A stretch of DNA of 64,000 nucleotides, from contig NZ_OUND01000001.1 of assembly GCF_900343025.1 (NCBI RefSeq), forward strand, positions 310,001 through 374,000. The letters are read 5' to 3'. The position numbers and the translations under genes are program-made. Under the pieces are notes generated by a model. The model did no database searches, was not told the DNA's origin, and worked only from the letters and a program-made list of their open reading frames with translations. This stretch comes from Arsenophonus endosymbiont of Aleurodicus floccissimus. Lineage in GTDB: Bacteria; Pseudomonadota; Gammaproteobacteria; Enterobacterales; Enterobacteriaceae. Positions 1 through 64,000 of this stretch are shown piece by piece (position 1 is the stretch's first letter; every line of letters starts with the position of its first letter).

Positions 1-644
1 TTATTAATCTCCATTAAAAATGGAGTAGTGATGACGATATCATTATGTGAGGAGGTAATATTAGTAAATTTTGCCTGTGTCTCAGAACGAATATATGTTG
101 CCTGGATTTGGTGAACTATTTGCCATGCATCACTATAGGAATCGAGTGCTAACTCGACTATTTTATCAATAATGTGATGTTCGGTATGGGTAAATTCCCG
201 CTCATCAATAGCGGTGGTAAATCGTCCATCTCCGCCAAATAGATTATCAACCGCAATAGAAACTAAATTAGTTTCAAAAGTGAAAAGGGCGGTTCCGTTC
301 AGTGGCTTCAGTTGGATCAGGTTAAAGTTACTCATCACGAGCAGATTGTCGGCAAAATCACAGAAAGGCTCAATTTTTATTGAACCGACTGTAATGTCAG
401 GGCTGTAACGCATGAGATTAAATAATTTCATCCGAAATTGGCGGGCAAAATGCTCGTTGATCATTTCCAGGGATTGCAGCCGCTCGCGAACAGTACGTCT
501 TTGCGTATTCGGATTGTAAGGATGGATATTCATTTTAGCTTTAGATGTTTTTTTCGCTTTACTGACAACAGGATTACCAGCTGGGGCATCATTTAACAGG
601 GCATCACCATCTGTTTGTGAAAGAGAAAGAAAATTCTCGCTCAT
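1..644 (-). CDS. fliM: Flagellar motor switch protein FliM, cut by window edge
   Basis: FliM is the C-ring switch protein that binds CheY-P and reverses the motor. About 214 N-terminal residues are visible with no stop. They include the N-terminal CheY-binding segment (DALLND), the conserved NTQRRTVRERLQ stretch and the middle-domain motif NLFGGDGRF. The ATG at 644 lies 5 bases after the restored fliL stop, as in enteric fliLMN operons. The CheY-binding segment reads DGDALL where E. coli has EIDALL. The 3' end is outside the window, so it is unknown whether the gene is whole. It is the only structural flagellar gene here without visible damage, and its partners are broken, so it is probably not functional as part of a motor. 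Confidence 0.88.
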   Translation of the reverse strand, partial: MSENFLSLSQTDGDALLNDAPAGNPVVSKAKKTSKAKMNIHPYNPNTQRRTVRERLQSLEMINEHFARQFRMKLFNLMRYSPDITVGSIKIEPFCDFADNLLVMSNFNLIQLKPLNGTALFTFETNLVSIAVDNLFGGDGRFTTAIDEREFTHTEHHIIDKIVELALDSYSDAWQIVHQIQATYIRSETQAKFTNITSSHNDIVITTPFLMEIN

Positions 645-649
645 GGGAT

Positions 650-1127
650 TTATCGTAAAATAAACGTTGTGAATAATACTCGGTAATAATTTGCTCAGAC
701 TCTTCTAATTCAGATTCAAAAGTCGGTCTTAATGCCTGCTTAATTTCAGACATCAAGTGGATCTTGCAGGCTTCTGTTACTATCTCAGTGGCTTTTTGGT
801 GGGATAACAACAGTAATATACGACTGCGTACTTCGGGCATAAAATCATGTAGGCGTTTACGAGTCTCTTCATCAGTAAGGCGTAAAGTAATCTCCACATA
901 CAACAGGTGATCGCGTTTATCATTGTCAATCAGATTAACCATAAACGCTCCTAAGGACATAAATACCGGGATCACCAGTTTTTTTTTGGTTGATATTCGT
1001 CCTGTTTTTTTATTTGGTATAGCTACCAACTGTAGCCAGCAATAAAACAACTTAATATTAAGAGTAACGCGATAATGGTTAGCATGATCCGACTTATGCG
1101 TTTTCCTTGACGTTGAAACTTGGACAT
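650..1127 (-). pseudogene. fliL: Flagellar basal-body protein FliL, broken
   Basis: FliL is an inner-membrane protein beside the stator. The start at 1127 encodes a short basic N-terminus and one transmembrane helix, ending GYSW and then TAG. The rest is in another frame and carries the conserved body (EITLRL, EVRSRILLLLS). A further one-base loss close to the end separates this from the true C-terminus, VLFTTFILR, which matches the E. coli ending. Together that is one nonsense codon and at least two frameshifts. A long run of T (A on the coding strand) near 980-990 is a likely slippage site. The restored stop is 5 bases before fliM. Confidence 0.88.
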
Positions 1128-1425
1128 AGACAGGTAATTCCTTTTGATTTTACTTGGGATAATTAAGCTATTATCAATTAACGTGTTATCCCTGTTTCTG
1201 CATTTTGATATAATTATCCTGATCTATCAATATTTTGACGGAGGAATAAAACAATAAAAATGGGAGGTTATTTTGCCATTGATAAATGTTGAAAATAGTA
1301 GGGGAAATTTTTCCCCGTTAAAATAATAAAAATGACTAATAAATTTAAGCAAATATATCAATACCCGTTATTAAGGCGGTCTGCATAATTAGTTGGGATC
1401 TGACTAAGGTATTATCTTTTGTCTG

Positions 1426-2608
1426 TTACTGTTGATCATCAGCAATTGATGATAGTGATGTGAACGGTTGACTATTTTCATCACCATGTTGCTTATTATG
1501 CTGATCGCCAACATGTGTTTGACCCAGTTCTATGCCTTGTTCTGATAATACCTGACGTAACTGAGGCAGGTTGGTTTCAATAACCTGACGGACTTGTTGG
1601 TTAGCCGACACAATAGAGAGTTGAGCTTTATCATCCAGAACTTTAAGTTGGATCTGTAGGTTGCCTAATTCTTCGGGATAAAGCCGTAACTCTGCTTGTT
1701 GTGAGCCATGGCGGCTGAGAAATAATATATACTCACTAAATTTTTGTCCCCATTCAGGATGATCAATCGGGGTAGCCACAGGGCAATAGAATTGATGCTA
1801 GGTGAAATTGAGTGGCTTGATGTTGTTGAGTTTGGCATTAAGGATGTTAATGATATCGTGGTATTATTCGTTATCGATCCAGTAGCTAGCGCAGGGTTTT
1901 CTATTGATTGACTCTGGGTTGCAGTATCGATATTAGCCTGAATTGGTGGTAATAATGCTTCAGATGGCGAGATGTCCTGTTTAGTAACTAATGACTGAGA
2001 TGGCGAGACCGCCTTGTGTTTTGCCAGTAATGACTGTAATGGTGAAATATCCTGTTTAGTCAATTGTGACTGAGATTGGACGGCATCCGGTTTAACAAAC
2101 GGCGATGATGAATTGGACAGTGGGAAGTCAATTGATGGATTATTTGTGGTTGATAGCAGAGTATGATGTTTTAAACTAAGGTTTTTATCCCGATGATCAA
2201 TATCATCAGTTAATGTTTCGCTATTAGCCTGCTCGGGTATTTCTTCTGATAAAGATGCGGGACTATTTTCCTGCTTTAGCTGCGAGGCTATGGTTTCCAG
2301 TGAAATCGGTAGTTGATCAATAAGTTGATTGTCAGTTAACAGTGTCAATTCTTGCTCAAGGGATAAGTCGGCGTTATCGTCGATTTGTTCAGTGACTTCA
2401 TCCGCCAAAAAGCCGTTGATAGCAGATAGTTCATTTTCTAGTTGGGCAAGGTCTGAGAGTTACCACCGTCTGGTGTGTTTCTCTCTTTTCCTGTTAGTGA
2501 ATAGTTAGCTAGCATGTCAGCAAAATTAGCAGCATTTTCTGTTGGTGATGATAACTGTTGCTTAAATGAGTGCGCGGCCGCACTGAATGTTACAGATGTA
2601 TCTATCAT
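1426..2608 (-). pseudogene. fliK: Flagellar hook-length control protein FliK, broken
   Basis: FliK is the secreted ruler that sets hook length and switches export specificity. The ATG at 2608 overlaps the fliJ stop by one base (TAATG). About 55 residues in, a TAG ends the first reading frame. A second frame carries the long Ser/Thr/Gln-rich linker. The conserved C-terminal domain follows in a third frame from about 1779 (LRLYPEELGNLQIQLKV, then QVRQVIETNLPQLR). The low-complexity middle contains imperfect repeats around SQLTKQDISPLQSLL / SQSLVTKQDISPSEALL (about 1970-2070). Identification rests on the C-terminal domain and on position between fliJ and fliL. Confidence 0.85.
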
Positions 2609-3051
2609 TATAATGCCCTTAAAACGGCACGTTGTGCTATTTCATCCATTTGTTTTTGTTCGTTCAATGAAATCAGACTGTTTTTTCTGTAAACGTTCAC
2701 TGCGTTGTTGTAGCTTACTGAAGGCGTTAGTTTTTTGCTGTTTTCCCTGCCAATTTTTTTTGCGATCATTTCACGCTGCTGCCAGCTAACTAGCTGTTGT
2801 TGATGCTGCGAGATCGCTTGTTCAAGCGTCAGCAAAAACTACTGATAATTTTGTAATATTGCGGGAGAAGTTCCATGGTGAAGAATGATATTAAGCTGTT
2901 GGCGATATTCATCTTGGTACTGTAGCAATTGTATTAGCTGTTGTTGCATTTGTTGACGTTGCCGTTGAATATGCGACAATTGTAGTGCCGCCTGTTAGCT
3001 GTCGCTATGGCTTAAATTATGTAATAGTGCGAAGGAGTTTGTTTGCTTCAT
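2608..3051 (-). pseudogene. fliJ: Flagellar export chaperone FliJ, broken
   Basis: FliJ is a coiled-coil stalk protein of the flagellar export ATPase. The start at 3051 ([11 protein letters not shown]) overlaps the fliI stop. There are in-frame stops: TAA at 2995-2997 (codon 19) and TAG at 2839-2841 (codon 71). Two compensating frameshifts follow; the first is in an A8 run near 2757-2766. The middle part matches FliJ only in a shifted frame, and the ending (EQKQMDEIAQRAVLR) matches in the original frame. Gln-rich coiled-coil composition, total length of about 147 codons and gene position all fit the family. Confidence 0.88.
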
Positions 3052-4445
3052 GTTTCCTCACTAGGATTTTCAGGATTAGCCGCAGGAAATAACTGACAAA
3101 GCTGTTGGTGAGAGCTCTCCTTTGAACAGTATTGATCTCGCAATCCTGGCGTAAAAATTGCTGCAAATGGGGATAAAGCTGGATGGCTTGATCCAGCATC
3201 GTATCACTACTCGCAGCATAAGCGCCAACATTAATCAGATCTTGATTATGTTGATAACGGGATAATAGCTGTTTGAACTGTTGCGCCTGGTAAAAATGGC
3301 TTTTAGCAACAAGACTATTCATTGCTCGACTAATTGAAGCTTCAATATCAATAGCCGGATAATGCCCCGCTTCTGCCAGGCTACGAGACAGTACTATGTG
3401 TCCATCAAGAATAGCCCGCGCTGAATCAGCGATTGGATCTTGTTGATCATACCCTTCGGTTAGCACGGTATAGAAAGTGGTAATGCTACCGCTACCTTCA
3501 GTGCCATTACCGGCCCGCTCTATTAGCGAAGGTAATTTGGCAAATACTGAAGGCGGGTAACCTTTAGTTGCAGGAGGTTACCCGATCGCTAGTGCAATTT
3601 CACGTTGTGCCATAGCATAACGGGTGATTGAATCCATAATCAGTAATACCTGCAAACCACGATCGCGAAAGTCTTCCGCGATCCGGGTGGCGTAAGTGGC
3701 GCCTTATAAGCGTAGTAGGGGAGAGACGTCAGCAGGCTCAGATAACCACTGAGCGCTGTAAACCTTCAGAACCAAGAATATTTTCGATAAAGTCTTCTAC
3801 TTCCCGACCCCGTTCACCAATCAGGCCAACAATAATCACGTCAGTCTGGGTATAACGCGCCATCATGCCTAATAAAATACTTTTTCCTACTCCTGAACCG
3901 GCAAATAGTCCCATTCGTTGGCTGCGACCAACCGTCAACAAACTGTTAATCGCTCTTACTCCCAAATCAAGCGGGTGATTAATCAGTTCGCGTTGTAGTG
4001 GATTAATAGGAGTGGTAACCAGAGAAGAGAAAGTATCTATGGTAGGCAAGGGCTTACCATCTAATGGTTAACCAAAATCGTCCAGCACACGACCTAGCAG
4101 TGCAGGCCAAGGGGAAATTGTTGACCACTATTTTGCTGCTTATCTGACGCCGATGGTTGATAAACCTGAGCGCCTGGCACAAATCCCCTCTAGATCCTGA
4201 TAAGGCATCAATAACATTTTGTCACCATTAAAACCAACTACTTCACAGCTAATTTCGTCACTGTCATGTCGCTGTTGCCGTTTTATTAAACAATTGGCGC
4301 CTAACGGCATTTGCAGACCAGTTGCTTCTAACACTAAACCCGTTACGCGGGTCAATTTGCCATAGTGACGCACTGACTGTAGTTGGCTGATCTGCTTTTT
4401 AAAGCTATCAATTCGGTTTAAGCAGCGGTCAAGTTTTACCGTCAT
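3048..4445 (-). pseudogene. fliI: Flagellum-specific ATPase FliI, broken
   Basis: FliI is the F1-beta-like ATPase of the flagellar type III export apparatus. I chose the ATG at 4445 (MTVKLDRCLNRI), which matches the family N-terminus and overlaps the fliH stop. The Walker A motif [11 protein letters not shown] and the [19 protein letters not shown] block are present. Damage includes TAA at 4140-4142, a frameshift near 4065, in-frame TAA at 3704-3706 and 3578-3580, and a frameshift near 3140. The last of these separates the main body from a C-terminal tail that ends on top of the fliJ start. At least five lesions make this unequivocally dead. Confidence 0.92.
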
Positions 4446-5186
4446 GCCCATTTCTCTGGCAGAATTAACTGACAAAGCTCAAGCCAGCGGGTTTCTATGC
4501 TGGCCATCTAACTCACTGTTTTCTGTGCTAACTTTACAACCATATCGATGCAGTTCTGGCGTTGGCATTAAACGCCAGCCATTGGTGGTTAGGCTATCCA
4601 CTTAGTTGCGATTCGATAAGTGCCAGATCAGCAGGGTTAATGTGCAGCTGACGAGTGCCTGACAATAGTGGATCTTGTTGCAGAAAATGACTAATTTGGT
4701 TCAATAACGCGCTACCATCACAAACCGCTGGCTGTCCTAATAGTTGCCCGGCAGCTTGCCGGGCAATCTGCATTAAGCGCGAGGCGGCAATGATACTATC
4801 CAAGCCTTCTAAAGAGGGGCGAAACTCGATCAGTAATTCTTGCCATTGTTGGGTGATAGCGGCCATCTCTTATTTGGTCTCATTAGTCGCTGCCTGATGG
4901 ACTTCAGTCAAGCCTTGTTGATAGCAATCTGATAACTTTCTTGTTGGCTTTTCACCAAGCAGGCTTGATGCCAGACTGACAACCCTTACTGATGGCCAAT
5001 TTCTTTAGCTTGCGCTTTTAGTTCATCCAATTGTTTGATTTTATATAAAATATATTTTTCACTATCTTCAACGGATGAATTTTCATCTTCTTCATGTAGG
5101 CGATTAATCGCAGGATTTAAATCTGCCCAAAGGGTAATTTCATCGGGCAGCCAGGGCTGCCATCGCTATTGAGATTTTTTAGACAT
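4442..5186 (-). pseudogene. fliH: Flagellar assembly protein FliH, broken
   Basis: FliH is the negative regulator and stator-like partner of FliI. The start at 5186 lies inside the 3' end of fliG (8-base overlap), the usual enteric arrangement. An in-frame stop appears after only six residues. The central stretch is readable at 4594-4866 (SLEGLDSIIAASRLMQIARQ matches the family). The C-terminus is split between two more frames (NGWRLMPTPELHRYGCKVS, then ETRWLELCQLILPEKWA). The restored stop overlaps the fliI ATG (GCATGA). The damage is several nonsense codons and at least two frameshifts. Confidence 0.87.
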
Positions 5187-6168
5187 AACGATCATCACTA
5201 CCATTCAACGCAATCTCACCACTTTCAGCCAAGCAGCGAACAATAGACAGTATTGCTTTTTGTTCTGTTTCCACTTGAGATAAGCGAACAGGGAGTTGTG
5301 AATCGAGATCATCACGCATGATTTCAGCTGCACGTTGTGACATGTTATTGAGGAAATGATCGCGTAAAGTCTGTGAACAACTTTTTAAGGCAATAACCAG
5401 AGAATCGTTTTCCACCTCTTGTAGCAGGCGTTGCATCGAACGATCGTCCATTTCGATAAGATCCTCAAACAAGAACATTCAGCGATGATTTTTTACGCCA
5501 ATTCATCGTCATATTCTTTAATGGCGCTAATAACCATTTCTTCTTGCTGGCTTTTCATCAAATTGATGATTTCGGCAGCAGTACGGATACCACCCATTTT
5601 ACTTCGCTTAATATTTTGCTCATCGAGTAACTATTAAGCACTTCAGTTAATTCAGCTAAAGCGGAAGGTTATATGCCTCCAAAGGTTGCGATCCTCAATA
5701 CCACATCATAACGTAATTCTTCATCCAACAGCGCTAAAATCTCAGCAGCTTGGGTGCGCTTTAAATGAACTAAAGTAGCAGCAATAATTTGCGGATGTTC
5801 ATCCCGGATCATCTCTGCTGCCATTTCGGGCGCCATAAAGTTCAGTTTATCAATACCAGTAATGACTTCCTTGGTTTCGAAAATATCTTCTAATAAGCTA
5901 TTAGCATGCTCTTCACCCAGCGCTTTGACTAATACTGAATTGAAGTAATCTCTGGTATTAACATTGATTGCAGCATATTGGTGGCATTTTCTTTGAATTC
6001 AGACAATATATCCGTCAATTGATGATTAGAAATATAGCCTAAATTTGATATGGCGACACTTAATTTTTGTACTTCACCGCTATTCAAATGTTTAAAAATT
6101 TCAGCGGCCAGCTCTTCACCCACTGACATTAACATAACGGCACTTTTTTCAATTCCATTAAAACTCAT
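5179..6168 (-). pseudogene. fliG: Flagellar motor switch protein FliG, broken
   Basis: FliG is the C-ring protein that contacts the stator and generates torque. The N-terminal domain reads from 6168 (MSFNGIEKSAVMLMSVGEE) to a frameshift near 5935. The middle domain carries [18 protein letters not shown] and an in-frame TAA at 5669-5671. More frame changes follow before the C-terminal torque domain is recovered at 5478-5179 (MDDRSMQRLLQEVE, LSQVETEQKAILSIVR). Full family length is still spanned, so the damage is point mutations and small indels rather than large deletion. The start overlaps the fliF stop (ATGA). Confidence 0.92.
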
Positions 6169-7833
6169 AGTTCTTCACTCATCCAATTACGAACAACCAT
6201 GGCCATCACGCGGGGATTTTTTTACACCATTTCACGTAACCGTTTGGTCTGCATTTCTGCGTTAATACGCTGACGTTTCTGCTCCTGGCGCCATGGCTTC
6301 GTCATGTTCAATTTTTTGTTGAGCGGTGCGTTCTGCCTCTCTTATTATGGCAAGATCAGCGGCCATTTTAGCGCTCTCCACCGCTTCACGTTTTTTGCGT
6401 AATTGAGGTTTAATTATCAGATGCCAAAATAGCCAGGCCAAAAACGATAACAACAGATAATGGCCAATTTCTAATAGGTTGGCGATCACAATAGGTTGCT
6501 GCCAAAATTCAAGCGGTTTCAGTTCTACATCCTGCGGTTCAAATGGCGCATTTACCACATACAGACTATCACCACGCTGTTCAGAAACCCCCATCGCTTC
6601 CTGGGCTAATGTTTTTATTTGGGCTAATTTTTCATTTGTCAGCGGTAAACTATCATCATTTTCTTTTCTGTCGCTATCGGCATAATTAACGATGATAACT
6701 ACCGACAGTCGCTGTAGCGAACCTATTTGATGTTGGGTATGGGAATGCGCCGATCGATTTCATAATTGGTCGTTTCATCAACCCGACTATTATGATTATT
6801 ATTCAGCGGACGAGGGTTATTCTTATCATTAGCTCTGTCAATCGGTGTTTTTGGCTCAGGTGTTGGTTGGTTAGACAGCACACCAGGCACGCCCCCAATC
6901 AGTGATTAGCCATTTTGTTCACTGCGACTAGTCTGTTTTGAACGTACGGCTGATTCATTAGGCGGTTGATTGGGTTTATACTTCCGCGGTCTCTTCGCTA
7001 CGGGCAAAATTAACTTGGGCAGTCACCTGCGCCTGCACGTTACCCCGACCCACCAGTGGTGTAATAATCGATTCAATGCGTTGCTTATAACGATTTTCGA
7101 TCGATTGAACATAGTTGAGTTGCGTCAGGTTAAGATCACGGCTAATACCATCGGGTTGGGTTAATAGATTGCCCGACTGATCAACAATGGTGACATTGCT
7201 GCCAGATAAACCATTGACACTACTGGAAATCATATGCACAATAGTGGCAACCTGGCCTTCACCCAGCTTGCGGCCGCTTTGTAGGTTGAGAGTAACCGAC
7301 GTAGTGTGATCTTTTTGCTCACGAACAAATAGTGACGGTTTTGGCATTGCTAAATGCACCCGGGCACGTAGTACAATACCGAGTGATTCAATAGTGCGGG
7401 CTAATTCGCCCTCCAAAGCTCGTTGATAGTTGATCTGTTCATTAAATTGACTCAAACCAAATTTTTCTTGATCCAGTAGCTCAAAACCGATGTTGCCACC
7501 TTTGGGCAACCCTTGTTGCACGAACTTTAGTCTCACCTCATGCACTTTATCAGCCGGCACCTTAACCATACTACCATCGCGTCAGACAGCTGATAAGGAA
7601 TATTCATTTGGCTTAGTAGTTGAGTAACAATTTCTCCTCCATCTTTATCGCTAAGATTGGTATAAATCGGGCGATAATCGGTTTCCCTGTAGCCAAAACA
7701 TAGCAGCGATGAAAAAAGTAATAGCCAAAGCACCGGCAACGATCAGCGGCACTTTAGGATCTGATTTTATTTTTTCGAAAATGGTACTTAATCCCTTGAG
7801 CGGATTTGCTCCATTCGTATTTATGGCATTCAT
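6165..7833 (-). pseudogene. fliF: Flagellar MS-ring protein FliF, broken
   Basis: FliF forms the MS ring in the inner membrane. The N-terminus (start 7833) holds the first transmembrane helix and then a frameshift near 7690. A second frame carries YRPIYTNLSDKDGGEIV. A third, at 7569-6976, carries the periplasmic ring-building part (KVHEVRLKFVQQGLPKGG, ARVHLAMPKPSLFVREQK). The next 350 bases have several stops. The second transmembrane helix and acidic cytoplasmic tail read at 6594-6262, and the FliG-binding end (NPRVMAMVVRNWMSEEL) lies in yet another frame with one more stop. There are at least five lesions. Confidence 0.92.
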
Positions 7834-8107
7834 AAATAATCCTTGCCTTCTTGTTCTTGATCAAGATTTATAACGTGGCGTGACAAAGTGGCTTCCCCAT
7901 ACTGATAAAGTATTTCCAGTTTCATCCTGCTATTATCGTTTTTTGCCATCGGTTTAATGGTCGAAATAGACTTTTAGTTCGACGCTAATTGTTGGTTTTG
8001 ATTTATTTAGCGTGTGATAGGGTTGTTTTCCGATTAGTGCCAGAAGATGGATCAATACGATGGCACGACTTAGAGAAAGTTATTGGAAAAAATAGGTTGA
8101 GGTTTTT

Positions 8108-8408
8108 ATGTCAATTCCCGTTATTCAGTCTGTTATTGCGCAAATGACAACAGAAATGGTTAGCATCAATAATAGCCAACTAGCCGCCGCACCACAAACT
8201 GGTTATTAAATGCGGTAACTAAAATTAATCAGACACGGTTGAACGCCAGTCAGAAAGCCCAGGTATTAACGCTGGAAACTCCCCGGGGTTGAGTTCAATG
8301 ATGTGATAGTCGGATCTGCAAAAGGCCAGTTTATCACTGCAGTTTGGCATTCAGGTAAGAAATAAGTTAGTTGGTGCCTATCAGGAAATTATAAATATGC
8401 CAGTTCAG
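8108..8408 (+). pseudogene. fliE: Flagellar hook-basal body protein FliE, broken
   Basis: FliE joins the MS ring and the rod. It is divergent from fliF, as in other enterics. The start is the ATG at 8108 (MSIPVIQSVIAQM). A frameshift after NNSQLAAAPQTGY stops the frame, and the continuation (LLNAVTKINQTRLNASQKAQVLTLE) is shifted. The conserved end [21 protein letters not shown] is recovered in a further frame. The usual stop after the M-x-V ending is replaced by CAG (8406-8408), so the last frame would run on to about 8487. This small gene has at least three lesions. Confidence 0.85.
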
Positions 8409-8410
8409 AT

Positions 8411-9562
8411 GGCATTTATAATTATTAAGACACCAATTAGTGGCTATTTTTTATTATCCGGCGCTAATAAATATCATTATAAATAATAGCGACGGAATTA
8501 CTAATTGATAAAATTGAACAATTGTTATCACTAGTGATTAAATTTTCAAGCTGGAAATATCAAATTCTCTTTGCTAATAATATTTAAAATATATTTATTA
8601 CTGACAATTCAGTTAAAAATTAATTTTTATTTATTTACTTTATGCCAAACTCATCGTCAAGCTTGAGTTAACTAAAGAGAAAATGAAAAATTTATTTGAT
8701 ATTAACCAATTGTTGCTTTTAACTAACTATTACTGATTATTTTTATCTTGAACCGATTGTTTAGATGAAAAATAGCAGTAGTATTCATCTGGATTATCAG
8801 CTGGGCAGCATACATTCCGTGTTGGTGTAATGTTTGAATTTAATTGACAGCCGTTATTGGTAAAAGGATCAGTAGAAACTGATTCACTTGGAAATAAACA
8901 AAAAATTTTAATCAAAGTATTTAATGTCGACTTATAATGGTATGATTATTTTATTATAATAAATTATATATTTCAATCTTTTTTTGTAAAAAATTAGTTA
9001 TGTTGCTTATAAGATAATGTTACAGTATTTAATATCGTCATCTTGTTATCTAGCGATAAATATTTCTGCCTATAGCGTAAGTAAAGTTGAGTTTTTAATT
9101 AACATTTTGTTAGTGTTATTTAGCGGCTGGTCTTTATAATGATCAGCTAAAATTATAAATAAAAAAATTTAGTGGTTTGTTGTTTATTGTAACTAATTAA
9201 ATTTAAAGATGATTATATTAATCTTGGCTGAAAAAAAACTGTTTGAACTTGCAAATCGGGTTGCGTATTTTCTTTATTAAAATATGACAGACAATAAATT
9301 AAATAATTATTAATAAAATAAACAATTATGATGGTTTAAACTGCCTGCTAAGCATAATTACAGCGCAAAGATGTCATGCTATTTTAAATCATCGGTCAAT
9401 AGAGAGATAAAATAATTTATTATTCAGGAGAATAAATTATAGCAATAAGCAAAGGAGCATTTGGGCTTAACTATTTGCTAAACTGCGAATCCAAAAGCAT
9501 GCCGATTTATTATTTCCCCATAGTTAAATATGTATCATTTACCTACCCTGGTATTATGTTTT
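8411..9562. other. Long AT-rich spacer, no convincing gene
   Basis: About 1.1 kb between fliE and fliT holds no recognisable conserved gene. It is very AT-rich and stop-dense. The only coding-like item is a 61-codon cysteine-containing frame at 8730-8915. The spacer ends in a clear terminator hairpin with no gene in front of it, so an undetected small RNA or a fully eroded gene may have stood at about 9400-9560. Confidence 0.5.
8730..8915 (-). CDS. Small cysteine-containing ORF of unknown function
   Basis: I do not recognise this frame. It has 61 codons, begins at a TTG (no ATG is available) and has no clear ribosome binding site. The translation has a hydrophobic first few residues and several cysteines, including a CC pair (NVCCPADNPDEYYCYF). 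No domain is identifiable. It could be chance, the remnant of a larger gene, or a small secreted cysteine-rich peptide. The evidence is only the uninterrupted frame in otherwise stop-rich DNA. Confidence 0.2.
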   Translation of the reverse strand: MIKIFCLFPSESVSTDPFTNNGCQLNSNITPTRNVCCPADNPDEYYCYFSSKQSVQDKNNQ

Positions 9563-9588
9563 GACCGCTTATGGCGGTCTTTTTTTTT
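9563..9588 (+). terminator. Rho-independent terminator without an upstream gene
   Basis: Stem GACCGC / GCGGTC with a short TTATG loop is followed by nine T. On the plus strand this is a standard intrinsic terminator. No plus-strand gene is recognisable before it, and fliT on the other strand ends toward it about 130 bases away. Confidence 0.7.
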
Positions 9589-9718
9589 GCTTTAAACAGA
9601 TAGGATTGACTGTTGCTGAGTGAATAAAACTGGCGCGCTATTGATAATCAACTCAATAATAAAGTTGATAATTTAAGTCAAAAATTCATTGTTCGACTCG
9701 ATTGTAATAGCATTGCAG

Positions 9719-9982
9719 CTATTGCTGTTGAGTGGTCTGTCTAATGGATGTTGCCAGTTGATTCACTCTGCTGTGCATTAATTGCCGAATTTCACTCTCA
9801 TCACGCAATATTGTTTGCAACATTTTAGTTAATTTATGCTGTAAAGGCTCAGTCAGTCCGATAATTGAGCCTAACGCCGTCACCTGGCCAACCGCTTGGC
9901 GATAATCCGGTTCTACAATTAATAGCTGTTCCCACTGCGCTTGTTGATAAGCATACAAAAAGGTCTGTTGCTCACTGCTCAT
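9719..9982 (-). CDS. fliT: Flagellar chaperone / FlhDC regulator FliT
   Basis: FliT is the FliD chaperone and, in Salmonella, an anti-FlhDC factor. The 87-residue frame is open. It matches the family in order: the QQAQWEQLLIVEPDYRQAV helix, then LTKMLQTILRDESEIRQLM and RVNQLATSIRQTTQQQ. E. coli FliT is about 120 residues, so this is a short version lacking the C-terminal tail, which may be natural in this lineage. The ATG at 9982 lies within the 3' end of fliS. It is one of three unbroken frames in the flagellar block, although its client FliD and target system are gone. Confidence 0.8.
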   Translation of the reverse strand: MSSEQQTFLYAYQQAQWEQLLIVEPDYRQAVGQVTALGSIIGLTEPLQHKLTKMLQTILRDESEIRQLMHSRVNQLATSIRQTTQQQ

Positions 9983-10380
9983 TAGATTGTGTTGCCGGAT
10001 TGTTAATTTGTGCCCATGTGTCTGCCGACTCAGTCAATAATTTAATCATCTGCTGAATTCTGTCAACATCATTATAAAGATTGGCATATAAGCAACTGGC
10101 GGATCATATAGTCATACAGTAACGAGATATTTTCAGCAATTTCACCGCCATGTTCTAGATCAACGCCACTATTTAATCCCTCATTAATAATGGCAATCGC
10201 TTTTGAGATAGCACGGCTTTTTTGCTGAATATTATTTTGATCAATATAAATTACTGCCCGTTTTAAGGCACTCAAGGCGCCATTAAATAAAATTTGTACT
10301 GGCTGATAAGGTGAAGCATTTAAAACCCGGCTTTTAATATCAACCTGAGCATATAAAGTTTCAGTTGTTGATGTATTCAT
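9972..10380 (-). pseudogene. fliS: Flagellin export chaperone FliS, single frameshift
   Basis: FliS binds the C-terminus of flagellin before export. The frame from 10380 reads well (AQVDIKSRVLNASPYQPVQ, then SKAIAIINEGLNSGVDLE, then LLYDYMIRQLL) until a one-base shift near 10088. The family C-terminus is intact in the next frame (ANLYNDVDRIQQMIKLLTES, then ADTWAQI), ending 8 bases inside fliT. This is the mildest lesion in the cluster, a single indel. Either decay began recently here or this base call deserves checking. Confidence 0.88.
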
Positions 10381-10383
10381 AAT

Positions 10384-11778
10384 TTATTTCGTCAGTAAGG
10401 CTACTAAAGAGTTGCTACTTTGTTTCATCTCGCTGATGGCTTTATCCATGGTAATAAATTTGTTCCGCTGAGTTTTAAGTTTTGCTTCAATATTCTTTTG
10501 TGCACTTTCCATTTTCAAATCGAGTACTTTTATTTGTTGATTCGGTGACTCTGTGGTAAGGTGTAGCGGGCCTTCTACGGTCTTTTTAAGATAATTAAGG
10601 TTTCAGTGGAAAAGCCGGTTTTTTCGCCATCACCCATAAAAAATTGTTTAACTTTCGCTGGGTTATCTTTTAGTATCTCATCCAATTTTTTATCATCAAT
10701 AGTGAGTTTGCCTTCATGATTAAAGCTGATACTAAAATAGTTCAAATGATTCATATCCGGCAGATTTTGCACATTTAAGGTCAAATTTTTCACTTGCGAA
10801 AAGATCATTGATGAACTGCTATCGTTTAATAGCACGCCATTATCGGCAGAAAGCGCTTCACCCAATTTAGTTGGCACATATTTGGTTTGTGTTTTATAAA
10901 AGCTATGCAGATTATTGTAAGCATCAATCCAGTTTTTAATCGTCTTTTTAGTTGGCTCGATATCGCCGAGCCATAGTGACTGTTTCTGATATTAATTGAT
11001 CAGCTTTACCTTTTTCTGCCGTTTTAACCAGGGTAAATGTGATCCCTTAGGGCGTGTTTTTAATTTCATTACTAGTATGCTCAATTTGGATACCATTAAT
11101 CTCTACTTTGGCATTTTTAGCGGCAATGGTTTATTGCATTTGGCTACTATTTAGAATCTTATTTAGCTCGCTATCACCTTTAACTTCAATCTCCATCATC
11201 GAATCGGTGCCGGTTTTTTTGGCAGTGAGTACTAATTGATGTTCATTCTCTTTTATTTTCACTAGGCCGGCACTGACATTGCTATCGGTTTCATTGATGG
11301 CATCGCGGATCTTAATCAGTGATGTTTGCTGCTCGCTTAATTTAATTTCCAGCGGCTATTTTTCACTGTTTTGGTTGATAACTAATATCCGCTCTTGGCC
11401 TACTGCAACAGGGCCAGCCAATATTTTCTTTAAATCATCAACCTTAGTGGTGGCTAACGATTTGGCCTGCGCCAGTTACTCAACTTTCACCTCATAACTA
11501 ACAGCCACCGCTTTTTCGTCGCTGCTAACCGTTACCGTCTTATGATTTTTACTGACTGAAGTGGTGCTAATTTTATCAAACTTCATTAATGATTCAGAGG
11601 CTTGTTGTAATTTATCCAGCTGAGCCCGCAATGAACCATAAGCACTGATCTTTTGATTATATTTTTGTTGCTTCTGTTTTAACGGCCGCAATCTTTGATT
11701 TTCATTGGCCTTTATACTACCTAGCCATTGATCAATTGTCATGCCTGATCCTACACCCAACGAAGTCACATTTGACAT
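10384..11778 (-). pseudogene. fliD: Flagellar cap protein FliD, broken
   Basis: FliD is the filament cap needed to polymerise flagellin. The N-terminus reads MSNVTSLGVGSGMTIDQWL from 11778. An in-frame TAA near 11476 is followed by four or more in-frame stops or frame changes. The central region is recovered at 10877-10575 (QVKNLTLNVQNLPDMNHLN, LTIDDKKLDEILKDNPAKVK). The family end, with the coiled-coil and MKQSSNSLVALLTK, survives just before the stop at 10384. A sigma-28-like promoter sits 46 bases upstream. It heads a former fliDST operon. Confidence 0.9.
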
Positions 11779-11823
11779 GATTTTTCCCTATCCTATTTGA
11801 TTAGTTAAACCTGATTACCATAA

Positions 11824-11850
11824 TTATCGGTCTCAGCTAATAGAAGTTAA
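11824..11850 (-). promoter_or_regulatory. Sigma-28 (FliA) type promoter for fliDST
   Basis: Read on the minus strand, a -35-like TTAACTTC is followed by an 11-base spacer and the -10-like ACCGATAA. This compares with the enteric FliA consensus TAAAGTTT-N11-GCCGATAA. The -10 differs at one base. It lies 46 bases before the fliD start, the expected place. Confidence 0.6.
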
Positions 11851-11886
11851 ATAATCAGGCAAAATTAATTTATTGCTACAAAAAAT

Positions 11887-11913
11887 TAAAGTATCAAAAC
11901 AGCCAAACGTTCT
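11887..11913 (+). promoter_or_regulatory. Eroded sigma-28 promoter for fliC
   Basis: The -35 TAAAGTAT is close to consensus (TAAAGTTT). After exactly 11 bases the -10 position reads AACGTTCT instead of GCCGATAA. Spacing to the fliC ATG at 11952 is right. The natural reading is a former FliA promoter whose -10 element has decayed. Confidence 0.4.
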
Positions 11914-11951
11914 GGCCAATTAAAAAGTTAAATTTAAATAAAGGAATTATT

Positions 11952-13130
11952 ATGGCTCTGGTTATCAATACCAATATGTTTGCGTTAAATGCGCAAAAAG
12001 CATTAAATAAAACCCAAAGTAACTTGGGAACCACTATCCAACGTCTATCTACAGGCCTGTCAATTGCCCATGACATGACCTCTAACATTATGGGCATGAA
12101 ACAGGCGACGCGTAACGCCAATGATGGTATTTCGTTAGCACAAACCGCCGAAGGGTCGTTGTCACGGGTGAATGATAACTTGCAGGCGATCCGTAATTTA
12201 GCGGTGCAGGCCAGTAACGGTACTAATTCAGACAAAGATATTGTACGCCGCTGTAAAAAGAAGTAGAACAGCGTATAGAGGAAATTGGCTGTATCATTAA
12301 GCAAGCCGAGTTTAACGGCAATAAAACATTAGAGACCTCTGGGAAGATACAGCTGCAAACCCCGGTGCCAACTATGGTGAACAAATTGACGTAAATATAA
12401 CGGCAACAACTATCGCTACTCTAGATATTAAAGATATTGATTTAAAAGTATTCGCAGCAGGCTCGGCGGGAACGTTAGCGACATCGCAGTATAACTCAAC
12501 TGCAGCAACAGTAGCTGGACTTCAAACCGATCTAACTTTCACCGGTAGTCCAACAGGTGCCTTGACTACAGCTAATACTAAAATAGCTACTGGTGGTGGT
12601 GCTTTTGGTCTTAAGGTAGGCGATGGATTAGGCGCAGGGTATACCTTGCATCAAAAGCTGGATAATACAACTGTTGCTGCGGTTGCTGGTCAATATGTAT
12701 TGAAAACTACGGCTGGTGACGTTTACGAGGCGACTTTAAAACCTAGTGTTGCTGGTAATGATAGAAAAGTGGACGTCGCAGTTGGTGCTAAAATCAACAA
12801 TAGCCATGCAGGTACGCCCTTACCAGGTGGCCAAGGTGGAAATTCGGCAGGACAAAAACAAGTTTTTGAAAAACTTGATGCCGCTTTGGATGATGTCTCT
12901 GCTAAACGTAGCCAATGGGGCGCAATACAGGAGCCGGTTGGAATCAGCGGTTGAGAATTTAACCAAATACAGTTAACAACCTGTCTGCTGCCCGTAGCCA
13001 TATTCTGGATGCCGATTTTGCGGAAGAAGTGTCTAATTTACGTAATGCCCAAATCTTGTAACAAGCGGGCACCACGGTATTGGCAATGGCTAATCAGTCT
13101 AACCAGTCAGTGCTTTCTTTACTGCGTTAA
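11952..13130 (+). pseudogene. fliC: Flagellin FliC, broken
   Basis: FliC is the filament subunit. The start ([20 protein letters not shown]) and the D0/D1 N-terminal coil are clear up to a frameshift near 12235. The continuation ([20 protein letters not shown]) shifts again near 12355. The variable central domain reads cleanly from there to about 12950 and ends in a stop after GISG. The D1/D0 C-terminus follows in other frames (LESAVENL, then NNLSAARSHILDADFAEEVS), with one in-frame TAA before the terminal LSLLR. There are at least four lesions. A hairpin terminator follows 35 bases later. The surface-exposed centre is Thr/Ala/Gly-rich, as is typical. Confidence 0.93.
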
Positions 13131-13164
13131 TAATTTAATTAGTCATTATTTTGGTAATATTTTG

Positions 13165-13186
13165 CAGGCCGGCTTTTGCCGGTCTG
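13165..13186 (+). terminator. Terminator hairpin after fliC
   Basis: CAGGCCGGC and GCCGGTCTG pair around a TTTT loop with one G-T wobble. The following tract is AT-rich but not a pure T run. Confidence 0.6.
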
Positions 13187-13537
13187 TATTATAAAATAGG
13201 CGCAGATATTATCGCTATTACTGTTGAAATCAATGATTATTAATATCAATTAATGGTAATATGCTGGTTATCGTCGCTAGCCATCCTGCCTGATTCACTT
13301 TTATCCCTCCTGGCAACCACTATCCTTAACCACCAAAATATATTTCCCTAGATGGCGATCAGTTAACCTAAATAAATCGCTTTCACACTGGCCATGATTT
13401 GCCGCTAGCTGTGGTGTTCGGTTAACTGAGGTAGTTAAAAAATAATAGATAAATAAAAAAAGCCCGTTTTATAGCACTATTTTCGCCATTATTTGCCGCC
13501 TCAATTTCGGATAATAAGCGCCTGTTATCAATGACAG
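13187..13537. other. Spacer between fliC and fliA
   Basis: About 350 bases with no coding signal on either strand. It presumably held the fliAZ promoter. I could not identify a convincing promoter element. Confidence 0.4.
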
Positions 13538-13546
13538 ATGCTTACG

Positions 13547-14272
13547 GTGAACGATCTTTATACCCAGGATGGGATAATTGAAAAAGATGTACTATTGGAG
13601 CGCTATCTTCCTTTAGTACGTCATGAGGCATTAAAACTACAAGTTAGATTATCGGCTAGCGTGCAACTGGATGATTTAATTCAGGCGGGCGGTATTGGTC
13701 TGCTGGAGGCATTAGAGCGGTTTGATGCTATGCAAGGTACTGCTTTTACCACTTATGCCGTGCACCGGGTGCGTGGTGCGATATTAGATGAATTACGCGC
13801 CCGCGATTGAGTGCCCGCGCAGTCTGCGCCGACTGGCGCGAGAAGCGGCCAAAGTGATGCAGCAGCTTGAGCAAGCGCTAGGCCGGCCGGGGCAAGCGAG
13901 CAGGAGATTGCTGATAAGTTGTACATCGGTCTGTCGAAGTATCAGCAGTTATTGCAGGATAAGCAACAATAGTCAATTATGCTCTTATGATGAGTGGCAT
14001 GAAGTGCATGGTGAGAGCTGTGAACCGATTATTGAGGTTGACGACGAGCGAAATCCACTGCAAACTTTAATAGCAACTGATATTCGCAAAAATATTATAA
14101 AGGCGATAGAATGTTTTCCTGAAAGGGAAAAATGGTTTTGACGCTCTATTATCAAGAAGATCTGAACCTGAAGGAGATAGGCGCGGTGTTGAATGTCGCG
14201 GAATCCGGCGTCAGCCAGCTACATAGTCAGGCGATAAAACGGCTACGAGCGCGCTCAAATCCAGATAAATAA
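13547..14272 (+). pseudogene. fliA: Flagellar sigma factor FliA (sigma-28), broken
   Basis: FliA directs transcription of late flagellar genes. The family length fits a GTG start at 13547 (NDLYTQDGIIEKD); an ATG three codons earlier is also possible. Region 2 is intact (YLPLVRHEALKLQVRL, DDLIQAGGIGLLEALERFDA, TTYAVHRVRGAILDELRARD). Then a TGA replaces the conserved Trp at 13808-13810 and a frameshift follows. Region 3 and the region 4 helix-turn-helix ([20 protein letters not shown]) survive in shifted frames to the stop at 14272. Without this sigma factor, late flagellar promoters could not fire. Confidence 0.92.
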
Positions 14273-14319
14273 TATTTTTTATTTTTTTGTTTACGATTTA
14301 CACACAGGGCTTATCTAAT

Positions 14320-14835
14320 ATGTCTGTTTCTAACCAAAAGAAGCGGCCGCTGAGCCGTTATATTAAAGACTATAAACATAGTCAAATTCACTGCGCACAC
14401 TGTAACAAAACCCTTGATCGGATTTCATTGGTGTTTAATGATCAAATTCTGAATAAAGAAGCGATTTCAGCGATGACCGAGCTGATTGATGGGCAAGCTT
14501 GGGCTGAGTTACAGCATAAATTTACCGCGCTATGTCGTTTTTGTAGTGAAATCTATTGTAATAGTGATACTGGCTATTTTGATATTATGTCGTTTAAACA
14601 GTATCTGTTTAAAGAGACTGAAATGAGCCATAGTACCGTACGCGAATATGTGGTGCGGCTACGTCGACTGGATGAGTTGTTAAGTGAAATACAATTTCCG
14701 CTCGCTGAATTGGAGATTGAAAAAATTCAGGCCCAGATGCAGGATAAAATGACCGACTCTGCCTTTAGTAATTACAATATTGCGTTGCGTAAATATGAGC
14801 AATTCCTAGGTTGGCAGGCTGGTTACTTAGCATAA
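14320..14835 (+). CDS. fliZ: Regulator FliZ, intact
   Basis: FliZ is a regulator encoded downstream of fliA. In E. coli it antagonises sigma-S at promoters, and in Salmonella and Xenorhabdus it also controls invasion, hemolysin and motility genes. The frame is open for 171 residues from the ATG at 14320 (MSVSNQKKRPLSRYIKDYKH); an upstream ATG at 14287 is less likely. Conserved blocks include HCAHCNKTLDRISLV, ALCRFCSEIYC with its Cys pairs, and FKQYLFKETEMSHSTVREYV followed by VRLRRLDELL, the core-type DNA-binding segment. A strong terminator follows. It stands unbroken beside a ruined fliA, which suggests a function outside motility (inference). Confidence 0.92.
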   Translation: MSVSNQKKRPLSRYIKDYKHSQIHCAHCNKTLDRISLVFNDQILNKEAISAMTELIDGQAWAELQHKFTALCRFCSEIYCNSDTGYFDIMSFKQYLFKETEMSHSTVREYVVRLRRLDELLSEIQFPLAELEIEKIQAQMQDKMTDSAFSNYNIALRKYEQFLGWQAGYLA

Positions 14836-14880
14836 CGTTGCTATGGATAGAAACTGAATTATTTCACAGTTATTAGATAA

Positions 14881-14912
14881 ATAAAGCCTTAGCAAATCGC
14901 TAAGGCTTTATT
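14881..14912. terminator. Bidirectional terminator between fliZ and putA
   Basis: AAAGCCTTAGC and GCTAAGGCTTT form a near-perfect stem around AAATC, with A-rich and T-rich flanks. It would stop both fliZ and putA transcription. Confidence 0.85.
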
Positions 14913-14927
14913 GTTAGCAATGAAAAA

Positions 14928-17900
14928 TTATGCCAGTGTCATTAAACTGGCATTGCCACCAGCCGCCACGGTATTGACACTGACCGCTCGTTCATGGACT
15001 AAACGCTCAAGTAATAACTGCTGGTTTCCGGATCGATATCCTTGCACGGAAATAATTGGCCCGTCACGCTCAGCCACTACCTGATAAACAGTTTGTAACT
15101 GATGGCGATCGCCATGAAAAATAACCCCATCAAATTGGCAATCGGTTAGTTGCCAATTATCAGTTAGCCTGATTATCTGGTTGACTAATTCAGTCAATTC
15201 AGTGTGCAATTGCTGCTGGATGGCATTATTTGGCCATAGTACCTGACATCCCTTCGCTAACACCGCTGCCAGTTGGATCACTGCATCCGCTTCTGTTTCC
15301 GCTAGACACAAAATCTGCCCGCAGGGCACTAGCCTATAATTATTATGCTCTCCGGTTGGGCTGGGCAGTTGATGGCAGATGCAGGTTGTGGTCAATGGCT
15401 GCAATGATGGTTGGCCATGTTTTACTGGATAGCGATTATTTGTTGGCGTAAACAGTTTGTCCATGATGGTAGCTGGTCTTTGGCTGAGCAATTGATAGAG
15501 ATAAAGGGGGACACCGGCTTTTGGCCCGGTACCCGATAGTCCTTCTCCGCCAAAGGGTTGTACCCCAACCACCGCACCGACCATATTGCGGTTAACGTAA
15601 ATATTACCTACTTTGTCCGTCTGGCAAACCTCGGCAATAGTTTTATCAATACGGCTATGCAGCCCTAAAGTTAAACCATAACCTGAGTCATTAATCTATT
15701 TGATCAGGCTAGCGAATTGATGGCGCTTAAAGCGTAAAATATGCAGTACCGGGCCAAAAATTTCCTTTTTCAGTTCATTAAAATGGTCAATTTCAATTAA
15801 GGTGGGTCGGACAAAAGGTACCTTGTTGCCATTGATTATCATACGGTTGGCTAGCTTGTTGAGTCTGATACAGGCTTTTTCCTGCTTGCCGCATCTGGGC
15901 AATGTCTTGTTCGATATTCTGCTATGCTTCACGATCAATGACCGGGCCAATATCGGTCGCCAGCTGGCTAGGATAAGCGACCCGGTATTCGGCCATCGCG
16001 CCTTTTAACATCGTCAGTGTGCGTTCAGCGACCTCTTCCTGGTACAAAGAATACGTAGGGCAGAGCAGCGTTGACCGGCACTATCTAAGGCTGAAATGAT
16101 AACGTCATTGATAATTTACTCCGTTAAAGCGGATGAGTCAACAATCATGGCATTTAAGCCGCCGGTTTCGGCAATTAGTGGAATGGGCTGTTGCTGAGCA
16201 TTGAGTCGGCCGGTAAGATTATGCTGGATCAGTTTAGCCACCTGGGTTGAACCGGTAAACATCACACCGTCCGTCCGCTTGTCACTGATCAGTTTGCTAC
16301 CCACTTACTCTCCGCTACCGGGCAGCAGCTGGAGAACATCGCGGAGGATGCCCGCCTGATGCAGTAACTCAACCGCTAGTACGGCAATAATCGGTGTTTG
16401 CTCTGCCGGTTTGGCTAATACACTATTACCGCTACCGCTACCGCTACCGCTACCGCTACCGCTACCGCTACCGCTACCGCTACCGCTCGCTAAAGCGTCC
16501 GCAATTGGGCCGCTAAAAATCGCCAGAGGGAAATTCCACGGACTAGTGCAAACCACCACACCCAGTGGCGAACAGTTTTCATTATCGATCGAAATTTTCA
16601 CTGATCTGCGCGGCGTAGTAACGCAAAAAATCGATCGCTTCGCGCACTTCAGTAATGGCATTACTAAAGGTTTTTCCGGCTTCACGGATTAATACGCCAA
16701 TTAAACGGGAGAATTGCTGCTCCATCAGGCTAGCCGCTTGTTGCGAAATGGCCACTCGTTCGATGACGGGGCTCGTCGCCCAGCGAGTAGCTGCGGTAGT
16801 AGCAATTTTAAACGCATGCTCGACGTCGGTTAGGCTTGTTTGGTGGACATAGCCGACGATATCGTCAAAATTAGCCGGATTAGTGATCGGCTGTTGGGCT
16901 GAAATTTCAGCCGGCGAAGGTGGTTCTCCTGCCAGTAAAGGTTTAACCTGATAACAGAGTGGGGTAGTCAGTAGGGTCTACGCCAGTGCCTGCCAGGTGA
17001 TGTTCGTTAGTAAAATCAATACCAATAGCATTGAGGCGGTTGCTGCCATATAGCGCACGAGGCAGTGGGATTTGTGTGCGTGGCAAACCCAGTTGGCCTG
17101 TCGTTTCAGCTGCCGCCAGCACTTGTTGTACTGGGTCGGCCACCAGTTTATCTAATGGAATATTAGGATCGGCAATCTGATTAACGAATGACGTATTTGC
17201 GCCATTTTCCAGTAAGCGGCGCACCAGATAAGTCAACAAGGTTTGATGACTACCGACTGGCGCATAAATACGACAGGGACGATTAAGTTTACCTTCGGCG
17301 ATGGAGCCGACAACTTGTTGATATAGCCCTTCGCCCATGCCATGTAAACATTGAAATTCATATTGGCCAGGATAATAATTTTCACCAGCCATATAATAAA
17401 TCGTGGCTAAGGTATGGGCGTTATGGGTGGCAAATTGGGGATAAATTAAATTGGGCACCGACAGCAATTTATGCGCACAAGCCAGATAACTGACGTCAGT
17501 ATAAATTTTTCTGCTATAGACCGGGTAACCTTCAAGACCATCTATTTGCGCGCGTTTAATTTCACTATCCCAATCAGCGCCTTTTACCAGTCGGATCATC
17601 AAACGGTGCTGACTGCGTTGCGCTAAATCGATAATTTCATCGATCACATAGGGGCAGCGTTTTGGATATGCCTGAATAACAAAGCCAATTCCATCCCAGC
17701 CGGCTAGTTGTGGTTCGAAGCAAAATTTTTCTAACAGATCGAGGGAAATTTCCAATCTATCTGCTTTTTCAGCATCAATATTAATGCCAATATCGTAATG
17801 ACGGGCTTGTAAGGTTAATGTTAATAGACGAGGGTAAAGCTCAGACATCACCCGCTCATATTGAGCCCGGCAATATCTTGCATGGAGGGCAGACAGTTTA

Positions 17901-18802
17901 ATGGAAATTCCGGCACTGGCATAAATGCTTTCGCCGTGGGAAGCTTTACCAATGGCATCAATCGCTTGTTGGTAAGCAGCCATGTAGCTTTATTTTCCAT
18001 TTTATGCGCATTACTTAGTGCTTTTGTGATGGTTTCACCAGTGACAAATTGCTCACCCATTAGCCGCATTGCCATATTTACAGCTTGACGAATAATGGGT
18101 TCACCACTTTTACTCATGATCCGGTTAAGAGCATTGGTAAGTTTAAGTTTCATGGTGGCTGGCAACTAATTTTCCTGTAATTAGCAAACCGCAGGCGGCG
18201 ACATTAACAAATAATGATGCACTCTGTCTAATATGTGACCGCCAGTCACCACTACTAATTTTGTCGCGGATCAATATGTCACGGGTAGCGTTATCAGGGA
18301 TGCCCAGCAGTGCTTCAGCCAGGCACATAAGCGCAATCCCTTCTTGCGACGAGAGAGAAAATTGTTGTAATAGACTCTGGACTAAACTAGAACGGCCAAC
18401 ACTATTTTTTTGCTAGCTGATAGGCTAGTTGATAAGCCGCTTGTGTCTCAGTTTCTAGTAGCTGTGCTTGTTGCACTAATAGAGGTAATAGCTGTGTTTC
18501 AGGTAATCGATAGGCTGTAGTGATTGCTGAGCGTTTTGCGGATTGAGGTAAAATATGCTGTGCAAAATTTAAAAAGGAGGGCTTTCCTGTTTTAGTGCAT
18601 ATTGCAATGTCACTAGATGAATTTTCTTTTTCATTAACTTTGGTAGCCGGGAATTGAACCATAGTTTCCTAATTATCAAAGTGTCTAAGATAATTAAATA
18701 TTGCCTGTCCTGTTAACTAATCGATCTAAGCTCCAGGCGTTGTAAAGTTGTTTCAATACCTTATCTGGTTACTTTATTAACAGAAAGAAAGACTGCAGTT
18801 AT
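14928..18802 (-). pseudogene. putA: Bifunctional proline dehydrogenase PutA, broken
   Basis: PutA oxidises proline to glutamate with a proline dehydrogenase and an aldehyde dehydrogenase domain, and in enterics represses put genes through an N-terminal ribbon-helix-helix. The relic of the ribbon-helix-helix is visible upstream of 18662 (GIETTLQRLE, QAIFNYLRHFDN) with several stops and no start codon. The dehydrogenase barrel reads at 17983-16943 (INIDAEKADRLEISLDLLEK, YAPVGSHQTLL). The aldehyde dehydrogenase part is split among frames (CTSPWNFPLAIFSGPIADAL, IPLIAETGGLNAMIVDSSAL, MVGAVVGVQPFGGEGLSGTG). There are at least eight lesions. A Gly-Ser hexanucleotide expansion is inserted in frame just before NSVLAKPAEQTP. 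Confidence 0.95.
16431..16484. repeat. Perfect hexanucleotide tandem array inside putA
   Basis: Nine uninterrupted copies of gctacc, with a variant copy (attacc) in front and a partial copy after. On the putA strand the unit GGTAGC encodes Gly-Ser, so the array is an in-frame insertion of about 18 residues where other PutA proteins have a single A-G-N junction. This is a slippage product in dead or dying coding sequence. Confidence 0.95.
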
Positions 18803-19290
18803 GCGGCGACTCATTCTTATTCTTTTGCTGATTGTTAGAAGTCGGTAATTTAGCAATATCCTTTATGTTTTAATTTGGTGCAATATTATTAACTAATGAA
18901 AGTGTGAGAAATGTGAAATAAATCTATTTTTGTATTAATTAAAATAGATTTTATTATAAGTATTGTTATATCTTGCTGAAACATAAATAAAAACATATTA
19001 AATTAATTAATATTATAATTATTTAACTAAATATATCACCAAATAAATTAACATTTTCCGCTAGTTTTATGATTATTGGACAAATAACTGTTAATTTTTT
19101 GTTATTTTGTGGTTTATTTATTGAGTTGATTATATTTTCATCAAAATAAAATTTCAGCAGGAAGAATAGGAAAATAAAAAAGTCAGTTTATACGTTAAAA
19201 ATAAGTCTAATTTCCGTTAATTCAAAATTATAACTTACATGCCTGCATACTGACAAAATTAAAAAAGAGAAAAACGATGGAGAGGGACAG
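18803..19290. other. putA-putP divergent spacer
   Basis: About 490 AT-rich bases between the two divergent put genes. In enterics this region holds PutA operators and both promoters. I see no convincing operator here and no open coding frame. Confidence 0.5.
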
Positions 19291-20757
19291 ATGACATTAA
19301 GCTACCCAATGATAATTATGTTTGTGATTTATATTTTTGTGGTGTTGTTAATCGGTTTTTGGGCCTATCGCTCAACAACCAGTTTTGATGATTACATTTT
19401 AGGCGGACGTCGTTTAGGTGGGATAGTAACGGTACTTTCTGCTGGCGCATCAGATATGAGCGGTTGTTTATTAATGGGATTACCGGGTGCTATTTTTCTA
19501 AGCGGAATAGCGGAATAGCGGAATAGCGGAATAGCGGAATAGCGGAATAGCGGAAAGCTGGATTGCGATCGGATTATCTTTAGGCGCTTATTTAAATTGG
19601 CGATTAGTCGCTGGGCGATTACGCGTTCAAACCGAAAATAATCATAATTCACTAACATTACCTGACTATTTTACCAGCCGCTTTGAAGATAAAAGTAAAA
19701 TGTTGCGTATCGTTTCGGCCTTGGTGATCTTGGGTTTTTTACTATCTATTGTGCTTCCGGTGTGGTTGCCGGCGGATTACTGTTTGAAAATACTTTTGGC
19801 ATAAGCTATCAGCAGGCGATGTGGTTAGGTGCATTAGCCACCATTATTTATACTTTTTTGGGCGGTTTTTTAGCTGTTAGCTGGACGGATACAGTACAAG
19901 CCACTTTGATGATGTTTGCCTTATTATTAACACCCATTATGGTGATTTTGGCTGTCGGTGGCTTCGACAGCGCGGTAACATTCATTGACAATAAAGATCC
20001 CGCATATCTATATATGTTTAAAGGATTAAATTTTGTTGCCATTATCTTTTTATTGGGGATGGTGCTTAGGCTATGGCTATTTTGTCCAACCACATATTTT
20101 GGCACGTTTTATGACAGCTGATTCAGCGCAAACCATTAACCGGGCACAGCATATTAGTATGACCTGGATGGTACTCTGTTTAGCAGGCACGATTGCGGTT
20201 TGTTTTTTTGCCATTGCTTATTTTGATCTGCATCTCGCCGTTGCTGGTGCAGTTATGGCTAATCCAGAGCGGGTATTTATGGAATGAGCCATTATTTTAT
20301 TTAATCCTTGGCTGGCCGGGATATTGTTATCAGCCATTTTAGCTGCCGTGATGAGTACTTTAAGTTGTTAATTATTGGTTTGTGCTAGTGGGTTGACTGA
20401 AGATCTCTATAAACCGTTTATCAGACCTAAAGCTCGGCAGCGAGAGTTAGTTTGGGTTGGTCTCGCCATGGTGTTAGTGGTGGTGGCAATGGCTATTTTT
20501 ATTGCTCGTGATCCCAATAATAAAGGTATTGGTTTTGGTTAGCAACGCCTAGGCGGGCTTTAGCCGGTATGCTGGTCGGTGCTTTAACAGTATTGATATG
20601 GATGCAATATAAGTGGTTTGGTTTATATGAAATTATTCCCGGTTTTATTTTTGCCTCAATCGCCATTATTGTCGTTAGCCTGTTAACTACCGCACCTAGT
20701 CAGAGCGCAGTGAAACGCTTTATTAAAGCGGAAGCTGAGTATAAAGCCAGCCAATAA
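19291..20757 (+). pseudogene. putP: Sodium/proline symporter PutP, broken
   Basis: PutP is a 13-helix Na+/proline symporter of the SSS family. The start (MTLSYPMIIMFVIYIFVVLL) and the first two helices read well to GAIFLSGIAE. There an expansion of an 8-base repeat brings in TAG. Downstream segments match in order (SLGAYLNWRLVAGRLRVQTE, GGFLAVSWTDTVQATLMM, MTWMVLCLAGTIAV, LAAVMSTLSC with a stop, GLYEIIPGFIFASIAIIV). Near 20535-20560, roughly 25 codons are missing compared with the family, between the NNKGIGFG and LAGMLVGALTV stretches. A TGA lies at about 20285-20287. It is clearly dead. Confidence 0.93.
19503..19555. repeat. Octanucleotide tandem array inside putP
   Basis: Six perfect copies of cggaatag plus a partial cggaa. 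The ancestral reading AGC GGA ATA GCG GAA AGC TGG (SGIAESW) needs only one copy and a partial, so five units (40 bp) were gained. Because 40 is not a multiple of three, the frame is lost and TAG is read within the array. Confidence 0.95.
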
Positions 20758-20896
20758 GTCGCAATAATCGACGCGCTAAATTTATCGCTTTGCTAGCTAA
20801 TGTATCGATGTTGTTCTATAACCCGATCAACAGCAATGATTTCATGGCTTGATGCTATTTTTAGTCGCTAACTATTTTATCGGCTAACTTGAACAT

Positions 20897-20916
20897 GGTG
20901 GTTTTAGGCAACCACC
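20897..20916 (+). terminator. Hairpin after putP
   Basis: GGTGGTT pairs with AACCACC around TTAGGC, followed by a T-rich tail. It lies between the convergent putP and cycA relics. Confidence 0.6.
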
Positions 20917-20929
20917 CTGTTTAGTTTTA

Positions 20930-22328
20930 TTAGCAAGAAGCTTTACGTTTTTTAGAGATTTGATAACCAATTAGTAACATTGTAAACCAAATGGGTACCG
21001 CCAATAGCGCCTGGCGAGTATCTTTTTCTAAGGTTAGCAATATTAAAACGAACACAAAAAATAGTAGGCAAACCAAAGACATAACAATGCCAGCAGGCAT
21101 TTTATAAATCGAAGTTTGATGGCGATGGGGTTGTTTTTTGTGATAAGCCAGATAGGCAGGCGCACAAAATCATACTCCAGATAAACATAAAAAGGATCGC
21201 AGCTACGGTGGTGATCAGGACAAAAACCCGCATAACATCGGGAATAAAATAGATCAATACCACCGCCATACTAAGGCAGCAGCAGGTAAAAAGTAATCCC
21301 TTAACCGGCACCGCTTTATTGGATAATTGGCTAAATTGGCTGGGGGCATTGGCTTCCTTAGCTAACCCAAATAACATCCGGCTGGTGGAAAAGACGCCAC
21401 TATTAGTAGAGGAAGCTGCTGAAGTCAGCACCACAAAATTGACAATACTGGCCGCAGCCGGCACACCAATTAAGACAAACAACTCGACGAATGGGCTTTT
21501 ATCGACAGCAATTTCACGCCAAGGGGTGACTGACATAATAACCGCTAAGGAAAGGACATAAAAGGCGATAAATCTAAACGGAATGGCACTGATCGCTTTT
21601 GGTAAAACTCGATTTGGATCACACGTTTCGGCAGCGGTGGCGCCAACGATTTCAATCCCAACGAAAGAGAAGATAGCTAATTGGAAACCGGCAAAAAAAC
21701 TGTTAATTCCCATGGGAAAAATGCTATCATTCCAAAGGTGACTAAAGGATGCAATATGACCGGTAGGCGTTTTAAAGCCGATAATCACTAATATTACGCC
21801 AATCAAAATAAGAAAGACAATGGCAATGATTTTTATAATCGCAAACCAAAATTCTGTTTTACCAAATAAGGAAACCGAGACCAGATTAATGGTTAATAAC
21901 AAGAGTATGCAAAGTAATGAAGTCAGTCAGGGCGGAAAATCAGGTGCCCAGTAACCAATATAGGCGGTAATAGCAACAATTTCTGCGATAGCAGTGATCA
22001 CCCAACAAAACCAATAAGTCCAGCCAACGAAAAAGCCGGCCCATGAGCCTAATAGTTCTGCACAAAAATCACTAAAGGATTTATAATTTAAATTGGAAAG
22101 GAGTAGTTCCCCCATGGCCCTTATTACGAAAAATAAAACAAAGCCGATAATTAGATAAATAATAATAAGGGACGGGCCAGCTAAAGAGATAGCTTTGCCA
22201 GAACCCATAAATAATCCTGTGCCTATGACACCTCCGATAGCAATCAGTTGAATATGGCGATTTTGTAAACCTCGTTTGAGTTGTCCTTGATCTATGTTTG
22301 TTGCCGATGATAATGGTTTGTCGTTCAT
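20930..22328 (-). pseudogene. cycA: D-serine/D-alanine/glycine permease CycA, broken
   Basis: CycA is a 12-helix APC-family transporter for D-Ser, D-Ala and Gly. The frame from 22328 gives the hallmark NRHIQLIAIGGVIGTGLFMG and later FSDFCAELLGSWAG, and ends at a frameshift near 21925. The middle and late helices read at 21902-21102 (FVGIEIVGATAAETCDPNRV, SVTPWREIAVDKSPFVELF). A second frameshift near 21155 separates the last two helices, which finish at 20930 (YKMPAG, LEKDTRQALL, SKKRKAS). The sequence resembles CycA more than AnsP or ProY. Only two indels are needed to break it. Confidence 0.88.
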
Positions 22329-22803
22329 AGATTGTCCAATGTTGTTTTATTTTATTCAGCAAGGGTTAGCGGGTTATTATTTTTAAAATATCATTATTTA
22401 ACTTATGGTGACACAATTATAGCAGGGTAGAGGATAATATTGATTTAATTAGCTTGGCCTCTAATAATTAATTGCCAATTTTTTATATTCTTTAATAAAT
22501 AAAATTTGTATAAATAACTTTATTTAAATGATAAGCAAAATAACAGTTTTTTATCAGATAATTCCAGACATTGAAATTTTAAACTGATTTTTTTATTAAT
22601 TATCAATATGATACAATTATTTTTTATTTTTTTGTTAATTACCTTTTAACAACAGATGTTTAGCAATTGTTATACCGCTCATTTATTCTGTTTACCACTG
22701 TTTTTAACTAACTAGGACAATTTAATTTTATCAATATCTTACGACTTTCATTATTCATTATACCCTGATATGTATAATGATAAAAATAATTAAAAAGGTA
22801 TCA
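22329..22803. other. cycA-modA divergent spacer
   Basis: About 475 AT-rich bases with no coding signal. The only structure is the perfect palindrome at 22755-22780, listed separately. Confidence 0.5.
22755..22780. promoter_or_regulatory. Perfect palindrome before modA, probable ModE operator
   Basis: TCATTATAC and GTATAATGA form a perfect inverted repeat around 8 bases, ending 23 bases before the modA start. ModE, the molybdate-responsive repressor, binds palindromes of the CGTTATAT...ATATAACG type at this location in E. coli. The half-sites are similar rather than identical, so assignment to ModE is inference from position and symmetry. Confidence 0.5.
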
Positions 22804-23582
22804 ATGATGAAAAAATATATTGCCAAAATAGTGACAGTGGTTGCACTTTTTTTGTTGGTCATTGGCCAAAATTGGGCGGCGGAGAATAAAGTGACCGTTT
22901 TTGCTGCCGCATCGTTAACCAATGCCTTAAATGATATCGTAACGCAATATGAAAAGAAGCATAACACTAAAATTATTGCCTCTTATGCTCCCTCCTCAAC
23001 GTTAGCTAGACAAATTGAACAGGGTGCTCCGGCCGATATTTTTATCTCTGCTGATCAACAATGTATGGATTATGTGCAACAGAAACAACTTATGGTTAAT
23101 GCCAGTCGCCATACTTTGTTAGGTAATAATTTAGTTCTTACTTGCGCCAATAAATTCAACACGAAAACCAATCACAATTAGCCAAAAAACCGATTGGCAC
23201 ACATTTGCCAATGGTGAGTGAATTGCTGTTGGTGATCCTGATCATGTCCCGGTTGGTATCTATGCTAAACAGGCACTAGTTGCTTTAGGCGCCTGGAAAA
23301 CCGTTGATACTATGTTAGCCAGAACCAATAATGTTCGCAGTGGCATGGCATTAGTTGAGTTGAATGAAGCACCATTAGGCATTGTGTATGGCTCTGATGT
23401 AGGGGTGAATAAAAAGGTTAAAGTAGTTGGGCATATTTCCAGAGGACAGTTATAACGCTACCGAATACCCGATGGCGATTGTTAAAAATCATCAGACTAA
23501 TCAGGTTAACGATTTTTTTGCCTATTTAAAAACGCCGGCCGCAGCGGCAATATTTAAACATTATGGTTTTAGGCCATTATAG
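22804..23582 (+). pseudogene. modA: Molybdate-binding protein ModA, broken
   Basis: ModA is the periplasmic molybdate receptor of the ModABC importer. The start MMKKYIAKIVTVVALFLL is a signal peptide with a likely cleavage near NWAAENKVTVF. The oxyanion-binding stretch VFAAASLTNAL and YAPSSTLARQIEQGAPADIF are present. A frameshift near 23160 is followed by an in-frame TGA at about 23221 and another shift near 23440. The rest (VGDPDHVPVGIYAKQAL, TEYPMAIVKNHQ, FKHYGFRPL) is recognisable to the stop. Confidence 0.92.
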
Positions 23583-23599
23583 GAAATTAATTTTTGCAG

Positions 23600-24292
23600 A
23601 TGCTAAGTGAATATGAGTGGCAAGCTATTATTTTAAACTTAAAAGTATCGAGTGTTGCCGTATTGGTGAGTCTGCCTTTAGGGATATTAATGGCCTGGAT
23701 CTTGGTGCGTTGTCATTTTCCGGGCAAAACATTGATCGATAGTTTGATCCATTTACCTTTAGTATTACCACCAGTGGTGGTAGGTTATCTACTTTTACTG
23801 TCATTTGGCCGCCATGGGGTTATAGGTGAATGGCTATACGATTGGTTTGGATTTAGTTTTACCTTTAGTTGGCGAGGTGCCACTTTAGCTTCTGCCATCA
23901 TCGCTTTTCCATTGTTGGTTAGAGCAATAAGATTAGCATTGGAGGGGGTTGATAGACGCCTTGATCAAGCCGCTCGCACATTAGGCGCTAATTCATACGA
24001 GTTTTTTTTACCATCACCTTACCGCTCATCTTACCTGGAATTATTGTTGGTATGGTTTTGGCTTTTGCTCGTTCATTAGGTGAATTTGGTGCCACGATTA
24101 CCTTTGTTTCTAATATTCCAGGTGAAACCAGAACCATTCCATTAGCCCATGTATACTCTAATTGAAACACTAGGCGCAGAAATAGCCGCGGCTCGTTTAT
24201 GTATTATTGCTATCATCTTAGCCTTGCTGTCGTTACTTTTTTTTGAATGGTTAATTCGTTGTGGCAGAAAACGCTTGGGGGCAATGTGTTAG
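23600..24292 (+). pseudogene. modB: Molybdate ABC permease ModB, broken
   Basis: ModB is the membrane subunit of the molybdate importer. I chose the ATG at 23600 (MLSEYEWQAIILNLKVSS), which fits the family N-terminus. The body contains LIHLPLVLPPVVVGYLLLL and RAIRLALEGVDRRLDQAART. A frameshift near 24010 breaks the cytoplasmic loop. The EAA-type loop and C-terminal helices ([20 protein letters not shown]) follow in another frame, with a second shift near 24150. The last codons overlap the start of modC. Confidence 0.92.
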
Positions 24293-25338
24293 CTTTGCGT
24301 CTGCAACAGCAGCTAGGGGATTTATCTCTCTATGTTGATACCACACTTTCGATTCAAGGGATCACCGCTATTTTTGGCGTTTCCGGTGTTGGTAAAACTT
24401 CCCTGATAAACCTGATAGATGGACTTACCAGACCTGATAAAGGACAGATTATCTTTAATGATCGGCTTTTAGTCGATATTGATAAAGGTCTGTTTGTACC
24501 ACCAGAAAGGCGTAAAATGGGTTATGTTTTTCAAGATGCGCGCCTGTTTCCACACTATAGTGTCAAAGGTAATTTGCAATATGGGGCATGTCTGGCGCAA
24601 TGAAATCACATTTTGATGATATTGTTCAATTGCTTGGTATTGAAACATTATTGCCGCGCTTGCCAGCCAGTTGTCAGGTGACGAAAAACAACGAGTGGCT
24701 ATTGGCCGCGCCTGAATTATTATTAATGGATGAGCCATTAGCTTCGTTAGATTTACCACGCAAAAGAGAGTTACTTCCCTATTTGGAAAAGTTATCGCAA
24801 GATATCCAAATCCCTATTCTTTATGTCAGTCATAATCTGGATGAAATAGTCCGGTTGGCTGATAATGTAATTGTTATGTCAGCAGGTAAAATTGAAGCAG
24901 TCACGCTGTTAGCTGATATTTGGTCGAGCAGTGTTTTACGTCCCTGGTTACAAGCTGATGCATTAAGTAGTATATTAAATGTTAAGGTGATCGAGCATCA
25001 TAACCTTTATATGATGACATCGGTTACTATATCGGATCAACTATTGTGGCTTCCCCAGTTGCAATTTCAATTAGGTCAATCGGTTCAGATTCGTATTGAT
25101 GCTGCAGACGTTTCTTTAACCTTACATAAGCCAACGCAAACGACGATTCGTAATATCTTAAAGGGCAAAGTAATGGAGTCCATTGATGACATCGAGCAAG
25201 TAGATGTTAAGTTAGCAATAGGATAGCCACTTTATCTGGGCCAAGATCACGCGTTGGGCAAGAGATGAGCTAGAAATAAAGCCGGGTAAATGGGTTTATG
25301 CCCAAATCAAGAGTCTATCGCTAACTCGTCGGTTTTAA
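24286..25338 (+). pseudogene. modC: Molybdate ABC ATPase ModC, broken
   Basis: ModC powers the molybdate importer. It probably starts at the GTG at 24286, overlapping modB. The Walker A region [10 protein letters not shown] and the Q-loop [13 protein letters not shown] are intact. A frameshift falls near 24598. Walker B and D-loop (LLLMDEPLASLD) and the H-loop (ILYVSHNLDEI) are in the next frame. The ABC signature (LSGDEKQRVAIGRA) is legible only in a third frame, bracketed by two indels. The C-terminal molybdate-sensing domain runs to a final shift near 25225, and the tail [20 protein letters not shown] ends at 25338. Confidence 0.92.
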
Positions 25339-25405
25339 TTATAATGATGATGCAATATTTGCGAACAAAGATTGTTAGCCAGTTGTGCAAATAGCTTTAC
25401 AGCCT

Positions 25406-26223
25406 TTATAACACATATTTTTCAATCACCTGAGCAATCCCTGGCGCACTATTTTGATCGGTAATTATATCAGCATGTTTTTTCACCTGATCACAGCTAT
25501 TACCCATTGCGACGCCGAGACCTGCGGCAGTTAGCATGCTGACATCATTGAAATTATCACCAAAAGCTATCACATCTTTCATCGTCAAACCTTGTGATTC
25601 GACCCAACGTTGTAAACGCAAACCTTTGCTATTGCCTTTTTTAGCAATATCAACTTGATCAAACCATGACCACTCGCAAGCAAGCTCCAGCTCTTGTTGA
25701 ATAGTTTGGCTAAAAGCACGTAATTTTTCGATATTAGGCGTACAAGTGGCAAATTTCCAAATAGCCGTAACCTGTTGGATTGCTGTATTAAAATTGTCAA
25801 TTTTATGGATATTGGGACGTTGATTTTCAGGTAAAGAATCTGCCCATTTCAATGTTCGTTCAATAGCATCATTATGTTGTTGATATAGCATAGCGTCATC
25901 AACATATATCAAGTGGTTGATATCGGTACCTTGTAAATAGGCAACTACCTTAGTCGCTTCTACTGCGGATAACGGATCCGACTCCAGTACTTTTTTAGCA
26001 TGATAGTCATAGGATAAGTACCATTACAGCAAATTGTGGGTGTATCCAAATTCAGTGCTTGATAAAATGGGTGAATAGCAACGTGATGGCGGCCGGTAGC
26101 AATAATAACTTTGATCCCTTGGCGACGAGCTTGGTTTATAGCTGCTAAAGATTGGGGCAAAATCTGTTTTTGTGGATCCAATAGGGTACCATCGAGATCT
26201 AAAGCGATGACGCGATATGACAT
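25406..26223 (-). pseudogene. ybhA: HAD-family pyridoxal phosphatase YbhA, one frameshift
   Basis: YbhA is a Cof-type HAD phosphatase active on pyridoxal phosphate in E. coli. The catalytic motif I DLDGTLLD, the ATGRHHVAIHPFYQAL block and NGTY are in the first frame. One base is missing at about 26003 in the codon after GTY. The rest continues well in the next frame (YDYHAKKVLESDPLSA, ECEWSWFDQVDIA-like stretch, then AFGDNFNDVSMLTAAGLGVA with the motif IV acidic residues). No other lesion is needed. This is a candidate for very recent loss or for a sequencing check. Confidence 0.9.
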
Positions 26224-26994
26224 AAATCAGCCTCATTAAATAGATTAAATAGCGATTTAGCATTTAATCTAGGTAGTAATTTTAAACAATGGAACTTAGT
26301 AAATTATTTATCTTAGTGTTCAAATTGATAAATTTTTGCAAATCTAATCATATCGAATAACAGTGGTTAACTAAACCAGAAAAAATAAATAATTACCCTG
26401 GTGGATAATAAACTTGCAACATAATTGAACTTTGATAAGCAGCAAAATTTTTGGTCCGTTGAGTTAATAGGTGGCGATTTTTATTAATTTAATGTCAATC
26501 TTGTTAATTTTAAATCGATATTTATTGCCTTTTTTAACAATAAGTGCTTCTATCTGAACAGCCTATTTTAATATTAGTATTTAAATTTATTATGCTGATG
26601 GTTGTTAATTTTTAACTGATATTTTGGTTAGATTATAAATTAGGTATTAATTTATTATATTTTATAAAAATGGATTATTTATCAATTAAAGTTTTTATTA
26701 TCATTAAATATAACGTTAGAATAATTTAGCTAAGATTTACTGAAATTATATTTATATCCTATTAAATATGTTATTTTATTTGTTATTTGATGATCATTAT
26801 TTTTCACATAAAGGCTAACATATTAATTTTTTATTTTATTTATATTTAAGTGAAATGTTTTTTTAAGCAAAAAAATAGATTAATTAAATTGATATTTTAG
26901 TTTTACCGGCATAATAATTTACCCTGCTGTAAGTAATGTTATATAGAAATAGTGTTAATTATTAAAAGTATAAATTATTTAAGGGATGTATTAA
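26224..26994. other. Long AT-rich spacer
   Basis: About 770 bases between ybhA and the chitin-active gene. It is extremely AT-rich and stop-dense in all frames. I see no conserved gene, RNA or repeat in it. Confidence 0.5.
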
Positions 26995-27588
26995 ATGAAA
27001 AGTAAATTACTATTAGCTCCGTTAACACTCATGTGTTGCTGCCAATATAGCAACTGCATCTGCAGAACCACAGCATGGTTTTATTTTTGAACCTAAGAGT
27101 CGGGTAGTTTTATGTTGGATACATGAAAATAATAATTGTGGCGCTATTGAATATGATCCTATGTCTATTGAAGGGCCGAAAGGTTTTCCAGAAGGCGGTG
27201 CTCGTGATGGTAAGATAGCCAGTGGTGATAATTCATAATTTTATAAACTCAACTAGCAAAGTGTTGATCGCTAGAAAAAAGTACCGCTAACTTCAGGCAA
27301 AAACACCTTTCGTTCGTCGCTAACTCAGCCACACAGAACAGAAAAATGGGAGTTTTTATTACTAAACAGGATTGGGATCCTAATGCACCATTAACCCGTG
27401 CTTCTTTTGATTTAAAACCGTTCTGTGAGCGTTTTGACGGTGGTGAAATGCCAGCTAAAGATCAGATTTATTTTGATTGTGATGTTCCACACCGCACTGG
27501 TTATCAAGTTATTTTAGGTGTTTGGTCAATTGCTGACACGGCAAATGCTTTTTATCAAGTTGTCGATGTGAATATGCAAGCTAAATAA
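26995..27588 (+). pseudogene. AA10 lytic polysaccharide monooxygenase (CBP21-like), broken
   Basis: This is a relic of a secreted copper monooxygenase that cleaves chitin. A signal peptide (start MKSKLLLAPLTLM) is followed by a one-base shift. The mature N-terminus then begins at the copper-binding His (HGFIFEPKSR). Family landmarks are AIEYDPMSIEGPKGFPEGG, the second His in [27 protein letters not shown], and the end of the fold at [18 protein letters not shown]. At least three in-frame stops occur at about 27235, 27256 and 27274. Length and residues match CBP21 of Serratia closely. It stands alone, with no chitinase beside it. Confidence 0.85.
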
Positions 27589-27819
27589 TATTAATAGCCA
27601 TTTTTAGCGAGTGAAGTAACCAATATTATAATTTTAAATCAGATTTGCAAACTTTTATATTAAGTAATATTTACTATTTTCAATTGCCAGCTATTTCTAC
27701 TTAGCTAGCTTTTATCAAATAATTTGTAGTAAGGGTGAGTTTATTGGTATTTGATATTAATTATTGGTAATTTTTATTAGCAGGAATAAATTTTCACCCC
27801 TCATGTTGGATAATTTTTT

Positions 27820-28330
27820 GCTAAATATTGGCAACATGGTTCACTTGATAAAGCGCACAATTAAGCGCATTATCTTACGTTTTACCATTGACAGCTCATT
27901 TTGTAGATTAAAGCCAAGATTCATTCCCATATCGATAATAGTGTGTACATCACGGATCATTACCGACATGCCAAAAAGGGGTTAAATGTGACCTTTCATA
28001 AGCGCCTCTTAAGACAAAATTAGCGCTTTTCCCCCAGACTTTTAAACCATCCATCCGTTCTTGTGCATTTTCGCGAGCCCAGAAATGTAATTCACGCAGA
28101 ACATTATCAATTAGTGGTAAACTTTTTTTGGCAATCGTTGCTCGAGCTTCATTAGATTGGCATAACCACTATTTTATGGTTTCGCGATTAACTGTTCCAC
28201 CGGCAGACATTGATGAAGAGAGATCGACAGCTTGATAAAAGGCAGCACCGGTTGTTGGTCAAAACAAAACCGCACTGATTGCTACAATGGCGGCGCAGCT
28301 GCCCATTCCCATGGTTTCTAAGTCTACCAT
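27820..28330 (-). pseudogene. Phage 3'-5' exonuclease (exodeoxyribonuclease VIII-like) relic
   Basis: A DnaQ-type exonuclease of the kind found in lambdoid prophages is recognisable. The start at 28330 gives MVDLETMGMGSCAAIVAIS with the DxE catalytic pair. It is followed by AFYQAVDLSSSMSAGGTVNR, LPLIDNVLRELHFWA, LKVWGKSANFVLRGAYERS and, after a frameshift, DVHTIIDMGMNLGF and NALNCALYQVNHVANI. In-frame stops are at about 28259 and 28166. No other phage gene is nearby, so it is an isolated prophage remnant. The assignment is from recalled family sequence. Confidence 0.65.
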
Positions 28331-28949
28331 TAAATTTTCGCAAGGGTTCATTACTATTTCTTAATTTTTCATTAACACTTAGCGGTCTTAATCTGCTCAT
28401 CCTGATATTTTCGGTTTATTATTTTAAAATTTTGCTCATGGCTTTCTGATGTTATTTATGACTTAATTATGCGAGACTGATAAAAATCTATATAAAGCGC
28501 TTGGTCAAATAAACTCGGCTTATATACTGCTTACAGTAAACAATAATGTGAAATTTATATTAGATATTTAATGGCCTATATTGATTGTGTTGCGTTTTTG
28601 TTAAGATATTTTTATTAACAAAATAAATATCTTATTTATATAATATTATTTTTTTACTTTTTAACAACAGATTTTTTATAGGGTTTAATTTAATTGGTGA
28701 TAATCTGAATACTAAATTTAGTTGAATAAGGCGATATTCAATAGCTTTCAACAGTTGAGAAATTATTATCGGTAAATATAAACTTTAGTCACACAGTGAT
28801 AATTTATAAAAACCTGCAAGCTAGTGCCATCAGTCAGCTGAGGAATAAATTTTTTTATTAACTATTTTGCTATTTTTGTCATTATTTAGCAGCAGATCGG
28901 ATATGATAATTGAGGCTATTTTGTCGAATTATTTCTGAGGAGTTAATCA
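28331..28949. other. AT-rich spacer before pgl
   Basis: About 620 bases with no coding frame of note. It presumably carries the pgl promoter close to its right end. No repeat or RNA was recognised. Confidence 0.5.
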
Positions 28950-29942
28950 ATGAAACAGGTGGTGTATGTTGCCAGTCCAGAAAGCAAGCAAATTCATGTT
29001 TGGTCAATGGATGAAAATGGCAAACTGACATTATTACAAAAGTTGACATTACCATGTGAAGTGCAACCGATGCAGATTAGTCGTAATGGTCGACACCTTT
29101 ATGTTGGTATCCGCCCTAATTTTGCGATTATTACTTATCTTATTTCAGCTGAAGGGAAACTCAGCCAACAGGCCATTACCGCTATTCCCGCTACGCCAAC
29201 CCATATTGAAATTGATAATCAGGGTCGTTGGTTATTTATTCCCTCTTACTATCAGGGTAATTTAATGGTGTTGCCGGTTGATCAAGAGGGGATCGCTCAA
29301 TCACCGATTCAAGTTATTGGCGATTTAAAACATCCCCATGCTTCGGGGGTAAGTTTTGATAATTCACACTTGTTTGTCCCTTGTTTAGGGGAAGATCAGA
29401 TCCGCATTTATACCATTAATGACAATGGACATTTAACCGAACAGGTTGCCTATCGGATCACAACTAACAAAGGCGCAGGGCCGCGGTATTTGGCATTTTC
29501 GCCCAACCAGAACGCTTTTTATTGTTTAAATGAGTTAGATGCTACCATTAATGTTTATTCTGCATTTGAACCTTATCAGCAAAAGCAAAATTGTGACATT
29601 TTAGCTGCCGGATCGGGATGTAAACCTTGGGCTGCGGATATCCATATTACGCCAAATGGTCGTCATCTTTATGCTAGTGAACGTTCTGCCAGTATTATCC
29701 GCCATTTCGAGGTGACAGCCGCGGGGTTAGAATTAACGCCGATGGCGGCTTATGCAACCGAAACTCAACCGCGTGGCTTCAATATTGCTCAAAGCGGTCA
29801 TTTTTTGCTGGCCGCAGTGCAAAAGTCCGATCATATTGCGGTTTATAAAATAGATGTAGTGACTGGCGTGCTACAAGCATTAGATCGATATCCGGTTGGC
29901 AAAGGGCCGATGTGGATCACGACCCATATAATTGAAAACTAA
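28950..29942 (+). CDS. pgl: 6-phosphogluconolactonase
   Basis: Pgl hydrolyses 6-phosphogluconolactone in the oxidative pentose phosphate pathway, supplying NADPH and pentoses. The frame is complete at 330 residues (E. coli 331). It has the seven-bladed beta-propeller pattern: MKQVVYVASPESKQIHVW at the start, repeated blades, WAADIHITPNGRHLYASERS, then ETQPRGFNIAQSGHFLLAA and GKGPMWI near the end. A strong ribosome binding site (GAGGAG) lies 9 bases upstream. It converges on bioA with a gap of 12 bases. No damage is visible, which sets it apart from its left-hand neighbours. Confidence 0.96.
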   Translation: MKQVVYVASPESKQIHVWSMDENGKLTLLQKLTLPCEVQPMQISRNGRHLYVGIRPNFAIITYLISAEGKLSQQAITAIPATPTHIEIDNQGRWLFIPSYYQGNLMVLPVDQEGIAQSPIQVIGDLKHPHASGVSFDNSHLFVPCLGEDQIRIYTINDNGHLTEQVAYRITTNKGAGPRYLAFSPNQNAFYCLNELDATINVYSAFEPYQQKQNCDILAAGSGCKPWAADIHITPNGRHLYASERSASIIRHFEVTAAGLELTPMAAYATETQPRGFNIAQSGHFLLAAVQKSDHIAVYKIDVVTGVLQALDRYPVGKGPMWITTHIIEN

Positions 29943-29954
29943 ATTATTTTTAAT

Positions 29955-31229
29955 TTACAGTTTGATAACTATTTTTTTTATCGCTTGCGTTAACTTAGTC
30001 AGCTGTTCAGCGGTAATAATATAGGGTGGCATTAGATAAATTAATTTACCAAATGGCCGAATCCAAACTCCCTCAGCGACAAAATGACGTTGTAATTCGG
30101 GCACATTGAAGGGGTTTTTCATTTCAACAACGCCAATTGCGCCTAAAACTCGCACGTCAGCAACTTGTGGTTGATCTAGCAGTGGGTAGAGTTCAGCCAT
30201 CAATTGAGTTTCAATGTTTTTCACCCATTTTTGCCATGGGCTATTCCTTAGTAATGTTATGCTCGCATCAGCGATCGCGCAGGCTAGTGGGTTGCCCATA
30301 AAAGTGGGTCCATGCATAAAACAGCCAGCTTTACCTTGGCTGATGGTCTCCGCGATAGGACGGCTGGTCAGAGTGGCTGACAGTGTGACATAACCCCCGG
30401 TTAGCGCTTTACCTAAACATAAAATATCCGGCGCAATGCCGCTATATTGACAAGCAAATAATTTGCCGGTACGGCCAAAACCAGTGGCGATTTCATCGGC
30501 AATCAGCAAAATATTATAGCGATCGCATAATTCTCTCACTGCCGTCAAATAATTAGGGTGATAAATGCGCATACCGCCCGCTCCCTGAACGATCGGCTCA
30601 ACGATGATGGCAGCAATTTTGTCGGCCTGTTCGGTTAGTATTTTTTGTAATGGGATCAGAGAGTCGGCTTGCCATTGCTGATAAAAACTTAATTGAGGCG
30701 CTTGCACGAAAATATGTTCGGGTAGATAGCCCCGATAAAGACTATGCATCGAGTTTTCCGGATCGCAAACTGACATAGCACCAAAGGTATCCCCATGATA
30801 TCCTCGTTGTAAGGCAATAAACTTGTGGCGCGCTTCGCCCCGTGCCTGCCAATACTGTAATGCCATTTTTAATGCCACCTCAACCGCAACTGAGCCGGAA
30901 TCAGCCAGAAAAATGCACTCTAGTTTATCATCAGTTATATCGATTAATTGTCGGCACAAAACAGTTGCTGCCGGATGAGTGATGCCGCCAAACATTACAT
31001 GGGACATTTTCGTTAATTGCTCTGTAGCGGCTTGATTGAGTACGGGATGGTTATAGCCATGAATTGCTGCCCACCAGGAAGCCATTCCATCAATCAATTT
31101 TCTGCCATCAGCTAATTCAAGTTCGACACCTGAAGCGCGCACGACAGGATAAGCCGGTATTGGTTTGGTCATTGAAATGTATGGGTGCCAAATATGTTTC
31201 GCATCAAAATTAAGATCGTCGATTTTCAT
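29955..31229 (-). CDS. bioA: Adenosylmethionine-8-amino-7-oxononanoate aminotransferase
   Basis: BioA converts KAPA to DAPA with S-adenosylmethionine as amino donor, the antepenultimate step of biotin synthesis. It is a PLP enzyme of fold type I. The frame is complete at 424 residues (E. coli 429). It keeps [12 protein letters not shown] with the active-site Tyr, the [20 protein letters not shown] block, [18 protein letters not shown] with the PLP-binding Asp, the Schiff-base Lys in [11 protein letters not shown], and [16 protein letters not shown]. It is divergent from bioBFCD across a shared operator region. No lesion is seen. Confidence 0.96.
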
Positions 31230-31235
31230 TATCCA

Positions 31236-31268
31236 TAGTCAACTAATTATATTTATTTTAGTTGACAT
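31236..31268. promoter_or_regulatory. BirA operator between bioA and bioB
   Basis: TAGTCAACT and AGTTGACAT form an inverted repeat with a 15-base spacer, centred between the divergent bioA and bioB starts. In enterics BirA with biotinyl-AMP binds here as TTGTAAACC-N15/16-GGTTTACAA. The half-sites share the core GT-AAC with the consensus. The operator overlaps both promoter regions, giving joint repression by biotin (known for the family, inferred here). Confidence 0.6.
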
Positions 31269-31317
31269 GATAACGCAGTTATTTAAACTGGCAATACTTT
31301 TTGTTTCGGAAGAGAGA

Positions 31318-32343
31318 ATGGTGAAGATGGAAAAACCATGGACACTTAGCCAGGCACAAGCACTATTTGATTTACCTTTTTTTGCATTACTTTTTCAAGC
31401 TCAGCAAGTTCATCGTCAACATTTTGATCCGCAACAGATCCAGATTAGTACTTTACTCTCCATTAAAACCGGCGCTTACCCGGAAGATTGCAAATATTGC
31501 CCACAAAGTGCTCGTTATAAAACCGGATTAAAAGCCGAGCGACTAGAAATCCAGCAAGTAATTGAATCGGCTAAACAAGCCAAAAAAGCCGGTTCAACCC
31601 GTTTTTGTATGGGCGCTGCCTGGCGCAATCCTCATGAATGCGATATGCCTTATCTCGAAACCATGGTGAAAGAAGTTAAAGCGTTAGGGTTAGAACCCTG
31701 CATGACACTGGGTAAATTAAATGATCATCAAGCACACCGGTTAGCGGAGGCTGGACTTGATTATTACAATCACAATTTAGACACCTCACCTGAATTTTAT
31801 GGCAGCATCATTACCACTCGAACCTATCAAGAAAGACTGGATACGATTGATGTAGTTCGTCAGGCAGGCATGAAGGTGTGTTCTGGTGGAATTGTTGGTT
31901 TAGGCGAAAAGGTTACTGATCGGGCGGCGCTATTGGTTCAATTAGCTAATTTACTGCAGGCTCCTGAAAATGTGCCGATTAATCTGCTAATAAAAATAAA
32001 AGGCACGCCCCTTGAAGATAATGAAGATGTCGATCCTTTTGACTTTATTCGAACCATCTCTGTTGCCCGTATTATGATGCCAACCTCTTTTGTCCGGCTT
32101 TCTGCTGGCCGTGAACAGATGAAAGCACTCTGTTTTATGACCGGGGCTAACTCCCTCTTTTATAGCTGTAAGTTATTAACGGCAGCTAATCCCAAAGAAG
32201 ATAAAGATCAGCAACTTTTTCGCAAGCTAAATATTAATCCTCAACCGATTGCAACCGCCTTGACTCACCGCCAGCAAATTGAGCGGTTGGAAGAGGCTAT
32301 GATGCAGGTGGATACGGAACAGTTTTATAACGCGGCACTATAA
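31318..32343 (+). CDS. bioB: Biotin synthase BioB, full length but lacking one [4Fe-4S] Cys
   Basis: BioB is the radical-SAM enzyme that inserts sulfur into dethiobiotin. The frame is complete (341 residues from the ATG at 31318, which has a good GGAAGAGAG site). It aligns with E. coli BioB throughout, including [38 protein letters not shown] and FVRLSAGR, so the [2Fe-2S] ligands look present. The CxxxCxxC motif reads [10 protein letters not shown]. The first Cys is Tyr54 (codon TAC at 31477-31479; Cys53 in E. coli). A 4-5 residue deletion also occurs at REQM-KALCF. Known chemistry predicts loss of activity. It overlaps bioF by TAATG. Confidence 0.95.
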
Positions 32344-33509
32344 TGAATTGGTCAACATTTTTAACTCGTCAACTTGATATCCGCAAGCAGCAAGCATTGT
32401 GGCGGCAGCGGCAGCTAATTAAAAAAAATGATGCGTGTACGCTAATCTTTGATCAACAGCAGTATGTCAATTTTTCAAGTAATGATTATCTGGGATTAAG
32501 TCATCATGCGGCAATTATTAAAGCCTGGCAAACAGGATTAAGCCAATATGGAACTGGTAGTGGAAGCTCTGGTTATATTATCAGTTTTAATTGTGCTCAC
32601 GCCCAATTAGAGCAAAAGCTTGCCGATTGGTTAGGTTACTCCCGTGCTTTGTTATTTATTTTCGGCTATGCGGCAAATCAAAGTGTAATAACGACCTTAA
32701 TGAACAAAAATGATCATATTGTGGCCGATAAACTCAGTCATGCATCCTTACTGGAAGCCGTGATGTTATCGCCAGCTAGATTACAACGTTTTGCCCATAA
32801 TCAACCTGACGCCTTAAGGCATCTTTTGGCGACCAATCATACTGGTAAAACAATGGTTGCCACTGAAGGTATATTTAGTATGGATTGCGATAGTGCCCCT
32901 TTAGCTCAGTTGCAGGCAGTGGCGAGGCAAGCGCAGGCGTGGTTATTAGTGGATGATGCCCATGGTATTGGCGTCAGAGGCCATGAAGGCAGAGGTAGTT
33001 GTTATCTGCATAAAATAAAACCTGAACTGCTGGTGGTGACATTTGGTAAAGCTTTTGGTCTTAGTGGTGCAGCATTGCTTTGTGATGAAAACACCACTGA
33101 CTATTTTCTGCAATATGCTCGCTATTTGATTTATAGTACTTCAATGCCTCCGTCTCAAGCAGTGGCATTAGCTGAGGCGGTTAGACAAATTCGTCAAGCA
33201 GATGAATTAAGAGCCAATTTACAGCGCAATATTGATTATTTTCGTCAATTAGCTAACCACTATCAATTGCTATTATTAAATTCCGCTAGCTCAATTCAGC
33301 CACTCATTGTTGGTAGTAACCAACGCTGTTTACAGTTATCTCAATTTTTACGCCAGCAAGGATTTTGGGTGCAAGCTATTCGGCCGCCAACGGTCCCCGC
33401 GGGTAGTGCAAGATTAAGGATCACCTTGACGGCTAATCATCAATTAGCCGATATTGCACGGTTAATGGAAAAGTTAAATGACTTCTTTAACAACGACGCC
33501 GATGAATAA
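32343..33509 (+). CDS. bioF: 8-amino-7-oxononanoate synthase BioF, possibly eroding
   Basis: BioF condenses pimeloyl-ACP with alanine, the first dedicated ring-forming step of biotin synthesis. The frame is complete (388 residues, E. coli 384). PLP-enzyme residues keep the E. coli numbering: His133 in LSHASLLEA, Asp204 and His207 in VDDAHG, and the Schiff-base Lys236 in VTFGKAFG. However, the glycine-rich loop reads GSSGYIISFN (residues 74-83) where the family has SGHVSGYS, and LLFIFGYAAN replaces LLFISGFAAN. These changes at normally invariant sites suggest relaxed selection. It overlaps bioC by 8 bases. Confidence 0.93.
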   Translation: MNWSTFLTRQLDIRKQQALWRQRQLIKKNDACTLIFDQQQYVNFSSNDYLGLSHHAAIIKAWQTGLSQYGTGSGSSGYIISFNCAHAQLEQKLADWLGYSRALLFIFGYAANQSVITTLMNKNDHIVADKLSHASLLEAVMLSPARLQRFAHNQPDALRHLLATNHTGKTMVATEGIFSMDCDSAPLAQLQAVARQAQAWLLVDDAHGIGVRGHEGRGSCYLHKIKPELLVVTFGKAFGLSGAALLCDENTTDYFLQYARYLIYSTSMPPSQAVALAEAVRQIRQADELRANLQRNIDYFRQLANHYQLLLLNSASSIQPLIVGSNQRCLQLSQFLRQQGFWVQAIRPPTVPAGSARLRITLTANHQLADIARLMEKLNDFFNNDADE

Positions 33510-34244
33510 GCAAGCAATTGTTCATGCTTTTGGGCGGGCGGCCAAAAATTACGACAATATTGCATTATTTCAACAACAAAGTGGCCAACATCTGTTTGAT
33601 TGCTTATCTGCAATACCTGGTAACACAGTGCTGGCTATGGTACCTGCTATTTCAGTGCGCAGTGGCAGTTAGCTGGAAAACGGGTCATTGCCCTCGATCT
33701 GTCTGCATCTGATGTTAGCATAGCTCAACAAAAGCAAGCGGCTATGAGCTATATCCAGGCCGATATAGAGAAATTACTACTCGCCGATGAAAGTGTTGAT
33801 CTCTGTTTTAGTCATCTTGCTATTCAGTGGTGTAGTAATTTATCTATCCCATTAAATGAATGATATCGTGTTACTAAAAAGGGTGGGATCGTTGCTTTTT
33901 CTACTTTTAGTCGATGGCTCATTACAAGAGTTACAACAGTGTTGGCAAAAGGTTGATAATAACCGGCACATTAATTCTTTTATGACTTTTGAACAAATTA
34001 AGCAGGCTTGTCGTGATTGGCCGCATAGTTTAAAACAGCGTTGCTGGCATTTAATTTACCCTACATTTGCTTGTTTACTTCAATCTATAAAGGGTATTGG
34101 CGCGACTTATCTAACGGATGGGCGTCACAGCAGGGTCTAATGACAAAAAACCAGTTAGCTAAACTGGTTGATCATTATCCTCATATTAATCAGCAATTTC
34201 CCTTAACTTATCAACTGGTTTATGGAATGTTATATCGTGAATAG
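33502..34244 (+). pseudogene. bioC: Malonyl-ACP O-methyltransferase BioC, broken
   Basis: BioC methylates malonyl-ACP to start pimeloyl synthesis. The start MNKQAIVHAFGRAAKNYD is normal. At about 33633 the SAM-binding motif (expected LDAGCGTG) is lost through a deletion of about 7 bases that shifts the frame; GYGTCYFSAQWQLAGKRVI continues in the next frame. A stop interrupts after LSIPLNE at about 33862, and further shifts follow. The C-terminus SIKGIGATYLTDGRHS and the final YPLTYQLVYGMLYRE are legible to the TAG, which overlaps bioD. The biotin precursor pathway is therefore cut at its first step, unless replaced. Confidence 0.93.
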
Positions 34245-34914
34245 ATGTTTTTTTGTCACCGGAACTGACACAGATGTGGGTAAGACTGTCGTCAGCTGTG
34301 CGCTGCTACAAGCAGCTGCCAATCAGGGTTATCAAACAGCAGCCTATAAACCGGTAGCTTCAGGCAGTAAACAATTAACCGTTGGCTTAAGAAATTCAGA
34401 TGCCCAGTTATTAAGAAAAAATAGTAGCGTGAAACTGAATTACCATGATGTTAATCCGATCGTTTTTGCTCAAGCAACGTCACCCCATATTGCTAGTCAG
34501 CTAACAGGGGAGCTTATCGATTGGCAGATAATGCATGGAGGATTAAATAAATTAAAACAATCTGCTGACTGGATCATTGTCGAAGGTGTTGGTGGATGGT
34601 ATACACCGCTTTGTGCTGAGCACACCTTGGCTGATTGGGTTATACAACAGCAATTGCCAGTGATATTAACGGTTGGCATTAAATTGGGTTGTATCAACCA
34701 TGCATTATTAACCGCACAGGCCATTGAGCAAAGTGGTTTATCATTGGCAGGCTGGGTGGCTAATGAAATTGTTTTACCGGGTCAATATCAGCAGGATTAT
34801 TTGCTAACATTAAAGCAACGGCTGTCAGCGCCATGTTTAGGTGTTATTCCGCATTTGCCGAATTGGCAATCTCATTCGATTGGCAAATTTGTCAATTTAG
34901 ATAACCTACTGTAA
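34237..34914 (+). CDS. bioD: Dethiobiotin synthetase
   Basis: BioD closes the ureido ring of dethiobiotin from DAPA, CO2 and ATP. The frame is complete, 225 residues from the GTG at 34237; an ATG 15 bases earlier is also in frame but adds residues the family lacks. The Walker A motif GTDTDVGKT, KPVASGS, the LRNSDAQLL stretch, VEGVGGWYTPL and GIKLGCINHALLTA are all present. The GTG lies inside the bioC stop region, indicating translational coupling. A terminator hairpin follows 15 bases after the stop. No damage is visible. Confidence 0.95.
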   Translation: MNRCFFVTGTDTDVGKTVVSCALLQAAANQGYQTAAYKPVASGSKQLTVGLRNSDAQLLRKNSSVKLNYHDVNPIVFAQATSPHIASQLTGELIDWQIMHGGLNKLKQSADWIIVEGVGGWYTPLCAEHTLADWVIQQQLPVILTVGIKLGCINHALLTAQAIEQSGLSLAGWVANEIVLPGQYQQDYLLTLKQRLSAPCLGVIPHLPNWQSHSIGKFVNLDNLL

Positions 34915-34929
34915 TAGGACTAATTTTTA

Positions 34930-34955
34930 GGCTAAAGCGTTATGTCGCTTTAGCC
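34930..34955 (+). terminator. Terminator after bioD
   Basis: GGCTAAAGCG and CGCTTTAGCC pair perfectly around TTATGT, followed by a T-rich tail. It ends the bioBFCD unit. Confidence 0.8.
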
Positions 34956-35468
34956 ATCTTTTGCTTGAATTAGCTTAATTGCAACAAATTAAATGCTATT
35001 TTTTTACTTATAAAAAAATTTTATTTTGTGATTATTTTTTTGGCAAAAATGGTTGCCTGTGCTCAAGTGAAAATCTTACAACTATTGATGCTGAAAAGAA
35101 TTTCTTGAGTTATCCACTATTCCTGTGGATAACCTTGTGTATTAGATCTAGAAAAGTTACTCTAATCGAGATGGGATGAGGCTTGGCGGGCAGTTGATGC
35201 CATTCTCGGCTCTGAATTAAAATTATATAAATATTAATATGTTATATAAAATAAAGTCTCAAATGATATATAATAAAGTTTTACATTGGCTGATTAGCAT
35301 AAAATATAATTCAAGGTAAAAAAAAGCTTGGGGATAACTAAGTTATTAAAATAATAAATATATGTAAATAATTGGTTGTGAATGAAACTGATTTTTTAAT
35401 TTCAGCTGACATTAAAACTGTTTTTTTATCCAGTATGATAAAGAAATATTTTTAGTAGAGAGGGTTAG
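34956..35468. other. bioD-uvrB spacer
   Basis: About 510 AT-rich bases without a supported gene. The right end holds the LexA box for uvrB. Nothing else was identified. Confidence 0.45.
35418..35433 (+). promoter_or_regulatory. LexA (SOS) box of uvrB
   Basis: CTG-N10-CAG with the sequence CTGTTTTTTTATCCAG, 35 bases before the uvrB start. It is the same as the E. coli uvrB SOS box as I remember it. It indicates that damage-inducible control of uvrB has been kept. Confidence 0.85.
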
Positions 35469-37481
35469 ATGAGTAAAGTCTTCAAATTGCATGCTGAATT
35501 TCAACCTACCGGTGATCAGCCCGCAGCGATAAAGAAATTAATCGAAGGTCTTAATGATGGATTGGCTCATCAAACCTTACTTGGGGTCACCGGATCGGGT
35601 AAAACATTCACTATCGCTAATGTTATTGAGCAGGTTAACCGCCCGGTAATGGTAATGGCTCACAATAAGACGTTGGCTGCACAATTATATAGTGAGATGA
35701 AGGCTTTTTTTCCTGACAATGCGGTGGAATATTTTGTTTCTTATTATGATTATTATCAACCAGAAGCGTATGTTCCAAGCTCCGATACCTTTATTGAAAA
35801 AGATGCTTCTATTAACGAACATATTGAACAGATGCGACTCTCTGCCACTAAAGCACTGCTTGAAAGACGTGATGTTATTGTTGTTGCTTCGGTATCAGCG
35901 ATTTATGGTTTAGGTGATCCTGATAGCTATCTAAAAATGATGCTTCATTTAACCAAAGGTATGATTATTAATCAGCGAGCTATCTTACGCCGCCTAGCCG
36001 ATTTGCAATATAGCCGCAATGATCAAGCATTTCAGCGAGGTACATTTAGAGTTAGAGGGGAAGTGATTGATATTTTTCCTGCCGAATCAGATCAATATGC
36101 GTTACGAGTTGAATTATTTGATGAGGAAGTAGAACGGCTAGCGCTTTTTGATCACTTAACCGGACAGATCCAACATAATGTACCGCGATTTACCATTTAT
36201 CCTAAAACCCACTATGTAACTCCACGTGAGCGTATCCTTGAAGCCATGGAGCAGATTAAAACTGAATTGGCACAAAGACGTAAATTACTACTGGAAAATG
36301 GTAAACTTGTTGAAGAGCAGCGGTTAACACAGCGTACCCAGTTTGATTTAGAGATGATGAATGAATTGGGTTATTGTTCTGGTATTGAAAATTATTCACC
36401 TTATCTTTCTGGCCGTGCAAGCGGTGAATCACCACCAACGCTATTTGATTATTTACCCGCGGATGGTTTATTAGTTATTGATGAATCGCATGTCACCATC
36501 CCACAGATTGGCGGTATGTATCGCGGTGATCGCTCCCGTAAAGAGACATTGGTAGAATATGGTTTTCGCTTACCTTCTGCGCTGGATAATCGCCCGTTAC
36601 ATTTTGAAGAATTTGAAGTACTTTCCCCACAAACAATTTATATTTCTGCCACGCCAGGTAAGTATGAATTGGAAAAATCGGCGAATGAAATTATTGAGCA
36701 AGTTGTCCGGCCAACTGGCTTACTTGATCCCGAAATTGAGGTTCGTCCGGTAGCCACCCAAGTTGATGATCTGTTATCTGAGATCAATTTGCGTACAGCG
36801 GTAAATGAACGAGTGTTAGTAACAACGTTAACCAAAAGAATGGCAGAAGATTTGACCGATTATCTGCAAGAACATGACATAAAGGTTCGTTATTTGCATT
36901 CAGATATTGATACCGTTGAACGGGTCGAAATTATTCGTGATTTGCGGTTAGGCTTATTTGATGTTTTAGTGGGCATCAACTTATTGCGTGAAGGGCTGGA
37001 CATGCCAGAGGTATCGTTAGTTGCTATCTTAGACGCAGATAAAGAAGGATTTTTACGTTCAGAACGCTCATTAATTCAAACGATTGGTCGTGTAGCACGT
37101 AACCTGAAAGGTAAAGCTATTTTATATGGCGATAAGATTACTGATTCAATGGCAAAAGCGATTAAAGAAACGGAACGTCGTCGCGAAAAGCAAATCGCCT
37201 TTAATCAAAAGCATGGTATTGTGCCTAAAGGTTTAAATAAAAAAGTTGGCGATATTTTACAAGTCGGTGTACCAGTATCGTCAAAAGGCAAACATAAACA
37301 ATCGCAAGTATCACAGATTATCGAAGATTATCAGAAACTTTCGACCAAAGAATTGGAGCTTAAAATTCAGGCATTAGAAGCACAAATGTATCGTTATGCA
37401 CAAGATCTTGAATTTGAACAAGCAGCCAGTTTACGCGATCAAATTCAATTGCTACGTGAACAGTTTATTGCTAATTCTTAA
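35469..37481 (+). CDS. uvrB: Excinuclease ABC subunit B
   Basis: UvrB is the damage-verifying helicase-like core of nucleotide excision repair, acting with UvrA and UvrC. The frame is complete at 670 residues (E. coli 673). Visible landmarks are Walker [11 protein letters not shown], the beta-hairpin region [34 protein letters not shown], helicase motifs ([29 protein letters not shown]) and the C-terminal UVR coiled coil ([20 protein letters not shown]). A LexA box precedes it. No lesion is seen in 2 kb, in sharp contrast to the neighbourhood. The gene is under selection. Confidence 0.98.
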
Positions 37482-37496
37482 AGCATTAGACAATTT

Positions 37497-37582
37497 TTAT
37501 CCGCAGTGCGGCGCAACCTCGCCCTCTAAGGCGGGGTGGGTGCCAAGCAAGCCGTTAGCTTGCATTCAGGTAAGGAGAGAAG
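37497..37582. mobile_element. GC-rich double-hairpin island, possible transposon-end relic
   Basis: Directly after uvrB there is a short GC-rich stretch unlike its surroundings. It contains two potential hairpins: CCTCGCC/GGCGGGG around CTCTAA, and GCAAGC/GCTTGC around CGTTA. The plus-strand frame (YPQCGATSPSKAGWVPSKPL) vaguely recalls the C-terminal tails of enterobacterial IS200/IS605 TnpB proteins, whose ends also fold into hairpins and guide RNA. This is a weak assignment from composition and structure; an ordinary repeat is the alternative. Confidence 0.3.
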
Positions 37583-38509
37583 TTAAAAGGTTTTAAGTTG
37601 ATGAATTTTGTGGGCCATGTCTTCAATAGCCTGACGCAATAAGTCTCTATCATGACGGTAACAGACATTTTGGTCAGCGAGTTTTCTTTGGAGCACGATT
37701 CAATCTGGTAGGCTTGATATATCGGTTATTGGACCAGCGATAACCGCATCAATTTTCTTTTGGCCAATGTGTTTTTCAATCATTGCAATTTTTTCGGTTA
37801 GTTGCATATTGGCAGCGGGTTGATTTAGTTCTTTACCAAGATTACCAATATAAATGATTGCTGCCCGGCATGCTTGTAATGCTTGCGTTAGGTCATTCAT
37901 TAGAAATAAAGGCATCAGGCTGGTTAAGAAGCTCCCTAGGCCAATGATGATCAATCAGCATTATGGATAGCATCGAGAGCCTCTGGCGTGCAACTTACCT
38001 GAGGAGATAACATTAATTTTTGTGGTAGTGAGGAGAGTTGATCAACATTAACTTCGCCGTAGATTTCATTGCCCATCAAATCGATTGCTAGCAAATCAGC
38101 TAGTTGCTCGGACATAGGAATAAGATGCGCCTTTACTTTTAATAGACTACGGATTAAGTTGATCGCATCTAACGGCCTAACACTGAGATGATCAAGCGAT
38201 TTTAGCATTAAATTACCCAGATTATGGCCACCAAGTTCACCATTACCGGCAAAACGATATTCAAACGTAGTTGATGCAATCGACGGTTCCGTAATTAATT
38301 GGTTTAAACAGTTGCGCGTATCTCCCCAGGTAATACCACCTTCAGAACGGCGAATTCGCCCGGTAGAGCCCCCATCATCGGTTGTAGTGACAATCCCTAT
38401 TAATTGAGAATTTAGAAATGCAAGGGATGACATCACACGACCCAAGCCATGACCACCACCCAGTGCGGACAACTTGCCCTAAATTATTAAGAATACTGCG
38501 ATTATACAT
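37583..38509 (-). pseudogene. yvcK: YvcK/YbhK-family protein, broken
   Basis: YbhK belongs to the CofD-like YvcK family (UPF0052). B. subtilis YvcK supports gluconeogenic growth and cell shape; the enteric role is unclear. The start [14 protein letters not shown] at 38509 is separated by a frameshift from [20 protein letters not shown]. The core reads well ([40 protein letters not shown]). A second shift occurs near 37950 after ALDAIHNAD. The last third (IGLGSFLTSLMPLFL, IYIGNLGKELNQPAANMQL) is followed by a third shift near 37700. It is broken at three or more points. Confidence 0.88.
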
Positions 38510-38780
38510 TACTTCCCCTATTTTATTATCTGCTTAATAGCGGTTTGACATAATTGATTATCAAATATCAGACCTTATTGAATTAACGTAATATTAAACA
38601 ATAACTTTGTCATTCTTTTATATTACATTATTTTCAGCTAATTGATTAACTTGTTGAATTGCAACCTATAGATTTGAGTGCTGAATAGCTTTTTTAAATA
38701 TTTAGCAATAAGATTTATAGCAATCATCACATTACGCTATTATTGTATGTGGTGTTATTAACTCCTAGCCTTTTTACCTA
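38510..38780. other. Spacer upstream of the moa riboswitch
   Basis: AT-rich divergent spacer without a coding frame. It presumably contained the promoters of yvcK and the moa operon. Confidence 0.4.
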
Positions 38781-38880
38781 AGTTTATGAACTTAACATTT
38801 AAATAGGGTATTAAGGCCGTGGCATTTATCAGCCGCCAGGGTGCAAGGTAGAAATGCCTGCATCTCCCGTATTTGTAAAG
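38781..38880 (+). ncRNA. Molybdenum cofactor (Moco) riboswitch leader of moaA
   Basis: The 5' leader of moaA contains the highly conserved core of the enterobacterial Moco RNA motif: AGCCGCCAGGGTGCAAGG, then TAGAAATGCCTGCATCTCCCG. It ends about 10 bases before the moaA ATG. In E. coli this element senses molybdenum cofactor and shuts off moa translation. Outer boundaries are approximate. The core appears well preserved although moaA has four nonsense codons. Confidence 0.8.
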
Positions 38881-38888
38881 GCGTTATT

Positions 38889-39872
38889 ATGACTCAACTT
38901 ATTGATACTTTTGCCCGTAAATTCTACTACTTAAGACTATCCATAACGGATGTATGTAATTTTCGCTGCACATATTGTCTACCAAATGGATATAAATCGA
39001 ATGGTGATTAAGCCTTTTTATCGTTGCAGGAAATTGCTTTTCTGACTAAAGCTTCCGCTGAGCTTGGTACCGAAAAAATTCGCTTAACAGGCGGCGAATA
39101 ATCCACCATGCGCCGAGATTTTATTGACATTATTGCTACCATCAAACAAAACCATGCGATCAAGAAAATTGCCTTAACTACTAATCGTTATCGGCTGGCC
39201 AAAAATGTTAGCTAGTGGAAAAATGCCGGTTTAACGGACATTAATGTCCGTGTTGATAGTCTTGATCCGCGGCAGTTTTTAGCCATTACCGGGCAAGATA
39301 AATTTTTTTAAGTCATGGCCGGAATTGATGCTGCTTTAGAGGCAGGTTATGACAAAATAAAAGTCAATGTTGTGTTGATGAAAAACATCAATGACAGTAA
39401 TTTAGCGAGTTTTATCAACTGGATCAAATTGCGGCCAATCCAACTACGATTTATTGAATTAATGGAAACCGGTGAGAGTGATAAAATATTTCGTCGTCAC
39501 CATGTCTTAGGCGAAAAGATCCGTCGGCGCTTGTTAGAGCAAAATTGGCAGCAAGTACCACGCGGTCGTTCTGATGGACCAGCCCAGGTTTTTAAGCACC
39601 CTGATTATAGTGGTGAAATTGGTTTAATCATTCCTTATGAGCAGAATTTTTGTCAAAGTTGTAATCGCTTACGGGTCTCTTCTATCGGTCATCTTCGTCT
39701 CTGTCTGTTTGGCGAGCGCAGTATTATTTTACGTGATCTATTGGTTGATGCATCCCAATCTGAGGTATTAAAAGCATGTATTCAGGCAGAATTACAATTA
39801 AAACGTGCAAGCCATTTTCTTCATCAAGGAGATAGTAGTATTACGTCAAATCTTTCAATTATTGGGGGATAA
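38889..39872 (+). pseudogene. moaA: GTP 3',8-cyclase MoaA, four in-frame stops
   Basis: MoaA is the radical-SAM enzyme that starts molybdopterin synthesis from GTP. The reading frame never shifts over 328 codons. It carries CxxxCxxC as VCNFRCTYC and the second cluster ligands in [19 protein letters not shown]. It also has [15 protein letters not shown] and the C-terminal GG needed for activity. In-frame nonsense codons stand at 39009-39011, 39099-39101, 39213-39215 and 39309-39311. This is a clean case of inactivation by substitution. The last of these fits a CAA (Gln) to TAA change. It sits below a Moco riboswitch. Confidence 0.96.
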
Positions 39873-40239
39873 ATGCGATTTTTAGCGATCTTCAATGGTA
39901 GTCATCATAAATGTGATGTTTTTGCTACTGCGCGGATTGCTGGTATTCAGGTCGCCAAAAAAACGTGGGATCTGATCCCGCTTTGCCATCCGCTATTACT
40001 CAGTAAAATGGAAGTTTTACTGGAAGTACAAACAAGCAATAATCGCATTCGAATTGAATCATATTGTCGGCTATCCGGTAAAACTGGCGTTGAAATGGAA
40101 GCGTTGACCGCTGCATCAATTGCCGCATTAACCCATTTATGACATGTGTAAAGCGGTGCAGAAAGATATTGTGATTAGTGCGGTTAGATTATTGGAAAAA
40201 ACGGGTGGTAAATCCGGTGATTTTAAGGTAACACCATGA
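39873..40239 (+). pseudogene. moaC: Cyclic pyranopterin monophosphate synthase MoaC, truncated and frameshifted
   Basis: MoaC completes ring rearrangement to cPMP. The ATG follows the moaA stop directly. The first ~40 residues of the family are missing: the frame goes from MRFLA straight to [19 protein letters not shown]. The core [31 protein letters not shown] and [18 protein letters not shown] are intact. A one-base shift at about 40137 then moves [20 protein letters not shown] and [13 protein letters not shown] into another frame. The end overlaps moaD (ATGA). moaB, usually between moaA and moaC in enterics, is absent; one deletion may have removed it with the 5' end of moaC. Confidence 0.92.
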
Positions 40240-40481
40240 TCAAAATGCTTTTCTTTGCCCAAGTCCGTGAATTGTCAGGCACTGATAGGTTAGAGTTAGA
40301 AAATCGTTATTCTACCATAGAAGAATTACGGGATGCATTAAGCCAACGCGGTGAGCGCTGTGCATTAGCACTAGAACACAAAAAACTGCTTTTTGCGGTC
40401 AATCATACCTTTGTACAGTCAGATCATCCATTAACTGCCGGCGATGAAATCACATTTTTTCCACCGGTAACGGGAGGATAA
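40236..40481 (+). CDS. moaD: Molybdopterin synthase sulfur carrier MoaD
   Basis: MoaD is the ubiquitin-fold small subunit of molybdopterin synthase. MoeB adenylates its C-terminal Gly-Gly, which then carries the thiocarboxylate. The frame is complete at 81 residues, with [20 protein letters not shown] at the start and the ending [10 protein letters not shown]. It overlaps both moaC and moaE (ATGA-type junctions). It is intact, but its partners MoaA, MoaC, MoaE and MoeB are all broken, so it is probably an orphan awaiting decay. Confidence 0.93.
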
Positions 40482-40947
40482 ATGACAGATACACGATTGC
40501 TTATTCAACAAGCGAATTTTAATGTTGGTGAACAATATGAATGGTTAGCACAATGTCATGATGGTGGTGCGGTGGTTACTTTCACCGGTAAGGTGCGTAA
40601 TTACAACTTGGGTGATAGTAATTAACACACCCTTACCTTACTCTTGAACATTATCCAGTCATGACAGAGAAAGCGTTACAGGATATTGCCAATGAAGCGC
40701 GTGGTCGTTGGCAGTTGCAACGTATCTGTATTATTCATCGGATTGGTACTTTAAGCCAGGTGAGGAAATCGTGTTTGTGGGTGTTACTAGCGGTCATCTT
40801 AGTAGTGCTTTTTTAGCGGCAGAATTTATTATGGATTATATGAAAACAAAAGCGACATTTTAGAAAAAAGAGCATTTAGCGCAAGGGCACAGCAGTCGTT
40901 GGATTGAGGCCAGACAGAGTGATCAAGTCGCATTTCAGCGTTGGTAA
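40481..40947 (+). pseudogene. moaE: Molybdopterin synthase catalytic subunit MoaE, broken
   Basis: MoaE transfers sulfur from MoaD to precursor Z. The start (MTDTRLLIQQANFNVGEQYE) and GGAVVTFTGKVRNYNLGDS are normal, then TAA at about 40622. The next part (LTLEHYPVMTEKALQDIANE, RWQLQRICIIHRIGTL) needs a frame change. A second change near 40760 gives GEEIVFVGVTSGHLSSAFLA and DYMKTKATF, followed by another in-frame TAG. The terminal HSSRWIEARQSDQ runs to the stop at 40947. There are at least four lesions. Confidence 0.92.
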
Positions 40948-41124
40948 CACAATTTTTATTGAAATTTAGCTAAATAAAGTAAAAGTAATGTAAAACCTTC
41001 TCTTATTTGCGCATATCAAACCATGGTTTTAGCCAGAAATTATGATAGAATTAACTTAAATTTACTGAGTTATTTAGTTTACTAAGTAGCTTTATTTTTA
41101 ACGTAAGTGATGAGGGTAATCATC

Positions 41125-41830
41125 ATGGATCGATTTGAACATCAAATCGATTTGAACATCAAAATGATTCGATCGTCCAGCGCGCTGGTGCAAGTATACG
41201 GCTGGATGACGGTAGGTTTGTTATTAACTGCATTTGTTGCTTGGTATGCGATTAATAATAGTAATATCATTATGTATCTGGCGTCGCATAGTTGGGTATT
41301 GATAGGCCTCATTGTTGCTGAATTTGCATTAGTCATAGGATTATCATTTTTGTTGCCCAAATTGAGTGGCGCGCTGGCAACGGCCATGTTTATGCTCTAC
41401 TCGGCGCTGACAGGCTTAACCATTTCTCTCGTATTAGTTGCCTACACTGGCGCTTCGGTTGCCAGCACCTTCTTTATCACTGCTGCTATGTTTGGGGCAC
41501 TTAGTTTTTATGGTTATACAACCATAACGCAGCTTAAGTGGTATGGGTAGTTTCTTATTTATGGCACTAATCGGGCTAATTATTGCTTCATTGGTCAATA
41601 TTTGGCTGTAAAGTTCTGGCTTAACGTTGGTTATCACCTACGCCGGTGTGTTAATTTTCGCATGTTTGACGGCTTATGATACATAGAAACTGAAAGACAC
41701 GGGTAGCCAAATTGATAGCCGTGATCAAGAAGGTATACGTAAATACGCTATTCTTGGTGCATTGACACTCTATTTAGATTTTATTAACTTGTTCTTAATG
41801 ATGTTACGTATTCTAGGCGATCGCCGTTAA
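41125..41830 (+). pseudogene. ybhL: BAX inhibitor-1 family membrane protein YbhL, broken
   Basis: YbhL is a seven-helix Bax inhibitor-1 (UPF0005) membrane protein of unclear role. Near the start a 17-base block (ATCGATTTGAACATCAA) is tandemly duplicated at 41127-41160. Removing one copy restores MDRFEHQNDSIVQRAGA, which matches the family. The downstream frame (QVYGWMTVGLLLTAFVAWYA) is regained through another indel. A frameshift near 41545 and in-frame stops (about 41609 and 41684) break the last third, which still reads GALTLYLDFINLFLMMLRIL. It is followed by a strong terminator. Confidence 0.9.
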
Positions 41831-41850
41831 TTTAATCTGTTTGTTAAAAA

Positions 41851-41883
41851 AATCCCGCTTATAATGTTAGCGGGATTTTTTTA
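41851..41883. terminator. Bidirectional terminator between ybhL and ybhR
   Basis: AATCCCGCT pairs with AGCGGGATT, flanked by A and T runs on the two sides. It would serve both converging genes. Confidence 0.85.
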
Positions 41884-41885
41884 TT

Positions 41886-42993
41886 TTACCATTTAGGCAA
41901 TTTTTCGGCGAAATAACCAATAAGCCAGGCATGTGGGGTAAATAATGAAATAATCAGTAATGGCCACAAGTGGTTCTATAGTACGGCCAAATCGGCATTT
42001 TTAAAATAAATTTGTTTAGTAATATCAGTAAAATGCCGAATAGGATTGATCCAGGTGACATTTTGTAACCAAACCAGCATATTTTCTATAGGTGAAACGT
42101 AACCTGATAGCAATATTGACGGCATCATAAAGACAAACACACCAATAAACGCTTGTTGCTGAGTTGAGCATATAGCGGAAATCAATAAACCAAAACCCAC
42201 TAATGACAAACCATAAATCGCCATCGTAGTATAAAAAATAAACAATGGACCAGAAAATGGAATTTTGTAACAGAAAATCCCGATAATCAGCACCAATGTT
42301 GCCTGAAAGGTGGCAATAAGTAATGCTCGCACTGCTTTAGCAGATAAAGATCTGCCAGGTTAGTCAGGGGTGAAACCAGTAGCTGATCCAGTGTGCCTTG
42401 TTCACGCTCACGGGCAATTGACAATGAAGTGACGACTAATACACCAATGGTAGTAATTAATGCTACCAGGGATGGAACAATAAACCATTTGTAATCAAGA
42501 TTAGGGTTATACCAATGACGAATAATTAATTCGCTATTATTATGCGCTATCTGCTGGTTTGTTAATTGTTGTTGCTAATTTGGCTAACTGTGTTAGCGGC
42601 GATTTGAGCACTATTAGAATTTCTACCATCAAGTATTAGTTGAACCGGGGTCGATTTTCTTTGTGCCAGCTGAGCACTAAAATTTTGCGGAAAATGTACC
42701 CCTAAAAATGCTTTACGATTATTGATTGTTTCAACAACTTGTTGATTATTATTGAGTAGTAAGACGTTAGAGAAAGTCGTCGATTTTGCCAATCGTTGTG
42801 TTAATTCAATTGAATATTGGCCTTTATCCGCATTAAAGATAGCTATTGTAGTGTTAGTGACATCTAGAGTAGTGGCCAGTGGAAATAAGATCATTTGGAA
42901 AATAACAGGTAGGATTAATATTGCGCGGGTTTGAGGCTCTTGTAGTAGTGACTGTAATTCTTTGATAATCAGTGTATAGAGCCGATGTAGCAT
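41886..42993 (-). pseudogene. ybhR: ABC-2 type permease YbhR, broken
   Basis: YbhR is one of the two membrane subunits of the YbhGFSR drug exporter. The N-terminal helix and periplasmic domain read from 42993 ([19 protein letters not shown]) to a stop at 42562. The next segment is shifted. The last helices read at 42332-41976 ([34 protein letters not shown]), ending in TAG, with the final residues (HAWLIGYFAEKLPKW) beyond. There are at least three lesions. It is the terminal gene of a four-gene unit on this strand. Confidence 0.9.
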
Positions 42994-43002
42994 ATTCTCT
43001 CC

Positions 43003-44158
43003 CTAATCAAGTCTGCGACGCGTTTTTAATGCAGTGAGCCCAATAAAGATGATGGCGCTGGTGGCTAATAAAAGAAAATTGGTCAACAGGACAACATAAA
43101 TATCACCGGCCAGAAATAGAGTTTGTAAACTACTAACAAAGTAACGAGCCGGGATCAAATAGGTTACCCATTGAATAACTATCGGCATACTATCAATTTC
43201 AAAAATAAACCCTGACAACATTATGGCAGGTAAAAAAGCGGTATTTAATGCAACGATAGCGGCGTTAAATTGGTTACGGGTTAAGGTAGATATCAGTAAT
43301 CCCATACCAAGGGCAGTAGCCAGATAGAGACTGGTAATAAGAAATAACAACCAGAGTGAACCGCGATAAGGAATATGCAGAATAAATACCGTGACTAACA
43401 TGCAAAGTAGCATGACACAGGTGCCTAACAATTGATATGGTAATAGTTTGGAAAGCAGCAATTTTGTGCAGGTTATTTGGGGGGCAAGCAGGGCTTCCAT
43501 TGTGCCTCGTTCCCACTCGCGGGAAACCACCAATGAAGTCAGAATGGCACCGACTACGGTAATAATGATACTTGATTGCACCTGGAATAATAAAATGTTG
43601 GTTAATGGCTGCCGGATTAAACCAGAAGCGTAATTCAGTAACAATTAATGGTTGAGTAGCATAACCGGCGTTTTCGCCTTGCTGCTGCCAGGTTTGCCAA
43701 ATGCCTTTAGTATAAGCCTGTACAAAATAGGCGGTATTTGGCTCACTACCATCGGTAATAACCTGGATCGATGCATGTTCGGAGGGACGATTAAGCTGAC
43801 TGGCAAAATCGATCGGGATCACTATCATACCGCGGATTTCGCCTGCCTGCATTTTATCTATTAGCAATTTTCGATTATCGCTAATTGCCCTATCAATAAA
43901 AGGGGAGCCGGTAAAGGCAGCGACAAATTCTCGCACTTGATTATTTTGTTGATTGACCAAAATGCCAAGCCGTAATTTACTTGAATCCAGATTGATGCCG
44001 TAGCCAAAAATAAGTAGCAGCATTAATGGAATAACGACGGCAATCAGCGCACTACTCGGGTTACGTAAAATCTGCTTACTTTCTTTAATACATAGGGCAT
44101 GTAAATGACGCCAGGAAAACTGCGCTTCGTGGGCTGATTGTTTTTCTGTTTGGCTCAT
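43003..44158 (-). pseudogene. ybhS: ABC-2 type permease YbhS, one frameshift
   Basis: YbhS pairs with YbhR in the YbhGFSR exporter. The start at 44158 overlaps the ybhF stop (CAATGA). The first transmembrane helix ([20 protein letters not shown]) and the periplasmic domain are intact up to about 43610, where one indel shifts the frame. The C-terminal five helices then read uninterrupted ([51 protein letters not shown]) to the stop at 43003. A single lesion over 1.15 kb makes it less eroded than ybhR or ybhF. Confidence 0.9.
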
Positions 44159-45889
44159 TGTTTCCCTGGGTCATAGTTAACTATCAAACTAATAAAAGCC
44201 TGTTCCATTGACGGATCCGGATTTTCTGCCGTGGCGATTTGGCTTTTTAATTCATCGGGTGTGCCGGGCAGCAATAATTGTACCGTGGTAAACCAAGCCA
44301 ATTCGATCGCAATATTCCGCTTCGTCCATAAAGTGAGTGGTAACCATTACGGTAAGCCTTTATTTACCATGCCATTAATATGTAACCAAAATTCTCTTCG
44401 CGTCAGGGGATCCACACCTGAAGTGTGTTCATCCAAGAAAAGTATGTCCGGTTCATGCATCAACGAGCATGCTAAGGCTAGTCGCTGTTTGAAGCCTAAT
44501 GGCAATTCATCGGTGGTTTGGTGCAGTATTGGATTTAAATTAAAGACATTGATCATGTTACTGATTTTTTGCTATTGCTGACTGCCACTAAGGCCATAAT
44601 ACCAGAGAAAATTTCAAGTTCTGAGCAACTGTTAAATTACCGTACAGTGAAAATTTTTGCGCCATATAGCCAAGATGTTGGCGAGCTTTATTCGAGCTTA
44701 TTTTTAGATACATCCCCAAGACTAATCCCCTGCCTGCGCTTGGTACCATTAATCCGCACATCATTTTAAATGTTGTTGATTTGCCAGCGCCATTAGGACC
44801 TAGCAAGCCAAAAATTTCACCGCGTTTAACCGTAAAGTTAACATGATCCGTAGCGGCAAAGTCACCGAATAGTTTGCTAAGATTTTGTGCCTCAATGATG
44901 GTTTCAGTGGGAGCAGCTGGAATTTGCGGCATAATTTCTGCAAGCTCAGAACGTTGCGATGGGCTACCACCTAATAAATCAATAAAAGCATCTTCGAAGC
45001 GGGGTTTAGCGATAGTAAGTTTACTATCAGTTAAATTCAGACTGGCGAGGAAATCGGTTTGCTGGCTGTTTTATTTTAAGATCAGGCGAATACAGTGCCC
45101 TTGAATAACACAATCGGTAGTTTGTGGTAATAATAGTGCATATTGTAAGTATGCGCGGCGTTTTGATGTTGGAACTTGCAGTAAAAATGAGCGTCCAGCC
45201 ATTTTATTAGTTAATGCCTGCGGTATCCCCCGATAAAGTAGCTGCCCTTGATTTAACAGTAAAATATCTCGGCATTGTTCAGCTTCATCTAGGTAGGATG
45301 TACTCCAAAGGATCAGCATACCATCGCTAGCCAGTTCATGAACCATTCGCCAAAGCTCTTGACGAGCAATAGGGTCGACACTCACCCCTGGTTCATCTAG
45401 CAACAGAATTTTTGGCCGACTGATTAATATACAGGCCAGGCCAAGCTTCTGTTTCATGCCACCGGACAGTTTACCTGCCAGTTGTTGGGTAAAACAGCTA
45501 AGGTCGGTAAAATCTAGCAACTGCTGATAGGTTTGTTGCCGACTTTCTCCTATCACGCCACATAAACTGGCATATAGATCCAGATTTTCTTGTACGGTGA
45601 GATCTTCATAAAGACTAAATTTTTGTGGCATGTAACCAAGATGGCGACGGACGTCAACACCTTGACTAATCGGATCTAAGCCCATAATAGTGATATTACC
45701 GCTATCGGGTTTTAATAAACCGGCCAGCATACGCATTAGGGTTGTTTTTCCTACACCATCACGTCCAACTAAGCCGGTCACTGAGCCTCCGGTGATCTCA
45801 GTGGTGAGTTTTGCCACCGCAGGTGAAGCTAAACCAAAAAAGCGTTTTTCGACCTCAGTCAATGTAATCTTATGAACAGTACTGATCAT
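44155..45889 (-). pseudogene. ybhF: Double ABC ATPase YbhF, broken
   Basis: YbhF carries two tandem ABC domains for the YbhGFSR exporter. Domain 1 reads in one frame (45889-45071): Walker A GRDGVGKTTL, signature KLSGGMKQKLGLA, Walker B ILLLDEPGVSVDP. A TAA follows at 45071. Domain 2 is split: Walker A GPNGAGKSTTFKMMCGL lies at 44932-44588. A signature-like [20 protein letters not shown] and [11 protein letters not shown] appear in another frame with a short deletion, and more shifts come before the C-terminus. The 3' end overlaps ybhS and the start overlaps ybhG. Confidence 0.92.
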
Positions 45890-46868
45890 TCATTAAGCCT
45901 TAGTGTTTTTTTTTCTGCAAAATGAAGCGTCACCGGCATACCCTGGCGCAACATATCGTCAGCATCATTAACAATGACCCGAATACGATAGACTAAATCG
46001 GTACGTAAGTCGGTGGTTTGTACACTTTTAGGCGTAAACTCCGCGGTTGGTGAGACAAAACCGATAGTACCATGATAGGGTTGATCTGGACGACTGTAGG
46101 TATAAAGTAATATTTCTCGCCCAGGTATTGCTTCGCCGAGATGAGGTTCACTGACATAAGCTCTAACCCAGATAGGTCGGATCAACGAAACGCTAAAAAC
46201 AGTGCTGCCGGCAGTAAGAATAGTACCTGGCGAGGGTGTGGTTAATATCGTATCTGCCAGATCCAGTTTTGCTTGCGCTAATGCAGCGACCGCCTGTTTC
46301 CATTCACCTCGCGCGGCGGCTATTTCTTCAGTACGATAGCCGGTCTGAAATTGATTTAATTTATCTTTTGCCGCATTTAGCGCTGCAAGCGCTTGGTTTC
46401 GATTATTTTTCGCATTTTCCAAGTCATTGTCGGAAATTACCCGTTGTGTCCAAAGCCCTTGTTGACGTTGGTAAAAACTATTAGCACACTTCCAGGCTGC
46501 TTGCCGTTGCGCCACTTCGGCTTCAACCTGAGCAATTTCTTGGCTACGATAACCACTTTCTAATATATCTAATTTAGCTTTTGCGCTAGCAAGAATACCT
46601 GTTGCGCGTTGCAGGCTATTTTATAGGGAGTATTATCCAGAGAAGCTAAGATCTGACCGGTGCTAATTTTATCCCCTTCATCGACATTCAGTGTCTGAAT
46701 TTTACCGTTGACTCTGAAACTTAAGTTGACCGTTCTAATATCAACATTACCATACAGAATGAGCGTTTTATTCGGATAGGTTTGATAGTAGTAGTATCCG
46801 GCCACTATAATAGCGATAAGTAGGCAGATGATAGCAATAGATAATAATCGCAGATTTTTTTTCATAGC
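45886..46868 (-). pseudogene. ybhG: HlyD-family adaptor YbhG, broken
   Basis: YbhG is the periplasmic adaptor of the exporter. I place the start at the ATG at 46868 ([16 protein letters not shown]); an earlier ATG at 46886 is also in frame. The membrane anchor and lipoyl-like half ([20 protein letters not shown]) are followed by a frameshift near 46620. The coiled coil and second half read at 46515-45886 ([33 protein letters not shown]-like region, [20 protein letters not shown]). Roughly 35 residues around the break are legible only in other frames. The cecR (ybiH) regulator that precedes this operon in E. coli is missing. Confidence 0.9.
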
Positions 46869-47113
46869 ATCCTTAAAATAGTTCAATAATATGGAATAAA
46901 ATAAGGTTATGTATAATTAATTTTATCGGGTTAATGGTTATTTGATGAATTTATGTTAATTATTTTATTTTGTTTTTATTAGTTGGTGATAACGGTTGCC
47001 AGTAATCAGTTATTTTACTGTCATTAACCGCCATTTTTAATAGCTTATAGTGATGGTTTTTATATTCAGTTGACTGAAATTAAGTCAATTGAAATTTGGA
47101 GTATTTTATATTT

Positions 47114-48406
47114 ATGTGTTTTAACTCATTGGGTTTATCTGAAGAGATCTTATCGGCGATTAAAGCGGTCGGATACGAAAAGCCGACTTTAATTCAGCGG
47201 CAGGCAATCCCGGCCATATTAGCGGGAAAAAATATGTTAGCTAGTGCGCAAACAGGAACAGGTAAAACCGCCGGATTTGTTTTACCCATATTACAGTATC
47301 TTAGTCATACATACTTTGTTGTAAAAAGCAGAAAACCGGTCAGGGCGTTAATTTTGGCACCAACTCGTGAATTATAGCCGTTCAGGTTGGACAAAATGTG
47401 CGTGATTATAGCCAATTTTTGCGCTTAAAATCTCTGGTGGTTTTTGGTGGTGTTAGTATCAACCCATAAATGATGAAATTACGGGGAGGAGTTGACATTT
47501 TAGTGGCAACCCCAGGTCGTTTGCTTGATTTAGTGCAGCAAAATGCCGTTAGTTTGTCAAAGGTTGAGATTTTAGTATTAGATGAAGCCGATCGAATGTT
47601 AGATATGGGATTTATTCATGATATTCGACGGATATTAAATAAATTACCGTCAAAACGCCAAAACTTACTTTTTTCAGCCACTTTTTCTAACCAAATTAAA
47701 CAGTTGACAAATAGTTTAATGCATAATCCGACCATATTGGCAGTGGTACCACGCAATTCCGCGTCACAGCAGGTCAAACAGCTTATTCATTTTGTTGATA
47801 AGCGACGTAAAGCTGAATTGCTTTCTTATCTGATTGGTAGTGAAAATTGGCAGCAGGTATTGGTTTTCACCCGCACTAAATTTGGCGCTAATCGGTTAAC
47901 TGAACATCTGATTAAGGATGGGATTAAAGCGATGGCAATCCATGGTAATAAAAGCTAAGGCGGCGCGAACGCGGGCGCTGGTAGATTTTAAATCAGGCGC
48001 GATTAGAGTACTGGTAGCAACCGATATTGCTGCCAGGGGATTGGATATTGAACAGTTACCCTATGTGGTAAATTACGAATTGCCCAATGTGGCAGAGGAT
48101 TATGTACATCGCATTGGGCGTACGGTAGCGACCGGTTTGGCAGTGTCGCTAGTTGCTATTGATGAGCAAAGTTTATTAACAGCGATTGAGCGATTGTTAA
48201 AATAGAGTATCCCGCGTATGGTACTCACAGGCTATGAACCTGATCCGACTATTAAGCCAGAACCAACACCAAAAAAGAGTTCAGCAAGCAAATAACGCAG
48301 ACGTAAATCGGTAGTAAAAGCTTCTCATGCTAAGAGTAAACCACTAAAACAACCGACAACCAGCAACGTTAATACTAAAGCTTTAGCACCAAAAAAATCC
48401 AGGTAA
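47114..48406 (+). pseudogene. rhlE: DEAD-box RNA helicase RhlE, broken
   Basis: RhlE is a DEAD-box helicase involved in ribosome maturation and mRNA decay. The start is at 47114 ([20 protein letters not shown]). Motif [13 protein letters not shown] and motif Ia LAPTREL are intact, followed by TAG at 47376. Frames then change until [20 protein letters not shown] at 47473. Motif II (DEAD) and motif III (SAT) read normally. A stop or shift near 47958 and a small deletion in motif VI ([10 protein letters not shown]; several residues lost) follow. The basic C-terminal tail is also interrupted. There are at least five lesions. Confidence 0.93.
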
Positions 48407-48413
48407 CAGATAA

Positions 48414-49363
48414 ATGCGAATATTACTCGCCCCGATGGAAGGGGTTCTAGACTCTTTAGTGCGTGAGTTATTAATTGAAGTTAACGAATATGATCTTTGT
48501 ATCACCGAATTTTTGCGGGTAGTCGATAGTTTATTACCAACCAAAACATTTTATCGAATATGCCCTGAATTATATCAAGCAAGTAAAACTGTATCAGGTA
48601 CATTAGTACGTATTCAATTACTGGGTCAGCATCCACAATGGTTAGCTGAAAATGCGGCATGAGCAGTAGAGTTAGGCTCTTGGGGAGGGGGGTGGATTTC
48701 AATTGTGGCTGCCCGTCTCCCGACAGTTAATGGCCATGGCGGTGGGCTGACACTACTAAAGGATCCTGAGCGGATATATCAGGCTGCTAAGGCGATCCGG
48801 GCGGCAGTACCTACGAATTTACCTACTTCAGTAAAAATCAGGTTAGGTTGGGAGGATCGTTGTCTGGCATTTGAAATTGCCGATGCGGTGCAATAGGCTG
48901 GTACGACAGAAATTATCATTCATGGCCGAACTAAGGCAGAGGGGTATCGGGCATAAAAAATCGATTGGCTAACTATCGGCCGGATACACCCAAAATTAAA
49001 CTATACCGGTTATCGCCAATGGCGAAATTTGGGATTGGCATAGTGCAAATGAGTGCAGGACGATAACCGGCTGTGACGCGCGTTGATGATTGGCCGAGGT
49101 GGATTACATGTTCCTAATCTGGCTCAGGTGATCAAATATCAAGCTGAACCGATGGCTTGGCCGCAGGTTATGCAAATTCTGTTTAAATATATTCAGCTGG
49201 AAAAACAAGGTGATAACGGTCAATATCACGCAGCACGTATTAAACAGTGGTTAGGTTATTTGTGTAAAAGTATGTTGAAGCGGCTGAGTTATTTAATCAG
49301 ATTAGAGTAAAGAAAAAATCGGCCGCTATTGCTAATATAATTGAACGTCATACTTTTTGTTGA
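48414..49363 (+). pseudogene. dusC: tRNA-dihydrouridine(16) synthase DusC, broken
   Basis: DusC reduces U16 in tRNA using FMN. The start at 48414 reads [20 protein letters not shown], then [10 protein letters not shown] and [19 protein letters not shown], followed by TGA at 48660. The catalytic Cys segment ([14 protein letters not shown]) lies in a different frame from its surroundings. Later parts include [33 protein letters not shown], then [18 protein letters not shown]-type sequence around 49083. The family end [20 protein letters not shown] finishes at 49363. There are numerous stops and shifts. Confidence 0.92.
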
Positions 49364-49583
49364 CTTGTCACAACATACTTAAAAAACAGTATAAAATACA
49401 ACATATTATAAGGCGCCTAATCGACTAATATAAAATGATTATCACAAATTTTTGATAAAAAATAGCTTATCTATTTGCATTTCTGGCGGTTAGGTTCTTT
49501 ACTAAAAAGTGTTCATATATTTGAAATGTTAGCAAGTTAGTTTTTTAACTTATTTGATATGTTGGATATTTCGGAGGGTGTGT

Positions 49584-49835
49584 ATGGGTATTTTGTCCTG
49601 GGTTATTTTTGGTTTAATCGCTGGTATTATTGCTAAGTGGGTCATGCCAGGTGCTTACAATATGGGGATTATCATGACCATTATCCTCGGTATTGTCGGC
49701 GCAGTTGTCGGCGGTTATATCAGTACCTTCTTTGGTAAAGGCAAAGTGGATGGCTTTAATTTAAGCAGTTTTATTGTTTCCGTAATTGGTGCTATCGTTG
49801 TCCTTTTTATCACCGGAATGCTCGCTCGCCCATAG
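49584..49835 (+). CDS. GlsB/YeaQ/YmgE-family membrane protein
   Basis: This is a small transglycosylase-associated (YeaQ/YmgE) family protein, three predicted transmembrane helices, usually linked to general stress. The frame is complete: 83 residues from the ATG at 49584 (MGILSWVIFGLIAGIIAKWV), which has a GGAGG site about 8 bases upstream. It ends VVLFITGMLARP. Glycine-rich helices (ILGIVGAVVGGYIS) and the short loop FFGKGKVDGF fit the family. No lesion. A bidirectional terminator follows, and sseA converges on it. Confidence 0.88.
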   Translation: MGILSWVIFGLIAGIIAKWVMPGAYNMGIIMTIILGIVGAVVGGYISTFFGKGKVDGFNLSSFIVSVIGAIVVLFITGMLARP

Positions 49836-49870
49836 CCCACTATCTAAAGATAATAAGCATTTCTCATATA

Positions 49871-49903
49871 AAAACATAACTGCCAGTTTAGCAGTTGTGT
49901 TTT
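49871..49903. terminator. Bidirectional terminator between yeaQ-type gene and sseA
   Basis: AAAACATAACTGC pairs with GCAGTTGTGTTTT (one G-T pair) around CAGTTTA. Confidence 0.8.
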
Positions 49904-49907
49904 TATC

Positions 49908-50738
49908 TTACTTCGTTTCAATTGGCAATCCATTATTTTGGCCCCATTCAGCCCATGAGCCATCATAAAGTTTGACATTCTTATTACCTAAAAGTATTAA
50001 AGCAAGTAATACTACAGCGGCAGTCATACCTGAACCACAGCTAATGACTGTGCGCTGCATAATGTCAACTTATTGTTTGGCAAAAATAGCTTTTAATTCT
50101 GCTGGTGATTTATAACAACCTTCATTGACTAACCAATCCCAAGGGACATTTTTACTGCCTGGCAGATGTCCCATCCTTAATCCTGGGCGCGGTTCCGGCT
50201 GTTGTGCGCTGAAACGGGCAGTAGGGCGTGCATCGATAAATTGGACATTAGGTTGCTGAAGAAGGGTAATAACTTGTTGTTGGGATAAAGCTTGATCAGT
50301 AATGCATTTAGCGGTAAAATACTGTCTTTCACATATCGCAGAGATAGACCGCTTTTTTCCATCCACATAGCGCACTGGCTAAAATTTTGACATTATTACA
50401 GCCTAATGTTTTAAAGGTCCACCAGGCGCGCGGTGCGGAAAAGAGTGCGCCTTGATCATAAATAACAACTTGATGATGATTGCTGATGCCTAATTGCTCA
50501 CAAACGCTTGAGTAAAAGATATTTCATCAGGCAGCATATGGGGTAGATTCTTACTTTGGTCAGCAACAATATCCAAATTGAAAAATTACGCATTGGGAAT
50601 ATGTCCTTGATAATATCGTTGCTGATAATCAGTTGGATCGGTAGGTGGTGGCAGAGCAGAAGCATCAACTAAGACAATATTTTCATCCGTTCAATGCCGA
50701 TGAAGCCATTGTGGGGTAACAAAAAATACTTCGTACAT
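49908..50738 (-). pseudogene. sseA: 3-mercaptopyruvate sulfurtransferase SseA, broken
   Basis: SseA is a two-domain rhodanese that transfers sulfur from 3-mercaptopyruvate. The start at 50738 (MYEVFFVTPQWLHRH) is followed by several in-frame stops. The N-terminal rhodanese domain is legible in pieces (GHIPNA, NLPHMLPDEISF). The C-terminal domain reads at 50375-50070 (VQFIDARPTARFSAQQPEPR, GLRMGHLPGSKNVPWDWLV), then a stop. The catalytic loop ISCGSGMTAAVVLLAL with the active Cys and the ending YDGSWAEWGQNNGLP reach 49908. There are at least six lesions. Confidence 0.9.
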
Positions 50739-50927
50739 AATATCCTTCTATAATAAGCAATAATTTAACTTGGGGTTGAATATTAACTAAAACTAGTATA
50801 TCGATTTTTTGTGAGAAATTAAATGCGGATTAAATTTTTATCTTATTGATAATAACATTATGATAAATTTAATATTTTTATCGTTTTATACTCAACAAAA
50901 TGGTTGATATTTTTATATAAGATTTCT

Positions 50928-53052
50928 ATGGCGCTATCTAACGCAATTAAAAATCAGATAAGCCTTTGGTATAAGTCGCTATCGACTTATATTGACGGCT
51001 TTATTCCACGTATTGCCCAACGGCAAATGATCTCTGAAGTAGCTAAGACATTATCAGGTGAACAAGGCTGTCATCTGGTTATTGAAGCACCAACCGGAGT
51101 AGGGAAAATCCTATCTTATCTAATTGCGGGTATTGCTATTAGTCGGGCAAATAGCAAGCACTTAGTCATTAGTACGGCCAATATTGCTTTGCAAGATCAA
51201 ATTTTACATAAAGATCTCCCTTTGTTGGCTAAAATTATTCCTGATCTACGATTTATTGCTATTTTTGGCCGCAGGCGTTATTTGTGCCCACACAATTTGA
51301 CTGCTATTTGTGCGGCAGATCAGCCGCAAATTGACTTGATGTTCTTATTGCAGCAGGAGATAGCGGTAACCAGTCAACAAGAGCGCACTGTTTGTCAGCA
51401 GCTACATGCTGATTTTATCGCCGGTCATTGGGACGGGGTAGAGATCATTATAAAACAGCGTTAGATGATAGTTTATGGCAAAAAATCAGTACCGATAAAG
51501 TCGGATGTTTAGCCAGAAATTGTCAGTTTTATCATTGCTGTCCATTTTTTTTTGGCCAGATGGAAAATTGAGCAAGTTGATGTCATAGTTACTAATCATG
51601 CGTTAGTGATGGCAGCAATGGAAAGTGGCTCAGTTTTACCTGACTAAAAAGATGTTATTAGTCCTTGATGAAGCGCATCATATCGCAGATGTGGCCCGAG
51701 ATAGCTTAGAAGTTGAAGCGAATATTACTTTACCTCATCTAACCGCGCAGTTAGATAATTTTGTCCGTCATATAGGGCACTATTTGAGCCAATACTGCCC
51801 AGTTAAACCACCAAAACTCGCCAAAGCTAATCATTTAATCCGGCATAGATAAAAATTAATTGATTGCTTTAGTCAGGTTATCGCTATTACTCAGTATTTA
51901 TTACCTGACAATAGTCAGGATCCGATTTATCTGTTTAAATTAGGTCAATTACCAGCGGAATTAGATGTTTGTTGCCAACAACTTTTACATAACTTAGCCA
52001 TGATTTCGTTGTGCTTACTGAAAAAATAGTCGAGCACTTGTCTGAACAAACTGGCAAACATGATGCCGCTACTTTGCATCGTAGCCTTGTTAATCAGGAG
52101 TAAGATGCTCAGTTATTGGCAAAATATGGTTAAACTTTGGCGTTTAGCTGGCTGTGAAACGTTATCAAATACGCCAGTATCTAAATGGTTGAGCCGTCAT
52201 TATGACAAAAATCAGTTACATTACTATTTTCATTGTGCAGGTATACGGGTCAATGAACAATTAAATCAGCTGTTATGGCAAAATATTCCGCACATCATAG
52301 TGACTTCAGCTACCTTACGTTCATTAGATAGTTATGTCCGTTTCACGGAGTTAACCGGGTTAAATGAGCGTGAAGATGATCGCTTTGTTAGTTTAGAAGC
52401 TTATTTTGATCATGTAAAACAGGGGCAATTAGTGATCCCTAAAATGTCAATCGAACCGACTTGGTAAAATGAAATATTACATTTAGCGGAAATGGCTGAT
52501 TATTTTAAACAACAACTCCAGTCTGGAAAACATCGGGGTATCCTATTTTTGTTTAGTAGTCAACGAGCAATGGAAGGTTTTTTGAATCAGGTTAAGGAGT
52601 TACGCGAGTAATTGTTGGTTCAGGGTGATAAACCGCGTTATCGGTTGGTAGAGACTCATTGTCAACGTATTGATCAAGGGCTTATTAGCGTTTTAGTTGG
52701 ATTACAATCCTTTGCTGAAGGTTTGGATCTAAAAGGCGATTATTTGTCGCAGGCACATATTCAAAAAATTTCTTGTCCACCGATCACAAACCCTATTATT
52801 ATTACAGAAAATGAATGGTTAAAAACGTTAAATCTTTATCCATTTGAAGTACAAAGTTTGCCAACTGCTTCGTTCACGTTAATTCAGCAAGTTGGTCGCT
52901 TAATCCGTAGCCATGATTGTTATGGTGAGATTATTATCTATGATAAACGACTAAGAACCAAGCAGTATGGTGCTCGTTTATTAGCTTTATTACCGGTGTT
53001 TCCGATTGTTGAACCGGAAATATCCTCGATATTTCCTAAAAAAACGGAGTAA
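50928..53052 (+). pseudogene. dinG: ATP-dependent DNA helicase DinG, broken
   Basis: DinG is an iron-sulfur helicase of the XPD family that resolves R-loops. The start is at 50928 (MALSNAIKNQISLWYKS). Motif I reads EAPTGVGKILSY, with the Walker A Thr changed to Ile. The Fe-S cysteine region is split by TAG at about 51463 and shifts near 51550. The DEAH-type box LVLDEAHHIADVAR is at 51661. Later parts (IPHIIVTSATLRSLDSYVRF, LVGLQSFAEGLDLKGDYL, LIQQVGRLIRSHDCYGEI) are spread over several frames with stops at about 51850, 52027, 52465 and 52608. No LexA box was seen upstream. Confidence 0.93.
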
Positions 53053-53068
53053 TAAGCCTTTTTATCTG

Positions 53069-53314
53069 CTACTTATTACTCCTTATTGAAATTAGCTGAT
53101 TTTTTTGCAGAAAGCAGGTTTTTAGCACTAAACCTTTAATTCCTTCTGCATTACACTCAATTTCATCTTTATTTTGCGTTAGGTGAATGTTTTTTATTGC
53201 CGTACCTCGTTTTAGGGTTTTTGATGTTTCTTTAACTTTCAGATCTTTTATAACTTGCATACTATCTCCATCGCTTAAGTGTGCGCCATTAGCATCTTTA
53301 ACGACAATATCCAT
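53069..53314 (-). CDS. PhnA/YjdM C-terminal domain protein
   Basis: This 81-residue protein has only the C-terminal SH3-like domain of the PhnA (YjdM) family: VKDANGAHLSDGDSMQVIKD, LKVKETSKTLKRGTAIKNIH, then LVLKTCFLQKN. The zinc-ribbon half is absent, as in the known short family members of about 70 residues. The tail after CFLQKN is a dozen residues longer than the usual ending, possibly from a shifted stop. Function is unknown; the phn name is historical. Its start is 17 bases from a nine-copy nonanucleotide array lying upstream. It appears intact. Confidence 0.7.
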   Translation of the reverse strand: MDIVVKDANGAHLSDGDSMQVIKDLKVKETSKTLKRGTAIKNIHLTQNKDEIECNAEGIKGLVLKTCFLQKNQLISIRSNK

Positions 53315-53331
53315 GAAAATCCTTATTAATT

Positions 53332-53412
53332 GCTAACAATGCTAACAATGCTAACAATGCTAACAATGCTAACAATGCTAACAATGCTAACAATGCTAAC
53401 AATGCTAACAAT
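53332..53412. repeat. Perfect nonanucleotide tandem array upstream of the PhnA-domain gene
   Basis: Nine uninterrupted copies of gctaacaat (81 bases) lie 17 bases from the start codon of the minus-strand PhnA-domain gene, in its leader or promoter. On that strand the unit reads ATTGTTAGC. The gain or loss of copies would change promoter or leader spacing by 9 bases. Confidence 0.97.
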
Positions 53413-53459
53413 TATAGTAAAAAAATGATTGATATTAAGTGGATAAATAAACATAAAAA

Positions 53460-53479
53460 AGCCACACTCCTGTGTGGCT
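53460..53479 (-). terminator. Terminator of dps
   Basis: AGCCACAC and GTGTGGCT form an 8-bp perfect stem with a 4-base loop. On the minus strand it is followed by a T run, placing it about 55 bases after the dps stop. Confidence 0.85.
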
Positions 53480-53532
53480 AAATGACGACATTTTGTTTTT
53501 ATATAGTTATCGAGAGATACAACGGTTATTTT

Positions 53533-53991
53533 TCAATAAGCGCCGGTGAGAATATCTTCTGCATCCACTTCACCAATTTCATCAATTGCTTTACGCACAT
53601 TATTGGCAACCACCGCAGCCCGATCGGCCAAAGCTTTCAAATGATCTTGTACATCGTGAATATTGGTTGGGTATGCTTTTAATGGTGTATGGCCATGAAC
53701 GCTTTCTAGTGTGCCCATAGCTGTACCACCTATTTGTACTACGAGTTCCGCTAATTCATCTTGATGTTCTAAAATAGAGGAATTAAATTCATCTAATAAT
53801 TCATGAACAGCAATGAAGTTTCTACCGCGCAGATTCCAATGTGCTTGTTTTATCATCAATGATAGATTAATAAGTTGTGCAACTAGCGGATTTAAAACAG
53901 AAATAGCGTGTTTTTTAGTACTATCACTAATATCATTACGGGTATAAAGTAAATCAATTTTCGGTACTTTAACTAATTTAGCTGTGCTCAT
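53533..53991 (-). CDS. dps: DNA protection protein Dps, C-terminally short
   Basis: Dps forms a 12-mer ferritin-like cage that binds DNA and oxidises iron with peroxide. The frame gives 152 residues (E. coli 167): [20 protein letters not shown], the ferroxidase residues in [15 protein letters not shown] and [28 protein letters not shown], then ends AEDILTGAY. The family has about 15 more residues after DILT (SRDLDKFLWF...IE). An out-of-frame ALIEK lies right at the end, suggesting a small deletion removed the last helix turn and shifted the stop. The cage may still assemble; the state is uncertain. Confidence 0.92.
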
Positions 53992-54180
53992 TATTACGCT
54001 CCCATTATATCAAATAATGTATTAATACTTTATCTAAACAATAACTTATTATTAATCAATAGTCTTATCATTTGATCCTATTAAATTGATAGGTAATATT
54101 GATGTAAGCGTTATTTTATTACTTACAATTATAAATATGGTGATAAAAAATAGGAATGCAAGGGAAATTAGCAACAAGTT

Positions 54181-54211
54181 ACAGTGTGAATTTAGGCTTG
54201 AATTCACACTG
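54181..54211. terminator. Hairpin after rhtA
   Basis: ACAGTGTGAATT and AATTCACACTGT are a perfect 12-bp inverted repeat around an 8-base loop, 29 bases after the rhtA stop. The T tail is weak. It could be a terminator or an RNA-stabilising hairpin. Confidence 0.55.
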
Positions 54212-54239
54212 TTTGAGCATGAAAACGACTTAATTGATT

Positions 54240-55115
54240 TCAACCGTTTCGTTTTTTTTTCATGGTAGACGTTGAACCAATTGATGCGCCAATGATACAA
54301 AATAGCGCGAACCACTGGGTTAATGTTAAGTGTTCATTAAGAAATATCATGCCCATCAAGGCTCCCATTGCTGGTTCCAAACTCATTAAGGTACCAAATG
54401 TTTTTGCCGGCATACGTGTTAGAGCAAACATTTCAAGCGTGTAAGGGAAGGCCGTTGACAAAATACCCACCGCAAGGGCAATTGGTAGAATTGACAGATC
54501 AAATAGGGGTTCAATGCCAACGGTAAGAAGGCCGACCGGGAAAAAAATCAATGTCGAGATAAACGAACCTAAAGCCACTGTTGCTGTACCATAACCCGCC
54601 CCAGCCCGCTGACCAAAGATGATATACGTTCCCCAGCAAATACTGGCAGCTAAAGCATAAGTAATACCAACTGGATCTAAACTATTAATATTGTTTCCAA
54701 AAGGTAGTAGAAAGGCTAATCCAATAATAATCATTAATATCCAAACAAAGTCAATCGCGCGGTCAGATGAGAACATTGCTAAGGCTAAAGGGCCAGTGAA
54801 CTCTAATGCAACAGAGATCCCTAATGGGATTCTTTCTAGCGATAGATAAAACAGCGAATTCATTGAGCCTAAGGAAATACCATAAATAACTAAATGTTTT
54901 AATGAATGGCCGCGTAATTTTTTTCGCCAAGGCTTAAAAATTATAAAAAGAATAATTGTTGCCAAAAATAGTCTTAAAGCTGTTACGCCAAGTGCACCGA
55001 TAGTTGGAAATAGACTTTTTGCTAATGAAGCTCCACTTTGTATTGATATCATTGCGCATAGCAACAACAATACGGGCAACAGCGTTTTACGCTTTTGATT
55101 TAAGACAAATGACAT
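54240..55115 (-). CDS. rhtA: Threonine/homoserine exporter RhtA
   Basis: RhtA is an inner-membrane exporter of threonine and homoserine (EamA/DMT family, ten helices). The frame is complete. I prefer the ATG at 55115 (MSFVLNQKRKTLLPVLL, 291 residues); one at 55133 adds six residues. EamA repeats are visible (SIQSGASLAKSLFPTIGALG, LGISVALEFTGPLALA, ICWGTYIIFGQRAG, FGTLMSLEPAMGALMGMIFL). It ends TMKKKRNG. The order dps-rhtA on one strand is conserved in E. coli. No lesion. Confidence 0.9.
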   Translation of the reverse strand: MSFVLNQKRKTLLPVLLLLCAMISIQSGASLAKSLFPTIGALGVTALRLFLATIILFIIFKPWRKKLRGHSLKHLVIYGISLGSMNSLFYLSLERIPLGISVALEFTGPLALAMFSSDRAIDFVWILMIIIGLAFLLPFGNNINSLDPVGITYALAASICWGTYIIFGQRAGAGYGTATVALGSFISTLIFFPVGLLTVGIEPLFDLSILPIALAVGILSTAFPYTLEMFALTRMPAKTFGTLMSLEPAMGALMGMIFLNEHLTLTQWFALFCIIGASIGSTSTMKKKRNG

Positions 55116-55390
55116 CTGGAGGTAACCCCTCAAAAATAGAGAATAAAATAAATGTTAGGAAACTAAATAATAACTCAGTAACAGCAAGATTTGGTTAATG
55201 ATATTGTGTAATTATTACATAAAAAATAAGTAAACAGATATTCTTTTCAATGCCGATTGTAAATAGGATATTCACTATAATAATTGTTAATTTTAAAAAA
55301 GAAATGACATAAAAAATATTTATGTGTTTGTTAGATTTGATTAATGTCTGCTAGGGCTGACATTAGTAAATTTAAGTTAAGGAGGATAAT

Positions 55391-55982
55391 GTGGATAAGA
55401 TAAATAGTGTAACAGTTTATTGCTGATCTAGTGTAGGAGCCAGTGATATTTATCAACAGCAGGCAATTGCATTGGCATCGGAACTAGTTAACAGAAAAAT
55501 AACGCTGGTTTATGGCGGTGGCAGCGTCGGTATTATGGGTGTTTTAGCTAATTCGGTATTGGAGCAAGGTGGTTGAGTGGTTGGTGTAATGCCTAGTAAT
55601 GCCTAATTTATTAGTTGAACGTGAGATTTCTCATACAGGTTTGAGTGAAATCCATATTATCGATACTATGCATCAAGGTAAGCAAAAAATGATTGATTTG
55701 GCTGATGGATTTATTGCTCTACCAGGGGGATTTGGTACCCTGGAAGAATTTAGTGAAGTTTTTACTTGGGGTCAAATTGGCTTACATACAAAACCATGTG
55801 GGTTATTAAATGTTAATAATTATTGGGCGCCGTTAGTTACTATGATAGAAAAAATGGCTGATGAAAAGTTTTTACAAGAAAAATATCGACGTATGGCGAT
55901 TGTTGAAGATAAGGCGGCCAATTTACTTGATCGTTTTTTACACTATACGGCGCCTTCAGTAAAAACTTATGATGATCTATAG
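55391..55982 (+). pseudogene. LOG-family (TIGR00730) nucleotide hydrolase, broken
   Basis: LOG-family proteins release the base from nucleoside monophosphates (Rossmann fold). A GTG at 55391 after AGGAGGATAAT starts MDKINSVTVYC, then TGA where the family has CGSS. After SDIYQQQAIALASELVNRKI, LVYGGGSVGIMGVLANSVLE precedes another TGA. At 55588-55608 a 10-base unit (TAATGCCTAG) is duplicated and shifts the frame. From 55599 the frame is open (VEREISHTGLSEIHIIDTMH) and contains the signature PGGFGTLEEFSEVFTW. Family members usually have the last motif as PGGxGTxxE, which is intact here. Confidence 0.85.
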
Positions 55983-56085
55983 CTGTGTTGAGTTTCCATC
56001 ACTTGGTTAGCACTAATAAAATAAATAATTAAAAAGTGATATATTGGTTTCACAGCTATAAAAGTTAGCTCTATATGGTGGTTGC

Positions 56086-56833
56086 CTAACAGACTTCACA
56101 ATTAGGATCAGGCATTAAATTAATCGTTCGAAATTCTGTTGACATAGCATCATAAAATAGCACTTTTCCGCTGATAACTTTACCAAAGTTAGTGAATAAT
56201 TTTAGTGTTTCCATCGCTTGCAAGCTACCCATAATACCAACCAGTGGAGACATAACGCCGGTTTCGATACAAGAGAGATTATTTTCACCAAATAAACGAC
56301 TTAAACAGTGATAGCAGGGGGGTATTATCTTGATAAGTTAATACCACCAGTTGTCCTTCCATGCAAATAGCTGCACCTGATACTAATGGGCGTTTTAGCG
56401 TTAAACATAGGCGATTAAGCTGTTCGCGAATAGTCACATTATCGGTACAATCAACGATTACATTTTGTTGTTTAATTAAAGTATTCAGTTCATATTCTGC
56501 CAGTTTTCTATTAACCGTAGAAATTTCTATATGTGGATTAATGTTATGTAATCCGGTTTTGGCCGAGTCAACTTTTGCGTTACCGATAGATTGGTCGTTG
56601 TATAGGATTTGCCGTTGCAAATTTGATAGAGAGACGGTATCAAAATCCAATAGTGTTAGCTGTCCGATGCCAGCAGCGGCTAAACATTGAACGGCGGCAC
56701 AACCTAAACCACCCATTCCGACAATTAATACTTTTGCTGCTTTTAATTTTTCTTGTCCGTCAAAATCGAAGTTTTGTACAATAATTTGGCGATTATAACG
56801 GAGTATCTCTTGGTCAGATAATTCAATAGCCAT
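56086..56833 (-). pseudogene. moeB: Molybdopterin-synthase adenylyltransferase MoeB, one frameshift
   Basis: MoeB is the E1-like enzyme that adenylates MoaD. The frame from 56833 (MAIELSDQEILRYNRQIIVQ) has the ATP-binding GMGGLGCAAVQCL, DFDTVSLSNLQRQIL and DCTDNVTIREQLNR. A single shift near 56310 (after TPL) changes frame. The remainder (LSRLFGENNLSCIETGVMSP, GSLQAMETLKLF, PDPNCEVC) runs to 56086 in the new frame, with one of the zinc-ligand Cys pairs at the end. The upstream pair is degraded at the break. moeA precedes it. Confidence 0.92.
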
Positions 56834-56866
56834 ACTTATTCACTTATTAATAAATGATTAAAATAC

Positions 56867-58078
56867 TCAATAATCAACTAATTCACCTGCGTTAACCGCG
56901 CCACGATTTTGCTCTAAAACGATAAAACAATTACTTTGGTTAAAGGAACTCAAAATGTGTGAACCTTGCTGTGCATGGGGTTACCTCTAACTCGGCTTGA
57001 GAATTTACCCGGGCAACCCCTCGTTGGAACTCAAGGCGTCCTGGTGATGTTTTTATCAGGTTGGTGGTGCGTGCTTTTAAATAGGGTGTACTTTGCCATT
57101 GGCTAAAAGCGGAAAGGTGATTGATAATGGGTTGTACCAGTTGATAAAAGGTGACTATAGCGGATACGGCATTACCCGGTAAACTACAAAACCAGGCAGA
57201 TTCTAGTTTACCAAAGGCAAATGGTTTACCAGGTTTGATTGCTAGGTGCCAAAAATTAATGCTGCCTATTTCATTAAGGATCTGCTTAGTACAATAAGCT
57301 TCCCCCACCGATACACTACCGCTGCTAATAACCAGATCGGCTTGTTGATCTGCTTGTTCAAACGCTTGATAGAGTTTGTCAGGATCATCGGCAATAATTG
57401 CTAAATCAATCACTTGGAAGTTCATTTTTTCTAATATCAAGCGTATTGCCAGCCGATTGGTATCATAGATTTGACCAGCAGCCAGTGGCTGGCCAATAGT
57501 TTGTAGTTCATCACCAGTAGAGAAAATAGCCACTTTCAACTGGCGAAAAACTTCAATCTCACTGACTCCCAATGATGCAATAAGAGATATCTGAGTGGCG
57601 GAAAGTTTGTTGCCTATTGTCAAGACCGTATCACCCTGTCAAATATCTTCGCCGGCAAAACGAATATTACTAGCTGGTTTTATTGGCTGAGTGAAACTAA
57701 TGGTATTATCAACTAATTGGGTGTTTTCTTGCATGATGATCATATCAACACCAGAGGGGATCGGCGCTCCTGTCATAATGCGAATACAAGACTTGACTGG
57801 TAGCGGATCGCGAAAAGGAGAACCAGCTAGCGTTGTACCCGCAACAACCAATGGGGCGACGTCTTGCCAATCATTAAAGCGTATTACATAACCATCCATA
57901 GCTGAATTATCGAATGGAGGGACATTAATTGGCTATATAATTTCTCGGGCGGTAATACGATTAATCGATTCTGTTAGTTGGATAATTTCTTTTTTTTTTG
58001 CAATTGGGGTATTAAGGTAAATATATTATTTAATGCTTCCTGCAGCGATAATAATTCTTTGGTATGATAATGCTCCAT
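56867..58078 (-). pseudogene. moeA: Molybdopterin molybdenumtransferase MoeA, broken
   Basis: MoeA inserts molybdenum into adenylated molybdopterin. The start at 58078 (MEHYHTKELLSLQEALNNI) runs into a frameshift in a long A run (about 57982-57991), then an in-frame stop. Domain blocks follow: SAMDGYVIRFNDWQDVAP, RIMTGAPIPSGVDMIIMQEN, then a TGA at about 57639. The core reads at 57623-56940 (FSTGDELQTIGQPLAAGQIY, ISSGSVSVGEAYCTKQIL, SLPGNAVSAIVTFYQLVQP). The last domain is shifted again ([20 protein letters not shown]). There are at least four lesions. Confidence 0.93.
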
Positions 58079-58243
58079 ATCTGGCTCCAAATAATACTAC
58101 CATTTTGACTGATATTGGCATAATTTTGCCAAATATTTTCAGTGCATTATGATAACAATCTCACTTATTAACAAAGAAGTTATCTACTTTATTGCCTCTT
58201 TATGGATTAATTTAATTTAGTATTCAAGACTGAAAACATAATT

Positions 58244-58447
58244 ATGCAGGTTTACATCGTGCCGGTTTGTACAAATTGTTGCTAGTGCCAGAATAAACAT
58301 TCGTTTTTATTGAGATTAGCATGGGAAAATGCAGCAGATGGCAAAATGGTTTCTGCTCTGTCATACCTGCTACTTAATGGAAAATTAGTGTGGGCGCCCG
58401 CCAATTTTTATCATTATTTATCAAAAAAAGTGATTAGTACATACTAG
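58244..58447 (+). pseudogene. Unrecognised decayed ORF with clustered cysteines
   Basis: I do not recognise this family. Reading through one TAG (58283-58285), 67 codons give VCTNCC-x-CQNKHSFLLRLA, then WENAADGKMVSALSYLLLNG and ANFYHYLSKK. The Cys cluster suggests a former zinc- or iron-sulfur-binding protein. Amino-acid composition is protein-like compared with the surrounding spacer, but no domain can be named. The rest of 58079-58642 shows nothing. Confidence 0.3.
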
Positions 58448-58642
58448 CTTTAGCAATTTAATTGGTTTGAAATTTCGTCCTTTATTATATAAATATATGA
58501 ATTAATTAAATTTTATTTATTATAACAACCTATTTCATCTAGTCAATTATTGCCCAAATAACAGTTGACTAATCGACTGTTATTTGGTTAACGTATTACA
58601 TACGTTAATAGTAATAAATAAAATAAATTGAGGTGTAGCTAG

Positions 58643-59562
58643 ATGAAAATATTAATTATTGGCGGAACTGGTTATATTGACTCAGCTATCGTTGAGAAAT
58701 TGAAAACCCGACCTGTTGAGCTTTATGGGTTAGCGAGATCAACCTCCGCTGCGGAAAAGATAAAAAAATGGCTATAACGCTAGTATGTGGTGATATTTTG
58801 AAGCTTGATAGCTTAAAACCTATGGTGAAAAAAGTTGATGCGGTTATCTATAGCGCGATGCCAGGTGTATTTGGTAATGAAACATCGGTGTTTGAACATG
58901 ATTATTTAGCTGTTGAAACCATTATTGCCCCTATGAGAGGGACAAATAAAACTTTTATTTACTCCAGTGGTGCGATGGTAGTGGCTGATTTACAGACTAT
59001 CGGTGGCGAAGGCACTGCATTGGCCGAAGATTATGTTGCTAAGGTTCCTCCGGCATTTATAGCTAAAAGAGTACAAACTAAGAATTTAGTTTTAAATGAG
59101 GCTAAAAATGGAATAAGAACCATCGTGATTAGGAACCATCATCCATATGGCAAAGGTGGCAACTTTATTTTACCTTTCTTAATTGCTGAGGCATTACAAC
59201 ATAATAAGCTATTTTATATTAATAATGGTGACAATATGCTGTTGTTTGTGCATGTGCAGGATTTAGCGGAACTCTATTGGTTAGCATTAGAAAAATCAGC
59301 GGCTGGCGAATTATATCATCCCTCTAGCTTTGAGATGAAAGTTAAAGATCTTGTTATGATGATTAATAAAAAAATGACAAGAAAGCGAACCGTTGCCAGC
59401 ATAAATTTTGCACAAGCTAAACAGCTATGGGGAGAAATTGTATCGCTCGTCATTGGAGTGAATAGCAATTTAAATAGTGCTAAAGCAAGAGAGTTATTAG
59501 GATGGATACCTAGTCATCATTCAATTGAAAAAGAAATTGTTACGATTATGAGTAGGTCTTAA
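58643..59562 (+). pseudogene. NAD-dependent epimerase/dehydratase (extended SDR), one frameshift
   Basis: This is an extended short-chain dehydrogenase of unknown substrate. It starts at 58643 (MKILIIGGTGYIDSAIVEKL); the dinucleotide motif is GGTGYIDS where GxxGxxG would be expected, so the last Gly is Asp. After an A7 run at about 58764-58770 the frame shifts and continues open from 58768 to 59562 (VCGDILKLDSLKPMVKKVDA, YSSGAMVVADLQ, NHHPYGKGGNF, DLAELYWLALEKSAAGELYH). The gene would otherwise be about 305 residues. A MarR-type regulator lies next to it. Confidence 0.8.
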
Positions 59563-59815
59563 GGAGATAAATCTGTAGCTGTCGCATTAATTAATGCGAC
59601 ATTGAATGGTCAGGTTAGCTTACAATTATAATTTAAGTTAACAAGGATATTGCGTTAAAAATAACAAAATATTAGGTAAAAAATAAAGTCGACTGAAATT
59701 GCACTCTTGATGTTAAAATTTGCCGCTGACTTCTCTTTAAGCCAGGATTTTGTTAAACTGATCATAAAGAAATTTTGCCTTAGTAAATTATTCATATATT
59801 AGGAGTGCATTAAGC

Positions 59816-60233
59816 GAAATTTTTTTATAAATTTATTCATCAAACCGATCTGTTACTGACATGTAAAATAAAAGAGATACTGAATCCGTTTAATTTATCA
59901 CCAGAACAGTTATTGATTATGAAATGTTTATAGGAAGAGGATGGAATAAATCAAACCATTATTTCTGATAAGTTAATTAAAGATAAGACCGGTATTACTC
60001 GTATGCTAATGCACCTGGGTGGGGGGGAAGGTTTTATATAAAAAGTAGTACCTGAAAACAACCGCCAGATTTCTAATGCTTTTTTAACAGAAAAAGGGAA
60101 ACAATTAGAGCAGCAGTTAATAAAAACTTCCCTTTCAATATGTGAAAGGGTTAGCTATGGATTAACTGAAAAAGAAATTAATAATTTGATAGAAATACTG
60201 ACAAAAATACAAAATAATAACGATCTTTTTTAA
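59816..60233 (+). pseudogene. MarR-family regulator, broken
   Basis: This is a winged-helix MarR-type repressor remnant. No start codon remains; the readable part begins at KFFYKFIHQTDLLLTCKIKE. LNPFNLSPEQLLIMKCL is then cut by TAG at about 59932. The DNA-binding helix (QTIISDKLIKDKTGITRML) and wing (PENNRQISNAFLTEKGKQLE) are legible on either side of a damaged stretch with a G7 run and TAA (about 60014-60042). The C-terminal dimerisation helix LTEKEINNLIEILTKIQ is intact. It may have controlled the adjacent epimerase gene. Confidence 0.75.
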
Positions 60234-60630
60234 ATAATTATTCAATTTTGACTATCCTTTGCGTTCTTATTGATTTAGCGCTCTGTCACGCACAATGAAT
60301 AACAATATAAGTATACAAAAACGACAGCCACTATTTATTGTGTTGTGATATTACAGCAATCAATTTTGCTAGCTAACATGCTCATTTTTTTGATAAAATA
60401 TTTAGTCGAAATTCGATTGGTTTAAAATGAGGGTATAGTCAGTAAATTGATTATTTATAGTAATATAAATTGATGTTTTGATATAAATGAACAGAAAAAA
60501 AGAATAAATAATGACTCTGATATGAAAATTAGCGCGATATAAAAAATATTTTGTTATGATAGGCTATTGTAATCGGATAATGGTATCCATTTATTGAATG
60601 TTTAGTTAAATTTTATTGTTGGAGAAATGC
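60234..60630. other. Spacer before folE
   Basis: About 400 AT-rich bases without a supported gene. It should hold the folE promoter; a GGAG ribosome site lies just before the start. No repeat or RNA was recognised. Confidence 0.45.
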
Positions 60631-61290
60631 ATGTCATCGCTCAGTCAAGAAGCGCATCTTGTTCGTAAAGCACTAGAAGTACGGGGTCTTGAAACCCCTC
60701 TTTGCGGTCAATCTCTTTCTTCCTCAAATGAGCGTAAACAACAGATTGAAGGACACATGATTGAAATTATGCGTTTACTTAATCTCGATCTTAAAGATGA
60801 TAGCTTAGCGGAAACACCTAAGCGCGTTGCTAAAATGTATGTTGACGAAATTTTCTCAGGCCTCGATTATAATAATTTCCCTAAAATTACTTTGATCGAA
60901 AATAAAATGGATTTCGACGAAATGGTAACGGTTCGCGATATTACGTTAACTAGTGTCTGTGAGCATCATTTTGTCACTATCGATGGTAAGGCGACTGTGG
61001 CCTATATTCCAAAGGATAAAGTGATTGGTTTATCTAAAATTAATCGTATTGTTCAATTTTTTTCTCAACGGCCACAAGTTCAGGAGCGTTTGACCCAGCA
61101 GATTTTAATTGCGCTACAAATTTTATTAGGTACAAGTAATGTCGCGGTTTCAATTGATGCTGTTCATTATTGTGTGAAAGCCAGAGGCGTTCGTGATGTA
61201 AGCAGTAGTACCATGACAACCTCGCTAGGAGGTTTATTTAAATCTAGTCAAAATACTCGTCAGGAGTTTTTACGCAATATTTCTCGCTGA
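60631..61290 (+). CDS. folE: GTP cyclohydrolase I
   Basis: FolE converts GTP to dihydroneopterin triphosphate, the first step of folate synthesis. I place the start at the ATG at 60631 ([20 protein letters not shown], 219 residues; E. coli 222), preceded by GGAGAAA; an upstream ATG at 60616 is less likely. Zinc ligands are present in TSVCEHHF and [28 protein letters not shown]-like and [12 protein letters not shown] blocks match the family. It is intact, unlike nearly everything around it, and followed 14 bases later by the yeiB relic, as in E. coli. Confidence 0.97.
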
Positions 61291-61304
61291 ATTACCGCTA
61301 ATTA

Positions 61305-62394
61305 ATGTTTGTTATTAAAGCCAGGCGGCAGCGGATTGAACAAATTGATCTGCTGCGTGCAAGCGCTATTTTTGCAATTTTACTGGTTAATATTTTTGCT
61401 TTTGCGCTACCTGAATTAGCTTATGTGAATCCAGTTTATATTGCTAGTAAAACAGCCGGGGATATTTGGTGCTAGGTATTTTTGAATATCTTTTTGCAGG
61501 GAAAATTTCTGGCAATTTTTAGTTTGTTATTTGGTGCAAGCTTTGAATTTTTGTCTAAGCAGGGTTTATATTGGAATAAAATTCGTCTGTTTGTGTTGGC
61601 TATTATTATTGGTCTGCTGCATGGCATTGGGTTATGGGATGGGGATATTCTATTGCCTTATGCTTTGACGGGGCTATTGGTAATAAAATTTATTTATCTT
61701 AATAACACTAGATAGCTATATTATCAATCTATTGTTATTTATTTATCCGGCTTAATTATTTTTTGCAGTTTTAGTTATTTTACTGATGCTTCGTTATTTT
61801 GGTATCCAGCAGAAAATGATTTTACTAATGAGATCAACATTAAAATAGCGGGCTGAATCGGTAGCACAAAGATTAATTATTTTAGTGATCCATTATGGTT
61901 GGCAGTTATTGGCATTAGTGAGAATTGGCTGGTTAACGTGAAATTTTTCTTTGTTTCATTATCGCTATGTTGCTTATTGGACAATCCCACTAACTATTTT
62001 TATTCAACTTTTTTCTATCGCTATCCAGTATTACTATGATTGGAGTCATATTGTAACTGGGTTATTAGGTTTTATTATTAATTAGATTATTATTCCTGTT
62101 CAAATTATTGGCTATATTGCTATTATTTATGGTTTTTGGCCACAAATAAAAAATATCTTCATTATTAAATGGCTGCAATCAGTTGGCCGTAGTATGGCTT
62201 TAAATAGCTACTTATTACAGACGCTGATCTGTACCACTATTTTTTATCGGTTTGGTTTTTTTGTTCAATTTGGCCGTTTAGCATTACTTAGTTTTGTGCC
62301 GCTGATTTGGTTTATTAATATTATATTTGCTATGTTGGTTGAAATATTTTACGCAAGGGCCGATAGAGTTGTTATGGCGTTATTTAACCAATAA
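61305..62394 (+). pseudogene. yeiB: DUF418 membrane protein YeiB, broken
   Basis: YeiB is a multi-pass inner-membrane protein of unknown function next to folE in enterics. It starts at 61305 (MFVIKARRQRIEQIDLLRAS) with the first helix AIFAILLVNIFAFALPE. A TAG at about 61474 ends this frame. FLAIFSLLFGASFEFL and GLLHGIGLWDGDILLPYALT follow in another, then stops. The late helices (GRSMALNSYLLQTLICTTIF) read to 62394. At least five lesions; the helices are still recognisable. Confidence 0.85.
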
Positions 62395-62416
62395 ATTCGC
62401 TACTTGCTAGCTGAAA

Positions 62417-62982
62417 TTATTTCAGCTCTTCAGGTAAAACGGCAGGATATCCTTTGATGCCATCAGGCATTTTTATCGGTGCGGGAATAGATTCCTGTTG
62501 TCCCAAAAAACGGGGTTCACTTTTTAATATATAGAGATCAATTAGGGCATTAATACGGGCAAAAAAACCTCGCGTAAACAAACTTTAATGATTTTTTTTG
62601 GTGAGGAAACTGCATAGCACTGAGCATCTATCCCTTTTTTCATAGCGATAAATAATATTCTTTCACAATGGAAACGTTGGGTAATAATAGTAAAGTTGTT
62701 AGTGGCAAACACTTGATGAGTCAAGTATTTTATTTTACCGCTATTATAAGCATTAATGGCGCCCTGAATTCGATATTTATAGTACTCATTAGGTAAACCG
62801 GCAGAATAATATTTTGACTCGCCTAAAATCATACCAACGCCGCGAGGTGGTAATTTTTTTACATCATCATAGATATAGTCACCAGTTTTCCAACTAATCC
62901 AATGATCGAATGCCAGAGTAGCAACGGTTGCAGTTACTATAATGGTAAGTAATAAGCTATAAATAAGGAATTTCCTCATCAT
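62417..62982 (-). pseudogene. sanA: Envelope barrier protein SanA, internally deleted and frameshifted
   Basis: SanA is a DUF218 inner-membrane protein involved in the envelope permeability barrier. The N-terminal anchor and WISWKTGDYIYDDVKKLP are intact from 62982. GAINAYNSGKIKYL then joins directly to VFATNNFTIITQRFHCERIL; about 45 residues of the family (the LLSGDN to RTRKVF part, including catalytic-looking acidic residues) are gone. A frameshift near 62580 separates the ending (LIDLYILKSEPRFLG, then GYPAVLPEELK), which finishes at 62417. Confidence 0.88.
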
Positions 62983-63335
62983 TTATGCCTATAGATTACA
63001 GGATAGAGAAAGTCAGCTTAATAAGGGCTATTTTACTTATTATCATGCGCGGCCGCTGATTAATTCAACAGCTTATTGCTAGATAAGACTTATAATAGCC
63101 AGAAGGCAGCAAGTTTGTAAATACGATATTCAGACTAGCTGAAATTACCTCGAATTAGTTACTTTAACACATTGTTCAAGACAACTGTGGCAACTGGCTA
63201 GATTTGATTTAAATTTATTCAGCTAAAATAGCCTAAAAATTAAAGTTATCGCCCGCCAGTAAGATTAACTTTTCTACATAAAATAGACAGAAAGTGATTA
63301 CCATGTTATTGATTCATTTTTTATAGCTAATCACT
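62983..63335. other. Spacer between sanA and yohK
   Basis: About 350 bases with no coding signal on either strand. No structure of note beyond a NotI-like GCGGCCGC at about 63049. Confidence 0.4.
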
Positions 63336-64000
63336 TTAATATAATAAATCGATTATTAAAGGAAAAATGAAAGGGGCAATTAATGAGGTGATTATGCCAC
63401 ATGTCATTAATGCGAGAGAACTATAGGCACCTTCAATGTAGTTTATCTCGGCGCTACGCGCAGTACCTACTGCATGTGAGGCTGCTCCCATCGCTAATCC
63501 TCGAGCAATAGGGGTTTTTATACGCAAAAAATTAAACAGTACATGCCCAAACATAGCACCAAAAATGCCAACTAAAATCACACAAGCTGCACTAATGGCT
63601 GGTATGCCGCCAATCCCTTGTGAAACAGCATCGCAATCGGTGTTGTAACAGATTTTGGCAATATTGAAGCAGCCATTTCGACACTCGCGCCTGCCCATAA
63701 CGCAATAGCGGTTCCTGTTACCATAGCAATCAGACTTGCGATAAAACAAACACTAATAATGGATTTCCATTGGGCACGAATTTGATGTAATTGCTCGTAT
63801 AATGGCAAAGCCAAGGCAATAACTGCCGGCTGTAACAAATCATTGAGAATACGGCTACCAGAGAAATAATGGCTATATGAAGTATGTGTTATTAGTAAAG
63901 TATCAATAATGATACTGATTGAAATTAACAGCGGATTTAAAATAGTTAATCGATATTTTTGGGATAATTTTCTCGCTAATAAGAAAACGATAATGAAAGG
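63336..64000 (-). pseudogene. yohK: LrgB/CidB-family membrane protein YohK, frameshifted and cut by window edge
   Basis: YohK is the LrgB-type partner of YohJ, a putative holin-like or transport pair. Reading in from the window end, FIIVFLLARKLSQKYRLTIL, NPLLISISII and NDLLQPAVIALALPLYEQLH are legible, then SILPKSVTTPIAM. A one-base shift near 63632 is followed by VSQGIGGIPAISAACVILVG, GLAMGAASHAVGTARSAEIN and the last helix to 63336. One lesion is certain. The 5' end is outside the window. Confidence 0.88.

Follow-up and report, generated by a model that had tools for sequence, protein, structure and literature searches.

The biotin synthase gene (bioB) of ARAF, the Arsenophonus of the whitefly Aleurodicus floccissimus, is in our reading a recent cryptic (missense) pseudogene with a predicted inactive product, and we put the probability of this at roughly 0.88. 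The gene lies in the stretch of DNA analysed here (the window, 64,000 nucleotides of contig NZ_OUND01000001.1), for which a first-pass annotation had proposed a silent pseudogene that would pass as intact, and this main inference is very likely right. The frame runs for 341 codons on the + strand without a stop (31318-32343), and its product passes the curated biotin synthase model NCBIfam TIGR00433 (score 373.4 bits, cut-off 225) despite the lost cysteine and many changes at invariant sites described below.

Loss of a cluster cysteine in BioB

The radical-SAM motif of the window BioB reads YPEDCKYC (YxxxCxxC), where a functional BioB has the three cysteines of CxxxCxxC. The first-pass annotation had placed a Tyr codon for the first cluster cysteine at 31477-31479 (TAC), and its strand, frame and coordinates hold. 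It had also proposed aligning BioB from related symbionts. Our comparison set consisted of the best 80 of at least 593 confirmed matches, all from other genera, and 6 copies from the same genus; the column of residue 54 is Cys in 86 of these 86, an invariance among near relatives of the window BioB and not one that is family-wide. Cys in every compared relative is consistent with the single transition, TGC to TAC, that had been suggested. In E. coli BioB, mutation of one such Cys abolishes activity, and a literature search for papers testing E. coli BioB Cys mutants found none. The remaining motif cysteines, C58 and C61, are kept in the window, as are C97, C128, C188 and R260, which we take to be the [2Fe-2S] ligands, and each of these is invariant in the same 86 sequences (best 80 of at least 593, plus 6 from the genus). 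Two of the latter group are named in PMC11099021, which lists the E. coli BioB cysteines as well, one of them with an apparently misprinted number. The three cysteines hold the radical-SAM [4Fe-4S] cluster, and its fourth iron binds AdoMet (PMC3702613).

As a genome-wide control, a radical-SAM domain search of the window's genome returned 15 stretches. CxxxCxxC is present in 11 of them, some of which are broken downstream, in 3 others, all fragments, the motif lies outside the open frame, and only BioB spans the motif position without the first Cys. One radical-SAM gene in the window (38940-39425), in our own reading moaA, is the reverse of bioB in that it has four stops yet an intact CxxxCxxC. 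We discarded an AlphaFold model of the window BioB, built from 15 sequences, for its low quality (mean pLDDT 58.6).

Table 1. Features of the bio locus, in window positions
Feature	Position	Strand	Evidence
bioA, divergent, open, constrained	29955..31229	-	TIGR00508 above cut-off; omega 0.15; 0/8 changes at invariant sites
Inverted repeat GTCAACTAA-N11-TTAGTTGAC between bioA and bioB	31238..31266	.	sequence and genus alignment
bioB, full-length frame of 341 aa, product predicted to be an inactive biotin synthase	31318..32343	+	TIGR00433 and alignment with 80 + 6 relatives
bioB codon 54, TAC, Tyr replacing the first [4Fe-4S] cysteine (E. coli Cys53)	31477..31479	+	sequence
One-residue in-frame deletion in bioB, AERLLE to AERLE	31540..31545	+	missing Leu present in 80/80 non-genus BioB (best of at least 593)
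Four-residue in-frame deletion in bioB, REQMNEQMQALC to REQMKALC	32110..32124	+	alignment
bioF, open frame, relaxed constraint	32343..33509	+	432.7 bits vs cut-off 426.45; omega 0.49 vs 0.15
bioC remnant, broken	33502..34244	+	alignment with five open copies of relatives; below family cut-off
bioD, open frame	34222..34914	+	TIGR00347 190.9 bits vs 83.3; omega 1.33, interval about 0.3-5

Deletions and placement of changes in bioB

The first-pass annotation had described a deletion of 4-5 residues at REQM-KALC. The loss is real, but it is not one event: four residues are missing at REQM/KALC and a separate Leu at AERLLE. Both gaps are also visible against E. coli BioB (1r30), and the product has 341 residues, compared with 346 without the two deletions. 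Only the window lineage has these in-frame deletions and a burst of invariant-site changes; in close relatives the bioB frame is open and encodes the Cys.

We called a residue lineage-unique if the other six genus copies agree, and a column invariant if one residue is shared by 95% or more of the 80 outsiders (the best of at least 593, which applies to all the counts that follow in this paragraph). By this measure, 7 of the 9 lineage-unique residues of the window BioB fall at invariant columns. The nearest relatives have none there (G008 0/2, G001 0/3 and G003 0/2), and the counts are 2/20 in G005 and 3/26 in G002. The stop-bearing copy of G004 has 2/7 and was excluded from both of the comparisons made, in which 7/9 in the window stood against 5/53 summed over the five open relatives (Fisher p=5e-5) and against 0/7 in the three nearest relatives (p=0.003).

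Polarised substitutions, which we used only for the placement of changes, number 18 on the window branch of bioB. Among the nonsynonymous ones 8 of 11 are at invariant sites, where neutrality predicts a share of 0.47 and gives a probability of 0.08 for 8 or more (76 of the 80 orthologs, themselves the best of at least 593, met the coverage and no-stop filter). Changes falling regardless of constraint are a mark of cryptic pseudogenes, and this is the pattern in the window bioB. The placement differs from that in the neighbouring bioA, with 0/8 (Fisher p=0.003), and from that in bioB on the G008 branch, with 0/5 (p=0.026). The corresponding counts for the other genes were 0/8 for bioA (37 orthologs; expectation 0.37), 3/17 for bioF (75 orthologs; 0.19), 1/7 for bioD (58 orthologs; 0.22) and 6/14 for uvrB (9 orthologs; 0.73); such counts are small and noisy, bioA of G008 having 2/6.

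Selection on the window branch

A custom branch codon model, with one omega on the window branch and one elsewhere, was applied to five genus members; for bioF the broken copy of G004 was excluded, leaving four. For bioA, omega was 0.15 on the window branch and 0.13 elsewhere, which is no difference, and it was below 1 (p=9e-6). For bioB it was 0.23 (about 0.15-0.5) vs 0.13 elsewhere (p=0.16), again below 1 (p=0.0005) and close to the 0.20 of the G008 branch. Omega was raised in bioF (0.49 vs 0.15, p=0.007; test against 1, p=0.13) and in bioD (1.33 vs 0.18, p=0.013), where it was indistinguishable from 1 with an interval of about 0.3-5. Taken jointly, bioB, bioF and bioD differed from bioA with p=0.047 on a grid. 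Joint selection on bioA and bioD was considered and holds for bioA only.

The codon model showed that strict polarised counts, which had indicated near-neutral evolution of bioB, overstated neutrality, because synonymous sites at which the outgroups differ are removed by their filter. A dN/dS near 1, as a mark of cryptic pseudogenes, is not what bioB has. Its omega of 0.23 is a branch average, which implies constraint for the greater part of the branch and argues against long neutrality; it speaks against an old loss, not a recent one. The codon-model result fits a bioB that would have been released late and then accumulated changes of the damaging class. According to PMC3499248, dN/dS was unusable for identifying cryptic pseudogenes.

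In the same model uvrB (window 35469-37481), which is open, had an omega of 0.18 on the window branch vs 0.042 elsewhere (p=0.0004). It evolves faster here, with changes such as R311P, and may be weakening in the window lineage.

Neighbouring genes of the operon

The product of bioF barely exceeds its family cut-off (432.7 vs 426.45 bits; that of G008 scores 450.0), and two of its changes, G81S and G182C, alter glycines that are invariant in 75 of 75 orthologs. The remnant of bioC has a 7-nt deletion near 33628-33636 in its first conserved motif, presumably the SAM-binding one, and a TGA at 33861-33863, beyond which the frame shifts once by +1 and once by -1. In BioD, a loop Ala that is Ala in 58 of 58 orthologs is Val; we dropped this change as a sign of damage, G002 (taken as A. 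lipoptenae) having Ile at this position in a BioD that is presumably functional. A second bioD-like stretch (G000:C2:549294-549791, in the window's genome) is above the family cut-off and has an internal TGA. The inverted repeat between bioA and bioB, by analogy a possible BirA operator, is kept in close relatives, and its left arm is altered in the reduced genomes G002 and G005. In the window's genome bioH is open. On the evidence of its frames and their changes, then, the window bio operon is decaying, with bioC broken, bioF relaxed, bioA constrained and bioD open at an omega indistinguishable from 1. Elsewhere in the window, a long Gly-Ser repeat (SGSGSG..., 16305-16685) interrupts what by eye resembles a piece of a broken putA, and could suggest expansion of a short tandem repeat.

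The TAA of bioB (32341-32343) overlaps the ATG of bioF (32343-32345), and both indels in bioB are multiples of three, as would suit a frame kept for a non-catalytic reason, either translational coupling to bioF-bioD or a binding role. We consider this very unlikely, since bioF is itself relaxed and the stops of bioC already interrupt translation ahead of bioD. Moreover, with 18 polarised substitutions on the branch, the chance survival of an open bioB frame is by our estimate unremarkable.

The operon had also been expected to be wrongly scored as a biotin-provisioning trait. This was apt for bioB, which is deceptive, but not for an operon otherwise intact: bioC, next but one to bioB, is visibly broken, and therefore a scorer counting genes would already see a gap.

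Source assembly and base quality

The window's genome comprises 3,001,875 bases in 11 contigs. The published ARAF assembly has the same total (3,001,875 bp) in the same number of contigs, a coverage of 2,500x, and 1,213 annotated pseudogenes next to 1,781 CDS; the sequencing was by Illumina after GenomiPhi whole-genome amplification of pooled bacteriomes, and contigs were read-corrected (PMC6167482). That high coverage and read correction make a base error at codon 54 unlikely.

A search of this one genome did not find birA, an empty result that alone shows nothing, and murB, the neighbour of birA in G008, was likewise undetected in it. We considered the loss of birA as a sign of collapse of biotin metabolism and rejected it: an assembly gap is the simpler account because murB is undetected too, and accB is present. 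A genuine loss of the biotin ligase would, if true, be remarkable.

Biotin genes across the genus

Nine genus genomes were surveyed for bio genes, the window's genome (G000) being one of them. In G001, G002, G003 and G008, bioA, bioB, bioC, bioD and bioF are all open. G004 has stops in bioB (2) and bioD and a damaged bioF, with bioA and bioC open. In G005, taken as the Ceratovacuna japonica symbiont, bioA, bioB and bioD are open and a profile search for bioF, bioC and bioH gave none above the cut-off; this locus (L093) adds a third kind of incomplete biotin operon to those of the genus. G006, taken as ARAD (the Arsenophonus of Aleurodicus dispersus; published size 663,125, PMC6167482), has open bioA and bioD, a stop-ridden remnant of bioB, and no bioF, bioC or bioH above the cut-off. 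In G007, bioA is in pieces with stops, bioD is a fragment and a search for bioB gave no match.

Discussion

With only two thiolates left, BioB would no longer be able to retain its site-differentiated [4Fe-4S] cluster, at which AdoMet is bound and cleaved. Without AdoMet cleavage no 5'-deoxyadenosyl radical would be formed and dethiobiotin would not be turned into biotin, and the [2Fe-2S] sulfur-donor site, unchanged as it is, would be useless without radical generation. We infer that the death of bioB was recent from the kind of its changes, which are few in number. The frame-keeping indels, the absence of a stop and the retained operator-like repeat upstream count against its death.

That BioB is still active, with Tyr54 or some other group as the third cluster ligand, we regard as highly improbable. 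The branch omega well below 1 and the retention of the other ligand residues favour an active enzyme, but none of the 86 compared BioB (the best 80 of at least 593, plus 6 from the genus) is without the motif Cys, there are further changes at invariant sites and two deleted stretches, and we know of no working radical-SAM enzyme with Tyr as a cluster ligand. Least probable of the explanations considered, by a small margin, is that TAC at codon 54 is a sequencing or assembly error and bioB is normal, as the amplification of the DNA from pooled bacteriomes before sequencing might allow, since the published coverage and read-based correction (PMC6167482) speak against it, a single base error explains neither the two in-frame deletions, the other invariant-site changes nor the broken bioC, and the motif is intact in the 11 further radical-SAM stretches of this assembly whose open frame covers it.

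Natural inactive BioB and cryptic pseudogenes in symbionts are both known already, and a recent cryptic pseudogene, as we read the window bioB, has likenesses to each. The cryptic pseudogenes of Sodalis glossinidius and SOPE are open, undisrupted frames in a recently host-restricted genome with many visible pseudogenes, as here; their numbers were estimated statistically, whereas in the window a single gene is recognised through a lost cluster ligand and changes at invariant sites (PMC3499248). A 2026 paper uses the term in another meaning, for very degraded remnants (PMC13345370). Natural BioB alleles of the soybean cyst nematode are full-length and fail to complement an E. coli bioB mutant; their differences lie at positions 24 and 44 and spare the cysteine motif, while in the window the motif itself is changed (PMC6909392). 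In the main-text passages covered of the literature joining A. floccissimus, Arsenophonus and biotin, the Tyr substitution is unreported.

The proposed setting is an operon that would be losing function in ARAF, with bioC broken, bioB dead, bioF decaying, bioA constrained and bioD open. The whitefly host is reported with bioB-, bioC-, bioF- and bioH-like genes, the bioA and bioD steps reportedly being missing in it, and the published reading for ARAF is a biotin synthesis shared with the host and not self-sufficient provisioning (PMC6167482). These host genes plausibly permit relaxation in the symbiont, and the host may supply the missing biotin step. PMC6167482 implies that ARAF, unlike ARAD, retained more than bioA and bioD. 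Judged by frames and residues, bioB and bioC of ARAF, at the least, are nonfunctional, and the active-site evidence suggests that ARAF is approaching the pair bioA and bioD of ARAD, so that the difference between the two would be smaller than annotation suggests.

ARAD resembles the window in that bioA and bioD are open and bioB is lost, in a host with reported bioBCFH-like genes (PMC6167482). It differs in its stop-bearing bioB remnant and in having no bioF, bioC or bioH above the cut-off, where bioB, bioF and bioH are open in the window's genome. If bioA and bioD are the minimal set, as in ARAD, the window has bioA open and constrained and bioD open with an omega of 1.33 (interval about 0.3-5); as for the losses expected under such a set, bioC is broken, bioB is predicted to be dead, and bioF is relaxed yet open. 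It is a tentative and somewhat doubtful proposal that these data conceal a convergence, in which two separate Arsenophonus lineages in Aleurodicus whiteflies were reduced to bioA and bioD, ARAD openly and ARAF behind open frames; bioD supports this hypothesis weakly. If true, ARAF would make dethiobiotin from a precursor supplied by the host, and the BioB of the host would complete biotin.

Vitamin provisioning by symbionts is usually scored through gene presence, for example by K numbers (PMC10654098) or by enzyme counts (PMC6167482). The bioB of ARAF passes a curated profile without a residue that is chemically needed, and thus a residue-level check alters the pathway map of ARAF. If bioF is dead too, the working set of ARAF would near that of ARAD, and a host-driven partition of the biotin pathway would be a repeated outcome.
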